64,000 nucleotides of DNA from Armatimonadota bacterium (lineage in GTDB: Bacteria; Armatimonadota; HRBIN16): assembly GCA_026003175.1 (NCBI GenBank), contig BPGT01000003.1, positions 124,001 through 188,000 on the forward strand, read 5' to 3'. Positions within the stretch are counted from its first letter, which is position 1; each line of letters opens with the position of its first letter. Made by a program: the position numbers and the translations under genes. Below the pieces are notes generated by a model, which was not told the origin of the DNA, did no database searches, and was given only the letters and a program-made list of their open reading frames with translations. Positions 1-64,000 of this stretch are shown one piece after another.

Positions 1-42
1 CTCCCGCCTGCTCTTGTACCCCGCGGGAGGGTGGATGAAGCC

Positions 43-1236
43 ATGAAGAGACAGAATATCTTGTCACTCTCGGTGATAGCAGCTGTTTCAGTCACGTCGT
101 GCCTGGCAGGCTGTGCGAAAAGGACAAATCATATAGCCACCGCAACCGAGCCGCTAAAGGAAGCGGATTTCTGCAGCGTTACACGGCTGTGCTCCATATC
201 TCGTGATAATTCGGCGGAGCAGAACTTTTCGCAGTTGTTTAGGCGGCACGAAGCAGCTATCAAACGTCTCAAGGGTATAGATGCTACATTGCGGTGTGTG
301 CAAACAGAGTTTGTGCCGGTCGCAGGGCGAGGCGATAAAGTTACGGTACGGCGCGATACGGCAACTGTCAGGTGCAAGCTGGACATCGAGGGGCGGCGTT
401 ACCAGCTCACTGGTGCCAAACCAGGGGGCGGAGAGGCGTTCTTTGAAAGCGTCTGCAACTCCCAGACCTGTGCAATCGTGAAGGAACGAGCTCATCACGA
501 TTCACGCAGCCCAGCGTTTGCTGCAACGATTGCTTATGCGAGCAACACAGACATTCGGACAAGCGTGCTTCAAGCACCTGGCATTGTCCACTGGCTGGAA
601 GCGCTGCTTATGCATCGGGTTGGCCCCCTGAACCCTGCTGGAGTAGTAGGAGAGGGGTGGCTCGGTTTGTGGCAAGGACACCTCCCGGATCCCAAAGAGG
701 TAAGCAGATTCTCTTTCGTTGGAAATGATGTGTTGCCCGGATTCGGAATCTGCTACGTCTATTCCCTCACCTTCAGCGGTTCTGCCTTCAGAGGCTATCG
801 GGCGTGGTTATGGTTTACAGATTCTGCACAGTGTGTACGAAGTGTCGAGATGGTTGAGCAGACGAACATGGTATACGTGCTTGAGGTAAAGAACACCTGT
901 AGTAACGGTACGGTTTCTATACCCCAACGTGTGGTACGCAGCGACTACGTCTCTGCACGGCAGGCAGGTCAGTCTTTCCGCTCGGCGTCTCTGAGTCCGC
1001 TATTGACTGTTGAAGTCACCTTAAGCGATGTCTTGCTGAATCCAGAGTGGAAGGTGGGCGACTTCCAGATAGAGTTGCCTGCAAACACGCTGGTTTCGGA
1101 TGAACGGTACAAGCGCGTCTATCTGTACAGACCGACGGAGAGGAAGGGGTATCCCCTGTGGTTGGCAGCCGTACTGTCGCTGCTGTTTATACTATACCTG
1201 TGGCACAGAATGCGGATAAACCTCGGAAAGCGCTGA
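43..1236 (+). CDS. Exported lipoprotein with C-terminal membrane helix, unknown function
   Basis: 397 residues from the ATG at 43 (GTG at 31 is an alternative; GGGAGG lies just upstream). The N-terminus is a lipoprotein signal with a lipobox ending LAGC at about residue 23. The last 30 residues hold one membrane helix followed by a basic end (RMRINLGKR). The stretch just before it (IELPANTLVSD...YKRVYLYRP) has the look of LolA/RseB-like outer-membrane-lipoprotein-sorting folds; this is a weak resemblance. It is followed 22 bases later by the ligase-GT51 fusion gene. The same gene order and topology recur at 4963-8126, so the two proteins of each pair probably work together at the envelope. 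Function is not known. Confidence 0.7.
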   Translation: MKRQNILSLSVIAAVSVTSCLAGCAKRTNHIATATEPLKEADFCSVTRLCSISRDNSAEQNFSQLFRRHEAAIKRLKGIDATLRCVQTEFVPVAGRGDKVTVRRDTATVRCKLDIEGRRYQLTGAKPGGGEAFFESVCNSQTCAIVKERAHHDSRSPAFAATIAYASNTDIRTSVLQAPGIVHWLEALLMHRVGPLNPAGVVGEGWLGLWQGHLPDPKEVSRFSFVGNDVLPGFGICYVYSLTFSGSAFRGYRAWLWFTDSAQCVRSVEMVEQTNMVYVLEVKNTCSNGTVSIPQRVVRSDYVSARQAGQSFRSASLSPLLTVEVTLSDVLLNPEWKVGDFQIELPANTLVSDERYKRVYLYRPTERKGYPLWLAAVLSLLFILYLWHRMRINLGKR

Positions 1237-1258
1237 CAAACACGGGAGGCGTCTTCGC

Positions 1259-3478
1259 GTGATGTTGGTTCGCGGTAGCAGGGTTTGCCGTCCACTTCCT
1301 ATCTCGATCAGTCTGTGGGAGATGTTTGTCACTATCTTTCTCTTCCTGTTCGTTGCGGGGCTGGGACCTATCCCATTGCCCGGGAGCGCAACGATTGCTC
1401 TGCCGTATATAAACGCGCTCTTGGTCGAATCTACTGGGCAAGAGCACTTCGTTTACCTGGCGGGCTACCTGATACTACTTGGATTGACTGCACTTTCGCT
1501 GATGTTAGTGCTTCAACCGCAACCTGACAGCGCACCGCTTCGCTGGCTGAAGGTCTCAGCAACCTGTTTCTTCAGTCTGTATTTGCTTGACTGGTGGATT
1601 TCAACTGTAGAACCGTATCCGTACCGCTACGCGTGGCAGCCACTCTGCTGGGCTATTGTCTGGCACTTGGTCGCTACACAAAGTGACTCAGCGAAGTCGA
1701 TAAGATTAGTTAAGATCGCCACAATAGCTGCAAGCATTGCAGCATTGTATGGAGTGATATATTATATTGCAAATTACAATCAGTTTGTCACGCCAGGATT
1801 TGGCAAGCGCACCGCGGGAGTACACGTCACCCCAAACGTTCTGTATGGTATCAGCCTAGCAGCACTACCAGTTAGCATTTGCCTCACATCAGCGGCTAGG
1901 CTGAGGATCGAGAAACTTGCTTGGGGAACGAGCTCGCTCCTGTTAATCTTTGGGTTACTCTTCACCTACACCCGAACAGGCTGGTTGGCTTTTGCGATTG
2001 CAGCAGCCGTTCTTGCTGCGCACCCCCAATCACCCATGCGCGGGCAGCCCAGATACTTACGAATGCTTTTGAGTGGGGTATGTCTCTTGTTCCTCCTGGG
2101 AACGCTCACAGTACGAACTCAAGGGCGTCTTGTGGGCGTCCCTGAGGATCGATCGTTTCATGGACGTTTCGCTATCTTCGAAGTAGCTTGGCGAGTGTGC
2201 TGGCAGCGCCCGTTTCTTGGCCAGGGCGTAGCAAGTTACAATAGGGCTCAGCAGCAACTCATGACGGAACGTTTAAAATCTTTCCACCCGATGAATACTG
2301 AACCGAAAAACATCGTGCTGTCTGTATGGTCAGAACATGGTGCTGTGGGTGTTTGTTTGTTCCTGCTCTGGGTGGGCTCTCTAGTTGCAACACACCGGTT
2401 GTTCCGAAACACCGAACTTCCTCCGGATAACCGCATAATTGCCTTCGGTTGCTTTACAAGCGGATTGTCCATGTTAGTTGCAGGTATAGCTGACACTCCG
2501 GTGCTACACGCTAGCCGGTTGGGCCCAACGGTTCAGTTGATGGTTTACCTTGCTTCCCTACCTCACTTGTTAGGGGGTGGAGATCATGTGCTTTCTCACG
2601 ACTCGGCTGAGCATATAGAGAAGAGGATCATGGTCTACGTCGGTTGTGTCGCAGGGGTACTTGCTGCATTCGGGCTATCAGTTGCTCTGCCCGCTGTATG
2701 GAAATTCGAGACGCAGCTGCAGGTATTTCCAGAAAAGGTTGAGAGAAGGCCAAACGTGGCGCTTCACGAAGTGGAATCTGTATTCATTGACTGCCTCATC
2801 GCCTCCGAGGATGGCAACTTCTACCAGCATCATGGCGTGGACTGGCAGGCTCTGCACCGCGCCCTGCGCGTCAACATCCGAAGCCTCTCTTACAAACAGG
2901 GTGGCTCCACCATCACCATGCAGACCGCACGCTATCTGTTCGTGGGCAGAGAAAAAAGCCTCTCGCGCAAACTCGCCGAAATCCTGCTGGCACTGGAGAT
3001 GGAGAAGCGACTTTCCAAAGAGCGCATCCTAGAGTTGTATCTGAACAGTGCGCGTTTCGGGCTGGGTGCGGAGGACATTGGCACGGCGTGTCGGGTGTAT
3101 TTTGGCAAGCAGCCCAAAGAGTTGACGTTGGCGGAGTCGGCATTTCTGGCAGGGGTATTGCCGGAGCCGCCGAAGCGTCGTGAGGAGTTGACGTTAGAGA
3201 AGGTGGAGCGTTGCAAGCGGCGGGCGTTGAGCCGGTTGGGTTATTTCTTCGGGTGGCGTTATTCGCCCGAGCAGATAGAGCGGGCGATGCGGGAGAAGAT
3301 AGTGTTCGTGTGGGAGAAGAGGCGGTCACTGCGCCTCACTCAGCCAGTCTTCCAGGATAATACCAGAGATACGTCCGAAGTGCTTCTGGTTGTGTGTTAC
3401 CAGCACCAAGTCATGAACCAGCGCCATTGCTGCTATCAAGATGTCGGCGTCCTCAATCGGTGTGCCCTGACGAAATAA
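1259..3478 (+). CDS. O-antigen-ligase-like membrane protein fused to GT51 glycosyltransferase (copy 1)
   Basis: 739 residues, GTG 1259 or ATG 1262 start behind GGGAGG. Residues about 20-440 hold some 12 membrane helices with O-antigen ligase/Wzy_C hallmarks: TYTRTGWLA near residue 240, then RFAIFEVAW and GQGVASYN near 300-325. After a further helix (about 460-480), residues 510-690 are a GT51 peptidoglycan glycosyltransferase domain: the EDGNFYQHHGVDW catalytic motif, GGSTITMQ (usual form GGSTITQQ), RKLAEILLALEMEK and LAESAFLAGVLP. The GT51 part is nearly identical to that of the second copy while the ligase part is diverged. The reading frame runs about 50 residues past the point where copy 2 stops and overlaps the 3' end of the opposing vapC; that tail looks like chance coding. 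It may make or extend a cell-surface glycan, but the substrate is unknown. Confidence 0.8.
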   Translation: MMLVRGSRVCRPLPISISLWEMFVTIFLFLFVAGLGPIPLPGSATIALPYINALLVESTGQEHFVYLAGYLILLGLTALSLMLVLQPQPDSAPLRWLKVSATCFFSLYLLDWWISTVEPYPYRYAWQPLCWAIVWHLVATQSDSAKSIRLVKIATIAASIAALYGVIYYIANYNQFVTPGFGKRTAGVHVTPNVLYGISLAALPVSICLTSAARLRIEKLAWGTSSLLLIFGLLFTYTRTGWLAFAIAAAVLAAHPQSPMRGQPRYLRMLLSGVCLLFLLGTLTVRTQGRLVGVPEDRSFHGRFAIFEVAWRVCWQRPFLGQGVASYNRAQQQLMTERLKSFHPMNTEPKNIVLSVWSEHGAVGVCLFLLWVGSLVATHRLFRNTELPPDNRIIAFGCFTSGLSMLVAGIADTPVLHASRLGPTVQLMVYLASLPHLLGGGDHVLSHDSAEHIEKRIMVYVGCVAGVLAAFGLSVALPAVWKFETQLQVFPEKVERRPNVALHEVESVFIDCLIASEDGNFYQHHGVDWQALHRALRVNIRSLSYKQGGSTITMQTARYLFVGREKSLSRKLAEILLALEMEKRLSKERILELYLNSARFGLGAEDIGTACRVYFGKQPKELTLAESAFLAGVLPEPPKRREELTLEKVERCKRRALSRLGYFFGWRYSPEQIERAMREKIVFVWEKRRSLRLTQPVFQDNTRDTSEVLLVVCYQHQVMNQRHCCYQDVGVLNRCALTK
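2792..3316 (+). repeat. 525-bp GT51-domain segment, copy 1 of 2
   Basis: Aligns without gaps to 7596-8120 (constant offset 4804) with only scattered substitutions, whereas the DNA on the 5' side does not align by eye. The border falls at the start of the GT51 catalytic domain. This fits recent duplication or gene conversion of one domain. Confidence 0.85.
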
Positions 3479-3739
3479 CTGGGCGTAAATCTCCGCTGCT
3501 TTATCCAGTACCTGCAGGTCTATCTGCACCATGCCCAACTGTCGGCAGAGCTGCTCGAAGCGTTGTGCCTGTGCGGTGGCACCAGACACTAGCAGACCTC
3601 GCTGCGTCTCATAATAACTGAGCGCGTTCAACCATACAGGGATCCCCTTCTCCTCTGCCTGCAGGAGCTTGTGCCACACTGCCGGAGAGCGACGCAGAAG
3701 TTGAATCACCATGTCGGTATCCAGCAGGTAGCCTTTCAT
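3326..3739 (-). CDS. vapC: PIN-domain ribonuclease toxin, VapC family
   Basis: 137 residues, the usual PIN-domain length. The acidic site residues are visible: D7 and D9 in LLDTDMVI, the glutamate in ALSYYETQRG (about 44), the aspartates in IEDADILIAA (about 97-100) and THNQKHF near residue 115. VapC proteins are Mg-dependent endoribonucleases that cut tRNA or rRNA and are held inactive by a cognate antitoxin. It overlaps the upstream antitoxin gene by 4 bases (ATGA), the normal operon arrangement. Its 3' end collides with the 3' end of the ligase-GT51 gene on the other strand. Confidence 0.88.
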   Translation of the reverse strand: MKGYLLDTDMVIQLLRRSPAVWHKLLQAEEKGIPVWLNALSYYETQRGLLVSGATAQAQRFEQLCRQLGMVQIDLQVLDKAAEIYAQLFRQGTPIEDADILIAAMALVHDLVLVTHNQKHFGRISGIILEDWLSEAQ

Positions 3740-3978
3740 CGGATAGGCTTCTCCTGAAAGAGAGGTTGTCGCTGAGCTGCCTGTTCCAGCAACTGTATCT
3801 GTTCCTCACTGAGGGGCTCGGTGTCGCGCAGGAAGTCCAGCCACGCCTGCAGACGGGCAGACCTCTCCCCAGCAGGCGAGTATAACAAAATCTCCACTTC
3901 CTGTCCGTCGGTGACGTGTATATCCTGCAACGGACGGAGCACGCCACCCTCTACTCTGGCTCTGAGCACGGTAATCAT
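3736..3978 (-). CDS. Antitoxin of the VapBC pair, DUF104/AF2212-like
   Basis: 80 residues. The N-terminal half (VEGGVLRPLQDIHVTDGQEVEI) is the short beta-rich domain typical of DUF104/AF2212-like antitoxins. The C-terminal half is acidic and helical, as expected for the part that wraps the PIN toxin. It precedes vapC with a 4-base overlap. The upstream side faces the promoter of the 4098 gene, so the two transcripts diverge from 3979-4097. DUF104-type antitoxins commonly pair with PIN toxins and autorepress; that regulation is inferred from the family only. Confidence 0.75.
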   Translation of the reverse strand: MITVLRARVEGGVLRPLQDIHVTDGQEVEILLYSPAGERSARLQAWLDFLRDTEPLSEEQIQLLEQAAQRQPLFQEKPIR

Positions 3979-4035
3979 TGTTCTATTCCTCCTGCAACTC
4001 CATTATATCACAGGCAAACCGTCAGGCAATTACTC

Positions 4036-4064
4036 TTGACAACCTGCATACCTTGTTTTATGAT
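4036..4064 (+). promoter_or_regulatory. Sigma-70 type promoter of the 4098 gene
   Basis: TTGACA (4036-4041), 17-base spacer, TATGAT (4059-4064). The predicted start near 4071 lies about 27 bases before ATG 4098, which has AAGAGG upstream. Confidence 0.7.
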
Positions 4065-4097
4065 ATTGCCAGCATTTTATCGCAAGAGGTATCCTGT

Positions 4098-4886
4098 ATG
4101 CCTACTGTATGGCTGATCTGTCCTGACGCGGTGTTGCGAGAACGGCTGTTGCGGTGCTTGCGTGAGGGGGAGCAGGTGACCGTATGCGTGAAGCCGTGCG
4201 TTGCGGATGCGGTGGTGGTAGTGCCTCCTGCGTTCACACAGGCTCAGGTGGAGACATTGCAGGCGTATGTGGACACGGGCAGTGTACGTGGGGCGGCGAA
4301 GCGCAGGTGCTGTTCGGAGCAGACGGTTCGGCGTCATCTGGCGGCGGCGCGAGCGCGGGTGGGTGCGCAGAACGTGGCGCAGTTAGTGTATATCGCGTGC
4401 GCGCTGGGTTTATTAAACGCTGTATCTAGTGCAAATTGGGTACAAAAATGGCAAAATTTAGGTATTGACGCGGGGGGGGGACAGAGTAGAATAGAGGTAG
4501 AAAACTCTCAAAGGAGGAGGTTGAGGAAGATGTTGCTCGCTATCTCGCGGCACATTCCCAGCATTTTCCTGGCTTTCGCACCTGCGGTAGGGATATGTTT
4601 GCTTTTCTCCGCGGCACAGGCTCAGGAGTGCAACAACAAACTGCCCCTTTGTGCAGAAGAGTGCAGGGTAACCGTCTTTCCACCACCTCTCGGCCGTGTA
4701 CCACACCAGGTTGTGCCGACTCACCAAGTATACGGTCCTGGCACCACGCTTTATAAGTGCGGAGAGAGGTTGGTTTACCGTGGTCGGTCGTGGTGTACAG
4801 GAGACCCCACGCATCGCTTCGACGAAATGATTCAGGGATGCAGAAACGAGCCTTTGCAAAAGCCGAAGGATCCAACGTCTCAATAG
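4098..4886 (+). CDS. LuxR-like HTH protein in frame with a secreted peptide
   Basis: 262 residues from ATG 4098 (AAGAGG 8 bases upstream, strong promoter at 4036). Residues 1-60 loosely resemble a small receiver-like start (TVWLICPDAVLRERLL). Residues about 55-110 are a LuxR/sigma-4 type helix-turn-helix (DTGSVRGAAKRRCCSEQTVRRHL). The frame then runs on without a stop through a G9 tract into a typical signal peptide and a small cysteine-containing secreted protein. That protein also has its own promoter and ribosome site (see 4465 and 4530). One base more or less in the G tract would end the HTH protein within a few codons. So this is either a phase-variable fusion or two genes joined by chance. 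No family name is claimed. Confidence 0.55.
   Translation: MPTVWLICPDAVLRERLLRCLREGEQVTVCVKPCVADAVVVVPPAFTQAQVETLQAYVDTGSVRGAAKRRCCSEQTVRRHLAAARARVGAQNVAQLVYIACALGLLNAVSSANWVQKWQNLGIDAGGGQSRIEVENSQRRRLRKMLLAISRHIPSIFLAFAPAVGICLLFSAAQAQECNNKLPLCAEECRVTVFPPPLGRVPHQVVPTHQVYGPGTTLYKCGERLVYRGRSWCTGDPTHRFDEMIQGCRNEPLQKPKDPTSQ
4465..4492 (+). promoter_or_regulatory. Internal promoter for the secreted peptide gene
   Basis: TTGACG (4465-4470), 16-base spacer made largely of a G9 run, TAGAAT (4487-4492). It lies 38 bases before ATG 4530, inside the upstream reading frame. Spacer length would change with any change in the G run. Confidence 0.5.
4472..4480 (+). repeat. G9 homopolymer tract
   Basis: Nine consecutive G in the 4098-4886 reading frame and in the spacer of the internal promoter. 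With one base fewer the frame reads a TAG at the promoter -10; with one more it also meets TAG at once. Confidence 0.8.
4530..4886 (+). CDS. Small secreted cysteine-containing protein (alternative start of the 4098 frame)
   Basis: 118 residues from ATG 4530, preceded by AAAGGAGGAGG with good spacing and by its own promoter. A signal peptide (FLAFAPAVGICLLFSAAQA) ends near residue 31. The mature part has six cysteines (ECNNKLPLC, ECRV, YKCGERL, WCTG, GCRN), suggesting a disulfide-bonded extracellular peptide. It sits immediately before the second exported-protein/ligase-GT51 pair. No family recognised. Confidence 0.55.
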   Translation: MLLAISRHIPSIFLAFAPAVGICLLFSAAQAQECNNKLPLCAEECRVTVFPPPLGRVPHQVVPTHQVYGPGTTLYKCGERLVYRGRSWCTGDPTHRFDEMIQGCRNEPLQKPKDPTSQ

Positions 4887-4898
4887 GCTGCTCCAACG

Positions 4899-4929
4899 CT
4901 GCCCCCTGCTCTGTGAACACAGGGGGCAG
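4899..4929 (+). terminator. Stem-loop after the secreted peptide gene
   Basis: Perfect 10-bp stem CTGCCCCCTG / CAGGGGGCAG with an 11-base loop, between the stop at 4886 and the next start at 4963. No T run follows, so it may be a weak terminator or attenuator. Confidence 0.5.
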
Positions 4930-4962
4930 TGTACACAACCTTCGTGGCGAAGGAGGACAGGG

Positions 4963-6105
4963 ATGAAAAGGCTTAGTGTGCTCATGGTGGTGTTGGTTAT
5001 AGTTCTTTGCAGTGGCGTGGCAACGCAGCCCAAGGATGAAAGTATCCTCTCTCATATTATGTCTTGTGTAGATAGCAACCTCAACAAGGTACGTTCTGGG
5101 GAGGTCACCTTCACAATCAGGCGCGAACCCACCAGCGAAGGCAGAATGGTCTTACCCAAGGCAGCAAAACAGTTTCTGAAAGAGGGGTTTCAAGGAGCAG
5201 ATTCTATTTTGCTGGAAGACCTGGTGGTAGAGGAAATCGTAGGACGGATGGTCTTTTCAGGAACAAGGTTCCGTATCGAAGCGCGGGTGCAGAGAGATGA
5301 AAAATTTTTGATGCATGCAAACACTAATCATCAGAAACGATCAGTGATAGAAACTCCTTTATGGATTTCCTTTGATGGGAAGCGATTCGCCTATTTATCT
5401 AGTACACGACAGGGGTTCATCACAGATAAGATGGAGATGCCTGTTCCGGATTTGCGAGTGCCTCATGTGCTGAGTATTTGCGAGCATCCCTCGCAGCCGG
5501 GGTGGGTAAGTTGGTCACAAACCTTGCGCCGTGCCTATGACGAAGGGCGTCTACAGCTGGTGCGATTGGAAAGCCAGGCTCCACGACGGATATTTGTGGT
5601 AAAACTTTTGGAGACCGCGCCACGTTCTGACAGGTTGCCTTCTCCCTACAGGCTGATTTATTTCAAGGAAGAGTGGGGTTGTATGCCGGCTAAGATCGAA
5701 ACCTACGACGTGGTACCCTATCAAGGGCGGGTGGTGGAGTGGAAGAAATCGGAGAGCAGCGTTGAGAGGGTGGTCCCCACAGGCACAGGCGGTTGGTTCC
5801 CCTCATTTATCAGCGAGGTTACATGGGGAGGCGAGTTGGGCGCTCCTGTGACTAGCCCGCTGGTTCCTGTGAAACGATCCTGGTCAACCATCGAGTTGTC
5901 CAAACCGAACGCTCGGTATTCTAACAAAGTGTTTGCGCCCAGTTTCCCTCCCGGTACGTTCGTCACGGACAAATTGTCAAACACTTATTATGTCGTACGA
6001 CATCCTTTAGTGAACGTCCCCACAGGAATAGGCGCTCTCTTCATGGTGGTATCACTTGTGGGCTTTATAGTATGGAGAATACGCTCCCTGAAGAAGCAAC
6101 AATGA
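4963..6105 (+). CDS. Exported protein with C-terminal membrane helix, partner of ligase-GT51 copy 2
   Basis: 380 residues, ATG 4963 behind AAGGAGGACAGGG. A signal peptide covers residues 1-23 (VLMVVLVIVLCSGVATQ). The mature part is rich in beta-strand-like segments. Near the end, FPPGTFVTDKLSNTYYVV parallels ELPANTLVSDERYKRVYLY of the 43-1236 protein. One membrane helix (about 350-372) and a basic tail (RIRSLKKQQ) follow. Its stop overlaps the start of the next gene by 4 bases (ATGA at 6102), so the two are translationally coupled. The fold may be LolA/RseB-like, a tentative idea. It probably acts with the adjacent fusion enzyme. Confidence 0.7.
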   Translation: MKRLSVLMVVLVIVLCSGVATQPKDESILSHIMSCVDSNLNKVRSGEVTFTIRREPTSEGRMVLPKAAKQFLKEGFQGADSILLEDLVVEEIVGRMVFSGTRFRIEARVQRDEKFLMHANTNHQKRSVIETPLWISFDGKRFAYLSSTRQGFITDKMEMPVPDLRVPHVLSICEHPSQPGWVSWSQTLRRAYDEGRLQLVRLESQAPRRIFVVKLLETAPRSDRLPSPYRLIYFKEEWGCMPAKIETYDVVPYQGRVVEWKKSESSVERVVPTGTGGWFPSFISEVTWGGELGAPVTSPLVPVKRSWSTIELSKPNARYSNKVFAPSFPPGTFVTDKLSNTYYVVRHPLVNVPTGIGALFMVVSLVGFIVWRIRSLKKQQ

Positions 6106-8126
6106 AGCTGGCAGTTCGTGGCATGCAACTTGTGAATCTGCTACTCTTGGTACTGCTGCTCGCATGGGTGGCAGCTGTAGTGCTGAACGGGACAGCCCTT
6201 ACCGACATAATTAACGTGCAAAGTGTCTATCTAGCCGCTTCCTTACTTGTCACCTCAGAGGGCGTTGATCAGGTTGTCTGGTGGCTGGTGCACGCTGTAT
6301 TGGTCATCTCGGCGATAGTCGCAACATTCATTAGCCTTAGTCGGCAGGTTGCAGCTTCTCGTGCTTTTCTATCAGGCGTTATCGGCTTAGCCTGTCTCTA
6401 TTTGATAGATCCATTGCTCAGCACGCGTGAACCTTTTTTGTTCTCGCTGACGGTCTGGTCACTGCAAGTCACCCTCATCTTCTTTGGGTTCGCATGGGTG
6501 GCGACGAGTGCAAGCACGCGAGTTCTTATCGTGGATTTCCTCCTGTTCTGCATAGCGCTGCAAGCAGGCCATGCCATTGTCTACCATATAGCGGGGATAA
6601 ACCAGTTCTCTACGCCTGGTTTTGGTCACAGGACACAGGGGACATACCTAAACCCGAATGTGCTGTATCCTGTTTTGGTCATAGGTGCTGCATTAGCTTA
6701 TGCGCGATCGCTGACAGAGAGCATACCTTCTGTTCGTTGGATACATGTGACAGTAGCTGCACTCTGTCTTGTAGCCACATGGATGACCTATACGCGGGGA
6801 GCCTGGTTAGCGGTTGCGGCCATCTGTCTTGCAGCTTTGTTGTGTCCCAGAAAGCCACTGGTTCCCATAGCGCGAACGTTGATTTTTTTAACGGCTCTGC
6901 TGTTTTTAGTGGGAGCGTTGCTTGTAAGGACGAAAGGCAGATTGATGGCTAACCCCGACGATCGTCCCGCTTGGGGCAGGGTGGCTATCTGGAAAACTGC
7001 TGTGTCGATCTGGAGTCAGCATCCGTGGATCGGGCATGGATTGATGTCCTACCCGCAATGGCAGGATCGGAGGATGAGCAGCGAACTGTTGGAGTTTGGA
7101 CCGAGAAACTATGATGCCAAGAACCTTTTTTTGAATCTTGCCGTAGAGTTTGGACTCATTGGGGTTGCCATATTCGTATTGACGATTTGGGCTTTCTATC
7201 GTCTGAGTGGTTATTTGCTTGCTCAGCCCATCCCTGAAACAGACACCGCCATCCTTTACGGTAGCCGTTTAGGGGGGCTGGGTATCCTCGTCGCAGGGTT
7301 GTTTGATACCCCCATACTGGAAGGTTTTCGTTTCCCCTCTTCCGTAGTTCTATCCACAGTTTTAGGGGTCGCGACAGCATGCTCTCAGCAGCTGTGTGTG
7401 GATAGACTATCAGTGTTATACCACTTCCTGAGGTGGCTGGCTACGGGCGTTCTAATCTTTGTCAGCGTAGCTGTTGCATTCTGGCTTTCCGTCTCTTCAC
7501 ATGTGAAGCCATTCGCTGCTGCCTTGCAGGAGAGCAAACTGTCCAGCCTGCCTCTATCGACAACGCTTGCGGATGTTACTCCGCATTTTTTAGAGTGCCT
7601 CATCGCCTCCGAAGATGGCAACTTCTACCAGCATCATGGCGTGGACTGGCAAGCCCTGCACCGCGCCCTGCGCGTCAACATCCGAAGCCTCTCTTACAAA
7701 CAGGGTGGCTCCACCATCACCATGCAGACCGCACGCTATCTGTTCGTGGGCAGAGAAAAGAGCCTCTCGCGCAAACTCGCCGAAATCCTGCTGGCGCTGG
7801 AGATGGAGAAGCGGCTTTCCAAAGAGCGGATCCTGGAGTTGTATCTGAACAGTGCGCGTTTCGGGCTGGGTGCGGAGGACATTGGCACGGCGTGTCGGGT
7901 GTATTTTGGCAAGCGTCCGAAGGAGTTGACGTTGGCGGAGTCGGCATTTCTGGCAGGGGTGTTGCCGGAGCCACCGAGCAGATGGGAGGAGTTGACGTTG
8001 GAGAAGGTGGAGCGTTGCAAGCGGAGGGCGTTGAGCCGGTTGGGTTATTTCTTCGGGTGGCGTTATTCGCCCGAGCAGATAGAGCAGGCGATGCGGGAGA
8101 AGATAGTGTTCGTGTGGGAGAGGTGA
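6102..8126 (+). CDS. O-antigen-ligase-like membrane protein fused to GT51 glycosyltransferase (copy 2)
   Basis: 674 residues from ATG 6102, chosen because it overlaps the upstream stop as ATGA; ATG 6072 is in frame further upstream. About 12 helices with Wzy_C/ligase signatures: TYTRGAWLA, RVAIWKTAV, IGHGLMSYPQW and a final GLFDTPILEG loop. A further helix near residue 460-480 leads into an external GT51 domain with EDGNFYQHHGVDW, GGSTITMQ and LAESAFLAGVLPEP. GT51 enzymes polymerise lipid II; ligase-family enzymes move lipid-linked glycans. Having both in one chain suggests coupled handling of undecaprenyl-linked substrates, which is inference. It ends cleanly at VWER, unlike copy 1. Confidence 0.83.
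   Translation: MKLAVRGMQLVNLLLLVLLLAWVAAVVLNGTALTDIINVQSVYLAASLLVTSEGVDQVVWWLVHAVLVISAIVATFISLSRQVAASRAFLSGVIGLACLYLIDPLLSTREPFLFSLTVWSLQVTLIFFGFAWVATSASTRVLIVDFLLFCIALQAGHAIVYHIAGINQFSTPGFGHRTQGTYLNPNVLYPVLVIGAALAYARSLTESIPSVRWIHVTVAALCLVATWMTYTRGAWLAVAAICLAALLCPRKPLVPIARTLIFLTALLFLVGALLVRTKGRLMANPDDRPAWGRVAIWKTAVSIWSQHPWIGHGLMSYPQWQDRRMSSELLEFGPRNYDAKNLFLNLAVEFGLIGVAIFVLTIWAFYRLSGYLLAQPIPETDTAILYGSRLGGLGILVAGLFDTPILEGFRFPSSVVLSTVLGVATACSQQLCVDRLSVLYHFLRWLATGVLIFVSVAVAFWLSVSSHVKPFAAALQESKLSSLPLSTTLADVTPHFLECLIASEDGNFYQHHGVDWQALHRALRVNIRSLSYKQGGSTITMQTARYLFVGREKSLSRKLAEILLALEMEKRLSKERILELYLNSARFGLGAEDIGTACRVYFGKRPKELTLAESAFLAGVLPEPPSRWEELTLEKVERCKRRALSRLGYFFGWRYSPEQIEQAMREKIVFVWER
7596..8120 (+). 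repeat. 525-bp GT51-domain segment, copy 2 of 2
   Basis: Gap-free match to 2792-3316. The two copies end together at the codons for VWE, after which copy 2 stops and copy 1 reads on into the vapC region. Confidence 0.85.
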
Positions 8127-8127
8127 A

Positions 8128-8207
8128 CCTCACCCCCGTCCCCTCTCCTGCGAGCAGAGGGGTGCCTGCTGACGTTTCCCCCTTCCCTCGTAGGGAAGGG
8201 GTTAGGT
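8128..8207 (+). repeat. Dispersed intergenic palindromic repeat, family A
   Basis: Begins CCTCACCCCCGTCCCCTCTC and ends near GGGGTTAGG, with two small hairpins (CCCCTCT...AGAGGGG and CCCCTTCCCT-type...AGGGAAGGGG). The same arrangement is at 49326-49403. Here it lies alone between the fusion gene and the prepilin gene. Confidence 0.75.
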
Positions 8208-8229
8208 CAACTAAAAAGGAGGTTCTACC

Positions 8230-8955
8230 ATGTGCCGAAAAGGCTTTACCCTGATGGAACTGCTGGTGGTCATTGCGATTATCGCCCTGCTGGCGGCGTT
8301 GATTTTTCCCGTCTTCTTTCGCGCCCGCGAGGCAGGACGCAAGACCACCTGTGCCTCCAACGTGCGCCAGTTGGCGCAGGCGTGGGTGATGTATGCGCAG
8401 GATTGGGATGAATGCACGCCCGGAGGCGCATACACCCGCTTCGCCGACAAATACACGGGCAGAAGCCCCGACGGCAAACGCTACACCGCGCTGTGGGCGT
8501 TGTTGCCATACGTGCGCAGCGACAAGATTTTCGTGTGCCCCACGCAGTTAGGCTGGGACTTCAGCACCACGAACCCTGCACTGGACACCCACCGCCCCCG
8601 TCAGGGCAGTTACACCTCCAACTACGAGGTGATGGACATCCCCCTGTCGGCGATAGAGCGGGTGTCGGAGCTCATCGTGTTTGCGGACAGTTACAACCCG
8701 TGGATGGACTGCATCCATGACTGCAGCAACTGCACGGGCGGGTGTAGCAGTTTCGTGTGGGATAGGATAGGCCGGGGATGTTATCAGGGGGATTGCACGA
8801 AGCGAACGGACTGGCATGGGGGTGGCATCAACATGGTGTTTGCGGACGGTCACACACGCTGGGCGCCGCTGGGCGGGATATACTATCGCAACTGGAAGCG
8901 CGACCTGCCGGAGTGGGACCCTCACTGGAACAAGCCGATTACGCAGGACTGGTAG
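8230..8955 (+). CDS. Prepilin-like protein with N-terminal methylation signal and H-x9-DG motif
   Basis: 241 residues, ATG 8230 behind AAAAAGGAGG. Residues 1-6 plus [20 protein letters not shown] form a class III prepilin leader (cleavage G/F) and hydrophobic helix. Then [27 protein letters not shown] is followed by a globular domain with several cysteines. The end carries [16 protein letters not shown], the H-x9-DG motif of PulG/DUF1559-like proteins that are abundant in Armatimonadota and Planctomycetes. It is probably processed by a prepilin peptidase and placed on the surface; its exact role is unknown. The pilus machinery is encoded at 19-29.6 kb. Confidence 0.85.
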
Positions 8956-8985
8956 AGGCGGGTTTCCTCTGCCATCTGGGGCGAG

Positions 8986-9032
8986 TATAATATGCAAGGG
9001 CTAAGTCAGCTCGACAGGAGCTTCGCCCTTGC
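8986..9032 (+). promoter_or_regulatory. Candidate -10 and leader hairpin of purB
   Basis: TATAAT at 8986-8991 without a convincing -35. An 8-bp inverted repeat GCAAGGGC (8994-9001) / GCCCTTGC (9025-9032) would form at the very 5' end of the transcript. It could be a leader structure or a terminator for the prepilin gene; no known purine riboswitch is visible. Confidence 0.35.
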
Positions 9033-9076
9033 CCAGAGAAAGAGCACAACGGAGCACTGGCAAACGGAGTGGACAC

Positions 9077-10369
9077 ATGATTGAACGCTATACCCGCCCT
9101 GAAATGGCGAAAATCTGGGATATCGAACACCGCACGCAGAAGTGGCTGGAGGTAGAGCTGGCGGTGTGTGATGGGCTGGCGGAATACGGTTATATCCCCC
9201 GCGAAGCGGCACAGACCATCCGCGAACGCGCCCGCTTTGACCTGAAGCGCATGGCGGAGCTGGAGAAGGAAACCCGTCATGACGTGATGGCGTTTGTGCG
9301 CAACGTGGAGGAGAACGTCGGCGAGGAGGGGCGCTATGTGCACTATGGCATCACCTCCTACGATGTGGTGGATACCACGCTGGCATTGTTGCTGCGCGAC
9401 TCGTGCGACCAGCTGATTGCCCGCAGCGGGCGACTGGCAGAGGTGATTGCCCGTCTGGCGAAGGAGCACAAGCACACGCCGATGATTGGGCGCACACACG
9501 GCATCCACGCCGAACCCATCACTTTCGGCTTCAAACTGGCAGGCTGGTACGATGAGATGCAACGTAACCTGCAGCGGCTGCGGTTCACGCGCGAGATGGT
9601 GAGCATGGGCAAGATCTCGGGGGCTGTGGGCATCCACGCCAACGTGGACCCGCGTGTGGAAGAATACGTGTGCGCCAGGTTGGGTTTGAAACCCGCGCCC
9701 GCTTCCACGCAGATTATCTCGCGCGACGTGCACGCCACCTACCTGAGCATGCTGAGCATCCTCGCCGCCTCACTGGAGCGGTTCGCCACGGAGCTGCGCA
9801 ACCTGCAACGCACGGAGATTCTGGAAGTGCAGGAGTACTTCGCGCCCGGACAAACAGGCTCCTCTGCCATGCCCCACAAGCGCAACCCGTGGAACTGTGA
9901 GACGGTCTCAGGACTGGCTCGCGTGGTGCGGGGGTACCTCATCCCCGCTTTAGAGAACATCGCCACCTGGCACGAGCGCGACCTGTCCAACTCCAGCGTG
10001 GAGCGTATCATCCTGCCCGACGCCAGCATTCTGGTGGACTGGATGCTGTGGAAACTCACCGACATTCTGGAACACCTCGCCGTTTTCCCCGACAACATGA
10101 TGCGCAACTTGCAAAAGTTCGGTGGACTGGTGTTCAGCGAACATGTGATGCTGGCGCTGGTGAGCAAGGGGCTGTCACGCGAGCAGGCGTACAGACTGGT
10201 GCAGCGCAACGCCGCGAAGGCATGGGAGGGAGCGGACTTCCAGCAGAGCCTGAAAGAGGACGAGGAGGTGCGCCGCGTGCTGAACGAGGAGGAGATTGAC
10301 CGCTGCTTTGACCTGCAACACCACCTGCGCTACGTGGACGTAACCTTCCGGCGATTGGGGCTGGAGTGA
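9077..10369 (+). CDS. purB: Adenylosuccinate lyase
   Basis: 430 residues from ATG 9077 (MIERYTRPEMAKIWD; an upstream GTG or ATG would only add non-family residues). It is a fumarase/aspartase superfamily enzyme that splits SAICAR and adenylosuccinate, releasing fumarate, in purine synthesis. Visible signatures: TSYDVVDT near 90, GRTHGIHAEPITFG near 140-155, and the mobile loop GQTGSSAMPHKRNP (about 260-273) with the catalytic serine. Length is normal for the short bacterial PurB. Other purine genes are not in the window. The next gene begins 4 bases downstream, so they may be cotranscribed. Confidence 0.95.
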   Translation: MIERYTRPEMAKIWDIEHRTQKWLEVELAVCDGLAEYGYIPREAAQTIRERARFDLKRMAELEKETRHDVMAFVRNVEENVGEEGRYVHYGITSYDVVDTTLALLLRDSCDQLIARSGRLAEVIARLAKEHKHTPMIGRTHGIHAEPITFGFKLAGWYDEMQRNLQRLRFTREMVSMGKISGAVGIHANVDPRVEEYVCARLGLKPAPASTQIISRDVHATYLSMLSILAASLERFATELRNLQRTEILEVQEYFAPGQTGSSAMPHKRNPWNCETVSGLARVVRGYLIPALENIATWHERDLSNSSVERIILPDASILVDWMLWKLTDILEHLAVFPDNMMRNLQKFGGLVFSEHVMLALVSKGLSREQAYRLVQRNAAKAWEGADFQQSLKEDEEVRRVLNEEEIDRCFDLQHHLRYVDVTFRRLGLE

Positions 10370-10373
10370 GGCG

Positions 10374-10628
10374 ATGGGGCGTCTGTTTGAGGATACAGAC
10401 CCGCATGTGGAGGAGATTCTGGTGCAGATGCTGCGCCAGGCTCCTCCCTGGCGCAAGATGCAGATGCTGGCGGAGTTAAACGCTACCGTGAAGGTGATGT
10501 TGCTCAGCGGTTTGCGCCAGCGCTATCCGAACGCCAGCGAAGCCGAACTGCGCCGACGACTGGCCGGCTTGCTGCTGGGTGAGGAACTGGCGAGCAAGGT
10601 GTACGGAGAACTGCCCGATGATACCTGA
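10374..10628 (+). CDS. Small helical protein paired with a nucleotidyltransferase
   Basis: 84 residues. It is mostly helical: DPHVEEILVQMLRQAPPWRKMQMLAELN, then LRQRYPNASEAELRRRLAGLLLGEEL. Small proteins of this type often precede nucleotidyltransferase-fold genes in Armatimonadota, Cyanobacteria and Chloroflexi (recollection, not searched). It overlaps the next gene by 11 bases. The two may form a toxin-antitoxin-like pair, in which case this would be the antitoxin-like partner; this is inference from gene order and size. Confidence 0.65.
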   Translation: MGRLFEDTDPHVEEILVQMLRQAPPWRKMQMLAELNATVKVMLLSGLRQRYPNASEAELRRRLAGLLLGEELASKVYGELPDDT

Positions 10629-11196
10629 ACCTGTAGCTGTTACGCTGCGGGTAACCTCTGTGCTGGAGTCGCTTGGGGTGTCCTACGCGATTTCGGGTTC
10701 GCTGGCGAGCGCACTGTACGGCGTTGCTCGCGCTACCCAGGACGTTGATATTATCGCTGACCTCCAACCTGCGCATGTGCGTTCCATGGTAGACAGGCTC
10801 ATCGGGGAGTTTTACATCGATGATGAGGTAGCTGCACGAGAAGTGGTACACCGGGGAAGTTTTAACCTGATTCACCGCGAGTCCATGTTCAAGGTGGACA
10901 TCTTCGTCGCACGCAACCATCCGCTGGACAAAGCAGTACTTGCCAGAGCCAGACGGCAGGTGCTTCACACCGAGCCAGAGGTTTCCGCTTCACTCATTAG
11001 CCCGGAAGATGCTATTGTTGCCAAGTTACTCTGGTACCGGCAAGGACGGGAGGTTTCTGACAGGCAGTGGCGGGATGTAGTTGGTATGCTGCGTGTGCTG
11101 GGCAACAGTATGGACAGAACGTACCTCAAACAGTTTGCACAGCAGATGGGAGTCAGCGACCTGCTCCAGAAGGCTGAAGCGGAGGCAAATTTGTAA
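10618..11196 (+). CDS. Nucleotidyltransferase-fold protein (DUF6036/MNT-like)
   Basis: 192 residues from ATG 10618, inside the end of the preceding gene. Residues 25-50 carry the pol-beta nucleotidyltransferase signature: GSLASALYG followed by TQDVDIIADL, with the metal-binding D-x-D. The remainder (FNLIHRESMFKVDIFVARNHPLDKAVLARAR, then SPEDAIVAKLLWYR) matches the general layout of DUF6036/AbiEii-like proteins. Members of these families include toxins that modify tRNA 3' ends; a specific activity cannot be assigned from sequence alone. The 11-base overlap with the 84-residue gene implies coupled translation. Confidence 0.72.
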   Translation: MIPEPVAVTLRVTSVLESLGVSYAISGSLASALYGVARATQDVDIIADLQPAHVRSMVDRLIGEFYIDDEVAAREVVHRGSFNLIHRESMFKVDIFVARNHPLDKAVLARARRQVLHTEPEVSASLISPEDAIVAKLLWYRQGREVSDRQWRDVVGMLRVLGNSMDRTYLKQFAQQMGVSDLLQKAEAEANL

Positions 11197-11325
11197 GAAG
11201 AAGGCTTTCCCCGTCGTGGTGAGTACAACCGAAGGTTCCCTTCGAACGGACACCTGGCTAACCCTGGCAGGAGACTTGCGCGATGCCCCCGAAGAACAAG
11301 GAAGTATAGGGGAGGGAAACGGAGG

Positions 11326-13821
11326 ATGCTTGCGATGTTTTGCGCGATTGCCACGTTAGCGATGGTTCAGCAACCCGTGACGCTGGAACTCGTCAGAGGG
11401 GGCAAAAGCGATTACGCCATCGTGATACCGCAAAATGCTTCGCCGTCGCAGAGACGTGCAGCGGAAGAGTTACAACGCTTCCTGCAGCAAATCACCGATG
11501 CCCTGCTGCCTATCGTCACCGACGAGCCTGCCTCGCTGGCGCAGGTACGTAAAGCCATCGCGCTGGGCGATAACCGTTTGCTGCGCGAAAGCGGGGTGCA
11601 GGTAGACTGGAAAGCGCTGGGCGACGAGGGTTTTGCCATCATCCCCCAGCCGCCGCACCTGTTTATCGCAGGCAGTGCCAAACGCGGCGCGATGTACGGC
11701 GTGTACAGCTTTCTGGAGGACGACCTCGGCTGCCGATGGTACTCCTCGAAGGTCAGCTTCATCCCGAAGAAACGCAACCTCACGGTGAAGATGACGCCGC
11801 GTACCGAAGTGCCAGCCTTTGAGTACCGCGAACCCTACTTCACCGACGCCTGGGATAAAGACTGGGCAGCGCGCAACCGCGTCAACGGTACTTTCCCTCG
11901 ACTGGACGAGAGCACGGGGGGCAAGGTCTCCTACGGACCTTTCGTGCATACGTTCTACGCGCTGGTGCCGCCTGAGAAATATGCCAGAGAGCATCCCGAA
12001 TACTATTCGTTGGTGAAGGGCGTACGCGATACACAGCGTGGGCAACTGTGTCTGACCAACCCCGATGTGCTGCGCATCGCCACCGAGACGGTCAAACGCT
12101 GGATACGCGAACAACCGCAGGCGACCATCTTCTCCGTTTCCCAGAACGATTGGACGAACCCGTGCGAGTGCGAGAACTGTCGGCGCATCGTGGAAGAGGA
12201 GGGTTCTGAATCGGGACCTGTGCTGCGCTTTGTGAACGCGCTGGCGGAGGAGATTGAGAAGGAATATCCCGATAAACTGATAGACACTCTGGCCTACTGG
12301 TACACCGAAGACCCGCCAAAGTATGTTCGCCCCCGGCGCAACGTACGGGTGCGTCTGGCTCCTATCGGTGCATGTTTTGCCCACCCGTTCGGCACGTGCA
12401 AGGAGAACATGAAGCAGTTCCGGAACCTGCAGGCGTGGGCGCGCATCACCGACCAGCTATACATCTGGCACTACACCACCAACTTCGCACACTACCTGAT
12501 GCCCTTTCCCAATTTTGATGAGCTGGAACGCAGCCTTGCCATCTACCGCGAGAACGGGGTGAAGGGCGTGTTTTATCAGGGTAACTACTCGCCCGGTGGA
12601 GGGGGAGAGTTCAACGAGCTGCGCGCCTGGGTGCTCGCCAAGCTGATGTGGAACCCCGACAGGGACTTCTGGGCGCTGGTGGACGATTTCCTGCGCGGTT
12701 ATTACGGCAAAGCGGCGCCGTACATCCGTCGCTATATCGACCTGATGCACCAGCCTGTGCGCGAAGGCAAAACCGATTCGGAAGACCGACGTGCCCATGT
12801 GCGCATCTTTGACCCGCCCAGCGCTCCGTACCTGCGCCCCGAATTGCTGCAACAGGCACAGAAACTGTTCGACTCAGCGGAGAAGGCGGTACGCAACGAG
12901 CCCGAAGTGCTGTCTCGTGTGCAGCACGCCCGCCTGTGGGTGGAGTACACCCAGCTGGTACAGCGCATCGGCAAATGGCAGGTGGTGGGTGACCAGTACA
13001 TGGCGGGGCGGGACCCCGAAACGCTGCGCCTGCGAGACATCGTGCTGGAGAAAATCCAGCGATTCGGCATCACCAACGTGGAGGAATGGAACCCCGTCCA
13101 GAAGTTCATCGAGCGCATCACCGCTCAGGATAAACAGTCCTACCCGGTGGTGACGTTGCAGAACAGTGCGCTGCGTGTAGACATCGTGCCTGCGCTGGGC
13201 GGACGCATTGTGCGCATCGTGCAAACAGGTAAGGAGCGCAACCTGCTGACCGATTCTGGCAGCACCCCCGAAGCGCCCGCGGACGGCGGGTATGAGGAGT
13301 ACGCCACCCGGGAGTATCGCAGCACCGGCTGGCGTGACGCGTTCAGCGTAAAGGCGGCTTCGCCCTCGCAGGTACTGCTGGAGCTGAAACTGCCCAATGG
13401 GCTGGAGGTACTGCGCACCATCAGCCTGATAGGCGATGCGCCTCAGCTGGTGGTGGAAAGCACCTATCGTAACGGTGGGCAGTCGCCACTTCGCGTCAGC
13501 CCGCGCAGTCACCCTGAGTTTGCCTACGGGGAAGGGGCGCGTTACACATGGCGAAGCGTGGGCGGTGCAAAGGGCGAGCAGGCGGTGGCGGATTTCGGGT
13601 ACATGGAACTGAAGGGGGAAAACCTGCCCGATGGCGAGATAGCCCTGCAAGCACGCGGGATGCCCACACTGCGTCTGCGCTTCCCCCGCGAGCAGGTGGA
13701 GCAGGTGTATCTGAACTGGCATGCCCCCGCCCGTCGCGCCAATATCGAGCTGTTCTTGCCAGAGAAGGAACTGCAGCCCGGGGAGAGCATGACGCTGGGG
13801 TGGGAAGTAAACGTGCAGTAG
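11326..13821 (+). CDS. DUF4838 glycoside-hydrolase-like protein with C-terminal mutarotase-like domain
   Basis: 831 residues, ATG 11326 behind GGAGGGAAACGGAGG. There is a short N-terminal signal-like segment (MLAMFCAIATLAMVQQ). Residues 25-130 resemble the N-terminal domain of alpha-glucuronidase/GH20-type enzymes (SQRRAAEELQRFLQQITD, YGVYSFLEDDLGCRWY). Residues 150-500 are the DUF4838 barrel, including SVSQNDWTNPCECENCRRI and WHYTTNFAHYLMPFPNFDEL. The last 220 residues (YPVVTLQNSALRVDIVPALG onward) look like a beta-sandwich of the galactose-mutarotase type. DUF4838 proteins are thought to act on plant or host polysaccharides, but the substrate is not known. It stands alone, with no sugar transporter adjacent. 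Confidence 0.8.
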   Translation: MLAMFCAIATLAMVQQPVTLELVRGGKSDYAIVIPQNASPSQRRAAEELQRFLQQITDALLPIVTDEPASLAQVRKAIALGDNRLLRESGVQVDWKALGDEGFAIIPQPPHLFIAGSAKRGAMYGVYSFLEDDLGCRWYSSKVSFIPKKRNLTVKMTPRTEVPAFEYREPYFTDAWDKDWAARNRVNGTFPRLDESTGGKVSYGPFVHTFYALVPPEKYAREHPEYYSLVKGVRDTQRGQLCLTNPDVLRIATETVKRWIREQPQATIFSVSQNDWTNPCECENCRRIVEEEGSESGPVLRFVNALAEEIEKEYPDKLIDTLAYWYTEDPPKYVRPRRNVRVRLAPIGACFAHPFGTCKENMKQFRNLQAWARITDQLYIWHYTTNFAHYLMPFPNFDELERSLAIYRENGVKGVFYQGNYSPGGGGEFNELRAWVLAKLMWNPDRDFWALVDDFLRGYYGKAAPYIRRYIDLMHQPVREGKTDSEDRRAHVRIFDPPSAPYLRPELLQQAQKLFDSAEKAVRNEPEVLSRVQHARLWVEYTQLVQRIGKWQVVGDQYMAGRDPETLRLRDIVLEKIQRFGITNVEEWNPVQKFIERITAQDKQSYPVVTLQNSALRVDIVPALGGRIVRIVQTGKERNLLTDSGSTPEAPADGGYEEYATREYRSTGWRDAFSVKAASPSQVLLELKLPNGLEVLRTISLIGDAPQLVVESTYRNGGQSPLRVSPRSHPEFAYGEGARYTWRSVGGAKGEQAVADFGYMELKGENLPDGEIALQARGMPTLRLRFPREQVEQVYLNWHAPARRANIELFLPEKELQPGESMTLGWEVNVQ

Positions 13822-13894
13822 CGACTGACGTCATCATCTCGTGTCCTTGCGAGACACGCAGTGCCGAAGCAATCTGCTGGCTCAACATGACTTG

Positions 13895-13923
13895 TTGACA
13901 ATCTTCGTTTTTCGTATTACTAT
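13895..13923 (+). promoter_or_regulatory. Promoter of the YbaK/hemerythrin pair
   Basis: TTGACA (13895-13900), 17-base spacer, TACTAT (13918-13923), 38 bases before ATG 13962. Confidence 0.7.
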
Positions 13924-13961
13924 ACTATTGCCTACATTCACGGCACAAGGGGGTGCACGTC

Positions 13962-14429
13962 ATGCCTGCGCGCAAATTGAAGGAGTTCCTCGACAGCCAC
14001 AATGTGAAGTACGTCAGCATCACCCACTCACGCGCCTATACCTCTCAGGAGGTTGCCGCTTCCGCACACATCCGGGGCAAGGAGTTTGCCAAGACGGTGA
14101 TGGTGAAGCTGGACGGCAAGATGGCGATGGCGGTGTTGCCCGCAACCCGCAGGGTAGATCTGGATGCCCTGAAGCAGGCGGCGGGTGCACAACGCGCCGA
14201 ACTTGCTACTGAGCAAGAGTTTCAGTACATGTTCCCCGAGTGCGAAACGGGCGCGATGCCACCCTTCGGCAACCTGTACGGGATGGAGGTATACGCGGAT
14301 GCCAGCCTCGCCGAAGACGAGGAAATCGCCTTTAACGCCGGTTCGCACGTCGAGGTCATTCGAATGGCGTACAGGGATTTTGAACGACTGGTGCAACCGA
14401 AGATAGCAAACATCGCCATGGTGAAATGA
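13962..14429 (+). CDS. YbaK/ProX-type aminoacyl-tRNA deacylase domain protein
   Basis: 155 residues from ATG 13962 (AAGGGGG upstream; GTG 13953 would give three more residues). A single YbaK/EbsC-like editing domain is visible: KYVSITHSRAYTSQEVA near 15-30, GKEFAKTVMVKLDGKMAMAVLPA with the conserved lysine, and MPPFGNLYGMEVYAD near 105. Family members hydrolyse mischarged tRNA (Ala-tRNA-Pro, Cys-tRNA-Pro) or act as stress-linked regulators. A substrate cannot be chosen from sequence. The stop overlaps the next start (ATGA), so it is cotranslated with a hemerythrin. Confidence 0.82.
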   Translation: MPARKLKEFLDSHNVKYVSITHSRAYTSQEVAASAHIRGKEFAKTVMVKLDGKMAMAVLPATRRVDLDALKQAAGAQRAELATEQEFQYMFPECETGAMPPFGNLYGMEVYADASLAEDEEIAFNAGSHVEVIRMAYRDFERLVQPKIANIAMVK

Positions 14430-14878
14430 TGGAAAGACATCCGTCGCTCCACCCGCTAAGCCATGACCATCATCATGGGCTAGTGCAGGCACGTCGGCTC
14501 TCCAGGTCTGCAGGGCAACCACAAGAGGAAGCCTTACAGGTAGTGCGCGCCTTTCTCAGGTTCGCACACTCTGCATTGAGGGAGCATTTTCGCGTGGAGG
14601 AAGAGGTGCTTTTGCCTGCCTTGTCGCCGTACCTGCCGATTGCCTCCGACGAGCAGTGTCAGCGTATGCTGCAAGAGCATCAGCAGATTTGGCGCCATGT
14701 CGATTCCCTGCACTCTGCCATACAGCGGAACGAGATTCCCATGCACCTGCTGGCTGAGACCGCCAGCCTTCTGGAGAGGCACATTCGCTTCGAAGAGCGC
14801 GAGATGTTTCCGCGGCTGGAGAGCCTGCTCTCCGAGGAGGCGTTACAAGAGCTGGGAGAGATGCTACGTGGCAAGTAA
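14426..14878 (+). CDS. Hemerythrin HHE-domain protein
   Basis: 150 residues, start overlapping the upstream stop. The di-iron ligands expected of an HHE four-helix bundle are visible: HDHHH near residue 14, HSALREHFRVEEEVLLPAL with H-x3-E near 48-60, EHQQIWRHVD near 86, and HIRFEEREMFPRLE near 115-128. Such proteins bind O2, NO or iron. Its position next to the RIC/NO-reductase operon (convergent, across a bidirectional terminator) suggests a role in NO or oxygen stress. That role is inferred from context. Confidence 0.85.
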   Translation: MMERHPSLHPLSHDHHHGLVQARRLSRSAGQPQEEALQVVRAFLRFAHSALREHFRVEEEVLLPALSPYLPIASDEQCQRMLQEHQQIWRHVDSLHSAIQRNEIPMHLLAETASLLERHIRFEEREMFPRLESLLSEEALQELGEMLRGK

Positions 14879-14902
14879 GCGCATGTCATCACACCCTCGA
14901 CA

Positions 14903-14932
14903 CGACGGAGCGTGTAGGCTCACGCTCCGTCG
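14903..14932. terminator. Bidirectional terminator between hemerythrin gene and ric
   Basis: Perfect 12-bp stem CGACGGAGCGTG / CACGCTCCGTCG, 6-base loop, midway between two convergent genes. Confidence 0.7.
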
Positions 14933-14959
14933 CTAGGGACTTTAGCGGTCGTATCCTGA

Positions 14960-15679
14960 TTATCGGCGAAGCAAACTTTCTTCCAGCGCGATGGCGCGGG
15001 GGTGGAGAATGTTATTCTCCTTATGGATGTGCAGGTGCAGGTCTTTCTCCAGCGCCTCCAGTGCCTCCAGCATCGCGCGGGTGGTTGGGCAGGCGTCTTC
15101 GGCAGGAGTGTAATCGTTGGTAAGGCGACGCAGTTCCTGCAGTGCCTGCGCTGCGTTGTCGTGCTCGTATTCCATCATGCGGATAGGGTTTGCCACCGTG
15201 CCGAAGTGGAAACGTAGCGGAGCGTTCGCCTGCTCCATCTGCATGATGGCAGGGAACAGCACGTTTTCCTCCTTCTGCATATGCAGTTGCAGTTCAAAGC
15301 GCAGGTTCTCGTAGACATCACGCACCTCATCCCATTCGGGGTGGCGCTCGCGGTGGGCATCCGCCACTTTTCGCGTCAGCTCGCTGAGGCGTGGTAGCTC
15401 GCGCCGTAGATATTCGTGGTGGGTTGATACAATGTGCTCGCACAGCTCGGATAGCGTGGCTTGCGACCAGTTACGTTCCTCTGGTTCGCTGACCTGCTCC
15501 GCCTCCAGCAGCTGGCGGACGACCTCGTCTACCTGCAATTGCTTCTCTGCGCATGCCTGCTGCAACGTCTTCTTACCGCCACAGCAGTAGTCAATACCCA
15601 TCTGCTCGAACACACGTGCACGAGCAGGACGCTCGATAACCAGCTGTGCCACAGTTGCGTTTGTGTCAATCGTGTTCAT
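14960..15679 (-). CDS. ric: Iron-sulfur cluster repair di-iron protein (RIC/ScdA/YtfE)
   Basis: 239 residues. The N-terminal ScdA_N domain has FEQMGIDYCCGGKKTLQQAC (residues about 24-43) with the conserved CC pair. The C-terminal hemerythrin-like domain has HHEYLRRELPRL near 87, HMQKEENVLFPAI near 133, YEHDNAAQAL near 172 and LHIHKENNILHPRA near 215. RIC proteins repair Fe-S clusters damaged by NO or peroxide. The gene has AAGGAGG before ATG 15679 and lies last in the NO-reductase/cupin/ric operon. Confidence 0.92.
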   Translation of the reverse strand: MNTIDTNATVAQLVIERPARARVFEQMGIDYCCGGKKTLQQACAEKQLQVDEVVRQLLEAEQVSEPEERNWSQATLSELCEHIVSTHHEYLRRELPRLSELTRKVADAHRERHPEWDEVRDVYENLRFELQLHMQKEENVLFPAIMQMEQANAPLRFHFGTVANPIRMMEYEHDNAAQALQELRRLTNDYTPAEDACPTTRAMLEALEALEKDLHLHIHKENNILHPRAIALEESLLRR

Positions 15680-15711
15680 TTCCGTTCTCCTCCTTACAGA
15701 TGTTTTGTATA

Positions 15712-16029
15712 CTATCTGAGCAGCACCAGCAGCATTACCACCGGCGTCTTCGCCACTACGCTATGGGGCAGATTGGGGGTCATGTACACCCATGTGCCTG
15801 CAGTGGCGGTGCGCTGGTCTGCGCCGAGCGTCAGGTCTGCCTCACCCTGCACGAAATGAAGCAAGGCAGGCGTGGATGCGGTATGCTCGGAAAGGTCTTG
15901 CCCTTTGTCGAAACCGAAGAGCACCACCTTCACGTGTTCATCCTGATATAGCGTGCGGCTCAGGATGCCGTCACGCGGGATTTCCACCTGCTGCGCCAGG
16001 TCGGTTAAGTAAAGGTACGGGCTGTGCAT
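15712..16029 (-). CDS. Small cupin-domain protein
   Basis: 105 residues, a single cupin fold. GKGQ-like DKGQDLSEHTASTPALLHFVQGEADLTLG is followed by GTWVYMTPNLPHSVVA, giving the two cupin motifs with a few metal-ligand histidines/glutamates. AGGAGG precedes ATG 16029. It lies between the NO reductase gene and ric with short gaps, so is presumably cotranscribed. Small cupins are frequent next to NO-stress genes, but the ligand and activity are unknown. Confidence 0.8.
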   Translation of the reverse strand: MHSPYLYLTDLAQQVEIPRDGILSRTLYQDEHVKVVLFGFDKGQDLSEHTASTPALLHFVQGEADLTLGADQRTATAGTWVYMTPNLPHSVVAKTPVVMLLVLLR

Positions 16030-16056
16030 GATGTGCCTCCTGCGTCGAACGGATTT

Positions 16057-18345
16057 CTACTTACTGAACACCATATCAGTTTCGCGCGGGGGCACGCGCT
16101 CCTCCATCGGCTGGAGCGACCATCCGGTATGCAAACCGGCGACGAACCATGCTAAAGCCAACGCACCGATAGTGAACACGCTGTCACCGACAGTACGCAA
16201 CCAGCGTAGGGTTTGTAGCAGCGGCTGTTGCAGGAACTCTGCCGAACGGGCGTACCACAATCCCTGATCGATGCTTGCTGCCGCCTGCAACAGTCCCACC
16301 GGCAACAGACTCAGCAGCACCATGAGCGCCAGCCCGATGTTCATCGCCCAGAAAGCGAAACGCAAAATCCGCTCGTTCCATTGATGTTCTATAGTGAACG
16401 CCCGCAGGCAGAAGAGCATCAGCCCTAAGCCCAACAGACCGTACACCCCAAACAGGGCGGTATGTCCATGCACAGGAGTTGTGTTCAGCCCCTGCATGTA
16501 GTACAGGGCGATGGGCGGGTTAATCAGAAAGCCAAACAGCCCCGCTCCGACCATGTTCCAGAAGGCAACGCCCACGAAGAACAAGATGGGTAAGCGGAAC
16601 GCCTGTACCCACGGGCGTGCCCTGCTCAGTTTGAGATTCTCGTAGGCTTCAAACCCCACCAGCACCAGAGGTACAACCTCCAGGGCACTGAAGGTCGCTC
16701 CCCACGCCAGAACGGCGGTAGGCGTGCCAGTAAAGTACAGGTGATGCATCGTGCCGATGATACCACCTGTCAGATAAGTAGCGGCGGTGAACAGTGCAGC
16801 GCTGGTCGCTGTAGACGCCTTCACCAACTCCATTCGGCTGAACAGGAAGGCGATGACTGCGGTGGCGAAGACCTCAAAGAAGCCTTCTACCCACAGATGC
16901 ACCACCCACCAGCGCCAGTACTCTGCCATCGCCAGGTGGGTATGCCGTCCCCACATCAGCCCTGCACCGTAGAACGAGCCGATAGCGACCGCGGAAAGCA
17001 GGAACAACGCCAGCAGGCTGCGGCTGTCGGAGCGGGCGCGTAATGCAGGCAGTAGTGCCCTACCGACCATGCCCAGCCACAGGAACAAGCCAACCAGCAA
17101 CAGTATCTGCCAGAAGCGACCGAGGTCCACGTACTCGTACCCCTGGTGCCCGAACCAGAAGCTGGTTCCTAATCCCATCTTCTGCTGGATGGAAAGCCAT
17201 TGTCCCGCCATTGATCCCACAACGATGAACAGCAGGGCAATGTACAGCAGGTTGACGCCCAGCTTCTGAAACCTCGGCTCGTAGCCCGATACCGCTGGCG
17301 CCACAAATAGCCCTGTCGCCAGCCAGGCGGTGGCAATCCAGAAAATGCCCAGCTGCACATGCCACGTGCGCACCACCGCATAGGGCAGATACTGCGCCAG
17401 CGGAACGCCGAAGAACCCCAGTCCTTCCACGCTATAGTGGGCGGTGAGGATGCCGAACACAATCTGTGCGAGGAACATCGCTACGACCGTCCAGAAATAC
17501 TTCAGCGTAGCGTGCATTGACGGAGTGAGCTGCAGTGCACGCAACGGGTTTTCCTCCGGCACAGTAGTATCCTCTTCTTCGCGCCGGCGGGCGGCAAAAT
17601 ACCACACCATGCTCCCGACGCCCGCTAGCAACGCCACCACGCTGATAATAGACCACAGTACGATGGCGCTGGTCGGCTCGTTGTCAATCAGTGGTTCGTG
17701 GGGCCAGTTATTGGTGTAAGTCACGTTGGTGCCCGGACGGTTCGTGCCACATGCCCACGCCGCCCAGAAGAAAAAGGCATTGAGTGCCTCTCGGTGATTG
17801 GCGTTGCTCACGCTGTTCGGGGGGATAGCATACGCCTGGCGTAGAGAGTTCAGGCGCATGTCGTCTCCGAACAAAGCAGCGTAATGCGCCCCAACAGCAC
17901 GTATTGCTTGTGCCCGCAGAGGTGAGACCACAAGGTCTCCGGTCTGGGGATTATAGGTATTCGTACGCACCTCGCGCTTTACCAGCTCGCGCAAGGCGGC
18001 TTGCTGTTCGGTGGAGAGTTCTGCATAGGTTACCCCGTGTTGTTGCTGAGCCAAATGGTTCAGCATCCAAACGATTTCGCGGTGCAACCAGTCTGCTGAC
18101 CAGTCGGGGGCAACATACGCGCCATGTCCCCAAACGGAACCAACCTCTTGCCCCCCCATAGATTGCCAGACGTTCTGTCCTTCCTGAATCTGTTGCCGGG
18201 TGAAGATTACCTGCCCGTCTGAGGTAATCACACGCTGAGGGAGGGGAGGGGCTTGCTGATATATCTCAACGCCGTAGTAACCGAGTACGGCGAAGGAGGC
18301 GAGTAGAACCACTGCCAAAGTGAGCCACAGTTTCGTGTACCGCAT
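16057..18345 (-). CDS. norZ: Quinol-dependent nitric oxide reductase (qNOR)
   Basis: 762 residues from ATG 18345 (GGAGGAAGC upstream; an in-frame ATG at 18366 adds seven residues). It has the heme-copper-oxidase-like NorB fold with 14 or so helices. The N-terminal 200-residue extension is typical of quinol-oxidising forms (GQNVWQSMGGQEVGSVWGHG, FFWAAWACGTNRPG, YTNNWPHEP). Ligand regions are HVQLGIFWIATAWLA, HLWVEGFFEVFATA, GTMHHLYFTGTP and HGHTALFGVYG. It reduces 2 NO to N2O at the membrane using quinol. It is the first gene of a minus-strand operon with cupin and ric. A strong promoter and a palindromic operator precede it. Confidence 0.95.
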   Translation of the reverse strand: MRYTKLWLTLAVVLLASFAVLGYYGVEIYQQAPPLPQRVITSDGQVIFTRQQIQEGQNVWQSMGGQEVGSVWGHGAYVAPDWSADWLHREIVWMLNHLAQQQHGVTYAELSTEQQAALRELVKREVRTNTYNPQTGDLVVSPLRAQAIRAVGAHYAALFGDDMRLNSLRQAYAIPPNSVSNANHREALNAFFFWAAWACGTNRPGTNVTYTNNWPHEPLIDNEPTSAIVLWSIISVVALLAGVGSMVWYFAARRREEEDTTVPEENPLRALQLTPSMHATLKYFWTVVAMFLAQIVFGILTAHYSVEGLGFFGVPLAQYLPYAVVRTWHVQLGIFWIATAWLATGLFVAPAVSGYEPRFQKLGVNLLYIALLFIVVGSMAGQWLSIQQKMGLGTSFWFGHQGYEYVDLGRFWQILLLVGLFLWLGMVGRALLPALRARSDSRSLLALFLLSAVAIGSFYGAGLMWGRHTHLAMAEYWRWWVVHLWVEGFFEVFATAVIAFLFSRMELVKASTATSAALFTAATYLTGGIIGTMHHLYFTGTPTAVLAWGATFSALEVVPLVLVGFEAYENLKLSRARPWVQAFRLPILFFVGVAFWNMVGAGLFGFLINPPIALYYMQGLNTTPVHGHTALFGVYGLLGLGLMLFCLRAFTIEHQWNERILRFAFWAMNIGLALMVLLSLLPVGLLQAAASIDQGLWYARSAEFLQQPLLQTLRWLRTVGDSVFTIGALALAWFVAGLHTGWSLQPMEERVPPRETDMVFSK

Positions 18346-18371
18346 CGTTAGCTTCCTCCATTTCATATTTC

Positions 18372-18393
18372 GGATAAGAATATATTCTTATCC
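18372..18393. promoter_or_regulatory. Perfect 22-bp palindromic operator
   Basis: Half-site GGATAAGAATA directly followed by its reverse complement. It lies just downstream of the leftward promoter of the NO reductase and just upstream of the rightward -35 of the Rrf2 gene. That is the position expected of an operator used by the adjacent Rrf2 protein. Confidence 0.75.
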
Positions 18394-18396
18394 TGT

Positions 18397-18425
18397 TTGC
18401 TTTTATTATACTGCTGTGATAAAAT
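18397..18425 (+). promoter_or_regulatory. Promoter of the Rrf2 gene
   Basis: TTGCTT (18397-18402), 17-base spacer, TAAAAT (18420-18425), 36 bases before ATG 18462. It overlaps the opposing promoter. Confidence 0.6.
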
Positions 18426-18434
18426 AGATGTCAA
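18405..18434 (-). promoter_or_regulatory. Promoter of the NO reductase operon
   Basis: Read on the minus strand: TTGACA (18434-18429), 18-base spacer, TATAAT (18410-18405). Transcription would start near 18398 and run straight through the palindrome, so a bound repressor would block it. Confidence 0.75.
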
Positions 18435-18461
18435 GGTCTTGTATGCAGGGAGAAAGAAAAA

Positions 18462-18884
18462 ATGATTTCGCAGACCGCAGAGTACGCTTTGAGGGCAATG
18501 GTTTATCTGGCGCAGTACCCTGAGCAATCGCACACCAATCAGCAGATTGCGCGGGTGACGCGCGTGCCAACGGGATATTTGGCGAAAGTGCTGCAGAACC
18601 TGAGCCGTGCCGGTTTAATCACCTCACGGCGTGGGCTCGGGGGAGGGTTCGCCCTGGCAAAGCCTCCGGGTGAGATTACCGTTTATGAGATTGTGCAGGC
18701 GGTAGACCCCATCCCCCGTATCACCTCGTGCCCTTTGAAGCTGAAGGCACATCGGGACAAGCTGTGTCCGCTGCACCAGCGGCTGGATGATGCCTGGGAA
18801 CTAGTAGAACAGTCTTTCCGCAGCACCACGCTCGGTGACATTATCGACGAAGCGGGCGAAGAAGGGGTGCTGTGTGAGGAATAA
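18462..18884 (+). CDS. Rrf2-family transcriptional regulator, NsrR-like by context
   Basis: 140 residues. The N-terminal winged helix is typical of Rrf2 (ISQTAEYALRAMVYLAQYP, VPTGYLAKVLQNLSRAGLI, RRGLGGGFALA). The sensor half has cysteines at ITSCPLK and KLCPLHQRL, plus one more near the end (VLCEE). Rrf2 proteins often hold an Fe-S cluster on three cysteines. The C-x11-C spacing here differs from classical NsrR, so the cluster ligands are uncertain. Divergent from the NO reductase operon with a shared palindrome, it is most likely an NO-responsive repressor of that operon. Confidence 0.88.
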   Translation: MISQTAEYALRAMVYLAQYPEQSHTNQQIARVTRVPTGYLAKVLQNLSRAGLITSRRGLGGGFALAKPPGEITVYEIVQAVDPIPRITSCPLKLKAHRDKLCPLHQRLDDAWELVEQSFRSTTLGDIIDEAGEEGVLCEE

Positions 18885-18952
18885 TAGGGTAGGCTCCGCC
18901 CGAGCCGTTGGTGTTTGGTCGCAGCGCAGCGCATCCCTCCAGAACAACCCTG

Positions 18953-18988
18953 TGGGGGCGAACCGGCTCACTGTCAGGCTCGCCCCCA
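18953..18988. terminator. Terminator between the Rrf2 gene and the pilus operon
   Basis: 9-bp stem TGGGGGCGA / TCGCCCCCA between convergent genes. The preceding 18892-18908 resembles half of repeat family B. Confidence 0.5.
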
Positions 18989-18998
18989 GGTCAACTGG

Positions 18999-20216
18999 CT
19001 AGTTGATGTTGCTGACCAGCGTGAAGATAGGAGTCATCACGGAGATGGCGATAAACCCCACTATCACCCCCAGGAAGATAATGAGCATCGGCTCAATCAT
19101 CGAGGTCAGCCCTTTGACGGTGGCGTCCACCTCTTTCTCGTAGAAGTCGGACACCTTCACCAGCATATCGCTCAGGCGACCCGTCTCTTCGCCCACGTCG
19201 ATCATGTGGGTGACCATCGTGGGGAACAGCCCGCTGGCGCCCAGCGGTGTGCTGAGCTTTTGCCCTTCGCGCACGCCGTTTCGCGCGCTGTCGATGGCGG
19301 TCGCCAGCACGCTGTTGCCTGCGGTCTCTGCCACGATCTCCAGCGAGCGCATCATGGATACACCGCTGGCAATGAGCACACCGAACGTGCGGGCGAAGCG
19401 CGAGATACTCATCTTCAGCACCAGGTCGCCGATGATGGGCAACCGTAACTTCACGAGGTCAATCTGATAACGTCCTTTCGGGTTCTTGCCGTACTGCTTG
19501 AGGAACACGAACGCCCCAATCAGCAGGGCAGGCGGTATATACCAATAAGCCACCGCATAATCGCTGAGGCTGAACAGAAACTGGGTGGCAGGGGGCATTT
19601 TCACGTTCATGCTGGCGAAAATCTCCTTAAAGCGTGGCAGCACGAACGTGAACAGCGCGAACACCATCACCATCGAGAAGATAAGCACCAGCACCGGATA
19701 CATCATCGCCGATTTGATCTTCTGGCGGATTTCGAGCTCTTTCTCCAGAAACTGCGCCAGGCGGTCCAGTATCTGGTCCAGGATACCGCCTACCTCTGCG
19801 GCACGCACCATGTTCACATAGAGCTTGGAAAACACCTGCGGATGTTTACTCAGTGCGTCGGCGAGAGACATTCCCCCTTTCACATCCTGACGCACCGCCC
19901 CGATGACCTCACGCAGTGCAGGGTTTTTCGCTTGCGTTTCCAGTGCGTCCAGGCTCTTCAGGATGGGAATGCCTGCGTCAATCATGGTAGCGAACTGCCT
20001 GCTGAACATCACCAGTTCCAGCAGCTTCACCTTTTTGGAGCGGTTCAGGTCTTTCAGCGCAGCCAGGCTGAAACCGCCGCGCTTCGGCTGTACGCTCAGC
20101 ACATGGTAGTGCTGTTCGTGCAGCCACGCCAGCACCAGCCGCTCGTCGTCCGCTTCCATCACACCGCGCAGGGTGCGCCCGGACGGGTCTACCGCATTGT
20201 ATACAAACTGTGGCAT
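18999..20216 (-). CDS. pilC: Type IV pilus inner-membrane platform protein PilC
   Basis: 405 residues from ATG 20216 (MPQFVYNAVDPSGR; AAGGAG about 10 bases upstream). It contains two T2SF domains: LVMFSRQFATMIDAGIPILKSLDAL near 70 and the second set ISRFARTFGVLIASGVSMMRSLEIV near 275. Three membrane helices lie near 175, 220 and 380. PilC anchors the pilus ATPases and organises pilin insertion. It is the last gene of the minus-strand pilus operon, immediately after pilT. Confidence 0.93.
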   Translation of the reverse strand: MPQFVYNAVDPSGRTLRGVMEADDERLVLAWLHEQHYHVLSVQPKRGGFSLAALKDLNRSKKVKLLELVMFSRQFATMIDAGIPILKSLDALETQAKNPALREVIGAVRQDVKGGMSLADALSKHPQVFSKLYVNMVRAAEVGGILDQILDRLAQFLEKELEIRQKIKSAMMYPVLVLIFSMVMVFALFTFVLPRFKEIFASMNVKMPPATQFLFSLSDYAVAYWYIPPALLIGAFVFLKQYGKNPKGRYQIDLVKLRLPIIGDLVLKMSISRFARTFGVLIASGVSMMRSLEIVAETAGNSVLATAIDSARNGVREGQKLSTPLGASGLFPTMVTHMIDVGEETGRLSDMLVKVSDFYEKEVDATVKGLTSMIEPMLIIFLGVIVGFIAISVMTPIFTLVSNIN

Positions 20217-20234
20217 AGCGATCACTCTCCTTGT

Positions 20235-21458
20235 TTATCGCGCTTGTATAAACCGCATGAAGTTCTCGCGGTCGATACAGCGCAGTACCGCTTCCTCAAA
20301 CGAGACCAGTCCGTTCAGGTGCAAATCAGCCAGCGCACGGTCCATCGTTTGCATGCCCTGTTGGGAGCTGGTCTCCATGATGGAATAAATCTGGTGCACC
20401 TTACCTTCCCGAATCAGGTTGCGGATAGCGGGGGTAGCAATCATAATCTCCACCGCCGCCACGCGTCCGCCGCCCAGCATGGGCAGTAGTTGCTGGGCAA
20501 CCACCGACTCCAGCGTGTTCGCCAGCTGGATGCGGATTTGCTCTTGCTGCTCCGGTGGGAACACGTCCACCACGCGGTCAATGGTTTGTGGCGCGTTGCG
20601 CGTGTGCAGTGTAGCGAAAACGAGGTGTCCGGTTTCCGCCAGGGTGAGGGCGGCGCGGATGGTTTCCAGGTCGCGCATTTCGCCTACCAGAATCACGTCG
20701 GGGTCTTCGCGTAACACAGCACGCAACGCGTTGTGGAACGAGTCGGTGTCTGTGCCCAGCTCGCGCTGGTTGACCATACTGTTTTTGTGAGAGTGGAGGT
20801 ACTCGATAGGGTCTTCAATGGTCATAATATGGCAGTTGCGCTCGGTGTTAATCACGTCGATCATCGACGCGATGGTAGTAGACTTTCCGGAGCCGGTGGG
20901 ACCGGTGACCAGAATCAACCCGCTGTGGCGTCGGGTCAATTCACGCAGGATAGCCGGCAGGCGCAGCTGCTCCAGCGAGGGGATGGCGGAAGGAATGGCG
21001 CGCATAGCGCATCCCACCGAGCCTCGCTGTCGGTAGACGTTGAAACGGAACCTGCCGACATCTTTAACCCCGTACGAGAAGTCCAGCTCCTTTGTTTTCT
21101 CGAACTTCTGTATCTGGTCTCCGGTCAGCACGTCGTATACCAGCCGCTGGATGTCGCGCGGGTTCAACGGCTCGAAGGGCAATGGATGAAGACGCCCATC
21201 TACCCGCACCATTGGCGGCAAGCCGACGGACAGGTGCAGGTCGGAAGCTCCCTTTTCCACTGTCATCCGCAACAGGTCATCGATATGCATGTCGTCGATG
21301 GAGAGCGTCTCCCCGTCGGACGCATGGCGCTCCCCTGTGGCGGTGGCGACCGACACAGCACTTTGCGAATACGCCGGGAGGTTTTCCTCGTCCAGCGGCA
21401 TCAGGTCTTCTATATCATCGTGGCGACTTGTCTGTTGCTGCAGATAGCCCTGCTCCAT
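20235..21458 (-). CDS. pilT: Pilus retraction ATPase PilT
   Basis: 407 residues, ATG 21458 behind AGGAGGGAG. After a 40-residue variable start, the PilT core reads MHIDDLLRMTVEKGASDLHLSVG. It has the Walker A GPTGSGKSTT near 185, Asp box TIEDPIEYLH, Walker B DPDVILVGEMRDLETI, and His box GHLVFATLHT. The hexameric ATPase drives pilus retraction and twitching. It is slightly longer than the usual 345 residues because of the N-terminal tail. Gap to pilC is 18 bases. Confidence 0.95.
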   Translation of the reverse strand: MEQGYLQQQTSRHDDIEDLMPLDEENLPAYSQSAVSVATATGERHASDGETLSIDDMHIDDLLRMTVEKGASDLHLSVGLPPMVRVDGRLHPLPFEPLNPRDIQRLVYDVLTGDQIQKFEKTKELDFSYGVKDVGRFRFNVYRQRGSVGCAMRAIPSAIPSLEQLRLPAILRELTRRHSGLILVTGPTGSGKSTTIASMIDVINTERNCHIMTIEDPIEYLHSHKNSMVNQRELGTDTDSFHNALRAVLREDPDVILVGEMRDLETIRAALTLAETGHLVFATLHTRNAPQTIDRVVDVFPPEQQEQIRIQLANTLESVVAQQLLPMLGGGRVAAVEIMIATPAIRNLIREGKVHQIYSIMETSSQQGMQTMDRALADLHLNGLVSFEEAVLRCIDRENFMRFIQAR

Positions 21459-21474
21459 GCGTATCTCCCTCCTG

Positions 21475-22350
21475 TCAAGCAGCCATACTGTGGAGTCCCG
21501 CGCTGCGCTCTACCTCTACACGGCATCCTTCTATTAGCGTATCAATCTGTTCGGAGCTGATGCCCAGCGTTTTCATCGCCTCTTCGTTGATGCCGTTACG
21601 CCAGTATTGCTCATCTGCCCCGGACTCCAGCGCGTTGGAGATGTCGCTGGCGATAGCCACCACGGCAACCAGCTTTGGCGCGACAGAGGCGGCGGGGATG
21701 TAGTGATGATAACCAATCGCCTCTCCCAGCACAGTGGGCAGGTTCCAGTGGAGAGCGAGCGCAAGCCCCACATCCGCGTGGTTAAAGCCCAGAATTTGCT
21801 CTTCCGCCTCGTGGTGGCGAATACCCAGCCGCTCCGCCGTCTGCACCACCTGCATCATCGCTTGAGGGTAGTATTGCTCCAGCACTGTCTTGCCGATATC
21901 GTGTAGCAAGCCTGCCGCAAAAGCCTCGTCGGGAACCACGTCGGATGCATAGGCGCATACCAGGCGCGTGAGTAGCGAAGTATCCACCGAGTGTTTCCAG
22001 ATGCGGCGCTTCAGCAGGCTCTGGCTGTCGGACTTGCCGATGAACATGTTGTAGCAAGATGCGGTCATGGCGATGTTGCGCACCGTGCGGAAGCCCAGAA
22101 ACATCACCGCTTCACGCAGTGAACTCACCCTTCTGGGTAGTCCGTAGTAGGAGGAGTTTGCCAGCGTTAGCACCTTGCTGGTCAACCCCTGGTCCTGCCC
22201 GATGACATCTTCCAGTTCCTGCGTGGTCGCGCGGGTACTGCTGGTCATATCCAGCACTTTCATGACCACTTGCGGTAGCATAGCGATTTCGCCGATGTTT
22301 TGTATCACTTCTTGGGGCGACTTGGGAATCCCCGCGATATGTGAACCCAT
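21475..22350 (-). CDS. HDOD-domain signalling protein
   Basis: 291 residues. It carries an HDOD domain: LPQVVMKVLDMTSS near 27, LTLANSSYYGLPRRVSSLREAVMFLG near 65-90, and an intact-looking HD-like motif AAGLLHDIGKTVLEQYYP near 143. HDOD proteins are catalytically unproven regulators often linked to c-di-GMP and surface motility. Placement between pilB and pilT, with a 16-base gap to pilT, implies a role in controlling pilus motors. Confidence 0.88.
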   Translation of the reverse strand: MGSHIAGIPKSPQEVIQNIGEIAMLPQVVMKVLDMTSSTRATTQELEDVIGQDQGLTSKVLTLANSSYYGLPRRVSSLREAVMFLGFRTVRNIAMTASCYNMFIGKSDSQSLLKRRIWKHSVDTSLLTRLVCAYASDVVPDEAFAAGLLHDIGKTVLEQYYPQAMMQVVQTAERLGIRHHEAEEQILGFNHADVGLALALHWNLPTVLGEAIGYHHYIPAASVAPKLVAVVAIASDISNALESGADEQYWRNGINEEAMKTLGISSEQIDTLIEGCRVEVERSAGLHSMAA

Positions 22351-22379
22351 CTGTCTACCTCCGATGCGTCTTGTTCGTT

Positions 22380-24104
22380 TTAGCCAGAGTAGATGACGCG
22401 CAACGATTCCTCCAACGTCGTGATGCCCAGCAGGATTTTCTGCATGGCATCTTCGCGCAGGGTTCGCATTCCCGCCTCGATAGCCGCTTCACGGATGGCA
22501 TATGAAGAGGCTCGAGCCAGAATGAGTTCGCGCACCTTGTCGGTAACGGGCATCAGCTCGTAGATGCCGGTGCGCCCTTTATAGCCTGTACCTTTGCACA
22601 CTTCGCAACCTCGCCCGCGATAGAAGGTGACGTTCGCGTGCCCTTCGATGTTCATACCCAATCGTTGCATGGCATCACGCGGCGGCGTGTACGGTTCCTT
22701 GCATTTCGAGCATATCGTGCGTAGCAGACGCTGAGCCAGCACGCCGACCAGCGAGGAGGCGATCAGGAACGGCTCCACGCCCATATCCAGCAACCGCGCC
22801 ACCGCACCCGGTGCATCGTTCGTGTGCAGGGTGGACAGCACCAGGTGCCCCGTCAACGCCGCTTCGATGGCGATGATAGCGGTCTCCGCATCGCGAATCT
22901 CGCCCACCATGATGATGTCCGGGTCCTGGCGCAGCATGGCACGCAACCCCGCGGCGAAGGTCATGCCCGCTCTGGGGTTCACGTTTACCTGCGTCAAGCC
23001 CTGCAGTTCGTATTCCACCGGGTCTTCGATTGTCAAAATGTTCTTCTCGCCCGAGTTCAGCTTGGAAAGAACCGAGTATAGCGTTGTCGACTTACCCGAG
23101 CCTGTTGGTCCCGTCACCAGAATTATTCCATAAGTGCGCGTAATCATTGCTTCAAACATTTCAAGCGTGTAGGGCAACATACCGAGCTTATGGAAGTCCA
23201 CGGTGATGCTGCTACGGTCTAACACGCGCATAACCACCTTCTCGCCGTGCACAGAGGGCAGGGTGGAGACACGGAAATCGTAGGTTTTGCCGTCAATCAC
23301 TGCCGAGATACGGTTATCCTGCGGTACGCGCTTTTCGGCAATGTCCATGTCCGCCATAATCTTGAAGCGGCTAATCAGCGAAGCCTGTACCCGTTTGGGC
23401 AGCACCATTGCGTCTTGCATGATGCCGTCGATACGGTAACGCACCTTGACAAACTCTTTGGACGGCTCGATATGGATATCACTGGCTTTGTCCTGTATCG
23501 CTTTGGTGATAATCAGGTTCGCCAGGCGCACCACGGGCGCGTCTTCGCTCAGCTCACGCAGCTGCTCCACGCTAAGGTGTTCTTCTTCGTCCTGCTTCGT
23601 GGAGGTTTGCACATCTACTTGAGCCGAGTCGATCTCGCGCACCACCTGGCTCAGCACATCGGTCACCGCCGTCTCCTGGCGGTAGGCAGTGTTCAGCGCG
23701 TTGAGCACATCCTCTTCGGTGGCGATGACCGGCTCTACATCTTTGCCGGTGATGAGGCGGATTTCGTCGATGGCGAAGATGTCCAGGGGGTTGACCATCG
23801 CCACCGTCAGGCGTCCGTTGTTGAGGCTGACCGGGACCGCTTTGAACCGGCGTGCGATGTCCTGCGCCAGCAGTTTCACCGCTTCCGGCTCCGGTGGTTG
23901 CTGTGATAGGTCTACATAGGAAACGCCCCAGTGCTCACCCATGCACCGAACGCGGTCGCGCTCGGTAATCAACCCCATATCCACCAGCAACTCGCCGATG
24001 TTTTCATGCGATTGCAGCTGTTTCTGCTTTTCAATCGCCGTTGCGAGTTGCTCGCGGGTAATAAGCCCTGCCTGTACGAATATCTCTCCCGTTGTCGACG
24101 CCAT
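22380..24104 (-). CDS. pilB: Pilus extension ATPase PilB/GspE
   Basis: 574 residues. The N-terminal MshEN/GspE_N-like domain (EIFVQAGLITREQLATAI, then GVSYVDLSQQPPEPEAVKLL) is a type that can bind c-di-GMP. The C-terminal ATPase has ASDIHIEPSKEFVKVRYRIDG, Walker A GPTGSGKSTTLYS, TIEDPVEYEL, Walker B DPDIIMVGEIRDAETA and GHLVLSTLHTNDAP. A zinc-binding tetracysteine motif (CSKCKEPY ... CEVCKGTGYKGR) lies near 460-515. It powers pilin polymerisation. Confidence 0.95.
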   Translation of the reverse strand: MASTTGEIFVQAGLITREQLATAIEKQKQLQSHENIGELLVDMGLITERDRVRCMGEHWGVSYVDLSQQPPEPEAVKLLAQDIARRFKAVPVSLNNGRLTVAMVNPLDIFAIDEIRLITGKDVEPVIATEEDVLNALNTAYRQETAVTDVLSQVVREIDSAQVDVQTSTKQDEEEHLSVEQLRELSEDAPVVRLANLIITKAIQDKASDIHIEPSKEFVKVRYRIDGIMQDAMVLPKRVQASLISRFKIMADMDIAEKRVPQDNRISAVIDGKTYDFRVSTLPSVHGEKVVMRVLDRSSITVDFHKLGMLPYTLEMFEAMITRTYGIILVTGPTGSGKSTTLYSVLSKLNSGEKNILTIEDPVEYELQGLTQVNVNPRAGMTFAAGLRAMLRQDPDIIMVGEIRDAETAIIAIEAALTGHLVLSTLHTNDAPGAVARLLDMGVEPFLIASSLVGVLAQRLLRTICSKCKEPYTPPRDAMQRLGMNIEGHANVTFYRGRGCEVCKGTGYKGRTGIYELMPVTDKVRELILARASSYAIREAAIEAGMRTLREDAMQKILLGITTLEESLRVIYSG

Positions 24105-24223
24105 AGCTGGTGCATGCTCCTGAGCGAGCGATACCGCCCGTTCCTTTCATACAGAACGCGCGGAGGGCGAGTGCGATAGAGGCATCGCGGCTCACCCTCC
24201 AATCTCACACGGATGCCTCCACT

Positions 24224-26569
24224 CTATTCTTTCCACAGAGTGGCGGTCAGGAAGACCATAATCTCCGAGTTGCTGCGCTTGGTGTTGGTCTGCTTGAACA
24301 AATAGCCCAGTATCGGCAGGTCTCCCAGTAGAGGCACTTTCTGCACCAGCTTCAGGTCACGCTGGGAGATGAGACCGCCGATAACCAGCGTTTCCCCACT
24401 GCGCAGACGCACCGCGCTGTCGGCGAAGCGCCGGGATACCTGCGGGATCTCTCCACCGACAGGCGTTTTCAGAAAGCCGGTGATGAGGCTCACCTCGGGG
24501 TGAATCTGCAGAGTGATGTCACCTTCGGGATTGGTTTTGGCGACCACGTTGAGCTGAATGCCCACATTCACCTTGCCGGTGGTCACGCTGACACCGTTTT
24601 GCGTGGACTGCACGCTCTCGATGTAGCGCACCTCGTCGCCGATGAATATCTGCGCCTGTTTGGCGTTGAGCACCAGCAGTTTCGGGTTCGCCAGCAGGCG
24701 CGCCTTGTTGTCCTTGAACAGAGCGTCCAGCTTCGCACCGATGCCGATAGCGTCTCGGGTCAGTCGCCCGAACACGATGGTGCCGAAGTTGCCCCGGTCC
24801 GGCGGGTTCGGGGTGTCGAGGGTGAAGTTGGCTTTGGTGCTGCTGAAGTCCCACAACACGCCCAGCGTGTTATCCACGTCGGTGCTGACCTCTACCACCT
24901 TCGCCTCAATCAGCACCTGTGGCGGGGCGATATCGATGCGAGCCAGAGTCTCTTTGGCGCGCTCCACCGCAGCGCGTGGCCCGGTCAAGATCAGTGTATT
25001 TACCCGCTCGTCCACCGATGGGTCATTACCATTTCCGCCCTGCTGCTGGCTGGTGGCTTGCTGTCCGCTGCCAGAACCTCCGGTGTTCTGCAGTGCCTGG
25101 TCTACACCCTTCTCACCAACCGTTCTACCCGCCGAGTCGCCTAAGGGTGCAGGAGCAAGCAAGTTGAAGCCGGGGCGCGGTCCCAGAATGATGGTGACCT
25201 CCGGCACTAGCTCCGATACAATGATGCGCAGGTCGGTAGGGGAGGCGTGTTTCACTGTGTAAGTATCTACTACCATATCCTGCTGGGATTGGCTGAGGGT
25301 GCTGTCCACCGTTTCGATGAGTTCGGCAGCGGTGCGCACCTCAGCCTCGGTTCCCGATACCAACGCCACCTTTGTACCGGCTCCCTTAGTGGGCTGTGCG
25401 CTGGTCAGGTTCCATGAAATCTGCACTCCGGGCGCCTGTTCCTGGATTACCTTGCCCAGGCTGTTGGGGTCGGCATAGCGATAGGCGACAATCTGCGTCA
25501 CTCGCGCCTGCGGAGTGGTGGTCTGTGTGCCGCTAAGCAGATTCTGCAGCCCCTGCGGAGTTGCTACCACGTAGGTGTTGCCCAGCTTGGCGTAACGATA
25601 GCCGCTAAGGCGGGTGATCAGGTCCAGAGCTTCTTCTACCCCTACTCCTGCCAGGCTGACGGTGACCGTGCCCTTCACCTCCGGGCTGGTGACGATGTTG
25701 GTCTGCGTTTGCAGGGAAAGCGCCTTGAGCACGTCAGCGATTTCCGCCCCCACGAAGTCCACCGTCACCCGTGGAGCGGGGCGCGGTGGGGCAGAGGCGA
25801 TGCGCGTCTGCTCGGCAGGCTTCTGCGGAAGTACCGGCTTCGCTTCCGGCAACTGCGCCACCTGTACGCCCTCCGCTGGTGCCTGTGCCTGAGCAGGGGC
25901 AGAAGATTCCTCTGTCGCCGGTGGTTGTGCTTGCTTTGCCTCTGGCTTCTGTGCTTGAGCAGGCGCAGGAGACTCTCCTGTCGCCGGTGGTTGCGCTTTG
26001 GGTTGTGCTATGGCTGAGGTGATTTGCTCGCCGGGTTTTTCTACCGCCGCAGGCATCGCCCGATTCAAAGTGGGTTTGGCTGACGCCCGCGCCGGAACGC
26101 TCTGAGAGGTGGACGCCGCAGGCTGTGTCAGCATGTCTTCTGACGCCGGGGCTGTGTCCGGCGAATATCCCAGTTTCCATACGGTCAGCACTAGCGTCCG
26201 CCCGTCGTCCTGTCTAGTCAGCTGTGCCGGTCGCTTTTCGCTGGTAGCTACCCAGATGCGCGTGATGGGCGGGCGAGCCTTATACCAGCCGTAGCGCGCC
26301 CAGAGGATGCCGCCGCTGCGCACGCGCTGGATTTTCGCCTTGCCTATCAGACCGGCGGGCACGTCCACGTAAATCCAGCCTCGCCTGCCGTAGAAGTGCA
26401 GGTTCGGCGGAGCAACGGGTTCGCTGAGACGCATGACCACCTGGAAGGTGGCGTCGGTCTGGTTGAACTGTATCTGCACGCTTTTACTGCTGGGCGCGCC
26501 TTGTGCGGTAACAAATGCTCCCAGCGCAAGCAGCAGTGCCGCAGACAGAGGGAAATATCTACTTCGCAT
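24224..26569 (-). CDS. pilQ: Type IV pilus secretin PilQ/GspD-like
   Basis: 781 residues. Signal peptide (residues 1-24), one AMIN domain (about 25-130), then a proline/alanine/glutamine-rich linker (about 145-265) with repeated PPATGESPAPAQAQK-like units. STN/N-type domains follow (VTVDFVGAEIADVLKALSLQ; IVAYRYADPNSLGKVIQEQ). The C-terminal secretin domain has VLIEAKVVEVS and the family-closing segment GETLVIGGLISQRDLKLVQKV...PILGYLF. It forms the outer-membrane gate for the pilus, implying a diderm cell. Its start overlaps the preceding gene by 11 bases. Confidence 0.93.
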   Translation of the reverse strand: MRSRYFPLSAALLLALGAFVTAQGAPSSKSVQIQFNQTDATFQVVMRLSEPVAPPNLHFYGRRGWIYVDVPAGLIGKAKIQRVRSGGILWARYGWYKARPPITRIWVATSEKRPAQLTRQDDGRTLVLTVWKLGYSPDTAPASEDMLTQPAASTSQSVPARASAKPTLNRAMPAAVEKPGEQITSAIAQPKAQPPATGESPAPAQAQKPEAKQAQPPATEESSAPAQAQAPAEGVQVAQLPEAKPVLPQKPAEQTRIASAPPRPAPRVTVDFVGAEIADVLKALSLQTQTNIVTSPEVKGTVTVSLAGVGVEEALDLITRLSGYRYAKLGNTYVVATPQGLQNLLSGTQTTTPQARVTQIVAYRYADPNSLGKVIQEQAPGVQISWNLTSAQPTKGAGTKVALVSGTEAEVRTAAELIETVDSTLSQSQQDMVVDTYTVKHASPTDLRIIVSELVPEVTIILGPRPGFNLLAPAPLGDSAGRTVGEKGVDQALQNTGGSGSGQQATSQQQGGNGNDPSVDERVNTLILTGPRAAVERAKETLARIDIAPPQVLIEAKVVEVSTDVDNTLGVLWDFSSTKANFTLDTPNPPDRGNFGTIVFGRLTRDAIGIGAKLDALFKDNKARLLANPKLLVLNAKQAQIFIGDEVRYIESVQSTQNGVSVTTGKVNVGIQLNVVAKTNPEGDITLQIHPEVSLITGFLKTPVGGEIPQVSRRFADSAVRLRSGETLVIGGLISQRDLKLVQKVPLLGDLPILGYLFKQTNTKRSNSEIMVFLTATLWKE

Positions 26570-27185
26570 TCGGATTACCTCCCGGACGCAAGGTCACTGT
26601 TTTACCGTCTTTTTCGAGAACGATTCCTTCACGTGATACCGTACGCAGCACGTAGCCGCCTTCCAGCTGGTTGCCCAGCTGTGCGATGCGCTGAGCGCCG
26701 TTTTCCGACCGCAGTATCGCTACCGGATACTCGCCCACCACCACGCCGGTTACTGCGATACTCGGTTCCGGTTCCGGCTGAGGCTCGGATGAGGGCTGAG
26801 CGTTTGCAGGCGGGCTCGTGCTGCCTGCCCCTCCCGACACAGGAACGACCGGCATCGGAGGCAGTGCGCCGATGTTTGGCGATGACGCCACTCGTGGAGG
26901 CGCGGGACGTGTGTTCTGCACCTGTGACTGTTTCAGGTTATCGAACTGAGGTGGTATCACAAAGGGGTCGCGCGCTGGTTCGGATGAACTGAACCAGGGC
27001 GGGATCGTCGTCTGCTGCTCCGTGTCCTTTGCCTGTTGTTCGGATACGGTGGTTGCCGACCCCTTTGTGCTGGCGCCGGTGGTACCAGTAAAAAACAGCT
27101 GGTAGGCTGCGTAGCCGATGGCTACCAGAAACAGAACGCCCAGCACGATAACCTGCTGTAGCTGCTTGCGGTCGAGTTTTTTCAT
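26559..27185 (-). CDS. PilP-like pilus assembly protein
   Basis: 208 residues. One N-terminal membrane helix (VIVLGVLFLVAIGYAAYQLFF), a Pro/Ser-rich middle, and a C-terminal domain of about 70 residues (IAVTGVVVGEYPVAILRSENGAQRIAQLG...GIVLEKDGKTVTLRPGG). That domain has the beta-barrel pattern of PilP/GspC homology regions. By position between pilO and pilQ it should be the PilP equivalent, linking the inner-membrane platform to the secretin. It lacks the usual PilP lipobox and is membrane-anchored instead. Confidence 0.75.
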   Translation of the reverse strand: MKKLDRKQLQQVIVLGVLFLVAIGYAAYQLFFTGTTGASTKGSATTVSEQQAKDTEQQTTIPPWFSSSEPARDPFVIPPQFDNLKQSQVQNTRPAPPRVASSPNIGALPPMPVVPVSGGAGSTSPPANAQPSSEPQPEPEPSIAVTGVVVGEYPVAILRSENGAQRIAQLGNQLEGGYVLRTVSREGIVLEKDGKTVTLRPGGNPNAK

Positions 27186-27820
27186 GGCTGCGCACCTCCT
27201 TGCGCTGTACGGAAGATGAAGGCACTTAGCGTAAACTGAGCCTCCACCTCAAAGGGGTCAGTCGGGTCTTTGCGCTGGCGCGGTCGAAGCTGCACACGCT
27301 CCACCGCCAGAATCTTGGGGAAGCGGGTCAAGTTCTCCATGAAGCGCATCACATCCCAGAACTGCCCACGTACAGAGACATCGATCACCTGCTTCTCGTA
27401 GGGTTCAGGAGGCTTTTTGTTCTCCTGCTTTTTCTGCTCATCGCCCTCCTGCTGCGCTTTCGGTTGCGGTTGTGCGCTGGACGGGCGCACCGACAGCACC
27501 GTTAGCCGGCAGGACTTCGCGCTGGCTTCCAGCTGCTTCAGCAGGGTAGGAATATAGGCACGCTCGCTGACCGACAGCTCCAGATGTTGCAACTTCTGCG
27601 AGATGTTCTGATACTGCTGCTGTGTCTGCTCGAGGCGTTGGGCGATAGTCCTGCCTTCCTCTACCTGCTTTTCTGCAGCCTGCACCCGGCTCTGCAGCCT
27701 GGCGTAGCCGGTATATTGCCAGTACACCCCCCCTGCTCCCAGCAACAACACCGCAACGCAGATGGTGGTTAGACCACGTAATACTGCGGCACCATCGGAG
27801 CTACGATTTGCCAGTTTCAT
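27182..27820 (-). CDS. pilO: Type IV pilus assembly protein PilO
   Basis: 212 residues. One membrane helix (LTTICVAVLLLGAGGVYWQYT), a coiled-coil stretch (about 45-90), then a ferredoxin-like domain starting IPTLLKQLEASAKSCRLTVLSV, interrupted by a Lys/Glu/Gln-rich insert (EGDEQKKQENKKPPEP). PilO dimerises with PilN in the periplasmic alignment complex. The stop overlaps the PilP-like start as ATGA, and the start lies inside the end of pilN. Confidence 0.85.
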   Translation of the reverse strand: MKLANRSSDGAAVLRGLTTICVAVLLLGAGGVYWQYTGYARLQSRVQAAEKQVEEGRTIAQRLEQTQQQYQNISQKLQHLELSVSERAYIPTLLKQLEASAKSCRLTVLSVRPSSAQPQPKAQQEGDEQKKQENKKPPEPYEKQVIDVSVRGQFWDVMRFMENLTRFPKILAVERVQLRPRQRKDPTDPFEVEAQFTLSAFIFRTAQGGAQP

Positions 27821-28406
27821 CCTTGCCCTCCTCTTGTCCGGGCGTTTGCACCCGCGCCGCCACCTCGAAGTCCACCGTCTCGAAGTTGTTGTAACTACGC
27901 TGCTGGGTGAAATGCAGTTCTACCTTCTCAAAGGTGGGGATGGTGTTCAGGCGGAGCATCAATTCGCCAACCTGCTGCTGGGTCAGGGTAGAGCCGGTCA
28001 GGGTTATCAGGGTGTTCTGTCCTTTTTTCTCGCTATCTTGCACTTGTGAGCTGCTGATGCCAGTCAACCACACGTCAGCAGGTAAGCAGCGGGCGATGCC
28101 GTTGATGGTAGCATACCAGCGCTGGGTGTGTTGCTGCGCATCGGTGAGGGTGCGCAGCTTGGGTATTAACGCCTGGGTTTCGTGCTCGATTTTAGCTATC
28201 CGGTCCAGGGTGGGTTGTAGTCGCTCAATCTCGCGTTGTGCACGGTGCAGACGTGTCTGCAACGAAATCACACCCACGCCCAGAAGGGAGAAAATGCCTG
28301 CCAGCACCGATACTTCTACGAGCAGAATGGTCAACAGCCGTTTGCGATTGCGGATCAGGCGTGCCTGTTGCTCCCTGCGCTCCGATATCATATTGATAAG
28401 TGGCAT
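27801..28406 (-). CDS. pilN: Type IV pilus assembly protein PilN
   Basis: 201 residues, beginning with the short cytoplasmic PilN motif MPLINMISERREQQAR, which binds the groove of PilM. One membrane helix (LLTILLVEVSVLAGIFSLLGV), a coiled coil (50-80) and a ferredoxin-like domain with VWLTGISSSQVQDSEKKG and ITLTGSTLTQQQVGELMLRL follow. It is 26 bases from pilM and overlaps pilO by 20 bases. Confidence 0.9.
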   Translation of the reverse strand: MPLINMISERREQQARLIRNRKRLLTILLVEVSVLAGIFSLLGVGVISLQTRLHRAQREIERLQPTLDRIAKIEHETQALIPKLRTLTDAQQHTQRWYATINGIARCLPADVWLTGISSSQVQDSEKKGQNTLITLTGSTLTQQQVGELMLRLNTIPTFEKVELHFTQQRSYNNFETVDFEVAARVQTPGQEEGKDETGKS

Positions 28407-28432
28407 AGCGGTACCTCCTCTCCCCTGTGCAA

Positions 28433-29647
28433 TTACGCAGCCTGACGCTGCCGCTCTGCGAACGCCTCTCGCACTGCCAGCCCTACTGCGATGCCCAGCA
28501 CAGGGGCAAACATCTGCAGTGCTTCGGCGGAGATATGCGCGGTGTCGAAATCGGGATTGTTAAAGGGGTCGCCCGGCTCGACCTCCAGCCCTAATCGTGC
28601 CGAAGCGTATTCTGCAAAGCCACCAAGCTGGGAACTGCCTCCGGTGATGAGCAGACTGGTGACCTGCCCCTGGGGACTGCCTTCCGGGAATTGCGATTGG
28701 TAGTAGTGTAGCGAACGGCGTATCTCGCGCAACAGTTCGTCTACCTGCCCCTGCACCGCTTTCAGCACCGCCCCGTCCTGTGCACTGCTTACGCTCTCCT
28801 GATCGGACTCCTCTTCGCAGGCCGCACGCGAGCGGGCGCTGCGCCGCTTCAGTAACTGCCGGAAATCGATCGTCCGTTTGAACCGTTCTGCCTCCGACCA
28901 GCTGCAATGTAGCGCGTTTTGTGTGGTCTGGGTAAGGGTGTCGCCGGCGATAGGGATGGTACGGGTCAGGAAGAAGCCATTGCCAGATACGACGTACAGA
29001 TTTGTGTACGACGCGCCAATGTCTACCATGGCAGCAGGGCGCCCTTCCATCTTCGCCATCGCCACGCGATTGATTTCGAACAGGGCTCGGTACAGCGCGA
29101 ATGCCTCTACCTCAATAGCCAGCATTTCCAGCCCTGCCATCTCCACAGTGCGGATTTGTGCATCGACCATTTCGCGCGGCGCTACCACCAGCAGCACCTG
29201 CATCTGCTTCTCTGTGCTCTCGGACTGCTCGCCCTCTGCGGGCACGTGTTCTACATCGCCGAGGATTTCGAAACCGATGTAGCTGTCCTCGATGGAGGTA
29301 GAAACGTATTTGCTGGCTTCATACCGGATGGTCTTGCGCAGCATCGCCTCGGTCATTTTGGGCAGGGTAATCTGCCTGACGATGACCGGCGCGCCGGCGA
29401 TTGCGGTAACAGCCGCAGAGGCACGAAAAGCGTTTTCCCGCAGGAGCCGTTTGATCGCCTCCGCTACCTCCTGCGGTTGTACGATGACGCCGTCACGGAT
29501 GGCATCGGCTGGGGTAGGGCACTGTGCGATTTGCAACAACCTCCACCCGGTGCGGGTAGGTTCCACCTGCACCGCCTTCATTGTGTAGCTGCCCAGGTCC
29601 AGTCCGACGACGCCCTGTTTGTGGAAAACTCCCTTCCAACGAGCCAT
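28433..29647 (-). CDS. pilM: Type IV pilus assembly protein PilM (actin-like ATPase)
   Basis: 404 residues from ATG 29647 (MARWKGVFHKQGVVGLDLGS), chosen for the family start and AAGAGGTGG upstream; a longer frame reaches 29737. Actin/FtsA-like fold: phosphate-1 loop VVGLDLGSYTMKAVQ near 12-26, AAMVDIGASYTNLYVV near 195 as phosphate-2, and SLLITGGSSQLGGFAEYAS near 345 as the adenosine motif. A charged insert (LKRRSARSRAACEEESDQES) near 270 is unusual. PilM is the cytoplasmic ring protein recruiting PilN. It is the first gene of the operon. Confidence 0.92.
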   Translation of the reverse strand: MARWKGVFHKQGVVGLDLGSYTMKAVQVEPTRTGWRLLQIAQCPTPADAIRDGVIVQPQEVAEAIKRLLRENAFRASAAVTAIAGAPVIVRQITLPKMTEAMLRKTIRYEASKYVSTSIEDSYIGFEILGDVEHVPAEGEQSESTEKQMQVLLVVAPREMVDAQIRTVEMAGLEMLAIEVEAFALYRALFEINRVAMAKMEGRPAAMVDIGASYTNLYVVSGNGFFLTRTIPIAGDTLTQTTQNALHCSWSEAERFKRTIDFRQLLKRRSARSRAACEEESDQESVSSAQDGAVLKAVQGQVDELLREIRRSLHYYQSQFPEGSPQGQVTSLLITGGSSQLGGFAEYASARLGLEVEPGDPFNNPDFDTAHISAEALQMFAPVLGIAVGLAVREAFAERQRQAA

Positions 29648-30080
29648 TGGCTGCCACCTCTTATGCTCCCGGGCAACAGCCCGAGCAGGTGTGAGGAATC
29701 CTTCCACATCTGCACGAGTGGACAGGATGTTCCTCATGCTGAATTATCGTGAAACTGGTAAAAAAACTGGAGAGCGAAGGAAAGAAATGCATGATATTGC
29801 GGGATTATCGGGTTATCAGGCGTTCCCCTGAGCATCGCCAGTAAGTGTACAACGGCGTTCATTCACCTCTCAGGGATGAGAAATTATTACATCATTTGCA
29901 AGACGATTATACTGTATGGCAATAATAGCAAAAATTTTATGAAATTTTCCCCGTCAAAACCCCAGTAACCCCGTTTGTGGTACGATTCTTGCATGTATAT
30001 CAGGATAGAAAGGCTCTGCGGGCAAACGCCCAGGCACGCATTTTGGACAACTTTTTCAAAACGAAAAAGGAGGTTTCAAA
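29648..30080. other. Divergent intergenic region between pilM and the Rhs gene
   Basis: 433 bases, AT-rich in the middle (29880-29950). On the minus strand TATAAT at 29911-29906 could serve pilM, with only a weak -35. On the plus strand AAAAAGGAGG directly precedes ATG 30081. A small GGGC-AAAC-GCCC hairpin lies near 30019-30030. No gene seen. Confidence 0.5.
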
Positions 30081-33000
30081 ATGTTACGTAAAAGGTTATT
30101 CCTGACCCCCCCCCATTAGTGTAATCCTTGCTACATTTCTGTTCCTGCTGGTCTCCCTTGCACGAGCACAGCAACCTCCCACGCTCACCCTCCTCAATGC
30201 CGACATCGACGGCGATAATGAAGTCACCCTCTTTGACTTCGGGGCACTAATGAACGCCTTCGGCAGTGTGCCCGGCGACCCCAACTGGAACCCCGATGCC
30301 GACCTGGACGGGGATGATGAGGTGACCCTGTTTGACTTCGGCATCCTGACCGCCAACTTCGGTCTTATCGGTGCGGAGGAGTTTGCAGGCAGCACGCAGT
30401 CGGCGTCGGGTGTGTTTACCGCCACGGTGCACGTGGTGTTGGGTGACTGGACAGCCCAGACCGACCGCGCGGTGTATGTGGTGTTGCAGTTGAAGCGAGC
30501 GGGCACGGAGGGCGATTCGGGCACCCCCATTTACGAGCAATCGGTGACCTTCACGCAGGGTGAGGTGGAGAAAGATGTGCAGGTTCACCTTGCTGCTGGC
30601 ATTTACACGGTGCGTGCGCTGGCATATAACGACGAGGCACACACCGACATCTCGCACTGGTTGCGCAGTGAGTTGACAGGGTTGGTGGTGCCCAGTGGTG
30701 GAGGGGCACCGGCTTCGCACGTACCTGCCCCTTCGTGGGCGGAGGATGTCATCCCATCCGATACCATACCTGCTGTGGGGTTGGGAGGCGGACCGTCGCG
30801 TGCGCACCAGGTCAACTTAGCCAGCGGGGTGTATGAACATGTGCCGGAACCTGACCTTGTGGCATCTAACCCCGTCGGACCGGAGGTTCGGTTCGCGCGG
30901 TTCTACAGCACCTATTTGGCGAGGCAAGGATATGCTTCACCCGGCCTACCTGTAGGATGGACGCATAGCTACGACCTGCGCTTGGAAGGTAACCTGAGCG
31001 GATTAACCCTGCGCTACCCCAACGGCGCGACGGAGACGCTGACACCGCAACAAATAAGCGGACAATGGATTCTGGTACCTCCTCCGGGCGCGCCCTATCG
31101 AGGTATCGGCGCGCGCAACGACGCGCAGGGGCGCTGGGACAGGGTACGTATCCACTTTCAGGATGGCTCCGCATGGGAGTTTGAGTACCTGTCCGGCAAT
31201 CAGTATCGGTTGCGTCGGGTGTACGGACGAGGTACTTCTTATGCGGATATCAACCAACCACCGCCAAACAGTGGGCTGTTTATCCGGCTAGACTACGATG
31301 CGCAGGGGCGTCTGAGTGCGGTGGTTAACGGCTTGGGTGTCACGTTGCTCAGCCTGAACTACTCGGGCAGCTACCTGCAAAGCGCGGTGACCCGTGACCA
31401 GAATGGAGCACCTTACGCTACCGTTACCTACACTATACAGAGCGTCGGCGGTGTGCCCTGTCTGACAAGGGTCTCACAGGTGAACAATACCGCTGCCTCG
31501 CTATGGGAATATGGCTATGAGGTGTACATGGGTGTACCCTACCTGCGGACGGTGAAAGTACCCCATCCCAGCGGCACCGGTATGGCGAACTCGGAACTGC
31601 TGTATGATGCGAATGGCGTGCTCGTGTTGCTGACCGATGGTAACGGCAACGTGCGCACCTATCAGTATCAGGGTGGTCAGACCAAGGTTGAGACCTACCG
31701 CAGCACGGGACAGCGCGATTTCATCTGGACACAGACTATCGGTGCGTCAAACGTCAGCGCAGGCATACGGGATGCGTCTAGCGCCCAGAGCAGTCTGGTG
31801 TATGAGCACGTCTACCGTCCTGTGCAATACACCAACCGCAACGGACAGACCTTCGCCATGACGCGCGATATCTTCGGCAACCCGTTGACGATAACCACAC
31901 CACGCGGCATCCGGTGGACGTTCACTTACGACTATCCGGCTACCTACCCGGTAGAACCCATCGTGTCGATGAGTGTGAACCAGATTGGTCATGATGGCAG
32001 CACGCGCACACCAACGGTGTATGAGTTCTACACCTTCACAGACCCTGCTCAAGGTGCGGTGAAGGGGTTGCTGGCGCAGGTGCTGTCGCCCATGCCGGGT
32101 ACGGTGAACAGTGGTCAGCAAGTGGAGACGCGCTTCTACTACACTGCGCTGGGCAATGTGGCGTTAATCAGCGCACCGGGGCCCAACAACGACGGGCGTC
32201 GCCTGAGCACGCTCTTTTTCTATACAGTGGACCCTTGGACAGGGGCGACCTTCCCGGAGGCGCAGAACCAGCCCGTGGCGGTAGCGGTGTACGATAAGAC
32301 GTTAACGCTTGCCGATTACAACGCTATTCCTTCTAATCCGACCTTGCGCGATGACCGGCTCATCTTCTTCGAGCGGTATCGGTACGATGCGCGAGGTAAC
32401 CTGACACAGGTTATCGACGCGGCGGGCTACACAACCGAGCTACAGTACAACGGCGCAGACCAGCTCGAGTGGATAAACTACCCATGGGATACACTCAACG
32501 GCGTGCAGGCACGTGACCGCTTGCTTTATCGCTATGTGGGCGGTCCGCTGGTGGGGATGCAGGTGTATAATGGTGCGACCCTCTTCCGCAGCTACCCGCT
32601 GGGCGCGGGCGCAGAAGGGGAAGCACGGGCGATGGATGCAGGTTCGGTGCGTAAGGCGGACCTGGGCTACGATTCCAACTATCGTCTGCTGGGTATCATG
32701 GGCGGGCTCAACGCCAGTACCGGACGCAGGCACACCACCCAGTATACCTACACCGACCAGAACTTCGTGCAAGACACCATCTATCCGAACAATGACACCT
32801 ACACCTTCAGCCAGCACGATAATGAGGGCAACCCCCTACAGCGAATGGACGCGCAGGGGCTGATCACCACCTTCGTACGCTCGGCTACAGATAGCCGCAT
32901 CGAGCAGGTACAGTATCCCGACAACACGGGCAACATTGCGGTGGAGTACGACGGTTTTAACAGGGTAAGGAAGCTGACCCGTAACCCAAGCGACCCGGCA

Positions 33001-34998
33001 AACCGGATCGTCGTGGAATACACCTACGACGACAATGATCTGCCATTGACGGTAACCACTACCTATCCAGCTCCCGTGGGCGCGAGGACCGTTAGCTACT
33101 CCTACTACCCCGATGGCAGTCGCGCCACGATGACGGTGGTCAACCAGACGTTTCAGTATAGCTACACCTATATCACGGGCGTGCTGGACGTTTCAGGAGA
33201 ACCCTTTGCGGGTCTCCAGGTACGTGTCCGTCTGCCGGTGCAGCAGTCCTTCAATTTGGACACCTGGTATGACCGCCGAGGTCTGCTACGAAGGGAGCGC
33301 AATAGCGGAACAGTGCTTCGCGAGTACCATTACAATGGGCGCGGACTACTGACGCACCTGTACAACCGTAACGCAGTGTCTCCCGGCACCATCTACGCAG
33401 ACTTCAGCAACCTGGTGTACGATGCAGCGGGCAACCCCGTTGCAATGAGTGTGAACATCCCAGGACAAGACACTGTCCCCCCGCTACAGGGCACGGTATC
33501 GTACGATTTCGACGACCAGGACCGCCAGACCGACGAGCAGTTCGACTTGGGATGGACGCCTCTCAACGGACGTACCTTGCTATACAGCTACGACGCGAAC
33601 GATAACCTGCTCGCCAGCGAGGACAACAGCGCACCCCCTGTGAATTCCCGCGATGCTATTTTCGCCTCCAACGCCGCTGACCAGATTGGTAATACTGGCT
33701 GGACGTACCTCAACGGTGATGCGGTGCAGATGGTGCGGTTTGGCGAGTCGGGTATCGTGATGGGTTACAATAGAGAGCACCAGCTGGTTTACTTCTACAA
33801 CCCGAACCCGCCGGCGGTAGAAATCTTCTACCGATACCGTCCAGACGGTTTACTGGCTGCCCGCTTTGGTGGCAACTACAACCGGTGGTATCTATATGAT
33901 GGCGACCGGATAGTGGCGGAACTGGACGCCGCGAACGGTAACTTGAGACTGCTTTACGGCTACAGCTCAGACGGGCTCACTCAACGCTTTGAGCCGGGTG
34001 GGGCTAACCGCCGTTTCTACACGTTTGACCCCTTCGGTAGCGTGATACACCGGATACTATCTCCCAACAACGTCCTCAGCACTGCCTGGCACGACCGGTT
34101 CGGCTGGGTGTATCTGGACGAATCCGTTAGCGGTTCCGGTGTATACCCCACCCCCGATGTGCTGGACGGCTACCTGGGGCGATTTGGGCTGTTCCGCGAT
34201 CCTGATACACGAGGCTTCCGCCAGATAGGAGTTCCCTCCTGGCAGAAGTCCGTGACGCCATTGAACATGAGCGTCTTCGGCGCGGTGCTCGACCCGGCGA
34301 CTCTCCGCACTACTTCCCGCACGGGCAGTTCGCAGAACCCCTACACCCGTCTCTACCGCCCCGAAAAGAACTTCGCCGACGCCAACTGGAACCTGGTGGT
34401 GGCGTTTGCAAATTGGGGGTATACTGTAGGTGACCCCTCTGCCAGCGAGTCGGAGCGGTTTTTAGCCGGTCTTTCGGCGCTGGGTCGGCTGCTGGCGGTG
34501 GGGAGTGAGTGGGGCAGTTACGCTGCGCCGGTATCAGGCTCTGGGGCGCGGGCAGGTGGTAGCGTTGCCCGCACCGCGTTGCGCGAAGCCGCCGAAGAAG
34601 CTGGCGAAAAGCTGGCACGGCAGGGCGTACGGCAAGCGGCAAGGGAACTAGAGAGAAAAGCAGTTGGAAGTGCGGCTGCCTCTTCTGTTCGTGCTATAGT
34701 CATAGGTGAAAACATGAGCCGTGTCCGAGCTGCGGCCAAAGCTCTCGGTGCGTCTTACTACCGCGCTTGGCGGATGATTCCGTTCGATAGTAGCTTGGCA
34801 CTGCGCCGCAACGAGGCTTGGATCCGACGCAAAGTGCAACAAGGATACAAAGTTCTCGATATAGGCATCGATTTGGCACGGCAAGAACGCAGTCCATTCT
34901 ACGCGATGGAGCGACGTGTGTTACAGGAACTGGGGGTGGAACCCGTTCCTGTTTACTGGCCTGCAAGCGACAACCTTCGTTTTGCGACCGGACACTAA
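30081..34998 (+). CDS. Secreted Rhs/YD-repeat protein with dockerin-like repeats and C-terminal toxin tip (frame broken at C9 tract)
   Basis: From ATG 30081 (AAAAAGGAGG) the frame stops after 12 codons in a C9 tract. With eight C it would run on to 34998, giving about 1638 residues that start with a clear signal peptide (ISVILATFLFLLVSLARAQQ). The long open frame alone has its first ATG at 30250. Next come two EF-hand/dockerin-like repeats (DIDGDNEVTLFDFG, DLDGDDEVTLFDFG) and a beta domain. A DUF6531-like start (PDLVASNPVGPEVRFARFYS) leads into many YD repeats. The Rhs core ends near LDGYLGRFGLFRDPDTRG. A linker (YRPEKNFADANWNLVVAFAN...ALREAAEEAGEKLA) leads to a toxin-like tip: VIGENMSRVRAAAKALGA, NEAWIRRKVQQGYKVLDIG, SPFYAMERRVLQELG. 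Rhs shells encapsulate and deliver the C-terminal tip to rival cells. No PAAR or VgrG part is present, so export is probably through Sec. Confidence 0.85.
30106..30114 (+). repeat. C9 homopolymer tract in the Rhs signal-peptide codons
   Basis: Nine C. Eight (or eleven) would join ATG 30081 to the long Rhs frame; nine gives TAG within one codon of the tract, and ten gives TAA soon after. Confidence 0.85.
34313..34650 (+). repeat. Rhs tip-linker, resident copy (R0)
   Basis: DNA coding for the join between Rhs core and toxin tip (RLYRPEKNFADANWN through EAGEKLARQ). It is the reference for seven displaced copies downstream. Confidence 0.9.
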
Positions 34999-35004
34999 TC
35001 CACT

Positions 35005-35037
35005 GGGGAGGCGGATGACCAAAATCCCGCGCTCCCC
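35005..35037 (+). promoter_or_regulatory. Stem-loop between resident toxin tip and immunity gene
   Basis: GGGGAG-GCGG pairs with CCGC-(bulge)-CTCCCC in the 70-base gap before the immunity gene. Comparable stem-loops sit at the same place in other cassettes. Confidence 0.4.
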
Positions 35038-35068
35038 GTAGGGTATAAAAAAACTCGGAGGCATAGGA

Positions 35069-35488
35069 ATGGCAAAGCACACCAGCTGTGAATCTAGTTT
35101 TCAAGAGCGAGAGTTTCTTAGGGTTTTTACGGAGGCATTCGCATGCCTGCGTACACACGGGATGTCACGCAGGCGTGTTCGTTGCAGTAGCCATGAATAC
35201 GAGCTGTGGTATTACAACCAGCAGTATGCAGTGCGCATTACTTTAGAGCGCCAGTGGAACTATCAGTATGTATTTGTACTTTTTTCTAAACATGGAGAAT
35301 CCAATACATGGACACCTCTGATTTACCTTGACAAGTGGTTGAAAGAACATGGGTGGAAACAGGAGGAGATAGAGTCCGTTTTGCAGGCAGATCAACCTGT
35401 ACCAAACTTACCTAAGGACGAGCAGGCTGCTTTTTTGTATCGGGTTGCAGAGGTAGTCTGTAATTCTATAGTGCAGATTCTTGCATGA
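35069..35488 (+). CDS. Putative immunity protein for the resident Rhs toxin tip
   Basis: 139 residues, ATG 35069 behind ACTCGGAGGCATAGGA. Predicted soluble: REFLRVFTEAFACLRTHGM, then alternating strands (YELWYYNQQYAVRITLERQWNYQYVFVLF). No signal peptide and no family recognised. Identification as immunity protein rests on its place directly after the toxin-encoding 3' end of the Rhs gene, its small size and cytoplasmic character. Its DNA is AT-richer than the Rhs body, as is common for acquired immunity genes. Confidence 0.65.
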   Translation: MAKHTSCESSFQEREFLRVFTEAFACLRTHGMSRRRVRCSSHEYELWYYNQQYAVRITLERQWNYQYVFVLFSKHGESNTWTPLIYLDKWLKEHGWKQEEIESVLQADQPVPNLPKDEQAAFLYRVAEVVCNSIVQILA

Positions 35489-35540
35489 TTCAGGCGTGAC
35501 TTGTATTTTATTCTGCGGATAATTCGACTGGAGTGAAGGC

Positions 35541-35864
35541 ATGGCTCTATTCCTGATTGACATAGGAGAACCTTGGGATGCTCAGCCTTCCCAACTGAGG
35601 GGGCGTTTGGTTCGCCCCCTCAGTAAGGGGTACTACTTGTTCGAGTCCGAGGATGGCGATCTGTACACGGTAGCAACACGCTATGTTGGCGAATCGGTCG
35701 CTGATGTCTATCGCAAAGACTTTGTGATGGTGGGTATAGGAAAAGTTTTAGATTCTTCCCACGAAACTATTGATATGCTGGGGAAAGGTGAGATAGAGGA
35801 TTTGATACGCGAAGGTAAACTGGAGTATTGGGCGATAGGGTCTCTGCAACTTGTCGAGGAATAG
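35541..35864 (+). CDS. Second immunity-like gene, cognate toxin apparently lost
   Basis: 107 residues, ATG 35541 behind GGAGTGAAGGC. Small soluble protein with strands (GRLVRPLSKGYYLFESEDGDLYTVA, FVMVGIGKVLDSS). It sits between the resident immunity gene and the first displaced linker, so may be left over from a cassette whose toxin was deleted. Its early codons include an 11-bp perfect inverted repeat (CTGAGGGGGCG / CGCCCCCTCAG, 35595-35623) like the stem-loops that precede other immunity genes. The true start could therefore lie further downstream. Confidence 0.5.
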   Translation: MALFLIDIGEPWDAQPSQLRGRLVRPLSKGYYLFESEDGDLYTVATRYVGESVADVYRKDFVMVGIGKVLDSSHETIDMLGKGEIEDLIREGKLEYWAIGSLQLVEE

Positions 35865-35898
35865 TTCATAACTGATTTTCTGCAGGTCTCCTTAGATA

Positions 35899-36130
35899 GG
35901 GTATACTTCTGCAGACCCATTTGCCAGCGAGTCGGAGCGGTTTTTAGCCGGTCTTTCGGCGCTGGGTCGCCTGCTGGCGGTGGGGAGCGAGTGGGGCAGT
36001 TACGCTGCGCCGGTATCAGGCTCTGGGGCGCGGGCAGGTGGTAGCGTTGCCCGCACCGCGTTGCGCGAAGCCGCCGAAGAAGCTGGCGAAAAACTGGCAC
36101 AGCAGACCGCACGGCAGGCGGCAAGGGAAC
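35899..36130 (+). repeat. Displaced Rhs tip-linker, copy R1
   Basis: Begins with a diverged GGGTATACT segment, then closely follows R0 from GCCAGCGAGTCGGAGCGG to GGCAAGGGAAC. No ribosome site precedes it. Confidence 0.85.
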
Positions 36131-36489
36131 TCCCGCCCGTGGTGATAGGTGAGAATATGCAACGGGTCAGAGGCTATGCACGGATGATTGGTGCAGAGAC
36201 GATTAGCGACTACATTTCCGACGCGGCTTGGGAAGGAGCCAAGCGAGCAGGAGGCTTGGAGGCGTTGAAGGCACTCAATCGCCGGTGGATAGAGCAAATG
36301 ATGCAGCAAGGACGACGCATCATTGATATTGGACCTGATTTTGCTGAAAAGCGCATCCGCGGCATTCGTTCTCCGTTTTACGAGCTGGAACGCCGAGCCC
36401 TGCGCGAACGGGGGTATCCTTTTTACTCGAAAGTCTTCCGTCGCTCAGGTCGGTTTTCTGGAGGTGTTCCAGGGTTAGACTTTCCGTAG
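35980..36489 (+). CDS. Orphan Rhs C-terminal toxin module 1 (IGENM-type tip)
   Basis: Open frame continuous with linker R1 (from about 35923) but with no credible start signal; only a GTG within the linker codes for GSEWGSYAAPV. The tip reads VIGENMQRVRGYARMIGAE, then NRRWIEQMMQQGRRIIDIGPDF, SPFYELERRALRERG and SGRFSGGVPGLDFP. It is the same tip family as on the resident Rhs, but clearly diverged. This family recurs in polymorphic toxins (recollection); its activity is not known to me. It is probably silent unless recombined onto the Rhs body. Confidence 0.7.
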   Translation: MGSEWGSYAAPVSGSGARAGGSVARTALREAAEEAGEKLAQQTARQAARELPPVVIGENMQRVRGYARMIGAETISDYISDAAWEGAKRAGGLEALKALNRRWIEQMMQQGRRIIDIGPDFAEKRIRGIRSPFYELERRALRERGYPFYSKVFRRSGRFSGGVPGLDFP

Positions 36490-36499
36490 ACAGTTGAGG

Positions 36500-36540
36500 C
36501 ATGTGTGGTCGCCTTGTGCTATGTAAGGCGACCACACATG
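36500..36540 (+). promoter_or_regulatory. Stem-loop between orphan toxin 1 and its immunity gene
   Basis: Perfect 16-bp stem CATGTGTGGTCGCCTT with its reverse complement, 9-base loop, ending 20 bases before the immunity start. Confidence 0.65.
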
Positions 36541-36560
36541 TTGGATAGGGGTGCCTCACT

Positions 36561-37088
36561 ATGGAAGAAAAGGATTGGTTTTTGAATGAATATCCATCAA
36601 GGTTTTCTTTTTTAATTCACGGTCTTGGCTTTGGAAGCCCAGTAGTTGAAGACGCAGGATTATATGCGCAGATAGTATATCCACATGATGTCTTTTATGC
36701 GGTTTTTTACTACGAAGCACGTGAGTACGATGTAGAGTGCGTGTTGACTGCTACCGAACTTGACCGTGTACCTGCCAAGGTAGGGATTGTAAATGTCCTG
36801 ATACGCTTGAACATACTTCCTAACGATCTACCCCGACTTCTGCGGAGGGCTCCGAACAGGTTAGACTACCCGAACAGCTCCCACGATAGGCGACTTGTAC
36901 AGATGATATGGGACATTAGCCAGTTGTACAACTCTCTCTGGCGGTCGGTTTCACACTTAGATTTAGCAAACGAACAGGAGATGATTAAACGACTGATGTC
37001 TCTCCAGGCTGATTGCTATGAATATATCTGGCGCACTTACGGAGTTAGGATTGTAGAATGGGCGAAAAAGTCTTTTGGTAGGCTTTGA
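36561..37088 (+). CDS. Putative immunity protein for orphan toxin 1
   Basis: 175 residues, soluble, no signal peptide. It opens MEEKDWFLNEYPSRFSFLIHG, with YAQIVYPHDVFYAVFYYEAREYDVECVL in the middle and a helical end (EYIWRTYGVRIVEWAKKSF). Function is assigned by position after an IGENM-type tip. It shares little visible similarity with the immunity gene of the resident IGENM tip, except for a common helical C-terminus with the 40118 protein (EFYVYLLRKY / DCYEYIWRTY). The DNA is AT-rich. Confidence 0.65.
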   Translation: MEEKDWFLNEYPSRFSFLIHGLGFGSPVVEDAGLYAQIVYPHDVFYAVFYYEAREYDVECVLTATELDRVPAKVGIVNVLIRLNILPNDLPRLLRRAPNRLDYPNSSHDRRLVQMIWDISQLYNSLWRSVSHLDLANEQEMIKRLMSLQADCYEYIWRTYGVRIVEWAKKSFGRL

Positions 37089-37128
37089 ATGAGATGTCCT
37101 TGCTGATTCAAGGTCTCCACGGCACTTC

Positions 37129-37400
37129 CGCCCCGAAAAGAACTTCGCCGACGCCAACTGGAACCTGGTGGTGGCGTTTGCGAATTGGGGGTATACTGTA
37201 GGTGACCCCTCTGCCAGCGAGGGCGAGAAGTTCCTTGCAGGCTTAGAGGCGCTGGGTCGCCTGCTGGCGGTGGGGAGCGAGTGGGGCAGTTATGCCGCGG
37301 CGCCCGGAGTTGGTTCGGGAACGCGGGCTGCCCTGCGCGAAGCTGCCGAAGAAGCTGGCGAAAAGCTGGCACGGCAAACCGCACGGCAGGTGGCAAGGGA
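37129..37400 (+). repeat. Displaced Rhs tip-linker, copy R2
   Basis: Homology to R0 starts abruptly at CGCCCCGAAAAG and runs to GGCAAGGGAAGC, with a shortened middle (GSYAAAPGVGSGTRAALREA). Confidence 0.85.
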
Positions 37401-37755
37401 AGCGGGTGAGCAGTTCGCCAAGCCTACTCGTGGTACACGCATCTACCGTGTGTTCGGAGGAGAACCGATGGAGGCAGATGCTTGGATGCGTAACGAGTTC
37501 TCGGGACCTTGGGGGCGATACTGGACGCCGATTGACCCCCGCACAGTTAGGAACTACCGAGATATAGCAGGGCTACCATCCCAAAATCGCGGGCGCTTTT
37601 TGGTGATTGGTGAAATTGTCGATCCCCGTGGCATAGAAGTATCACGTGCTGCTCCGATTGGTAGCAATCGTGGAGGATTGATTGAGTATATGATCCCTAA
37701 TCCTCGTCAACAAATTCGCATTTTGCGAGTAATGGGGCTAAATCCGCCTTTCTAA
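37168..37755 (+). CDS. Orphan Rhs C-terminal toxin module 2
   Basis: 195 residues of open frame beginning within linker R2 at a GTG without a ribosome site. After the linker (to about residue 80) the tip reads TRIYRVFGGEPMEADAWM, SGPWGRYWTPIDPRTVRNYRD, AGLPSQNRGRFLVIGEI, GGLIEYMIPNPRQQIRILRV. Tips with this YRVxGG ... PWGxxWTPxxP ... AGLPxxNxGRF layout are frequent at the ends of Rhs and other polymorphic toxins (recollection). The YRV opening hints at an ADP-ribosyltransferase-like fold, unproven. It differs from all other tips here. Confidence 0.7.
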   Translation: MVAFANWGYTVGDPSASEGEKFLAGLEALGRLLAVGSEWGSYAAAPGVGSGTRAALREAAEEAGEKLARQTARQVAREAGEQFAKPTRGTRIYRVFGGEPMEADAWMRNEFSGPWGRYWTPIDPRTVRNYRDIAGLPSQNRGRFLVIGEIVDPRGIEVSRAAPIGSNRGGLIEYMIPNPRQQIRILRVMGLNPPF

Positions 37756-37772
37756 AAACATACTGAATCTAT

Positions 37773-37799
37773 GGGGCAGTTGGAGAACCCGGCTGCCCC
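37773..37799 (+). promoter_or_regulatory. Stem-loop between orphan toxin 2 and its immunity gene
   Basis: GGGGCAG / CTGCCCC, extended inward by GG/CC pairs, 15 bases before the immunity start. Confidence 0.5.
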
Positions 37800-37813
37800 T
37801 GAAGGAGGTTATA

Positions 37814-38197
37814 ATGTCGCCGCAGTGGCGTAGCGTAATGGAAGCGTTGGAAGCAATTGCTGAATTCCTCGAACGCCTTTCTCAGCCGAGGCTGGGCGAC
37901 TATTTTCGTGAAATCGCCACTATGATACGGCTCGGTAGATTGGAGGAAGCGGTGCAGGAGCTAACGGGGGCAAGGCTATGGGGAGGCGCAGGTTCATACA
38001 TTGATCGGGTACTGTACCCTGAGGATGGATATGTTTTTGCTGCAGAAGAGTTTTGGCAGGTAAACGCAGAGTACTCTCGCTTGCTATTGAGTCTGCTCTA
38101 CGCTGTGGAATCTGTAGCCCCGCGTGAGTGGATGTCTGAGCTCAAGGCACGCCTACAAAACTGTGTACAATACTATACGCAAAGAGGTGATGCGTAG
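37814..38197 (+). CDS. Putative immunity protein for orphan toxin 2
   Basis: 127 residues, ATG 37814 behind GAAGGAGG. All-helical: WRSVMEALEAIAEFLERLSQ, RLEEAVQELTGARLWGGAGSYIDRVL, then EFWQVNAEYSRLLLSLLYAVES. The GxGSxxDxVL segment in the middle recalls a family of small immunity-like proteins (perhaps DUF6966); this is a tentative match. It lies 58 bases after the orphan tip. Confidence 0.68.
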   Translation: MSPQWRSVMEALEAIAEFLERLSQPRLGDYFREIATMIRLGRLEEAVQELTGARLWGGAGSYIDRVLYPEDGYVFAAEEFWQVNAEYSRLLLSLLYAVESVAPREWMSELKARLQNCVQYYTQRGDA

Positions 38198-38235
38198 AAA
38201 CCTTTTAGGAACTACACACCCAGATTGGGCGCTTT

Positions 38236-38554
38236 ACCTCCCGCACAGGCAATTCGCCAAACCCCTACACCCGCCTCTACCGCCCCGAAAAGAACTTCGC
38301 CGACGCCAACTGGAACCTGGTGGTGGCGTTTGCGAATTGGGGGTATACTGTAGGTGACCCTTCCGCCAGTGAAGGCGAGCGGTTTTGTAGCCGGTCTTTC
38401 GGCGCTGGGTCGCCTGCTGGCGGTGGGGAGCGAGTGGGGCAGTTATGCCGCGGCGCCTGGGGTTGGTGGAGGCGCACGGCGTGCAGTGCGTGAAGCCGCC
38501 GAAGAAGCTGGCGAACAACTGGCACGGCAAACCGTACGGCGGGCGGCAAGGGAA
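38236..38554 (+). repeat. Displaced Rhs tip-linker, copy R3 (with +1 insertion)
   Basis: The longest displaced copy, starting at the same place as R0 (ACCTCCCGCACAGGCA). One extra base near 38386 (GGTTTTGTAGCC for GGTTTTTAGCC) breaks the linker frame. Confidence 0.85.
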
Positions 38555-38896
38555 GCGGGTGATGAGTGGGTTAGGCTTTATCGGGCTGTCAGCTTAGACG
38601 AGTTGAAAGACATTCAAATGGTAGGGAGAATGCGTTCGGGTGCTGGTGCGATGGAAGGCAAGTGGTTCGCTACTACGGCAGAACACGCAGCAATGTGGGG
38701 CAAGAAACTCTGGAAGTTGAGCGCGCAAAAGCAGCCGTACTCCATCATTGAGGTTAGAGTGCCTCGCTCTGTACTGGAGAGGATGTTCTACCGTGAGAGG
38801 CTTGACATGATTGGGCCTGCATACTTTGCTCCTGAGCACCTGCTTCCCTATGTTCAGTTCTTGCGGGAGATGCCGTTTGTACCATGGCTAAGATGA
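38354..38896 (+). CDS. Orphan Rhs C-terminal toxin module 3, ART-like tip
   Basis: 180 residues of open frame, the first dozen of which are out of frame with the linker because of the insertion near 38386. The tip (from about 75) reads EWVRLYRAVSLDELKDIQ, EGKWFATTAEHAAMWGKKLW, YSIIEVRVPRSVLERMF and DMIGPAYFAPEHLLP. The order RLYRAV / G-x-FATTxEHAxxWG / ExxVPxS is typical of small ADP-ribosyltransferase-like or related NAD-binding toxin domains, a resemblance seen by eye. The same family is found in module 6. The stop overlaps the immunity gene start. Confidence 0.7.
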   Translation: MTLPPVKASGFVAGLSALGRLLAVGSEWGSYAAAPGVGGGARRAVREAAEEAGEQLARQTVRRAAREAGDEWVRLYRAVSLDELKDIQMVGRMRSGAGAMEGKWFATTAEHAAMWGKKLWKLSAQKQPYSIIEVRVPRSVLERMFYRERLDMIGPAYFAPEHLLPYVQFLREMPFVPWLR

Positions 38897-39258
38897 ATCA
38901 ATGTACGTACGGTATTGCCCAGATTCATCTCACACCCGAAGCGAGGATGTTTGTTTCGCTTCCTCGCTCCTCTACCTTCATACTTCCTGTCAGATTTGCC
39001 AGCGATTCCCAAAACTCGTGGAGTCTGATCATAGTGCCTGAGAAGTCTCTCAAGGCGTGTCAGTGGACACGAGCCAAAGTGGGGCTGTTGGCTTACGAGC
39101 AGGGCGCCAAGTACATACGTGAGGGCGCGGAGTTTACTATAGAATACACAACCCAAATGGCGGCGACCATAGAGATAGGACAAGGTATAGTCGTCGGTGT
39201 GGAGAATTGTTCGGCGGACGAGTATCGCCAGATATTTCGATACCCCAACCCCGATTAG
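38884..39258 (+). CDS. Putative immunity protein for orphan toxin 3
   Basis: 124 residues, ATG 38884, overlapping the toxin end by 13 bases, the tightest coupling in the array. It is a soluble beta-rich protein (IAQIHLTPEARMFVSLPRSSTFILPVRFA, IEIGQGIVVGVENCSADEYRQIF). Because the start lies inside the toxin gene, its translation would depend on toxin translation or an internal ribosome site. No family recognised. Confidence 0.65.
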   Translation: MAKMNQCTYGIAQIHLTPEARMFVSLPRSSTFILPVRFASDSQNSWSLIIVPEKSLKACQWTRAKVGLLAYEQGAKYIREGAEFTIEYTTQMAATIEIGQGIVVGVENCSADEYRQIFRYPNPD

Positions 39259-39310
39259 TAGAGCAGGCATGGGGGCGACCCTTTCTTCTGCTTATCAGAG
39301 GAAACGAACA

Positions 39311-39481
39311 ATGCACGAGTGGGAAGACGAGGAAAAGCTGTGGGAAGGCGATGGAATCGTTTGGCCTTTTGTAGAAGATACGCCGGGTCGATTGTACTTG
39401 TTGTTGCGCGATAGTATCACAGAACTATACGGTGTAAGTATTGTCAGGGGCGAGGATTATTTCAAGCGGAAATATGGTTGA
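39311..39481 (+). pseudogene. Internally deleted immunity gene (relative of 42886-43362)
   Basis: 56 residues from ATG 39311. The first 17 residues (MHEWEDEEKLWEGDGIV) and the last 39 (WPFVEDTPGRLYLLLRDSIT ... YFKRKYG) match the two ends of the 158-residue protein at 42886. About 100 central codons are missing. The DNA after the stop (TGAGTAGCGAGACCCCCTGC) also matches that after 43362. So this is a duplicated segment that has lost its middle. Confidence 0.8.
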
Positions 39482-39494
39482 GTAGCGAGACCCC

Positions 39495-39651
39495 CTGCTC
39501 GTTGGCAGCGAGTGGGGTAGTTACGCTGCGCCGGTATCAGGCTCTGGGGCGCGGGCAGGTGGTAGCGTTGCCCGCACCGCGTTGCGCGAAGCCGCCGAAG
39601 AAGCTGGCGAAAAGCTGGCACGGCAGGGCGTACGGCAGGCGGCAAGGGAAC
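39495..39651 (+). repeat. Displaced Rhs tip-linker, copy R4 (short)
   Basis: Only the distal half of the linker (from GGCAGCGAGTGGGG), joined to the immunity remnant by the same junction as in R7. Confidence 0.8.
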
Positions 39652-40031
39652 TCCCGCCCGTGGTGATAGGTGAGAATATGCAACGGGTCAGAGGCTATGC
39701 ACGGATGATTGGTGCAGAGACGATAGACGATTGGTTGGCAGGACGCCAGTGGACGATGGAGATGAACGAGGCGTGGATCCGCCAGATGATGCAACAAGGA
39801 CGCCGTGTGATTGATATCGGACCTGACTTTTACAGTAGGTACCAAGGCTATCGCCAGATCTCACGATACCCAAGCAAACATGCGTATGCATTGGAACGCG
39901 CTTTGCTAAGAAACTACGGGAACTATAAGCGTGCGTTTACACGCACTGGTCGTGAAGGCGGGGTGACCGGCCTGGGTTGGCTTTCTCCACAAGGTAGCCG
40001 ATGGATAATAGAACCGTTTACCTTCAGGTGA
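39582..40031 (+). CDS. Orphan Rhs C-terminal toxin module 4 (IGENM-type tip)
   Basis: 149 residues of open frame (first codon TTG inside the linker). After LPPVVIGENMQRVRGYARMIGAET, DNA-level near-identity with module 1 ends. The diverged tip reads MNEAWIRQMMQQGRRVIDIGPDFYSRY, YALERALLRNYGNYKRAFTR and GREGGVTGLGWL. It shares the NxxWI...QG...DIGPDF framework of the resident and module-1 tips. Confidence 0.7.
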   Translation: MREAAEEAGEKLARQGVRQAARELPPVVIGENMQRVRGYARMIGAETIDDWLAGRQWTMEMNEAWIRQMMQQGRRVIDIGPDFYSRYQGYRQISRYPSKHAYALERALLRNYGNYKRAFTRTGREGGVTGLGWLSPQGSRWIIEPFTFR

Positions 40032-40046
40032 ATAGGCGCTGGTGAG

Positions 40047-40084
40047 CTTCTCTCCTCACCAACTGAGGTTGGTGAGGAGAGAAG
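40047..40084 (+). promoter_or_regulatory. Stem-loop between orphan toxin 4 and its immunity gene
   Basis: Perfect 17-bp stem CTTCTCTCCTCACCAAC with its reverse complement, 4-base loop TGAG, 33 bases before the immunity ATG. Confidence 0.65.
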
Positions 40085-40117
40085 AAGAGAGATGGACAGT
40101 ATACTGAGGTGAGGAAT

Positions 40118-40618
40118 ATGAGAGTTGATCCGATTACAGAAATTTTTTTTGAGGTTTTTGTCGAGAAAATGCGGTTTTTAGAGAATGAATGGCGTTTAGC
40201 CAGGCGTGAAGACAAGTCAGAATACATGTTTGCCGACTTGATTTATTTTGATGAAGAGACCGATAATGCAATTATTTTTTATTTTGAGTTGAGAGACAAC
40301 ACTGTTATTTTGTATATGCAAAATAGGAAAACCCGCCGTCCTGATGTATTTCCTCCTGAGGCATTTCCAGAGGCTTGGCGTGATATTAGTGATCCTCTCC
40401 TTGACCTCTCCTTGCGGTTGCCTTTTAGGAAGGAGTATCGAGAGTTTTTTAACAAGTCACGCCTAAAATTTTTTAACGAGTTGCAGGATCGGGCAATTAT
40501 GCAGCGTGACCTTGAAGCGGCTCGTGCATCATTAGAGATACAAGCTGAGTTTTATGTTTACTTATTAAGAAAGTATCAACAGGATATTTTGTCGATAGTG
40601 AAAGGGAAAACGAGATAG
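40118..40618 (+). CDS. Putative immunity protein for orphan toxin 4
   Basis: 166 residues from ATG 40118 (GAGGTGAGG upstream; a GTG at 40109 is less likely). Soluble and strongly charged: ITEIFFEVFVEKMRFLENEW, YMFADLIYFDEETDNAIIFY, then helical (AARASLEIQAEFYVYLLRKY). The DNA is markedly AT-rich with T runs, unlike the surrounding linkers, indicating foreign origin. Its end resembles the end of the 36561 immunity protein, consistent with both facing IGENM-type tips. Confidence 0.65.
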   Translation: MRVDPITEIFFEVFVEKMRFLENEWRLARREDKSEYMFADLIYFDEETDNAIIFYFELRDNTVILYMQNRKTRRPDVFPPEAFPEAWRDISDPLLDLSLRLPFRKEYREFFNKSRLKFFNELQDRAIMQRDLEAARASLEIQAEFYVYLLRKYQQDILSIVKGKTR

Positions 40619-40830
40619 AATGAAACTATGACAAATAAATAGCAAGTTTTCAATACCTATCAGCTTAATCAGCCTAATGACATCCATCTGGGTTGATCAA
40701 AGCACAAGCGAGTCTACACGCGCTATTCTTTCGGAAGCATGGAAGTCAGATAGTGAACTATGTGAAGCGTTACTTTGGGTTAGGTACCTGAATTGCCCCA
40801 AACGCTTGAAAGAAAGGGAGGCTCGTGGTT
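40619..40830 (+). other. Unassigned AT-rich stretch before linker R5
   Basis: A frame from ATG 40677 (MTSIWVDQSTSESTRAILSE) runs into linker R5 and ends at 40970. Its first 50 residues match nothing else in the window and may be an immunity-gene remnant. There is no clear ribosome site. Confidence 0.35.
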
Positions 40831-41111
40831 GTTCGCCGAATCCTTATGCCCGCCTCTACCGCCCCGAAAAGAACTTCGCCGACGCGAACTGGAACCTGGT
40901 GGTGGCGTTTGCAAATTGGGGGTATACTGTAGGTGACCCCTCTGCCAGCGAGAGTCGGAGCGGTTTTTAGCCGGTCTTTCGGCGCTGGGTCGCCTGCTGG
41001 CGGTGGGGAGCGAGTGGGGCAGTTATGCCGCGGCGCCTGGGGTTGGTGGAGGCGCACGGCGTGCAGTGCGCGAAGCCGCCGAAGAAGCTGGCGAAAAGCT
41101 GGCACGGCAGG
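40831..41111 (+). repeat. Displaced Rhs tip-linker, copy R5 (with frameshift)
   Basis: Matches R0 from TTCGCCGAATCCTTATGCCC. An extra AG near 40951 (GCGAGAGTCGGAG for GCGAGTCGGAG) leads to a TAG at 40968-40970. Confidence 0.85.
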
Positions 41112-41491
41112 GTGCGCAGAAAGCTGCGCAGAAGGTAGCCGAAGAGGCAACCGAGATTGCTTGGCGGACCGTGGGGCGCGAAGAAATGGAGAAGATAGTT
41201 CATCTCGGACGGTTTGTCCCTAGTAAAAACCCGATAGCGGGGACGCGAGGAGTCTTCACTCGCATCGCAACCAGCTACGAAAAGGTCGTTCAATGGGGTG
41301 TTGCAGGACGCTCTACTTATGGCTATGAATACGTCGTCGGCATCCCATTGAGAAAAGGGACCATTCTCGAGGCTATTAGACGCCAACATGCGTTCGGAGA
41401 TTCTGCGTGGGGGTATATAATCTCAGTGCGCTTCATGAATCGGCGCATTGCAGGACAGCCCATAGTGATACCGTTGCCAACATACCCATGA
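41003..41491 (+). CDS. Orphan Rhs C-terminal toxin module 5
   Basis: 162 residues of open frame starting at GTG in linker R5. After an alanine-rich extension (GAQKAAQKVAEEATE) the tip reads IAWRTVGREEMEKIVHLGRFV, AGTRGVFTRIATSYEKVVQWG, YEYVVGIPLRKGTILEAIRR and YIISVRFMNRRIAGQPIVIPL. It has no visible relation to the other tips, although the WRTVGREEMEKI opening could be a distant version of the RLYRAVSLDELKDI opening of module 3. The stop overlaps the next start (ATGA). Confidence 0.65.
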   Translation: MGSEWGSYAAAPGVGGGARRAVREAAEEAGEKLARQGAQKAAQKVAEEATEIAWRTVGREEMEKIVHLGRFVPSKNPIAGTRGVFTRIATSYEKVVQWGVAGRSTYGYEYVVGIPLRKGTILEAIRRQHAFGDSAWGYIISVRFMNRRIAGQPIVIPLPTYP

Positions 41492-42318
41492 GTATTGCCT
41501 GTTCTTGGTATATTGGGGTTGATTCGGAAGAGTGGCGGGCACGGTTTCTACCCGTGTTGCGAAAACGCCGTGTTTCCGCCACTATCTTACCTAAGGCAGA
41601 GAGCTTGCTCACCATGGCAATCAACCCACTTCAGGGATACGTAATAGAGACTGCTGACAATGTTACGAGGTCATTAGGAATAGCAACTTGTCTTTTCCGA
41701 AAATGGTGGGTAGAAGGCTTCGGTTTCCCGACAATTGCGCTACTAACCTCTAGGGAGATTTGGGAAACAAAGGCACAGTTCAGCGGGCTACTCCCAGTAA
41801 GTTCAACTCCTGTACCTCTTTTTGCTTTGGTGGTGCATAAGGAACTTGTAGACCAACCGTTTCCCCAAGCAGGTCTCTCGTTTTTGTCCCGTTTGAAGTA
41901 TATTGATGTACGTGTGCGCGATTTGTACCACATATGTAAGAGGTCTTCACACAGTGAACTCTTGCACCAACTTGCTTCTAAGTGTCGTCTGGACTTTTCC
42001 GTATGGGAACCTAAGTTTTTAGTAGATGGGAGCATAGTGGTCATCGAGGGAGAGGATATAGGTGATTTCATAACGACTAGTTATCGAGCGATATGGCGTG
42101 AAGGATTGTGGCGCAAACCACTCGGCTTGGTGGCGTTAGCACCCGAGCCTTTACATACCGACTTACTGCACGCGCAGATAGAAGAGCGTCCCCTTTTCAT
42201 GGATGTTTGTAGTCCAGAACAGTTAGCAGTAGAAGGCATTGCGCGGGTGCGTCGTTGGCGATCGAGCGTTGAGCTAGCGTTGCAGGAGTTCTATGAACAA
42301 TGGCAGAATGTAGATTAG
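41488..42318 (+). CDS. Putative immunity protein for orphan toxin 5
   Basis: 276 residues from ATG 41488, chosen because it overlaps the toxin stop as ATGA; longer in-frame starts from 41407 lie inside the toxin gene. It is the largest immunity candidate in the array. Soluble, with SWYIGVDSEEWRARFLPVLRKR near the start, FPTIALLTSREIWETKAQFSG in the middle and VRRWRSSVELALQEFYEQW at the end. No family recognised. Confidence 0.65.
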   Translation: MSIACSWYIGVDSEEWRARFLPVLRKRRVSATILPKAESLLTMAINPLQGYVIETADNVTRSLGIATCLFRKWWVEGFGFPTIALLTSREIWETKAQFSGLLPVSSTPVPLFALVVHKELVDQPFPQAGLSFLSRLKYIDVRVRDLYHICKRSSHSELLHQLASKCRLDFSVWEPKFLVDGSIVVIEGEDIGDFITTSYRAIWREGLWRKPLGLVALAPEPLHTDLLHAQIEERPLFMDVCSPEQLAVEGIARVRRWRSSVELALQEFYEQWQNVD

Positions 42319-42352
42319 GTATCCTAAAGCCGCCTGCTCTTTTACCGAAGCC

Positions 42353-42478
42353 GAGCGGTTTTTGTCGAGCCCTTCTCTGCGGCACGGGCAGGTGGTAGCG
42401 TTGCCCGCACCGCGTTGCGTGAAGCCGCCGAAGAAGCCGGCGAAAAGCTGGCACGGCAGACCGCACGGCGGGCGGCGC
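42353..42478 (+). repeat. Displaced Rhs tip-linker, copy R6 (internally deleted)
   Basis: Starts at GAGCGGTTTTT, lacks about 90 bases of the middle, resumes at GCACGGGCAGGTGGTAGCG and runs to GCACGGCGGGCGGC. Confidence 0.8.
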
Positions 42479-42822
42479 GAAACGCCGATGAATGGGTCAG
42501 GCTTTACCGGGCTGTAGAAGAGGAGGAATATCAACAAATTCGGAAACTGCGTCGTTTTGCTTCTACTGTAGGTAGCGAAGTCAAGCATTTCACTTTGAGT
42601 GCAGAGGAGGCTGCTGTCTTCGCCCAAGCGATGCACAGGCAAACGGGTAAATCTTATTATATCGTTTACGCTGAAGTGCGTCGTAAGTTCGTACAGTTCT
42701 TACCCGATTTGCCTGATGTGCTGCCTCCAATACGCCACGCGGTGGTACCGCTGGAGTACTTGCGAGGCGTTCGCCCTCGCATTCTGCCTGCCAACCCTAT
42801 ACCGTGGCGCTGGATGCGATAG
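42415..42822 (+). CDS. Orphan Rhs C-terminal toxin module 6, ART-like tip
   Basis: 135 residues of open frame (first codon TTG in the linker). The tip starts EWVRLYRAVEEEEYQQIRKL, clearly the same family as module 3 (EWVRLYRAVSLDELKDIQMV). It continues FASTVGSEVKHFTLSAEEAAVFAQAM, SYYIVYAEVRRKFVQFLP and HAVVPLEYLRGVRPRIL. The RLYRAV opening and the ExA...A segment again suggest an ADP-ribosyltransferase-like toxin, unproven. Confidence 0.7.
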   Translation: MREAAEEAGEKLARQTARRAARNADEWVRLYRAVEEEEYQQIRKLRRFASTVGSEVKHFTLSAEEAAVFAQAMHRQTGKSYYIVYAEVRRKFVQFLPDLPDVLPPIRHAVVPLEYLRGVRPRILPANPIPWRWMR

Positions 42823-42833
42823 AGTATACTAAG

Positions 42834-42870
42834 GGGCAGGTGTGAAGGTTGGATTTCTTCACCCCTGCCC
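42834..42870 (+). promoter_or_regulatory. Stem-loop between orphan toxin 6 and its immunity gene
   Basis: GGGCAGGTGTGAAG against CTTCACCCCTGCCC, 14 pairs with one mismatch, 15 bases before the immunity ATG. Confidence 0.55.
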
Positions 42871-42885
42871 TACTGGAGGAAACGA

Positions 42886-43362
42886 ATGATGCGCGAGTGG
42901 GAAGAAGAGGAAAAGCTGTGGGAAGGCGATGAAATCGTTCGGCAACTGGGACGCGAACAGAATTTGGAGATCGAGCTTGGTCGTTTAGTTCGGACGGTTC
43001 ATACGGTGCTGACGCTGTGGTGTGATCGGCAGTTTGAAGCGCTGTCGGCGCTGACGAAAGGGCGCGAACTTTCCGCAGAGCAGTTGGAGGCGCTTTGGCA
43101 GGAAACGCGCCAAATTATGCAAGGGAAACCTGTTGTGCCACGATTAGAGATGCTGTTGGAGTCCATAGTGGTTTCAGTGGATACCCATCCTCCCAGTACG
43201 GTTTGGTTAGTATCGCTGGTGCTGTGGAAGGAGACGAACTTCTGGCCTTTTGTAGAAGATACGCCGGGTCGATTGTACTTGTTGTTGCGCGATAGTATCA
43301 CAGAACTATACGATGTAAGTATTGTCAGGGGCGAGGATTATTTCAAGCGGAAATATGGTTGA
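42886..43362 (+). CDS. Putative immunity protein for orphan toxin 6
   Basis: 158 residues, ATG 42886 behind GGAGGAAACGA. Acidic helical start (REWEEEEKLWEGDEIVRQLG), helical middle (LSAEQLEALWQETRQIMQG), then IVVSVDTHPPSTVWLVSLVLW and the end shared with the remnant at 39311 (FVEDTPGRLYLLLRDSITEL). Soluble, no family recognised. The intact copy here shows what was deleted at 39311-39481. Confidence 0.68.
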   Translation: MMREWEEEEKLWEGDEIVRQLGREQNLEIELGRLVRTVHTVLTLWCDRQFEALSALTKGRELSAEQLEALWQETRQIMQGKPVVPRLEMLLESIVVSVDTHPPSTVWLVSLVLWKETNFWPFVEDTPGRLYLLLRDSITELYDVSIVRGEDYFKRKYG

Positions 43363-43375
43363 GTAGCGAGACCCC

Positions 43376-43555
43376 CTGCTCGTTGGCAGCGAGTGGGGCA
43401 GTTACGCTGCGCCGGTATCAGGCTCTGGGGCGCGGGCAGGTGGTAGCGTTGCCCGCACCGCGTTGCGTGAAGCCGCCGAAGAAGCTGGCGAAAAGCTGGC
43501 ACGGCAAACCGCACGGCGGGCGGCAAGGGAACTCCCGCCCGTAGTGATGGGGAAA
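43376..43555 (+). pseudogene. Truncated Rhs linker and tip start, copy R7, end of the array
   Basis: Distal linker (GGCAGCGAGTGGGG to GGCAAGGGAAC) plus the first codons of an IGENM-type tip (LPPVV, then G). It is cut exactly at the start of repeat family B at 43556. The DNA around the 3' end of the preceding immunity gene and this linker matches 39440-39675. Confidence 0.8.
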
Positions 43556-43623
43556 CTGGAGGGCGAACCTTCCGATGAGCCCAAACGCCACCGGCTCGGT
43601 TCGGCAGCAGCCTCGCCCTCCAG
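43556..43623. repeat. Dispersed palindromic repeat, family B, copy 1
   Basis: Ends are perfect inverted repeats CTGGAGGGCGA / TCGCCCTCCAG, with an inner GCTCGG-rich palindrome. It borders the truncated cassette and the end of the 43634 gene, where it could act as a terminator. Confidence 0.75.
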
Positions 43624-43633
43624 AGGGTGCTCG

Positions 43634-44452
43634 CTAGCTCATCACGCGCATATCAATGACCGCCGTCAAGCCCACACCGTTCACCCGGCGCAGCTTCAGC
43701 GGGTTGAGGTCGTCGGTGGGGATAAGAATCTTCACCCGGAACATGCCGTTGGAGAAGAGGTCTTCGTATTGCCACACCCCCGCTACCTTGTCCACGTCGG
43801 CGGAGGCTCCCGATACCTGTGCGCCGCCGATATAGGCGTTCTCGCCCAGCGTTGCCATCGGGATAACTTTGGTGAACTCCTTCGCATCCTTGCGCAGGCT
43901 CAGCTTGTTAATCACGTCGTTCAGCTGGTTGCCCGCGTTTTTGACGGCGACCGCCACCGCTGCAGCGGCAATCACCTCTTTGCCTCCTAAACCCTTCGGA
44001 TGGGTGACCTTGAAGCCACCTTCCAGCGCCACGTCAATCAGCGCGGAGATGCCCACTTTCTCCACACGGCGCAAGCCCGTCAGGCTATCGCTGGGAACCA
44101 GCACCTTGATGCGGAACCTGTCCAGCGACTCTTCTATCTGGAACACCGCCTGCACTTTGTTGACCGCCTCTTTGGGACCCATCACCTGCGCCGCGCCAAC
44201 GTAGCCCTTATCACCGATGCTGAGAATCGGCACCACCTTCGTCGCCTGATTCACTGGCACGTTGTGGCGGATGGTGATTTCGTTGATGAACTTGTCCAGC
44301 GCCTTCGCGTTTTGTTTCACCAGATAGCCAATACCGATGAGCTTCACCCCGCCGCGCAGAATCTTGCCCAGGTCCTGGGCGCTGCTCCACTCCGACACGC
44401 TGGCGGTCAGCAGCAAGACCATCGCTGTGGCCAGCACGAGTACTCTTTTCAT
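43634..44452 (-). CDS. Exported protein with two tandem repeats, unknown
   Basis: 272 residues, ATG 44452 behind AGGAGG. Signal peptide residues 1-26. Two related units are visible: TKVVPILSIGDKGYVGAAQV ... FRIKVLVPSDSLTGLRRVEKVG, and TKVIPMATLGENAYIGGAQV ... FRVKILIPTDDLNPLKLRRVNGVG. Each is followed by (S/T)ALIDVAL-like or TAVIDMRV strands. They are linked by a glycine/alanine-rich segment (GGKEVIAAAAVAVAV). It lies 14 bases after sucD on the same strand and is probably cotranscribed. No family recognised; an envelope role is likely. Confidence 0.75.
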   Translation of the reverse strand: MKRVLVLATAMVLLLTASVSEWSSAQDLGKILRGGVKLIGIGYLVKQNAKALDKFINEITIRHNVPVNQATKVVPILSIGDKGYVGAAQVMGPKEAVNKVQAVFQIEESLDRFRIKVLVPSDSLTGLRRVEKVGISALIDVALEGGFKVTHPKGLGGKEVIAAAAVAVAVKNAGNQLNDVINKLSLRKDAKEFTKVIPMATLGENAYIGGAQVSGASADVDKVAGVWQYEDLFSNGMFRVKILIPTDDLNPLKLRRVNGVGLTAVIDMRVMS

Positions 44453-44466
44453 TGGGACACCTCCTG

Positions 44467-45342
44467 TCAGGTTCGGTGCGCCAGTGCCTGTTTCACCAGT
44501 TCGGGTATTTCGTAGAGCGCGTCCGCTACAGGCACACCTGCCGAGCGCAGGGCGTCCACCTTCGCCTGCGGCGTTCCTGTGCGCCCCGAGATAATCGCTC
44601 CCGCATGACCCATTCGCTTGCCGGGTGGTGCCGTGCGCCCGGAGATAAAGCCGATCACTGGCTTGCGCATTGTGCGAATGTACTCCGCCGCGATTTCCTC
44701 ATCCGAGCCTCCGATTTCACCCACCAGCACCACTGCCTGCGTGTCCGAGTCCGCTTCAAACAGCGGGAGCAGGTCTACAAAGGTGCTTCCCAGCACCGGG
44801 TCACCGCCTATTCCTATACAGGTAGACTGTCCCAAGCCCGCTTTAGTTAGCAAGTCCACGATTTCGTAGGTAAGCGTGCCGCTGCGTGAGATCAGCCCCA
44901 CCGGTCCGGGAGTGAAGATGTTGCCCGGCATGATGCCGATTTTGCACTGCCCGGCAGTCATTATACCTGGGCAGTTGGGACCGATGAGGCGCACCCCCTT
45001 CTGCCGAACCAGCGCGACCGTCTTGACCATATCCTGCACGGGGATGCCTTCTGTAATGCACACGATGAGGCGCACGCCTGCGTCCGCTGCCTCTAGCACC
45101 GCGTCCGCCGCGAAAGGAGCAGGCACGAAAATCACCGAGGCGTCCGCGCCTGTTGCCTGCACCGCCTGTTGGACCGTGTCAAAAACCGGCACACCCAGCA
45201 CTTCCTGCCCCCCCTTGCCGGGAGTCACGCCCGCCACAATCTGCGTGCCGTAGTCTAGCATCTGCCGGGTATGGAACTCGCCTTCGCGCCCGGTGATGCC
45301 CTGCACCAGCACGCGCGTGTCCTTGTCAATCAACACCGCCAT
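44467..45342 (-). CDS. sucD: Succinyl-CoA ligase, alpha subunit
   Basis: 291 residues. CoA-binding N-terminal domain ([21 protein letters not shown]), the phosphohistidine loop [20 protein letters not shown] (about 240-262, active His), and [20 protein letters not shown] near 125. Forms the alpha part of the TCA-cycle enzyme converting succinyl-CoA, ADP/GDP and phosphate to succinate and ATP/GTP. Its ATG shares a base with the sucC stop (TGATG). Confidence 0.96.
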
Positions 45343-46490
45343 CAGCGCGTCACCTCCACGATTTTGCGTGCCGCCTCCTGCATGGTGACGGCAGGAATGA
45401 GCTCCGTACCTTGCAGCAGCGCAAGCCCCTCTTCGGCGCGCGTGCCCGCCAGGCGGATGACGATGGGCACCTTCACCTGCAGGCTGCGGATGCCCTCCAG
45501 AATGCCTTTGGCGACCTCATCGCCGCGCGTGATGCCTCCGAACACATTGAACAGTACGCCCTTCACGTTGGGGTCCATCAGCACAATCTCCAGCGCATTG
45601 CGCACGAGGTCTGCCTTCGCGCCGCCGCCGATGTCCAGAAAGTTCGCAGGCTTGCCTCCGGCACGGCTCACCTCGTCCAGCGTGCTCATCACCAGCCCCG
45701 CGCCGTTGCCGATGATGCCAATGTCGCCGCCTAACCGCACATACTGGATGCCCCGCCGGTGCGCCTCCGCCTCGATGGGGTCTTCCTCGCTCTCCTCTTT
45801 GTATTCGCTGAACTCCGGGTGGCGGAAGAGGGCGTTGTCGTCGATGTTCAGCTTGGCGTCGGCGGCGAGACACTGCCCATCGGAGGTCAACACGAAAGGG
45901 TTAATCTCTGCTAGCGAGGCGTCACTACCCACATACGCTTTGTACAGCGCCAGCAGGAACTTCGTGGCGGTTGGAACCGCCTCGCGCGCGATGCCCGCAT
46001 TGTACAGCGCCTGTCGCGCCTGATAGGGCATCAGCCCCTGCCAGGGTTCCACCCACACCTTGACGATGGCTTCGGGATGTTCTTCTGCCACCTGCTCGAT
46101 GTCCATCCCGCCCATCGCGCTCACCATCACTACGTCGCGTTGCCTGGCGCGGTCTAAAGTGATGCCCAGGTAGTACTCCTGTGCGATAGAGATAGCTTCC
46201 TCCACCAGCACCTTGTGCACCGGAACACCCTGCGGCGCCTGCGGGGTAACCAGACGCGAGCCGATGAGCGCACGGGCGTGCTCCTCCGCCTGTTCGGGGG
46301 TGTCTGCCAGACGGATACCGCCCGCCTTGCCTCGCCCGCCCGCGTGCACCTGCGCTTTTACCACCACGCGCCCGCCCAGCTCCTGTGCAATCGCGCGCAC
46401 CTCTTCAGGGGTAGACGCCACATGCCCACGCGGAACTGCCACCCCGTAGCGCACGAGCACCTCTTTTGCCTGGTATTCATGGATTTTCAA
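45342..46490 (-). CDS. sucC: Succinyl-CoA ligase, beta subunit
   Basis: 382 residues. ATP-grasp domain: [17 protein letters not shown] at the start, [20 protein letters not shown] near 45-65, [26 protein letters not shown] near 200. C-terminal ligase-CoA domain with [27 protein letters not shown] and [19 protein letters not shown]. First gene of a minus-strand operon with sucD and the 272-residue exported protein. Normal length and intact motifs. Confidence 0.96.
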
Positions 46491-46892
46491 CCGATAGCCC
46501 TCCTCCTCAGCACAGCATCGCTCTATAGTAGTAATTTATGCGGGCAAAGGGGTTCTCCTGCTGAGGGTATCTACCCGGGTTTCCATCGTCACTGTTAGCC
46601 TGTTCAGCCTCTTTCTTGGGGAGGGCGAGGCTCCGCCGAGCCGTTCAATTGCTTTCTGCGTGTTGAGGGCTGTATGCCGCCCGACTCCGGTGGAGCAGTG
46701 ACGATTGCTCAGGAGTTTGCCCAGAGGGTGAACTCCGGCAGTGCGCCCCATCGTTGTGGGGATTTGGTGCTGGATGCGTGGTTGGAGGTGAACCGGCTGC
46801 GCAATGCACGAGGTATAGCCTGCAAAAGGAACTATTACTGGCAGTTTGTAGTGCTCTATCAAGGCTCGTTGTTACAGACCACCAGGCGAATG

Positions 46893-46977
46893 GAAGTCGC
46901 GGGCAACAACCACAAAACCCCCTTCGGGGGTTGATAACCTGCGTGAGCAGGTTTCGTTCCCTGTTGCCCGCGATTTC
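46893..46977. ncRNA. Candidate three-way-junction RNA or palindromic element
   Basis: Outer 15-pair stem (GAAGTCGCGGGCAAC with GTTGCCCGCGATTTC, one G-T pair). It encloses two perfect hairpins: AACCCCC-TTC-GGGGGTT (46916-46932) and AACCTGC-GTGA-GCAGGTT (46937-46954). Such regular nesting is unlikely by chance. It may be a structured RNA or a small mobile palindrome; no known class recognised, strand undetermined. Confidence 0.4.
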
Positions 46978-47062
46978 GAATCGCCGGGACAACGCCAACA
47001 CCTTAAGCAAAAGATTTGACAAAACACTGGTACTCTGAAACGTGAATCTTCGTTTTGCTACT

Positions 47063-47134
47063 CTGGAGGGCGAACTTCCCGGTGAGCCGAAAACCTGTGC
47101 ACTGCAACGGCTCGGCAGGAGCCTCGCCCTCCAG
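47063..47134. repeat. Dispersed palindromic repeat, family B, copy 2
   Basis: Same 11-base inverted ends as 43556-43623 (CTGGAGGGCGA / TCGCCCTCCAG), similar interior. It lies just past the 3' end of the 47145-49133 gene. Confidence 0.75.
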
Positions 47135-47144
47135 ACAGAGCGCG

Positions 47145-49133
47145 TTAGATGTATATCCTATACGTCTGTACGTCCATCACCGCGCCGAGGATGCTCCACA
47201 GAGACCCCATCGTGTAATCGCCCAGTATCAACCCGAGGAAGAAGGGCACGGCGACGTTGTGTGCGCGCATCCCGCCGTAGCGGATCAGCAAGCCCTTAAT
47301 CACCCACGCGATGAAGAAGTTGAACCAGAAGTAATCCATTGCATAGGAGACCGCCAGAGCGTAGCCCGCCGGGTGCAGAGGCCACCACAGGAACACGTTG
47401 CGCATGAGTCTCAGGAAGACCACTATCAGAAAACCACCAACCATGTAGCCGATTCGGGTAGACTCCTGCTTGACGGGGGCGTTAATCCAGCTGGTCAGCC
47501 AGCCGAAAGACTCCCAGCCCAGCCAGTCCTTGAAGCCCACCGCCTTCGCATCCGCCCCAGCGCGATAAGTCACATGCAGATTCGCCCAGCAGGTCGCCAC
47601 GAAACCGAACAACGTGGCGACCACGATCACCCCTATCAGCCTGTTGAGCGATTTCGGATAACCCTCGAACATCTTCATCGCCTCCAGCTGATTGGGCATA
47701 GGGTGCGAGCGGTAACCACGGTTAAACCAGTAAAGGGTTTGAATCAGCGTCAGGTCGCGCGAGCCGATGGTCTGGCTGCCGAAGAGGGCGGTCATCATGC
47801 GGTTCGGGTTCACAAAGTAAATCTCATGAGGCGTTCCCAGCTCGGCGCGCACGCGAGTGATGGTAATCGCCAGCAGGAAGTAGATACCGAAGAAGGTTGC
47901 CCCCACCCATAGCGAGAGCCCTATCTGCTGGGCAAAGACGATGACCACCACCAGGCATACCGCAATCAGCCCGAAAGCCCAGCGGAAGCGGCGGCTCTCT
48001 TCGGGGTCGTCAGGGCGGTCTGTCCACGCCTGTCGCCAGGCATGCACGAAGTAGCGTCGCGCTCCGTACACCACCACGATACCCAGCGCCGTCCACGCGC
48101 CTGCCGCCTGCTCCGGGAAGAAGGGAAATCCCACGTTGGTTGGGGCATCCCAGCCGAATACCGCACCCAGCACCTGAAACAACTTCCGCGCTACGTAGAA
48201 AAACCAGCAGGAGAACTGCAGGTCCAGCGGGGTGAAGAACGCCAGACCGATGCCGAAGGGGTACATGCTAATCGGTGTCCAGCCTACCGCATCCCACGGG
48301 CGGTTGGTGATATGCTGGCGCAGGTCGTAGAGCTTGATGTACTCGATGTAAGGCACGGAAGGATACAGCCAGTGGATGCCGTTCAATCCGCTGATCGCCA
48401 TCGCCAGGAAGAAACCTGCCCACATCGGCTTCTGGCGGAAGAAAGGCACCCCGCCGATGTGTCCTGTCATCGCCATCGGCAGCTGCACGATGGGAAACAC
48501 CAGCCTCTCATGCTCTGTCCACGAACGGCGCAATAGTATGTTCACGCCTAACATCACACCAATTAGCGCGAGAATCAGCACCGCCCACAACAGCAGAGGT
48601 TCCAGAAAAGGCTGGATGCGATGCCAGCGATACGGCGAGACGTTGCCCTGATAAAAATCTTTCAATACGTTTTCATCCCGCACGAACAGCCGCCAGGGCA
48701 GATATTGGAACCACAGCGCCTTCCAGTTGTTCTCGGGGGTGGCAAAACGCACAGGATGCCCTAACACGCCGAACATGTTCTGCAGCATATCGTGCGCCGC
48801 CAGGGTGGAGGAGATAACCAGCATGACGTATATCGTCAGCAGTTCGCCTGGGGTCAGGGCAGAGCGTGGGCTGAGCCACCGCCAGAACATGTTCAGGATA
48901 ATCATTACGAAAAGCATGAAGATGGGCGTAATGAACAGGGGAAGCGAGGTGCCGTCCAGCGTATACAGGCGCACTTCTACCACCGTAATCCAGAAGCAGT
49001 TGATAGCGATCAGCGGCAGCCCCAACAACACTGCCCGCAGAGTAACCACGCGGGGTGCGTGTACTCCTGCCTGAACAACCTGTTCTTGTGCTCGTCGTGC
49101 GGCGATTCGACTGGCGACACTGTGCAACGACAC
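47145..49133 (-). CDS. DUF6785/DUF6784-type polytopic membrane protein
   Basis: 662 residues, about 12-14 membrane helices (for example LRAVLLGLPLIAINCFW, TPIFMLFVMIILNMFWRW, LLLWAVLILALIGVMLGV). Motifs RSALTPGELLTIYVMLVIS near 90, LLRRSWTEHERLVFPIVQLP near 205 and ELGTPHEIYFVNPNRMM near 430 fit the DUF6784/DUF6785 family of Planctomycetes and Armatimonadota (recollection). The layout resembles oligopeptide-transporter-like permeases, but no substrate is known. It appears to be a single-gene unit with AGGAGG before its start. Confidence 0.8.
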   Translation of the reverse strand: MSLHSVASRIAARRAQEQVVQAGVHAPRVVTLRAVLLGLPLIAINCFWITVVEVRLYTLDGTSLPLFITPIFMLFVMIILNMFWRWLSPRSALTPGELLTIYVMLVISSTLAAHDMLQNMFGVLGHPVRFATPENNWKALWFQYLPWRLFVRDENVLKDFYQGNVSPYRWHRIQPFLEPLLLWAVLILALIGVMLGVNILLRRSWTEHERLVFPIVQLPMAMTGHIGGVPFFRQKPMWAGFFLAMAISGLNGIHWLYPSVPYIEYIKLYDLRQHITNRPWDAVGWTPISMYPFGIGLAFFTPLDLQFSCWFFYVARKLFQVLGAVFGWDAPTNVGFPFFPEQAAGAWTALGIVVVYGARRYFVHAWRQAWTDRPDDPEESRRFRWAFGLIAVCLVVVIVFAQQIGLSLWVGATFFGIYFLLAITITRVRAELGTPHEIYFVNPNRMMTALFGSQTIGSRDLTLIQTLYWFNRGYRSHPMPNQLEAMKMFEGYPKSLNRLIGVIVVATLFGFVATCWANLHVTYRAGADAKAVGFKDWLGWESFGWLTSWINAPVKQESTRIGYMVGGFLIVVFLRLMRNVFLWWPLHPAGYALAVSYAMDYFWFNFFIAWVIKGLLIRYGGMRAHNVAVPFFLGLILGDYTMGSLWSILGAVMDVQTYRIYI

Positions 49134-49253
49134 AGCTTCCTCCTCTCAATAGTGCGACGCCTGAGCTGAGACTCATTTCGGATTGAGCAGGTATCATTCC
49201 TGCGCACGAACAGGACGATAACGACGTGTGCGAAACCCTGTGGCTACGTCTCT

Positions 49254-49439
49254 GAGGGTGTTCGAGAATTGTTGAGAAGTTGGTTGTAGCGCAAGGAGAG
49301 AGGCGTTCTTGCTATCCCTGCCTTACCTCACCCCCGTCCCCTCTCCTACGAGGAGAGGGGCGTTCCCCCTTCCCTTGCAGGGAAGGGGGCAAGGGGGTTA
49401 GGTTATCTATCCATTCAACCAGCAATTTCGAACACCCTC
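49254..49439. mobile_element. MITE-like element with target-site duplication
   Basis: 186 bp with near-perfect terminal inverted repeats, left GAGGGTGTTCGAGAATTG, right (complement) GAGGGTGTTCGAAATTG. Flanked on both sides by the same 11 bases GCTACGTCTCT (49243-49253 and 49440-49450). It contains a family A repeat and no gene. An 11-bp duplication would fit mobilisation by an IS4-like transposase, which is inference. Insertion lies directly before the tRNA-Leu promoter. Confidence 0.75.
49326..49403. repeat. Dispersed intergenic palindromic repeat, family A, copy 2
   Basis: Same start (CCTCACCCCCGTCCCCTCTC) and end (GGGGGTTAGG) as 8128-8207, here nested inside the MITE-like element. Confidence 0.75.
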
Positions 49440-49449
49440 GCTACGTCTC

Positions 49450-49479
49450 TTGACATATTTACCCTTGCTGGTTTATACT
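49450..49479 (+). promoter_or_regulatory. tRNA-Leu promoter
   Basis: TTGACA (49450-49455), 18-base spacer, TATACT (49474-49479), 17 bases before the tRNA. The first T of the -35 is also the last base of the target-site duplication. Confidence 0.75.
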
Positions 49480-49496
49480 CTATCTGGTGCTGTCCA

Positions 49497-49581
49497 GCCG
49501 GAGTGGCGGAATGGTAGACGCGCCCGCCTCAAAAGCGGGTGCCGAACAGGCGTGGGGGTTCGAGTCCCCCCTCCGGCACCA
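49497..49581 (+). tRNA. tRNA-Leu (anticodon CAA)
   Basis: Acceptor arms GCCGGAG / CTCCGGC pair perfectly, with discriminator A and encoded CCA. Anticodon stem CCCGC/GCGGG holds the loop CTCAAAA, giving CAA. The long variable arm (TGCCGAACAGGCG) and T-arm GGGGG-TTCGAGT-CCCCC are as expected for a class II leucine tRNA. Confidence 0.95.
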
Positions 49582-49617
49582 TCGGTTAACCATCCGATTC
49601 CGGGAATAATACTCGTG

Positions 49618-49646
49618 TTGCCCCGCCACGACGGGGCAATTTTCTT
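49618..49646 (+). terminator. Rho-independent terminator of the tRNA
   Basis: TTGCCCCG, loop CCACGA, CGGGGCAA, followed by TTTTCTT. The ribosome site of ygfZ begins within the end of this structure. Confidence 0.8.
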
Positions 49647-49659
49647 GAGGAGCCGTCCA

Positions 49660-50718
49660 GTGGAAAGACCAGCCTCCTCGCCCTTGTCCAAATGGTTCGG
49701 CGGTAAGTCACCTGCTTCGTATGGCGACCTCAGTGCAGAGTACGCTTCCCTGCGAGCAGGCGCGGTTGTGCTCGACATGGGTACGCTGGGTAAGCTGCTC
49801 GTGACCGGCGACGACCGGATTGCCTACCTGCAAGGACAACTCAGTCAGGACATTTTGCCCCTGCAGCAAGCAGGAAACGGTGCGTTCTCGTGTTTGTTGA
49901 AACCTACCGGACAGATGCTCTCGGACATGGTGTTGTTTTCTACAGACGACGCCATCTTCGTCCTGACCCCACCCCATACGCGCCGGATGGTGCACGAACG
50001 GCTAACACAGTTTGTGATTGTGGAGGACGTGGAGATAACAGACGTCACCGAGGAGCGCACGCTACTGCACGTTGCCGGGCCGCTCTCTCCCAGCATACTA
50101 AAACTGTTTGGGCTGGAAGAAGCACTTCCCCTCTGGCACAGCAGGGTATGTACGTGGGGTGGAGCGTCGCTGGTTTTAGGACGCACTGACCGCTGCGGCG
50201 AGCAGGGGTACGACCTTTTGGCTCCTGCAGGAAGTACGTCTGTGCTCTGGCAGGCGTTGCTGGATGCAGGTGCACGTCCTATAGGCTATGAGGCGTTCAA
50301 CGTGCGTCGGGTGGAGGCGGGAATTCCGTTGTTCGGAATAGATATGAATGAGAATACTATCCCTCTGGAAGCGGGGCTGGGCGAGCGCGCCATCAGCTTC
50401 ACCAAGGGTTGCTACACCGGACAGGAGGTCATCCATCGCATTTTCTCACGTGGACACACGAACCGTTCGCTGGTGGGGCTGCATCTGTTCGGGGATGTTT
50501 TGCCACCGTACCGTGCTCCTATCAGCACAGGCGACCGTCGGGATGCGGGCTGGGTTACCAGTGCGGTGCGTTCTCTCGCGCTGGATGGGGTCATCGCGCT
50601 GGGTACTGTGCGCAACGAGTACACCATGCCCGGTACACGGGTTGTCATCCAGCATGAACCGTCTCCCATAGAAGCGCAGGTCGTCCCGTTGCCTTTTGTG
50701 GAGCCGAGCCGTGCTTGA
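49660..50718 (+). CDS. ygfZ: Folate-binding Fe-S/tRNA-modification protein YgfZ
   Basis: 352 residues from GTG 49660 (TTGAGGAG seven bases upstream); the open frame reaches back through the tRNA, which cannot be coding. GcvT-like aminomethyltransferase fold: AGAVVLDMGTLGKLLVTGDDRIAYLQGQLSQDI near 35-65, and the YgfZ hallmark TKGCYTGQEVIHRI near 247-260 with the conserved cysteine. YgfZ uses tetrahydrofolate in assembly or repair of some Fe-S enzymes. The next gene overlaps its end by 8 bases. Confidence 0.92.
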   Translation: MERPASSPLSKWFGGKSPASYGDLSAEYASLRAGAVVLDMGTLGKLLVTGDDRIAYLQGQLSQDILPLQQAGNGAFSCLLKPTGQMLSDMVLFSTDDAIFVLTPPHTRRMVHERLTQFVIVEDVEITDVTEERTLLHVAGPLSPSILKLFGLEEALPLWHSRVCTWGGASLVLGRTDRCGEQGYDLLAPAGSTSVLWQALLDAGARPIGYEAFNVRRVEAGIPLFGIDMNENTIPLEAGLGERAISFTKGCYTGQEVIHRIFSRGHTNRSLVGLHLFGDVLPPYRAPISTGDRRDAGWVTSAVRSLALDGVIALGTVRNEYTMPGTRVVIQHEPSPIEAQVVPLPFVEPSRA

Positions 50719-51616
50719 CGCCGCGTTGTTGTTCTTGATCAATGTGCTGTGGGCAGCAGCATATCCGGTGGCGAAGTTTGCCATCAATGGCGGGGTTCCG
50801 TCGGTGACGCTGGCTTGGGCACGGTGGGCGGTTGCCATGTTGGTATTGCCCCTCTTCGCCCGTTTTGTGCTGCGGGTACCGCTGGGGTTGCCTCGTTCCG
50901 ACCTGCTTCGTGCGCTGGTGTTGGGCGCGCTGGCTTTAGGGCTGGTGCATATTCTGGTGTTCGTCGGGCTGAAGTACACCACCGCCGTCGACGCCACTTT
51001 ACTGCTAGCTGGAGAACCGCTGGTGATGGCAGTGATGTCTGTTCTGCTGCTGCGCGAAGGGATGACGAGGCAGGCGGTGTGGGGAATGGTGCTGGGGTTT
51101 GCAGGCGCGTACCTGCTTATCAATCGTGGGCTGATACCCCCGCTAAACAACAGCGGCACGCTGATAGGCAACCTGCTGGTGGCGGCGTCGGTGCTAGTGG
51201 AAGGCACAGGTACGGTGCTTTCGCGAGGGTTAACCCGCCGTTATAGCGGCATAGTGGTGCTGTTCTGGGAGAGTGTAGGGGCAACGCTGGCTCTGGCGAT
51301 ACCGGCGTATCTGTCCTGGGCGGGCTCGCCCGTTGCGCCAGATCCAGCCGCGCTGGGCGCAGTGCTCTACCTGGGCATGGTTAACAGCGCGTTCTGCTAC
51401 GCAGTATGGTTTGTGCTGATGGAGAGACATCATGTGGGCAATATGGGCGTGTTTATCTTTGTGCAGCCGGTGTTTGGTGCGCTGATGGGCGTGCTGTGGC
51501 TGAAGGAGCCTTTCGGCTTCTATACTGCTATCGGCTCGGCAATGGTGCTGGGCGGAGTGTGGTTAACCACACGTATCACCGCTGACGAGCGTGTAGAGGG
51601 TCACGCTCTGCCGTGA
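50711..51616 (+). CDS. EamA/DMT-family transporter
   Basis: 301 residues from GTG 50711 with GGAG (50700-50703) upstream. Ten membrane helices in two EamA repeats: FLINVLWAAAYPVAKFAING at the start, ATLLLAGEPLVMAVMSVLLLREGMTRQAV near 95, and GNMGVFIFVQPVFGALMGVLWLKEPFG near 240. DMT exporters move amino acids, drugs or other metabolites; the substrate cannot be read from sequence. Translationally linked to ygfZ through the overlap. Confidence 0.88.
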   Translation: MLDAALLFLINVLWAAAYPVAKFAINGGVPSVTLAWARWAVAMLVLPLFARFVLRVPLGLPRSDLLRALVLGALALGLVHILVFVGLKYTTAVDATLLLAGEPLVMAVMSVLLLREGMTRQAVWGMVLGFAGAYLLINRGLIPPLNNSGTLIGNLLVAASVLVEGTGTVLSRGLTRRYSGIVVLFWESVGATLALAIPAYLSWAGSPVAPDPAALGAVLYLGMVNSAFCYAVWFVLMERHHVGNMGVFIFVQPVFGALMGVLWLKEPFGFYTAIGSAMVLGGVWLTTRITADERVEGHALP

Positions 51617-51640
51617 CATGCCACTCTAGCAAAACAACCG

Positions 51641-51669
51641 TTGCATTCGAGGTGGGGCGGTGCTATACT
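51641..51669 (+). promoter_or_regulatory. Promoter of the 51733 gene
   Basis: TTGCAT (51641-51646), 17-base spacer, TATACT (51664-51669), 63 bases before ATG 51733. Confidence 0.55.
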
Positions 51670-51732
51670 GAATCAGGTGGAACTTTTGACAGATTCGGTG
51701 CGTCTGCATAGTCGGAAGGATGGTGAAGCACG

Positions 51733-52476
51733 ATGAATCGTCAAGTGGCTTTCATCGGTGCAGGAGTGCTGGTGGTTTTGTTAGCGGGCATCTTGCTGGG
51801 GCGCCACCTCTTCCCGATTACCCATCGAGAGGCGAGCGCGCCGCCCGGGGGTAACGTGCTGCTGGCGCCCGCGCCACAGCTTCCTGATGCAAACCTGCTT
51901 CGGGCACAGGGCGAAGCGCAACCGCCTCCGCAGGAACCTCAGAAGCGTGCGCCCGACGACATCATCGACTACCTGAATCACCTGCAGAAGGTGGAAACAC
52001 AGCGTCAGGCGATGCAGCGTGACCTGACCCCGGCGTTTAACGCTTTTGTCAATGCCGTGGCGATGCGGGCGACCATCGACGAGCAGGAAATGCAGCAACG
52101 CATGAGCGCGGTGCGACAGGCTCCTCAAGACTATTCGCAGAAGTGGGCACAGCTCAGCCAGTTCTTCGAGTCGAAACAGCCGCCGCCTGCCTGTCAGCCC
52201 TTGCATGAAGCCTACCGCAAGATGCTGGCGTCCACTATCGCCTATATGACAAAGGTGTACCTCGCTCTGCAGCAGGCACAAACCGACCCCAACGCTGCAC
52301 TGCAAGCGCTGTCGCAGATGCAGGGCACGGCTTCTACCGACGTGGACACACAGATTCTGCAGGCTAACTACGAACTCCAGCAGATACTGGATAAATATGA
52401 TCTGCGTCGATACTTCCCCGGTTTCGTGATTAGTGGAGACGGGGGATTGAACCTGCGCAGCATCTTCGGGGGTTAA
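51733..52476 (+). CDS. Membrane-anchored extracytoplasmic protein, unknown
   Basis: 247 residues. One N-terminal helix (VAFIGAGVLVVLLAGILLGRHLF), a proline-rich spacer (30-75), then a mainly helical domain (DDIIDYLNHLQKVETQRQAMQRD, YRKMLASTIAYMTKVYLALQQAQ, ILQANYELQQILDKYD). GGAAGGATGG lies upstream. It is 9 bases before the mutY-like gene and probably cotranscribed, though a functional link is not evident. No family recognised. Confidence 0.75.
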   Translation: MNRQVAFIGAGVLVVLLAGILLGRHLFPITHREASAPPGGNVLLAPAPQLPDANLLRAQGEAQPPPQEPQKRAPDDIIDYLNHLQKVETQRQAMQRDLTPAFNAFVNAVAMRATIDEQEMQQRMSAVRQAPQDYSQKWAQLSQFFESKQPPPACQPLHEAYRKMLASTIAYMTKVYLALQQAQTDPNAALQALSQMQGTASTDVDTQILQANYELQQILDKYDLRRYFPGFVISGDGGLNLRSIFGG

Positions 52477-52485
52477 CCGGAGTAC

Positions 52486-53562
52486 ATGTGGACACCAGAA
52501 CAGCTTCACGCCATCCCGCAGCTTCTGCTGGAGTGGTATAAGGTACATGCGCGCCCGGTGCCCTGGCAAGAGAACCCGGATCCCTATCACATGCTGGTGG
52601 CTGCAACCATGCTACAGCAGACGCAGGTACAAACGGTGTTGCCGTACCTCGAACGGTTCCTACAGCGATTCCCCACCGTACGCGACCTTGCCGCCGCCGA
52701 CGAGGAGGAGGTGCTGCTTTACTGGTCAGGCTTAGGTTACTACAATCGCGCCCGCAGCCTGCACCGCGCAGCACAGCAGATATGCAGGCGACATAACGGC
52801 TCCGTACCCTGTAGAGCAGATGCCTTGCGACAGCTGCCCGGTATCGGGGAATATACTGCCGGTGCGGTAGTCAGTATCGCCTGTGGCAAGCCCGAGCCTG
52901 CACTGGACGCCAACGGTTACCGCATCCTCGCCCGCCTGCTCGCCTTCGAGGAGGATGTTACGCTCAGCTCCAGCCGCAGATTGCTCGGGGAAGCATGCCG
53001 ACAAATACTACCTGAACACGCTCCCGGCGAGTTCAATCAGGCGTTGATGGACCTTGGCGCGCTGATATGCACCGCCCGCCAGCCGCGCTGCCTGATATGC
53101 CCGCTCGCCGGTGAGTGTCGCGCATTCCAGCAGGGACGCCAGACGAGCCTGCCGATGTTTCCTCCGCACCGCGCCGGCGAAAAGGTAGTGGATGTGTGTG
53201 CGGTCATAGAGCGCGACGGACGGTGGCTGATGGTCAGGCACACGGACGGGCGTTTGTGGCGGGGGCTGTGGGGGTTCCCCCGTGTGCGAGTGGAGGAGGG
53301 TGAAACGCTGGAACAAGCTGCCCACCGCGCAGCAATGATGGTGGGAGTGCAGGTGGATGGCTGTGAGGTGCTTACGACCATTCGGCACGCCGTCATGCAC
53401 TACTCGGTGACGTTGCACGTGGTGCGCTGTCGCCTGTGCGAGCAACATCCTGAAGAAGGTAATACATTGCGCTGGGTATCCCCGCCCGAGGCACAAAAAC
53501 TGCCTGTTCCCTCTCCGGTGCGCCGTGTTGTTAATAAGCTCATACAGGAGCAGGGGAAGTAA
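52486..53562 (+). CDS. mutY: MutY-like adenine DNA glycosylase lacking the catalytic glutamate
   Basis: 358 residues. HhH-GPD fold with LLYWSGLGYYNRARSLHRAA, the hairpin LPGIGEYTAG and the catalytic-aspartate region ALDANGYRILARL. The Fe-S ligands CTARQPRCLICPLAGEC have C-x6-C-x2-C-x5-C spacing. A NUDIX-like 8-oxoG-sensing domain follows (WRGLWGFPRVRVEEGETLEQA). In MutY the first catalytic residue is the Glu of SEVMLQQTQ; here the segment is VAATMLQQTQ, so it is Ala. The FSH loop of the C-terminal domain reads VMH. MutY removes A opposite 8-oxoG. This version may have altered or no glycosylase activity. Confidence 0.85.
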   Translation: MWTPEQLHAIPQLLLEWYKVHARPVPWQENPDPYHMLVAATMLQQTQVQTVLPYLERFLQRFPTVRDLAAADEEEVLLYWSGLGYYNRARSLHRAAQQICRRHNGSVPCRADALRQLPGIGEYTAGAVVSIACGKPEPALDANGYRILARLLAFEEDVTLSSSRRLLGEACRQILPEHAPGEFNQALMDLGALICTARQPRCLICPLAGECRAFQQGRQTSLPMFPPHRAGEKVVDVCAVIERDGRWLMVRHTDGRLWRGLWGFPRVRVEEGETLEQAAHRAAMMVGVQVDGCEVLTTIRHAVMHYSVTLHVVRCRLCEQHPEEGNTLRWVSPPEAQKLPVPSPVRRVVNKLIQEQGK

Positions 53563-53568
53563 TAAAAG

Positions 53569-53594
53569 GCCGTCGCGGGGCACCCCGCGACGGC
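53569..53594. terminator. Bidirectional terminator between mutY and sigH
   Basis: 12-bp perfect stem GCCGTCGCGGGG / CCCCGCGACGGC with a two-base gap, between convergent genes. An A-rich run on one side supports minus-strand termination. Confidence 0.75.
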
Positions 53595-53600
53595 AGCGCG

Positions 53601-54245
53601 TCACTCCTCCTCTTCCTTGAGCAGAGCGCTGACCTTTCTTTTGACGCGCTGTAGCGCGTTATCGATGGATTTGGGGCGGCATCCCAGCACCTTGGACATC
53701 TCGCGGTAAGACATCCCTTCCAGATAGCATTCAAGCACCCGCGCTTCCAGGTTACTCAGGTGCCCGTCCAGCATCTCCAGAAGGTTGCGAGGCTGGCGCT
53801 GGTCTACCACCAGAGTAGCAGGGTCAGCCACGCTCTCATCGGGAATGATTTCCAGCAGGGTGGAGTCGTTATCGTCATCGTTCAGGGGGCGATTCAGGGA
53901 GATGTACGCATTGAGCGGGGCGTGCTTCTGGCGGGTCGCCATTTTCACTGCGGTGATAATCTGCCGAGTGACGCACAATTCAGCAAAGGGGCGGAACTTG
54001 GTCAGTTTGTCCTCACGGAAGTCGCGGATGGCTTTGAATAGCCCTATCATTCCCTCTTGCACCACATCTTCGTGGTCGGCTCCCATGAGGAAATAAGAGC
54101 GTGCTTTGCTCTCCACCATACCGCGGTACTTCGCAAGCAGATGCTCTGTCGCTTGCTGGCTACCGCACTTCGCGTAGACGACGACCTCCTCGTCCTGCAT
54201 GTTCTGGAAGCGCAGGCTTCCGTCGTCATAGCGGGATGAAATCAT
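53601..54245 (-). CDS. sigH: RNA polymerase sigma factor, SigH type
   Basis: 214 residues, ATG 54245 behind GGGAGG. Region 2 reads LLAKYRGMVESKARSYFLMGADHEDVVQEGMIGLFKAIRDF and continues DKLTKFRPFAELCVTRQIITAVKMATRQKH, very close to Bacillus SigH/Sig30. Region 4 reads LSNLEARVLECYLEGMSYREMSKVLGCRPKSIDNALQRVKRK. In Firmicutes SigH controls the transition to stationary phase, sporulation and competence. In this organism the regulon is unknown. Confidence 0.93.
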   Translation of the reverse strand: MISSRYDDGSLRFQNMQDEEVVVYAKCGSQQATEHLLAKYRGMVESKARSYFLMGADHEDVVQEGMIGLFKAIRDFREDKLTKFRPFAELCVTRQIITAVKMATRQKHAPLNAYISLNRPLNDDDNDSTLLEIIPDESVADPATLVVDQRQPRNLLEMLDGHLSNLEARVLECYLEGMSYREMSKVLGCRPKSIDNALQRVKRKVSALLKEEEE

Positions 54246-54588
54246 CCTGCTTGCCTCCCGACAGTTCTGGTTTGCTTTACCCGATTTTGGTTTGGTGCAA
54301 GGTGAAGGGCATCATCATCGAAGCGCCAGACGCAAATGCCCTCGTACCTTTGCTGATATTCACTATAAATCAACCGTTCGCACATGTCAACAGGTTTTTG
54401 AGGTTTTTTTTTCGATTTTTTCTCTCAAGATGAAGCAAATTGCTGGTTCGAGAGCGATATTATGCGCGAAAAATGTGCACGTTGTGCCATTGAACCGAAA
54501 GCATCACTCGTGCGTCATCAAGGAAGGGTTGCACCGTAAGGATACAACCGCCCAACAACTAGTTGCGGTGAGCGTTGGAGACTCAGGG
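54246..54588. other. Intergenic region before the methyltransferase fusion gene
   Basis: 343 bases with T-rich runs near 54400-54425. The downstream frame is open back to 54292, so a longer N-terminus (for example from ATG 54430) cannot be excluded. No clear promoter or RNA gene seen. Confidence 0.4.
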
Positions 54589-56403
54589 ATGGCGAAATCG
54601 ACAGCACAGCCCACTCAGCACCACGTATCCGCCGGCGCTCTTTCCGCTGGCATGCAGTTTCATTACGCGGATGGCGCGGAGGCGATCCTGCATACTATCT
54701 TTCAGCGCGACGACTTCGATGAGCAGCGCACCTGGATGGAGTACAACTGGTGGCCTCTATCGTACCACCTCTCCCCAGCTCGCGCTAACATTATCAGCTG
54801 GCTGCCCGGCGTCAAGGATGGGCTGAGCGTGCTGGAGGTAGGAGCGGGCTGCGGCGCCATCACCTCCTACCTCTGTCGCGTGCCCGCTATCCGTCGCATC
54901 GTGGCGGTGGAAGGTGCTCCTCAACGCGCCGAGCTGATTCGCCTCCGCTGCCGGCACGCTTCACACCTTGAAGTGGTCACCGCCAACATCGAAGACTATC
55001 AACCCACAGAGCCGTTTGACGTCATTCTACTGATAGGCGTTCTGGAGTACGCGGGCAGATACATCGCACATCCTGACGCCGCCTCTTACCTGATTCGTCT
55101 GCTGTGTCGGTGGCTGCGCCCCGATGGCAAGCTCGTTATCGCCATCGAAAACCCCATTGGGCACAAGTATCTGGCAGGCTACCGTGAAGACCACTATGGT
55201 GTTCCCTTCGAAAGCGTCTCCGGCTACCCCGATTACAACGGCATCCGTACCTTCGACAAAGGGCTGCTGCAGAGCAATCTGGAAGATGCCGGGCTATTCT
55301 ATCAGCTTTGGTTCTATCCCTTCCCCGATTACAAGATGCCTGATGTCATCCTCTCTGAAAGCAGCTTTAGCGAACCCGGTTTCGACTGGTTGACGCTGCT
55401 GAACCTGCCCACCGTAGACTACTCATTGCGCCAGCGCCCTCTTTTCAACGAGCGCGAGTTCCTGCGTATGGTGGCAAGGAACGCTCCGCCGTCGGCTTTC
55501 ATGAACTCCTTTCTGGTTATTACCTCGCAACAGCCAATGCCCGAAGTGTGGGAGTCTATTCTGGCGGTAAAAGTGCGCAGCCAGTGTGCACCTCCCTTCC
55601 GCCAGACGAAGTTTTTCCTCAAGCAGGGTGAGCGCATTGTGGTGGAAACCGCGCGTGGCGACTGGTTGAACCGCTCCGCTCCGATACACCTGCACAGCGA
55701 CACCAGCGAACCGTACCACCAGCATCTGAAAAACATCGAACACCTGTTTATCGACAGCCTGTGGCACAAGCACTACGCCGAAGCCGCTTCTGCCCTGCTG
55801 CGCTGGTACGCTACTCTACTGGCGCGTGTCTACCCGGAAGGTTATCACGATTACAACGCATGGTTCACAGCTTTCTGCTATCGGAGGTTGGAGCGTGCTC
55901 CGTACACACCAAACACCCAGTGGCTGCCGCCTGACAGTCTGGACCTCACCCCGCGCAACTGTTTGCTAAACGAAACCAGCGGCGAGGTGACGGTTATTGA
56001 CCTCGAGTGGGACATCGACGTTCCGCTTCCTCTGGACCTGGTGGTGGATCGGGGGATGCTGTACCTTGTGCAGAAGGTGAGCGATTTCTTCGGCACCGAC
56101 CTGCTCAACCATCGTGGTGAGTGGAATCTACCTCGTGCCCTGCTGAGCCGTTTGCCCCCTCAATTGCGAAAAGGCAGGGTGGCGGATATTCACCTTTTCG
56201 AGTACTGGTTCCAGCTGGCGATACTGCACGGCGATTTCGAGTATCGCCTCACGGAGCAGGATCACCGCGCCGCCAGCACCAGCACAGGGTTAACGCGCCG
56301 CAGCTGGCTTGCCCGCCTGTTGCGTCGGTTGGGAGATATTTCGCGCTCACCGGGGGTGCTTGGAGCCTCCCTGCGCCGCCTGCGTAAGATAACAGGAGTA
56401 TAG
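54589..56403 (+). CDS. Class I SAM methyltransferase fused to a kinase-like C-terminal domain
   Basis: 604 residues from ATG 54589 (GGAG 13 bases upstream). Residues about 65-200 are a Rossmann methyltransferase: VLEVGAGCGAITSYLC (motif I), IVAVEGAPQRAELIRLRC, FDVILLIGVLEYAGRY (motif II) and LRPDGKLVIAIENPIG. The C-terminal third has LDLTPRNCLLNETSGEVTVIDLEWD near 460-485. Its D-x4-N and following ID-E look like the catalytic and metal loops of aminoglycoside-kinase-type phosphotransferases. Similar two-part proteins occur in surface-polysaccharide clusters (recollection). Substrate unknown. Confidence 0.75.
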   Translation: MAKSTAQPTQHHVSAGALSAGMQFHYADGAEAILHTIFQRDDFDEQRTWMEYNWWPLSYHLSPARANIISWLPGVKDGLSVLEVGAGCGAITSYLCRVPAIRRIVAVEGAPQRAELIRLRCRHASHLEVVTANIEDYQPTEPFDVILLIGVLEYAGRYIAHPDAASYLIRLLCRWLRPDGKLVIAIENPIGHKYLAGYREDHYGVPFESVSGYPDYNGIRTFDKGLLQSNLEDAGLFYQLWFYPFPDYKMPDVILSESSFSEPGFDWLTLLNLPTVDYSLRQRPLFNEREFLRMVARNAPPSAFMNSFLVITSQQPMPEVWESILAVKVRSQCAPPFRQTKFFLKQGERIVVETARGDWLNRSAPIHLHSDTSEPYHQHLKNIEHLFIDSLWHKHYAEAASALLRWYATLLARVYPEGYHDYNAWFTAFCYRRLERAPYTPNTQWLPPDSLDLTPRNCLLNETSGEVTVIDLEWDIDVPLPLDLVVDRGMLYLVQKVSDFFGTDLLNHRGEWNLPRALLSRLPPQLRKGRVADIHLFEYWFQLAILHGDFEYRLTEQDHRAASTSTGLTRRSWLARLLRRLGDISRSPGVLGASLRRLRKITGV

Positions 56404-56463
56404 AGGAACTCGCCTCTGCAGGTCGAAACCCCTTCTTAAAGTGAAACAGAGGAGAACCCGTCC

Positions 56464-57243
56464 ATGCACGACATCGTTCTCGCTTGCAACGTATGCAGCT
56501 ACGGCAGATATCGCCAGCGAGCGTTTGAACACATGAAAGCCATCGGCATCCGCTACACTGAAGTCAGCATCGGCAAACCGGAGGATGCCAGCGAGTGGCT
56601 GAGGCAGATAGAGCCTTACGACATCCGTATCTCCAGCGTGATATGCCCCTGCGATGTCTCCTCCGATGAAGGCGCGGAGGGATTCGCCAAGATTGCACAG
56701 GCGGTGCGGCGGATGGGAGCGCATATCGCTTTCGTTAGCGTGCACGCCGGAGATCTGCCCCTGTCCGACGTGTACCACCGTCTGCGCCGAATAGGCGACA
56801 TCGCGGGAAATCTGGGCGTGAAGGTGGCTATGGAAACACACCCTGACCTTATCACCAACGGCGACATCGCCTTGCGCACCATGCAAGCCGTTGCCCACCC
56901 GAACGTGGGAATCAATTTCGACACCGCGAACGTCTACTACTATAACGAGGGCACGGATGCAGTGACCGAGCTGCGGAAAGTGCTTCCTCACGTTTTCAGT
57001 GTGCACCTGAAGGACACCAGCGGCAAGCCGCGCACCTGGTACTTCCCCACGCTGGGGCAGGGTGTGGTGGATTTCCCCGAAATCTTTCGCCTGCTACTGG
57101 AGCGTGGCTTTCAAGGACCTTTTACGATGGAACTGGAAGGCATCGAGGGTGAGAACCTGAGCGAGCAGCAACAACTGGAGCGAGTGGCACAATCTTACGC
57201 CTACGTACGCGAGATTGTAGAGCGATGGACACAAAACCGTTGA
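56464..57243 (+). CDS. Sugar phosphate isomerase/epimerase-like TIM-barrel protein
   Basis: 259 residues. Xylose-isomerase-like/AP-endonuclease-2 barrel: IVLACNVCSYGRYRQRAFEH at the start, HIAFVSVHAGDL near 90, VAMETHPDLITNGDIALRTM near 123 with the metal-binding Glu, VGINFDTANVYYYNEG near 150, and VFSVHLKDTSGKPRTWYFP near 180 with H/D ligands. GPFTMELEGIEGENLSEQQ closes the barrel. Enzymes of this family isomerise or epimerise inositols, ketoses or related sugars. The 3' end overlaps the next gene by 19 bases. Confidence 0.87.
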   Translation: MHDIVLACNVCSYGRYRQRAFEHMKAIGIRYTEVSIGKPEDASEWLRQIEPYDIRISSVICPCDVSSDEGAEGFAKIAQAVRRMGAHIAFVSVHAGDLPLSDVYHRLRRIGDIAGNLGVKVAMETHPDLITNGDIALRTMQAVAHPNVGINFDTANVYYYNEGTDAVTELRKVLPHVFSVHLKDTSGKPRTWYFPTLGQGVVDFPEIFRLLLERGFQGPFTMELEGIEGENLSEQQQLERVAQSYAYVREIVERWTQNR

Positions 57244-58019
57244 GCCAGTACCTCAGCTTCGACCGCGTCGCCGACGACTACGACGCGACCCGTTTTCTGC
57301 CGGAACTGGTGCGGGAGGCAGTGGTAGAACAGATTTTCTCCGCTGCCTCTCTCGCCTCTGGAGATTGGTTCGTGGACGCAGGAGTGGGCACGGGGCGTTT
57401 CGCGCTTCCAATGGCAGGTCGGGGAGTGAACGTGCTGGGAATAGACGTCTCGCGCAACATGATGCGTCAGCTGCTGCGTAAGAACCCTCCTGCCAACCTG
57501 TATCTGGTGCAAGCGGACCTGCGACGGCTGCCTGTTCGGTCGTGCTCTGTCTCGGCGGTACTGGTGGCGCATGTGTTGCATCTTATTGCAGACTGGCGCG
57601 CGGTGCTTTGGGAGTGCCGCCGGGTATTGCGAAGAGATGGCGTGCTGTTTCTGCTCTACGAGGGCGGCAAGCGGTTTCCGGCGCGAGAGCACTATATCCA
57701 TCTGGCGGGTGAGCGTGGGTTGCTGCGCCCGACGCTGGGAGCGCAAAGCGCGGACGAGGCGCTGGATTTCGTGCGGGAGAGTGGCGGGGTAGTGACCCTT
57801 ATCGAACATCCCTCACTGCACTGGCAGGCGCGACGCACCCATCGGGAGGTGTTGCAGGAGCTGGAAAGGCGCACCTACTCCCAGATCTGGGACATCCCCG
57901 ACGAAGCGCATCAGGATCTCATGCAGCAGACGCTACGCTACGTACGCGAGCAGTTCGGCAGCGAACAGGAGACGTGCACCGTCGAAGCGGAAGTGAAGTT
58001 GTACGCGGCAAGATTTTGA
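57225..58019 (+). CDS. Class I SAM-dependent methyltransferase, UbiE-like
   Basis: 264 residues, ATG 57225 within the end of the upstream gene. FDRVADDYDATRFLPELVRE is followed by motif I WFVDAGVGTGRFALPMAGRG, VLGIDVSRNMMRQLLRK, SVSAVLVAHVLHLIADWRAVLWECRRVL and LFLLYEGGKRFP. This is the UbiE/SmtA-like arrangement for small-molecule methylation. No substrate evidence beyond coupling to the sugar-isomerase-like protein. Confidence 0.88.
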   Translation: MDTKPLSQYLSFDRVADDYDATRFLPELVREAVVEQIFSAASLASGDWFVDAGVGTGRFALPMAGRGVNVLGIDVSRNMMRQLLRKNPPANLYLVQADLRRLPVRSCSVSAVLVAHVLHLIADWRAVLWECRRVLRRDGVLFLLYEGGKRFPAREHYIHLAGERGLLRPTLGAQSADEALDFVRESGGVVTLIEHPSLHWQARRTHREVLQELERRTYSQIWDIPDEAHQDLMQQTLRYVREQFGSEQETCTVEAEVKLYAARF

Positions 58020-58152
58020 CGCAATGGATAATCAGAGAGGCATAGCACAGTGCCTATGTTCATCGTAAAAACCATAGCACACATCGGTTAATTTCCCCGA
58101 CGCCGATCGCGTACCCCCTAAAAAAACCCGTACAAAGAGGGGCAAAATCCTC

Positions 58153-58201
58153 TTGACAAATGGCGTCACATACTGTAGAGTATAAGCGATGATATTATCA
58201 T
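58153..58201 (+). promoter_or_regulatory. Promoter and palindrome before the GntR-LacI regulator gene
   Basis: TTGACA (58153-58158), 17-base spacer, TAGAGT (58176-58181). Just downstream is the palindrome ATGATA-T-TATCAT (58189-58201), well placed for autorepression. Confidence 0.65.
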
Positions 58202-58227
58202 AGCAGTCATAGCAAAAGGCTAAAGAG

Positions 58228-59367
58228 ATGATCCCGTTACACTTGAACCCGCACCTGCGCACACCGCTCTACGTGCAAATAGTAGAGCAGGTGGAGGCAG
58301 CGGTCAGCTCGGGGCAGCTGACGCCGGGCACCCCGCTATGGTCTGCTCGCGCTATTGCCCGACACTACGGTATCAGCTACCAGACCGCCGAGCGTGCGTT
58401 GACCCTGCTGGCGCAGCGAGGGGTGGTGGAACGGACTCGGCGGGGAACCGTCGTCGCCGCCAGCCGCCCAAAACAGCCGGTGCAACAGCATCTGGTTGCT
58501 CTCATCTACACCTGGCAGATACCGGGGGCACGCCCCTCCTATTCGGTGGGCGAGATGCGCATGTTGCACGCAGCGGCGGAAGAATGTGCCAGGCACCTGT
58601 GGGGAAGCCTGTTGCTCCACTTTCCCGACCGAAGCGTATCTGCCAGCTACCTGCAGGAATGGGAGCGTCACCACCGCTTCGACGCCGCGCTAGTGTTCGG
58701 TCCCTTGCACGATGAAGGGTTACTGTGGATGCAGCGAAGGGGATACCCGGTGGTGGTCATTGATGCCGAGCCCGAGGTTCCGGTTCCCCGTGTGGTGCAG
58801 GCGAACCGTGAAGGCACCTATCTGGCGGTGCGTGAGCTGATTCGATTGGGACACCGACGCATTGGCTTCTTTACCGGGCACTACATGCCTCATTACGCCC
58901 AGCGTTTCGAGGGCTACATGCAAGCACTGCAAGAAGCGGGCATCACCCCCGAAGCCAACTGGGTGATGCAGCATGGTCAGCCTCGTCCTACTGTTCAGGA
59001 GGCGCTAAAGCGACTGCTGGCAGTGCGTCCACCCCTGACGGCTATCGTGGGAGCGTCGGACATCCTGCTAGCGTTCGCCTATCCCGCGATCACGGAGATG
59101 AACGTGCGAGTGCCGGAAGACCTCTCGCTCATCGGCTTCGATGACGAGCCTTTCTGCACTACCATGCAGCCGCCCCTCTCCTCGGTGCGCGTAGACCTCG
59201 AGCAGATGGCACGCACCGGCGTGCGCCTGCTGATGGACATCATGGAGGGCAAACCAGTTCCTCAACGGGTAGAGATACCCGCTCAGGTGGTGCTGCGCGA
59301 TTCGTGTGCACCGCCACACTCTCAGACATTTCGACAACCTGAAAACCAGAAGGAGGGTTCACCATGA
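58228..59367 (+). CDS. GntR/LacI hybrid transcriptional regulator
   Basis: 379 residues. The N-terminal GntR-type winged helix ([50 protein letters not shown]) covers residues 12-72. A LacI-like periplasmic-binding fold makes up residues 85-370: [87 protein letters not shown]. Such hybrids (AraR-like) sense sugars. The stop overlaps the start of a prepilin-like gene (ATGA at 59364), a tight coupling that suggests it regulates a surface function. Confidence 0.9.
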
Positions 59368-60122
59368 AATCTCGTCGCGGTTTTACCCTGATTGAGCTGC
59401 TGGTGGTTATCGCGATTATCGCGATACTGGCAGCGATTCTGTTCCCGGTCTTCGCGCAAGCTCGGGAAAAGGCACGGCAGGCTTCGTGTCTGTCTAACAT
59501 GAAGCAAATCGGTCTCGCCATGATGATGTATCTGCAGGACTATGACTATACGTCCATGCGAGACACTTTCTGGACATTTGACCGCTTCGGCTACTGCTGG
59601 AACGGTATGCTTTACCCGTACGTGAAGAACAAGGGCATTTTCAAGTGTCCCAGCCATGGACTGCCTTCAACCGCTTTGGACTGGGACAACACCCAGAACT
59701 ACGACCCATGGCTGGAGTACCGCGGCAAGTCGTACGGCATCAGCGTCTACGGTATCGTGCAGTGTGTCGTCACTCCTGATGGCACGTGGAACACGGAGAC
59801 GCTCAAATATCCTGCCGAGCGTATCGCCTTCTACGAGGTGAAAGCGAACGATGGCTCCGGTTGGGGAGATAACGCCTGGTGGGTGTACGGCAGCGGACAG
59901 CCCGACGGCGGCCCCGAAGGGCAGCGGCTTGCCTTCCGCCACAACGACGGCATGAACTGCATCCACATGGACGGGCACGTCAAGTACTACACCAAGCAGT
60001 TCCTGCAGAACCTGATGGACATCACCAAGACACCGCGCCAGCGCGGACCGGGCGAGAGTCAGTATCTGTTCTACCGGATGATTTACTATCCATGGAGCGC
60101 AGACATGAGTCCGCAGCAGTAA
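59364..60122 (+). CDS. Prepilin-like protein with H-x9-DG motif
   Basis: 252 residues, start overlapping the regulator stop, AGAAGGAGG upstream. Prepilin leader MKSRRG/F and helix [20 protein letters not shown], then [20 protein letters not shown], the form characteristic of Armatimonadota. The globular part is rich in tryptophan and tyrosine. [17 protein letters not shown] near 190-206 is the H-x9-DG motif. It is probably exported through the type II/IV pilus route, with the binding role unknown. Confidence 0.87.
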
Positions 60123-60202
60123 GAAGCATCAAAGCAGGGTTGTCGGGGCAAGGCTTCGGCAACCCTGCCCAGTAAAGCGCGTCATCAATAGAGGAGGATG
60201 CG

Positions 60203-60364
60203 ATGAAAAAGGAAATCAACCCGATAGTGGCTATCGTGGTGGTTGTGGTGATTGTGGCTGCGGTCATCTTCTTCTACTTCCGAGCTACTGCACCAGAAGG
60301 GGTGAAGACTCTTAAACCACCGCCACCGAACCCCCCTGGAGGCATACCGGTACCAACACAGTGA
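60203..60364 (+). CDS. 53-residue single-pass membrane protein
   Basis: ATG 60203 with a strong GAGGAGG six bases upstream. MKKEINPIVAIVVVVVIVAA gives one membrane helix, followed by a proline-rich tail (LKPPPPNPPGG). It follows the prepilin-like gene by 80 bases and precedes a terminator. Small proteins of this form often accompany such prepilins in Armatimonadota (recollection). Confidence 0.7.
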   Translation: MKKEINPIVAIVVVVVIVAAVIFFYFRATAPEGVKTLKPPPPNPPGGIPVPTQ

Positions 60365-60393
60365 ATCCCTCACCCCCGGTGGGTTCACATAAA

Positions 60394-60420
60394 GCAAGGG
60401 CGGTTGCAAACCGCCCTTGC
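60394..60420 (+). terminator. Terminator after the regulator/prepilin/small-protein unit
   Basis: 12-bp stem GCAAGGGCGGTT / AACCGCCCTTGC, 3-base loop. There is no T run, but it lies between two transcription units. Confidence 0.6.
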
Positions 60421-60433
60421 GGTGCTCTGCGCC

Positions 60434-60462
60434 TCGACAGGTTCTCACAAAGCATGTATAAT
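60434..60462 (+). promoter_or_regulatory. Promoter of the BtuF-like gene
   Basis: TCGACA (60434-60439), 17-base spacer, perfect TATAAT (60457-60462), 34 bases before ATG 60496. Confidence 0.65.
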
Positions 60463-60495
60463 GTTTAACGGTTGCTCTATGGTAGAGGAGGAAAA

Positions 60496-61326
60496 ATGCC
60501 GCCAGCAGCATTTCCACGTCGCATCACCGACTTTCGTGGCAAAACGTTGACCCTGAAATCGCCGCCCCGGCGCATTGTGTCGCTAACGCCAGGCACCACC
60601 GAGGTGCTCTTCGCGGTCGGTGCGGGCAAGCAGGTGGTCGGTGTTACCAGCTACTGCGACTACCCGCCCGAAGCAAGGCGGCTTCCCAAGGTGGGCGATA
60701 TGCGCACCAACGTAGAGGCGGTAGTTGCCCTGCGCCCCGATCTGGTGGTGGCGGATGGTGTGCTGAATCGCCGCTTCATCCCTACGCTGGAGAGGCTGAA
60801 GCTTCCTTTGCTGGTGATTGCGCCCAAAACGTGGCGGGATGTGGCTCGCGTCATCCGCCTGCTGGGTGAGGCGACAGGACATGAGAAACAGGCGGAGCCG
60901 CTGGTACAACGCTTTCACCAGGCGGAAAGAGAGGCGCGAACGAGCCCGCAGTCGGCGACGAAACCCGGGGTGTTGTTTGCGCTGAACGTGGAGCCTCTGC
61001 CGATGTGGGTGGCGGGGCGTGACCTGTTCGTGGACGACATGATTCGCCTCGCGGGGGGACGTAATGTGGCGGCAGACGGGGGAACCAACTACTACCCTCT
61101 CTCCGCGGAGGCGTTGCTGGTGCGCAACCCCGACATTATTGTCACTACCGTGCCCGAGGAGCGTCTTGCTCCGCTCTACGAACACCCTGTGTTGAAGCGT
61201 CTCCGGGCGGTACAGAGCAAGCAGGTGTATAGCGTGGACTCCAACCTGTTCGTGCGCCCTACGCCCCGCCTGCTAAAGGGGCTGGAACTGCTGAAAGCCA
61301 TCATTTCCAGAGCGCAGAGGGATTGA
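60496..61326 (+). CDS. BtuF/FepB-like substrate-binding protein without signal peptide
   Basis: 276 residues from ATG 60496 (GAGGAGGAAAA upstream). Helical-backbone metal/cobalamin binding fold: RRIVSLTPGTTEVLFAVGAG near 22-41, VVGVTSYCDYPPEARRLPKVGD, ALRPDLVVADG and LLVRNPDIIVTTVPEE. It is the expected binding protein for the adjacent FecCD permease. Unusually, the N-terminus (MPPAAFPRRITDFRGKTLTL) has no export signal, and the upstream codons to 60472 do not supply one. It may therefore stay in the cytoplasm or have a mispredicted start. Confidence 0.83.
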   Translation: MPPAAFPRRITDFRGKTLTLKSPPRRIVSLTPGTTEVLFAVGAGKQVVGVTSYCDYPPEARRLPKVGDMRTNVEAVVALRPDLVVADGVLNRRFIPTLERLKLPLLVIAPKTWRDVARVIRLLGEATGHEKQAEPLVQRFHQAEREARTSPQSATKPGVLFALNVEPLPMWVAGRDLFVDDMIRLAGGRNVAADGGTNYYPLSAEALLVRNPDIIVTTVPEERLAPLYEHPVLKRLRAVQSKQVYSVDSNLFVRPTPRLLKGLELLKAIISRAQRD

Positions 61327-61330
61327 GCCG

Positions 61331-62341
61331 ATGCCGGTGGGTTCGCGCACGCGCTACGAGGCGGTCGGCGTGTTGCTGATTGCGCTCGCAGTAGTGACAG
61401 CGGTTGCGGCGTTATGCCTGGGCAGTGAGATGCTGCTACCCCAGCAGGTCTGGCGCATCCTGCGGGAGGGCGGTTCTTCCAGCGATAGCGCAAGCGTGAT
61501 TGTGTGGCAGTTACGCTTGCCTCGTATGGCGATGGCGGCGATGGTGGGGGTATTGCTGAGCGTGGCGGGTGTGATTCTGCAGGGCTTACTGCGTAACGAC
61601 CTCGCCGACCCTTACACGATAGGCGTCTCCTCCGGCGCGGCGATGGGTGCGTCGGCGGCGGTGCTGGCAGGGTGGGAGGCGAGATGGCACGGGTTCGGGG
61701 TGCCTCTGGCAGCGTTTGTGTGCGCGATTAGCGCCACGGCGGTGGTGCTGGCAGTAGCGCGGCGGGAGGGGGTGGTGCGCGTCTCGGTGTTCCTGCTGGC
61801 AGGGATTGTGGTGGGTTCGTTCATGTGGTCGGTGGTGACGTTGATGCTGACGCTGGCAGGGGCGGATGTGGGGCGTGTGCTGTTCTGGCTGATGGGCAGT
61901 TTTGCCGACGCCGAGTGGACGCGCGTGCGGTTGTTGCTGCCGTTTGTACTGCTGGGTGTTGTGGGATTACGTGCGATGGCGTATGGGTTAAATGCTTTCG
62001 CTCTAGGTGAGGAGAGCGCGGCGCACCTGGGCTTTGAGGTAGAAAGGCTGAAGCGGTGGGCGATTGTGCTGGCAGCGCTATGCACGGCGGCGGCGGTATC
62101 AGTAAGTGGCATCATCGGTTTCGTGGGGTTGGTGGTTCCACATATTGCCCGACGGCTGTTCGGCGCTGACCATCGGCAGCTGTTCTGGAGCGCGGCAGTA
62201 CTTGGCGCGGTGCTGATGGTATGGGCGGATACGCTGGCGCGGAGCATCGCCCGCCCGGCGGAGATACCGGTTGGGGTGATTACTGCCCTGTTGGGCGCGC
62301 CGTTCTTTATCGCGTTGCTGAGGAGAGAGCGTCTGGTGTGA
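61331..62341 (+). CDS. FecCD/BtuC-family ABC transporter permease
   Basis: 336 residues, about ten helices. Family motifs: LRLPRMAMAAMVGVLLSVAGVILQGLLRNDLADPYTIGVSSGAAMGA near 55-105, and GFVGLVVPHIARRLFGADHR near 262-282, the loop that contacts the ATPase. It imports cobalamin or iron-siderophore complexes together with the preceding binding protein. No ATPase gene follows in the window; the next gene overlaps its stop (GTGA) but is unrelated. Confidence 0.92.
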   Translation: MPVGSRTRYEAVGVLLIALAVVTAVAALCLGSEMLLPQQVWRILREGGSSSDSASVIVWQLRLPRMAMAAMVGVLLSVAGVILQGLLRNDLADPYTIGVSSGAAMGASAAVLAGWEARWHGFGVPLAAFVCAISATAVVLAVARREGVVRVSVFLLAGIVVGSFMWSVVTLMLTLAGADVGRVLFWLMGSFADAEWTRVRLLLPFVLLGVVGLRAMAYGLNAFALGEESAAHLGFEVERLKRWAIVLAALCTAAAVSVSGIIGFVGLVVPHIARRLFGADHRQLFWSAAVLGAVLMVWADTLARSIARPAEIPVGVITALLGAPFFIALLRRERLV

Positions 62342-62862
62342 GCAAAGCGATAGCACGCAAAACGGATGGCGAACGGAAACTTGCCACCGAGCAAGCGATT
62401 ATCGAGCAGGCACAGCGCGAGCTGCGTGTGATATGGTGGCGATACACGCTGTGGATAACGATACTGATGTTCGTCGCGCCGCTGGTGATGACCGTTCTGG
62501 CAGCGCTCCTGCGGATAGGGCAGGTGACTTTTTTGCTGCTCAACTTCATCGTGGTGTTCACGCTGGTACAGGTTATGCTGTATCACGTACGCCAATCCTA
62601 CGACCACCTGAAGCAACTTGGGCGGACGGCGGTGCAGAAACATTTGTGGCATGCGGCGCGAGCTGCGCTCGAACCGTTCTCGCGCTTCGGCAATCGGGGC
62701 TTCGACTGGGATGGAGAGGCGCATTATCTGCTAATGCGCACCTACCTGTCGTTGGGAGATGTTCGGAGGGCGGAGAAAGCGCGCGATTTCCTCCTGCGTA
62801 ACCGACGGGGCAAGTGGGTAGAACGTGCCCGCAAGGCTATCCCTTCGGAGGAGGGCAGCTAG
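62338..62862 (+). CDS. Two-helix membrane protein with TPR-like end, unknown
   Basis: 174 residues from GTG 62338, overlapping the permease stop by 4 bases. Residues 35-85 hold two membrane helices (LWITILMFVAPLVMTVLAALL; TFLLLNFIVVFTLVQVML). The C-terminal part (AARAALEPFSRFGNRGFDWDGEAHYLLMRTYLSLGDVRRAEKAR) resembles one or two TPR-like helical pairs. It occupies the place where the transporter ATPase would be expected but has no nucleotide-binding motif. The 3' end overlaps the opposing 62859 gene. Confidence 0.65.
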   Translation: MSKAIARKTDGERKLATEQAIIEQAQRELRVIWWRYTLWITILMFVAPLVMTVLAALLRIGQVTFLLLNFIVVFTLVQVMLYHVRQSYDHLKQLGRTAVQKHLWHAARAALEPFSRFGNRGFDWDGEAHYLLMRTYLSLGDVRRAEKARDFLLRNRRGKWVERARKAIPSEEGS

Positions 62863-63209
62863 TCCTCCTCTTCTTCCTCGTCCTCGTCTTCGAAGTCGAA
62901 ACCTTCGATATCTTCCAGGTCCATGCTGGGGTCGGTATAGCGCCCAATCTCCTCGGCGCGGAAGACGTGTACCACAAAGTCCTCGCGCTCGAAACGAGGC
63001 ATATAGCTGGACACGATGTCCTCATCGATCATCGCCACCAGAGTCTCTTCCTGTTCCGGGGCGAAGTCGCCTTCCAGCAACAGGGTAGCGTAGATAGTGC
63101 CGGCAGCATAGTGGATGTCTACTTGTCCTACTCGCTCGTTGTTGCGCCAAATCAGATAGATTTCCGAGCTTTCGGTGCGAACCAGGCGGTTCAGACGCAC
63201 GTTGTTCAT
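62859..63209 (-). CDS. Small acidic protein, unknown
   Basis: 116 residues, ATG 63209 behind AGGAGAAGAGGC. Residues 1-85 form an alternating-strand domain (SSEIYLIWRNNERVGQVDIHYAAGTIYATLLLEGDF). The last 30 are extremely acidic (about 20 D/E). It ends by overlapping the opposing gene by 4 bases, so both stops are back to back. It is 16 bases downstream of the DUF342-type gene and probably cotranscribed. No family recognised. Confidence 0.65.
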   Translation of the reverse strand: MNNVRLNRLVRTESSEIYLIWRNNERVGQVDIHYAAGTIYATLLLEGDFAPEQEETLVAMIDEDIVSSYMPRFEREDFVVHVFRAEEIGRYTDPSMDLEDIEGFDFEDEDEEEEED

Positions 63210-63225
63210 GCCTCTTCTCCTAGAG

Positions 63226-63999
63226 TTAGTCGAGTGGTCTTACCTGCACTCGCGCCTCACCTCGTACGACGAAGAAGCGAACTGCTTGCAAATCACTCTC
63301 TACCAGATAGCTGTATTTGCCGATGGTGACCTTCACGCCCGGGTAGATCGTACCGCGCACGACCACCTCTGCCCGCGTTGGCGCGTTGACCTGTATCGTG
63401 ATGGTGCGCTTCTCATGTTGCAGTTCCTTTAATCGCGCCTCCAGGCGACGACGGTGCGCCATCAGCCGTTGAATCGCCTCTTTCTTTTCCGGTGAGGAAA
63501 CCTCTGCAGTGACCGACACATATGGGCGCAGGGCGTCATTGATTTTCTGTATATTATGCTCGCACTGCCGTATCTCCTCCGCGATCTCAAACAGCCGCTC
63601 ATCGCCCAAGGTGTCTACTCCCACTACTACTTCGGTGGGCGCCCATGCAGGTGTACCTATAGTATACGCCTCTATGCCTTCGAATGCCACCACACGCCCG
63701 CCCGCGATGTGCACGCTGCTGTTCAACGCAATAACCTGGCGGCGGGTGCTGAGGGTGCAATTTACGATGCTTGCGCCCAGTAAGATGTTCCCGTCCGCTG
63801 CGATGTCCGACTGCTGCGCTCCCTTGCTAAGGTAACAGGTTCCCCTGGCGTTCAGAGAAGCACCTTCGCATCGCCCGCTCAGTGCCACGTCGCCGTGCAC
63901 GCGCACCTGCGCCCCCGGTAACAAGTTGCCTTTTAACACCAGCGAGTCTGCAAACAGTTGCGCTCCTTGCAGGTCGCCCATTACCGGCTGTGTCGGCAA
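63226..63999 (-). CDS. DUF342/FapA-type protein, 5' end beyond the window
   Basis: 257 residues visible; the frame is open to the window edge, so the true start lies outside. The parallel beta-helix of FapA/DUF342 proteins is evident (LKGNLLPGAQVRVHGDVALSGRCEGASLNARGTCYL, NILLGASIVNCTLSTRRQVIALNSS). A coiled coil follows (IAEEIRQCEHNIQKINDAL ... RLMAHRRRLEARLKELQHEK) and a closing strand set (AEVVVRGTIYPGVKVTIG). Family members in other bacteria affect cell-envelope and flagellar or pilus functions; the biochemical role is unclear. Confidence 0.8.
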   Translation of the reverse strand: MPTQPVMGDLQGAQLFADSLVLKGNLLPGAQVRVHGDVALSGRCEGASLNARGTCYLSKGAQQSDIAADGNILLGASIVNCTLSTRRQVIALNSSVHIAGGRVVAFEGIEAYTIGTPAWAPTEVVVGVDTLGDERLFEIAEEIRQCEHNIQKINDALRPYVSVTAEVSSPEKKEAIQRLMAHRRRLEARLKELQHEKRTITIQVNAPTRAEVVVRGTIYPGVKVTIGKYSYLVESDLQAVRFFVVRGEARVQVRPLD

Positions 64000-64000
64000 C

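What the first reader, a model, noticed from the sequence alone, without database searches (positions are those of the whole stretch)
52486..53562. MutY-like glycosylase without the catalytic glutamate and with an altered FSH loop
The segment equivalent to SEVMLQQTQ reads AATMLQQTQ, so the residue that protonates adenine is alanine. The C-terminal loop that reads 8-oxoG (FSH) is VMH. Fe-S cysteines, aspartate and hairpin are intact, so the gene is not simply decaying. It may be a distinct glycosylase with another target or a damage-binding protein.
Basis: partly seen in the sequence, partly recalled or inferred. Interest (0 to 1): 0.52.

Follow-up and report, generated by a model that had tools for sequence, protein, structure and literature searches.

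The report
MutY repair enzyme without catalytic glutamate
A group of hot-spring bacteria has kept, under strong selection, a DNA-repair enzyme of the MutY type that has lost the one acidic residue thought to do its chemistry, so it probably holds damaged base pairs and cuts them very slowly, or cuts something else.

Summary
Window 52486-53562 encodes a 358-aa MutY-lineage protein whose catalytic Glu (Gs/Bst E43, E. coli E37) is Ala40. It is not a sequencing error or one decaying gene: all 9 genus genomes in which the gene was found have Ala, written with three synonymous codons, while 110 of 110 other MutY rows in my alignment have Glu. It arose once (one clade), the gene is syntenic, dN/dS is about 0.09-0.2, and the HhH, Asp, Tyr, Fe-S cysteines and adenine-specificity residues are kept. 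The own genome has no second canonical MutY; it has an OGG1-type protein, an Nth and a Mig-like glycosylase, and no MutM. The 'altered FSH loop' (VMH) is ordinary for this phylum and occurs with Glu intact. Published E43S/E37S mutants bind OG:A tightly and cut thousands-fold slower or not at all, so my best reading is a naturally evolved Glu-less MutY: a tight OG:A (or G:A) binder and very slow, Asp/Tyr-driven excision enzyme in thermophiles. Retargeting to another base, or a pure damage-binding role, remains open. A mutation-spectrum test was inconclusive. New variant of a known kind; function untested.

The parts
52486..53562 (+). MutY-lineage protein P0001, 358 aa, start MWTPEQ or a near variant (MWTTQQ in L005) shared by the 9 genus orthologues
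   Evidence: TIGR01084 mutY 285.3 bits against cut-off 286.5
52597..53001 (+). HhH-GPD glycosylase domain (aa 38-172 of the profile match)
   Evidence: PF00730, 67.6 bits
52567..52569 (+). Gln28 at the position of Gs/Bst Arg31 (Q in 5, H in 4 of the genus); E. coli MutY also has Gln here
52600..52608 (+). Ala39-Ala40-Thr41 replacing Ser-Glu-Val/Ile; Ala40 (52603-52605) is the position of catalytic Glu43 (Gs/Bst) / Glu37 (E. coli)
52627..52629 (+). Val48 = E. coli Val45, adenine-specificity residue, kept
   Evidence: role from PMC2714593
52834..52863 (+). helix-hairpin-helix LPGIGEYTAG with Tyr123 (Gs/Bst Tyr126) and Glu122 (Gs/Bst Pro125)
52906..52914 (+). Asp141-Ala142-Asn143 (Gs/Bst Asp144, Asn146): catalytic Asp kept in 9 of 9, Asn in 8 of 9
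53038..53040 (+). Gln185 = E. coli Gln182, adenine-contact residue, kept
   Evidence: role from PMC2714593
53068..53118 (+). four Fe-S cysteines Cys195, Cys202, Cys205, Cys211
   Evidence: PF10576
53194..53535 (+). C-terminal NUDIX-like (8-oxoG-reading type) domain
   Evidence: PF14815, 79.4 bits; model superposes on full-length MutY
53386..53400 (+). H301-A-V-M-H305, the loop aligned to H-x-FSH
51733..52476 (+). upstream ORF of unknown family ending 9 nt before mutY; syntenic in the genus

Best explanation
A true MutY orthologue that lost its general acid/base Glu once, in the ancestor of one thermophilic genus (class HRBIN16, Armatimonadota), and has been kept since. I infer that it still scans DNA with its Fe-S/HhH domain and C-terminal domain, captures the base (most likely adenine) opposite 8-oxoG or G, and behaves like the published E43S/E37S mutants: tight lesion binding and very slow excision driven by the kept Asp144-equivalent and Tyr126-equivalent, helped by high temperature. 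Shown: sequence, conservation, one-clade distribution, selection, absence of a second canonical MutY in the own genome. Inferred: binding, substrate, rate and physiological role.
For: Ala40 in 9 of 9 genus orthologues, Glu in 110 of 110 others; three synonymous Ala codons; one clade, support 100; dN/dS 0.086-0.205 over 36 pairs; glycosylase domain as constrained as in an Enterococcus clade (0.82 against 0.81 identity); only 4 otherwise conserved positions changed in the genus. Asp, Tyr, Cys4, Val45-, Gln182-, Met185- and Asp186-equivalents 9 of 9. Confident model, pLDDT 96.0, closest to full-length MutY including E43S and E43Q complexes. Passages of PMC12871665: E43S/E43Q cut OG:A at 0.0098/0.015 per min at 60 C, 5,500/3,600-fold slower than wild type; section 9: Tyr126 contacts N3 of adenine in E43S. 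PMC10993402 passage: E37S binds OG:A tightly without excision. HRBIN16 relatives come from hot springs (passages).
Against: No activity or binding data. A 5,500-fold slower enzyme may be of no use to the cell. E. coli Glu replacements (Gln, Ser) are reported inactive (PMC12871665 section 3). Arg31, offered in PMC12871665 as part of an alternative acid route, is Gln/His in the genus (though E. coli also has Gln). Asn146 is His in one of 9. The mutation-spectrum test did not separate MutY+ from MutY-null lineages.
Confidence: 0.42

Rival explanations
1. Retargeted glycosylase. Losing Glu43 opens space beside N7/C8 of the flipped purine, and Asp plus Tyr suffice for a base that needs no N7 protonation (an oxidised purine, or a pyrimidine opposite G or 8-oxoG).
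For: Ala-Ala-Thr is invariant 9 of 9, as in a specialised pocket. PMC12871665 states that other HhH glycosylases work with Asp and without this Glu (section 11, adds MAG1/MIG as exceptions); the own-genome Nth has Cys at the Glu position. Asp141 and Tyr123 are kept, which a pure binder need not do.
Against: Residues that set adenine over thymine preference (Val45-, Gln182-equivalents) are kept 9 of 9, unlike the Mig-like L002 (Ala, Phe). Two or more UDG-family matches in 8 of 10 genus genomes already cover uracil. No Lys at the Nth position.
Confidence: 0.28
2. Non-catalytic damage-binding protein that marks or shields 8-oxoG:A (or G:A) for mismatch repair or blocks OGG1-type excision there.
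For: E37S MutY binds OG:A without cutting (passage). MutS1 above cut-off in 9 of 10 genus genomes, only a contig-end fragment in G006. OGG1-type protein in the own genome. A binding-altered E. coli MutY (V45A) is dominant negative (PMC2714593 abstract). Asn146 is His in one species.
Against: The catalytic Asp and Tyr stay invariant, and the glycosylase domain is as constrained as in an active clade. Nothing in the neighbourhood suggests a partner.
Confidence: 0.2
3. Another acid, most plausibly Glu122 next to Tyr123, has taken over and the enzyme is an ordinary MutY in effect.
For: Residue 122 is Glu/Asp in 9 of 9 of the genus and in 23% of other MutYs.
Against: Acids at this position are common in MutYs that keep Glu43, so it is no specific replacement. 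Distances in the model could not be measured.
Confidence: 0.06
4. Gene drifting after loss of catalysis, not yet lost.
For: MutY is dispensable in the phylum: 17 of 61 sampled genomes have no match at 1e-20. The protein evolves faster than the genus's OGG1-type and Nth proteins (mean identity 0.74 against 0.81 and 0.89 over 15 common pairs).
Against: dN/dS 0.086-0.205, full-length ORFs in all 9 (L008 ends about five residues early), invariant Cys4/Asp/Tyr, and deep divergence within the genus (down to 65% identity) after the change.
Confidence: 0.04

Closest known systems
MutY / MUTYH, OG:A adenine DNA glycosylase (TIGR01084)
   Same: Full-length fold (Z about 40, rmsd about 2 A to Gs MutY), HhH, Cys4, Asp, Asn, Tyr, adenine-specificity residues, C-terminal NUDIX-like domain
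   Different: Catalytic Glu is Ala in 9 of 9; Ser308 position is Met; score 285.3 just under the curated cut-off 286.5
Engineered Gs MutY E43S/E43Q and E. coli E37S
   Same: No acid at position 43; rest of the active site intact (8dwd, 8dwe, 8dwf among the closest structures)
   Different: Those are laboratory mutants; this is fixed in a natural genus, with Ala, and with Ala at 42 and Thr at 44 beside it
Mig.MthI-type T/G mismatch glycosylase (1kea; L002 in the own genome)
   Same: HhH-GPD with Asp and Tyr
   Different: Mig keeps the Glu and has Ala/Leu at the Val45/Gln182 positions (PMC2714593); P0001 has Val/Gln, no Glu, and a NUDIX domain
Endonuclease III / Nth (L003)
   Same: HhH, Fe-S, no Glu at position 43 (Cys in L003)
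   Different: P0001 has Tyr where Nth has the Lys nucleophile, and carries a C-terminal domain

Membership tests
MutY adenine DNA glycosylase | Catalytic Glu (E43 Gs / E37 Ec) | tested here: not met
   Ala40; Ala in 9 of 9 genus rows, Glu in 110 of 110 others
MutY adenine DNA glycosylase | Catalytic Asp, with Asn two residues on, and Tyr126 | tested here: met
   D141, N143, Y123
MutY adenine DNA glycosylase | Four Fe-S cysteines | tested here: met
   C195, C202, C205, C211
MutY adenine DNA glycosylase | C-terminal NUDIX-like domain | tested here: met
   PF14815, 79.4 bits; fold match over aa 2-357
MutY adenine DNA glycosylase | H-x-FSH motif (Ser/Thr that reads 8-oxoG) | tested here: not met
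   H-A-V-M-H: both His kept, Ser position Met; 9 of 35 phylum MutYs with Glu also have Met
MutY adenine DNA glycosylase | Adenine-specificity residues V45 and Q182 (Ec) | tested here: met
   V48, Q185
MutY adenine DNA glycosylase | NCBIfam TIGR01084 curated cut-off 286.5 bits | tested here: not met
   285.3 bits
MutY adenine DNA glycosylase | Excises A opposite 8-oxoG | not testable with these tools
   needs an assay
Mig.MthI-type T/G glycosylase | Glu kept and Ala/Leu at the V45/Q182 positions | tested here: not met
   Ala40, Val48, Gln185
Endonuclease III | Lys nucleophile in the hairpin | tested here: not met
   Tyr123

The most novel reading that the evidence does not exclude
A natural, Glu-independent MutY-fold glycosylase whose opened pocket accepts an 8-oxo- or otherwise N7-protonated purine (or another base) opposite 8-oxoG or G, working by Asp/Tyr catalysis alone: a change of target within the MutY family set off by loss of its signature catalytic residue.
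Probability: 0.17. Interest if true: 0.8.

Novelty: new variant of a known kind. Interest (0 to 1): 0.55.

Why it matters
The Glu is called a cornerstone innovation for MutY (PMC12871665 section 11), and all 160 MutYs authenticated in the Lost City survey use it (PMC11078426 passage). A whole genus that fixed Ala there while keeping nearly everything else is a natural experiment: it tests directly whether MutY can act without its acid at high temperature, whether lesion binding alone is selected, or whether the pocket has a new target.

Tried and rejected
Sequencing error or a single decaying gene: rejected. Second canonical MutY in the own genome: none; the other HhH-GPD proteins are Mig-like, Nth and OGG1-type. 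Arg31 loss as a second catalytic lesion: I first counted it so (102 R and 6 K of 110 elsewhere), then dropped it because E. coli MutY has Gln there. VMH loop as a special feature: rejected. MutM absence as the cause: 0 of 10 genus genomes have a MutM match, but relatives without a MutM match (for example G024, G025, G029, G032) keep Glu. Mutation-spectrum test at fourfold sites: the genus pair G003-G009 had G:C<->T:A-type changes at 0.18 of the transition rate (5,570 sites), but a MutY-null pair (G230-G231) had 0.15 and canonical pairs ranged from 0.14 to 0.88, so the test cannot tell MutY status; the controls overlapped and many pairs were far diverged. 'Null' there means that only weak HhH-domain or NUDIX-domain matches (at most 87 bits) were found. 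A survey of other phyla for non-Glu MutYs was not possible. Literature searches for a natural Glu-less MutY: searches listed none that I recognised; only open-licence PMC papers are held. Distances in the model could not be measured (no coordinates given).

Rows dropped: the 110 'other' rows leave out L001 and L034-L038 (L001 is the query's own locus; the others match genus rows in score, and L034, L037, L038 also in contig length) and L002, L003, L178 (not MutY). They include partial rows, so one to three gaps occur at some positions but none at position 43. Ten genus genomes were searched; G007 (77% complete) had no match. A1 for folding used 68 rows, P0001 plus 67 of the 118 references listed. 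The tree left out 15 of 123 rows.

Full report
What is there. Window 52486-53562 (+) encodes 358 aa. It matches HhH-GPD, the Fe-S motif and a C-terminal NUDIX_4 domain in Pfam, and NCBIfam mutY at 285.3 bits, just under the cut-off of 286.5. AlphaFold2 gave a confident model (mean pLDDT 96.0, pTM 0.90) that superposes over its whole length on Geobacillus (Gs/Bst) MutY (Z 40.5, rmsd 2.0 A, 349 residues, to 9bs2; the E43S and E43Q complexes 8dwd, 8dwe, 8dwf are among the closest).

The substitution. Where Gs/Bst MutY has Ser42-Glu43-Val44 and E. coli has Ser36-Glu37-Val38, the protein has Ala39-Ala40-Thr41 (the E. coli numbers follow those printed in PMC2714593 and PMC10993402). In an alignment of 9 genus rows and 110 other MutY rows (35 from the same phylum, 75 from elsewhere), position 43 is Ala in 9 of 9 and Glu in 110 of 110. 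The 75 were found through short peptides shared with the query, so they are not an unbiased sample of MutY. A DNA pattern for A-x-M-L-Q-Q-T-Q hits 9 of 291 genomes of the phylum, all in this genus; the Glu pattern hits 150 of 291, none of them in the genus. The Ala codon is GCA, GCG or GCC in different species, so the residue, not the DNA, is what is kept.

History and selection. The 9 rows form one clade (support 100) inside NUDIX-bearing MutYs. The order upstream ORF - mutY - sigma factor is kept in all 9 genus loci examined; the four non-genus loci tested showed no match but mutY. Over 36 pairs dN/dS is 0.086-0.205; most dS values exceed 1, and the closest pair (G003-G009) gives dN 0.042, dS 0.46, ratio 0.092. 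Within the genus the glycosylase domain is more conserved than the C-terminal domain (0.82 against 0.64), just as in Enterococcus MutYs with Glu (0.81 against 0.59); the other control clades gave 0.87/0.79, 0.74/0.67 and 0.83/0.90. Only 4 positions that are at least 85% conserved elsewhere changed in the genus (28, 31, 43, 200). Position 31 is Gln in 5 and His in 4; Gln is also the E. coli residue, so it is no sign of inactivity. Position 43 alone stands out.

What is kept. Asp144-, Tyr126-, Gln48-, Thr49-, Tyr88- and all four Cys-equivalents are 9 of 9; Asn146 is 8 of 9 (His in G004, the residue that the own-genome Nth has). Of seven E. coli residues named for adenine binding (R19, E37, L40, N140, Q182, M185, D186; PMC2714593 passage), six are kept in P0001 and only E37 is lost; R19 is placed by the alignment. 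V45 is kept as well. V45A or Q182L in E. coli raised T/G affinity without T/G cutting (PMC2714593 abstract). The pocket thus still looks like an adenine pocket.

Loop. VMH at the FSH position is not special: Met at 308 occurs in 9 of 35 phylum MutYs with Glu, and L027 has VMH with Glu. His305- and His309-equivalents are 9 of 9. Met cannot make the Ser/Thr contact to 8-oxoG described in PMC11078426 (passage), so 8-oxoG reading may be weaker in all these proteins (inference).

Genome setting. In the own genome the other HhH-GPD proteins are a Mig-like one beside a cytosine-5 methyltransferase gene (L002; it keeps Glu), an Nth (L003) and an OGG1-type protein (OGG_N 95.4 bits, L147). No genus genome has a MutM match (0 of 10). 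OGG1-type homologues were recovered in 7 of 10 genus genomes. UDG-family matches: 10 of 10. MutS1 matches: 10 of 10, above the cut-off in 9, with only a contig-end fragment in G006. Adenine opposite 8-oxoG is therefore handled by this protein, by mismatch repair, or not at all (inference). Record titles identify relatives as Bacterium HR16 (HRbin16), isolates SKYG83 and SKYG40 and a Chthonomonadia MAG; equating them with G handles rests on equal scores and, for three, equal contig lengths. Passages of three papers place class HRBIN16 or its phylum in hot springs: biofilms at 58-74 C (PMC11071339, abstract start, passages), predicted growth optima 43-56 C for the Armatimonadota MAGs (PMC9671151), and activity at 60 C in mats (PMC11788075).

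How it most likely works. In PMC12871665 (abstract, sections 3, 9, 11 and 13 and passages) E43S and E43Q Gs MutY cut OG:A at 0.0098 and 0.015 per minute at 60 C, 5,500- and 3,600-fold below wild type; [quoted passage not shown] At 0.0098 per minute a half-life is about 70 minutes (my arithmetic). E. coli E37S binds OG:A tightly and does not cut (PMC10993402 passage). From this I infer a tight binder with slow, Asp/Tyr-driven excision, adenine being the likeliest base. This is a prediction, not a result. The rivals are a new target base (the cavity left by Glu43 lies by N7/C8 of the purine, PMC12871665 section 9) and a purely binding role.

Results against, and limits. A fourfold-site spectrum test was meant to ask whether 8-oxoG:A is still repaired; MutY-null and MutY-positive controls overlapped, so it says nothing. 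The protein evolves faster than the genus's OGG1-type and Nth proteins. No coordinates were available to check Glu122. Other phyla could not be surveyed without bias. Papers held are open-licence only.

Noticed in passing
L002:392-2160 (own genome C1, outside the window): A cytosine-5 DNA methyltransferase gene followed directly by a Mig-like HhH glycosylase that keeps the Glu; a close relative of the glycosylase is in G004 (L178). Fits the known pairing of m5C methylation with T:G repair (recalled).
   Followed up: partly
L147:1351-2277 (own genome C2, outside the window): An OGG1-type 8-oxoguanine glycosylase (OGG_N plus HhH-GPD) in a genus without any MutM match.
   Followed up: partly
window 49497-49581: A tRNA-Leu(CAA) gene lies inside the mechanically called start of the GCV_T-type (YgfZ-like by my reading) ORF at 49450; the real start must be downstream.
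   Followed up: yes
window 49450-53562: GCV_T-type protein, EamA transporter, ORF of unknown family and mutY keep their order in the three genus loci long enough to show all four (L036, L037, L038); YgfZ-like proteins are linked to Fe-S upkeep (recalled) and MutY carries an Fe-S cluster.
   Followed up: no
L010 (G004 mutY), residue aligned to Asn146: His replaces the Asn that is 109 of 109 (one gap) in other MutYs; Nth has His here.
   Followed up: no
L041, L052, L062, L064, L065, L067, L068, L076, L077, L079: Planctomycete-clade MutYs have Glu in place of the catalytic Asp (13 of 110 rows in all have it), with Glu43 kept.
   Followed up: no
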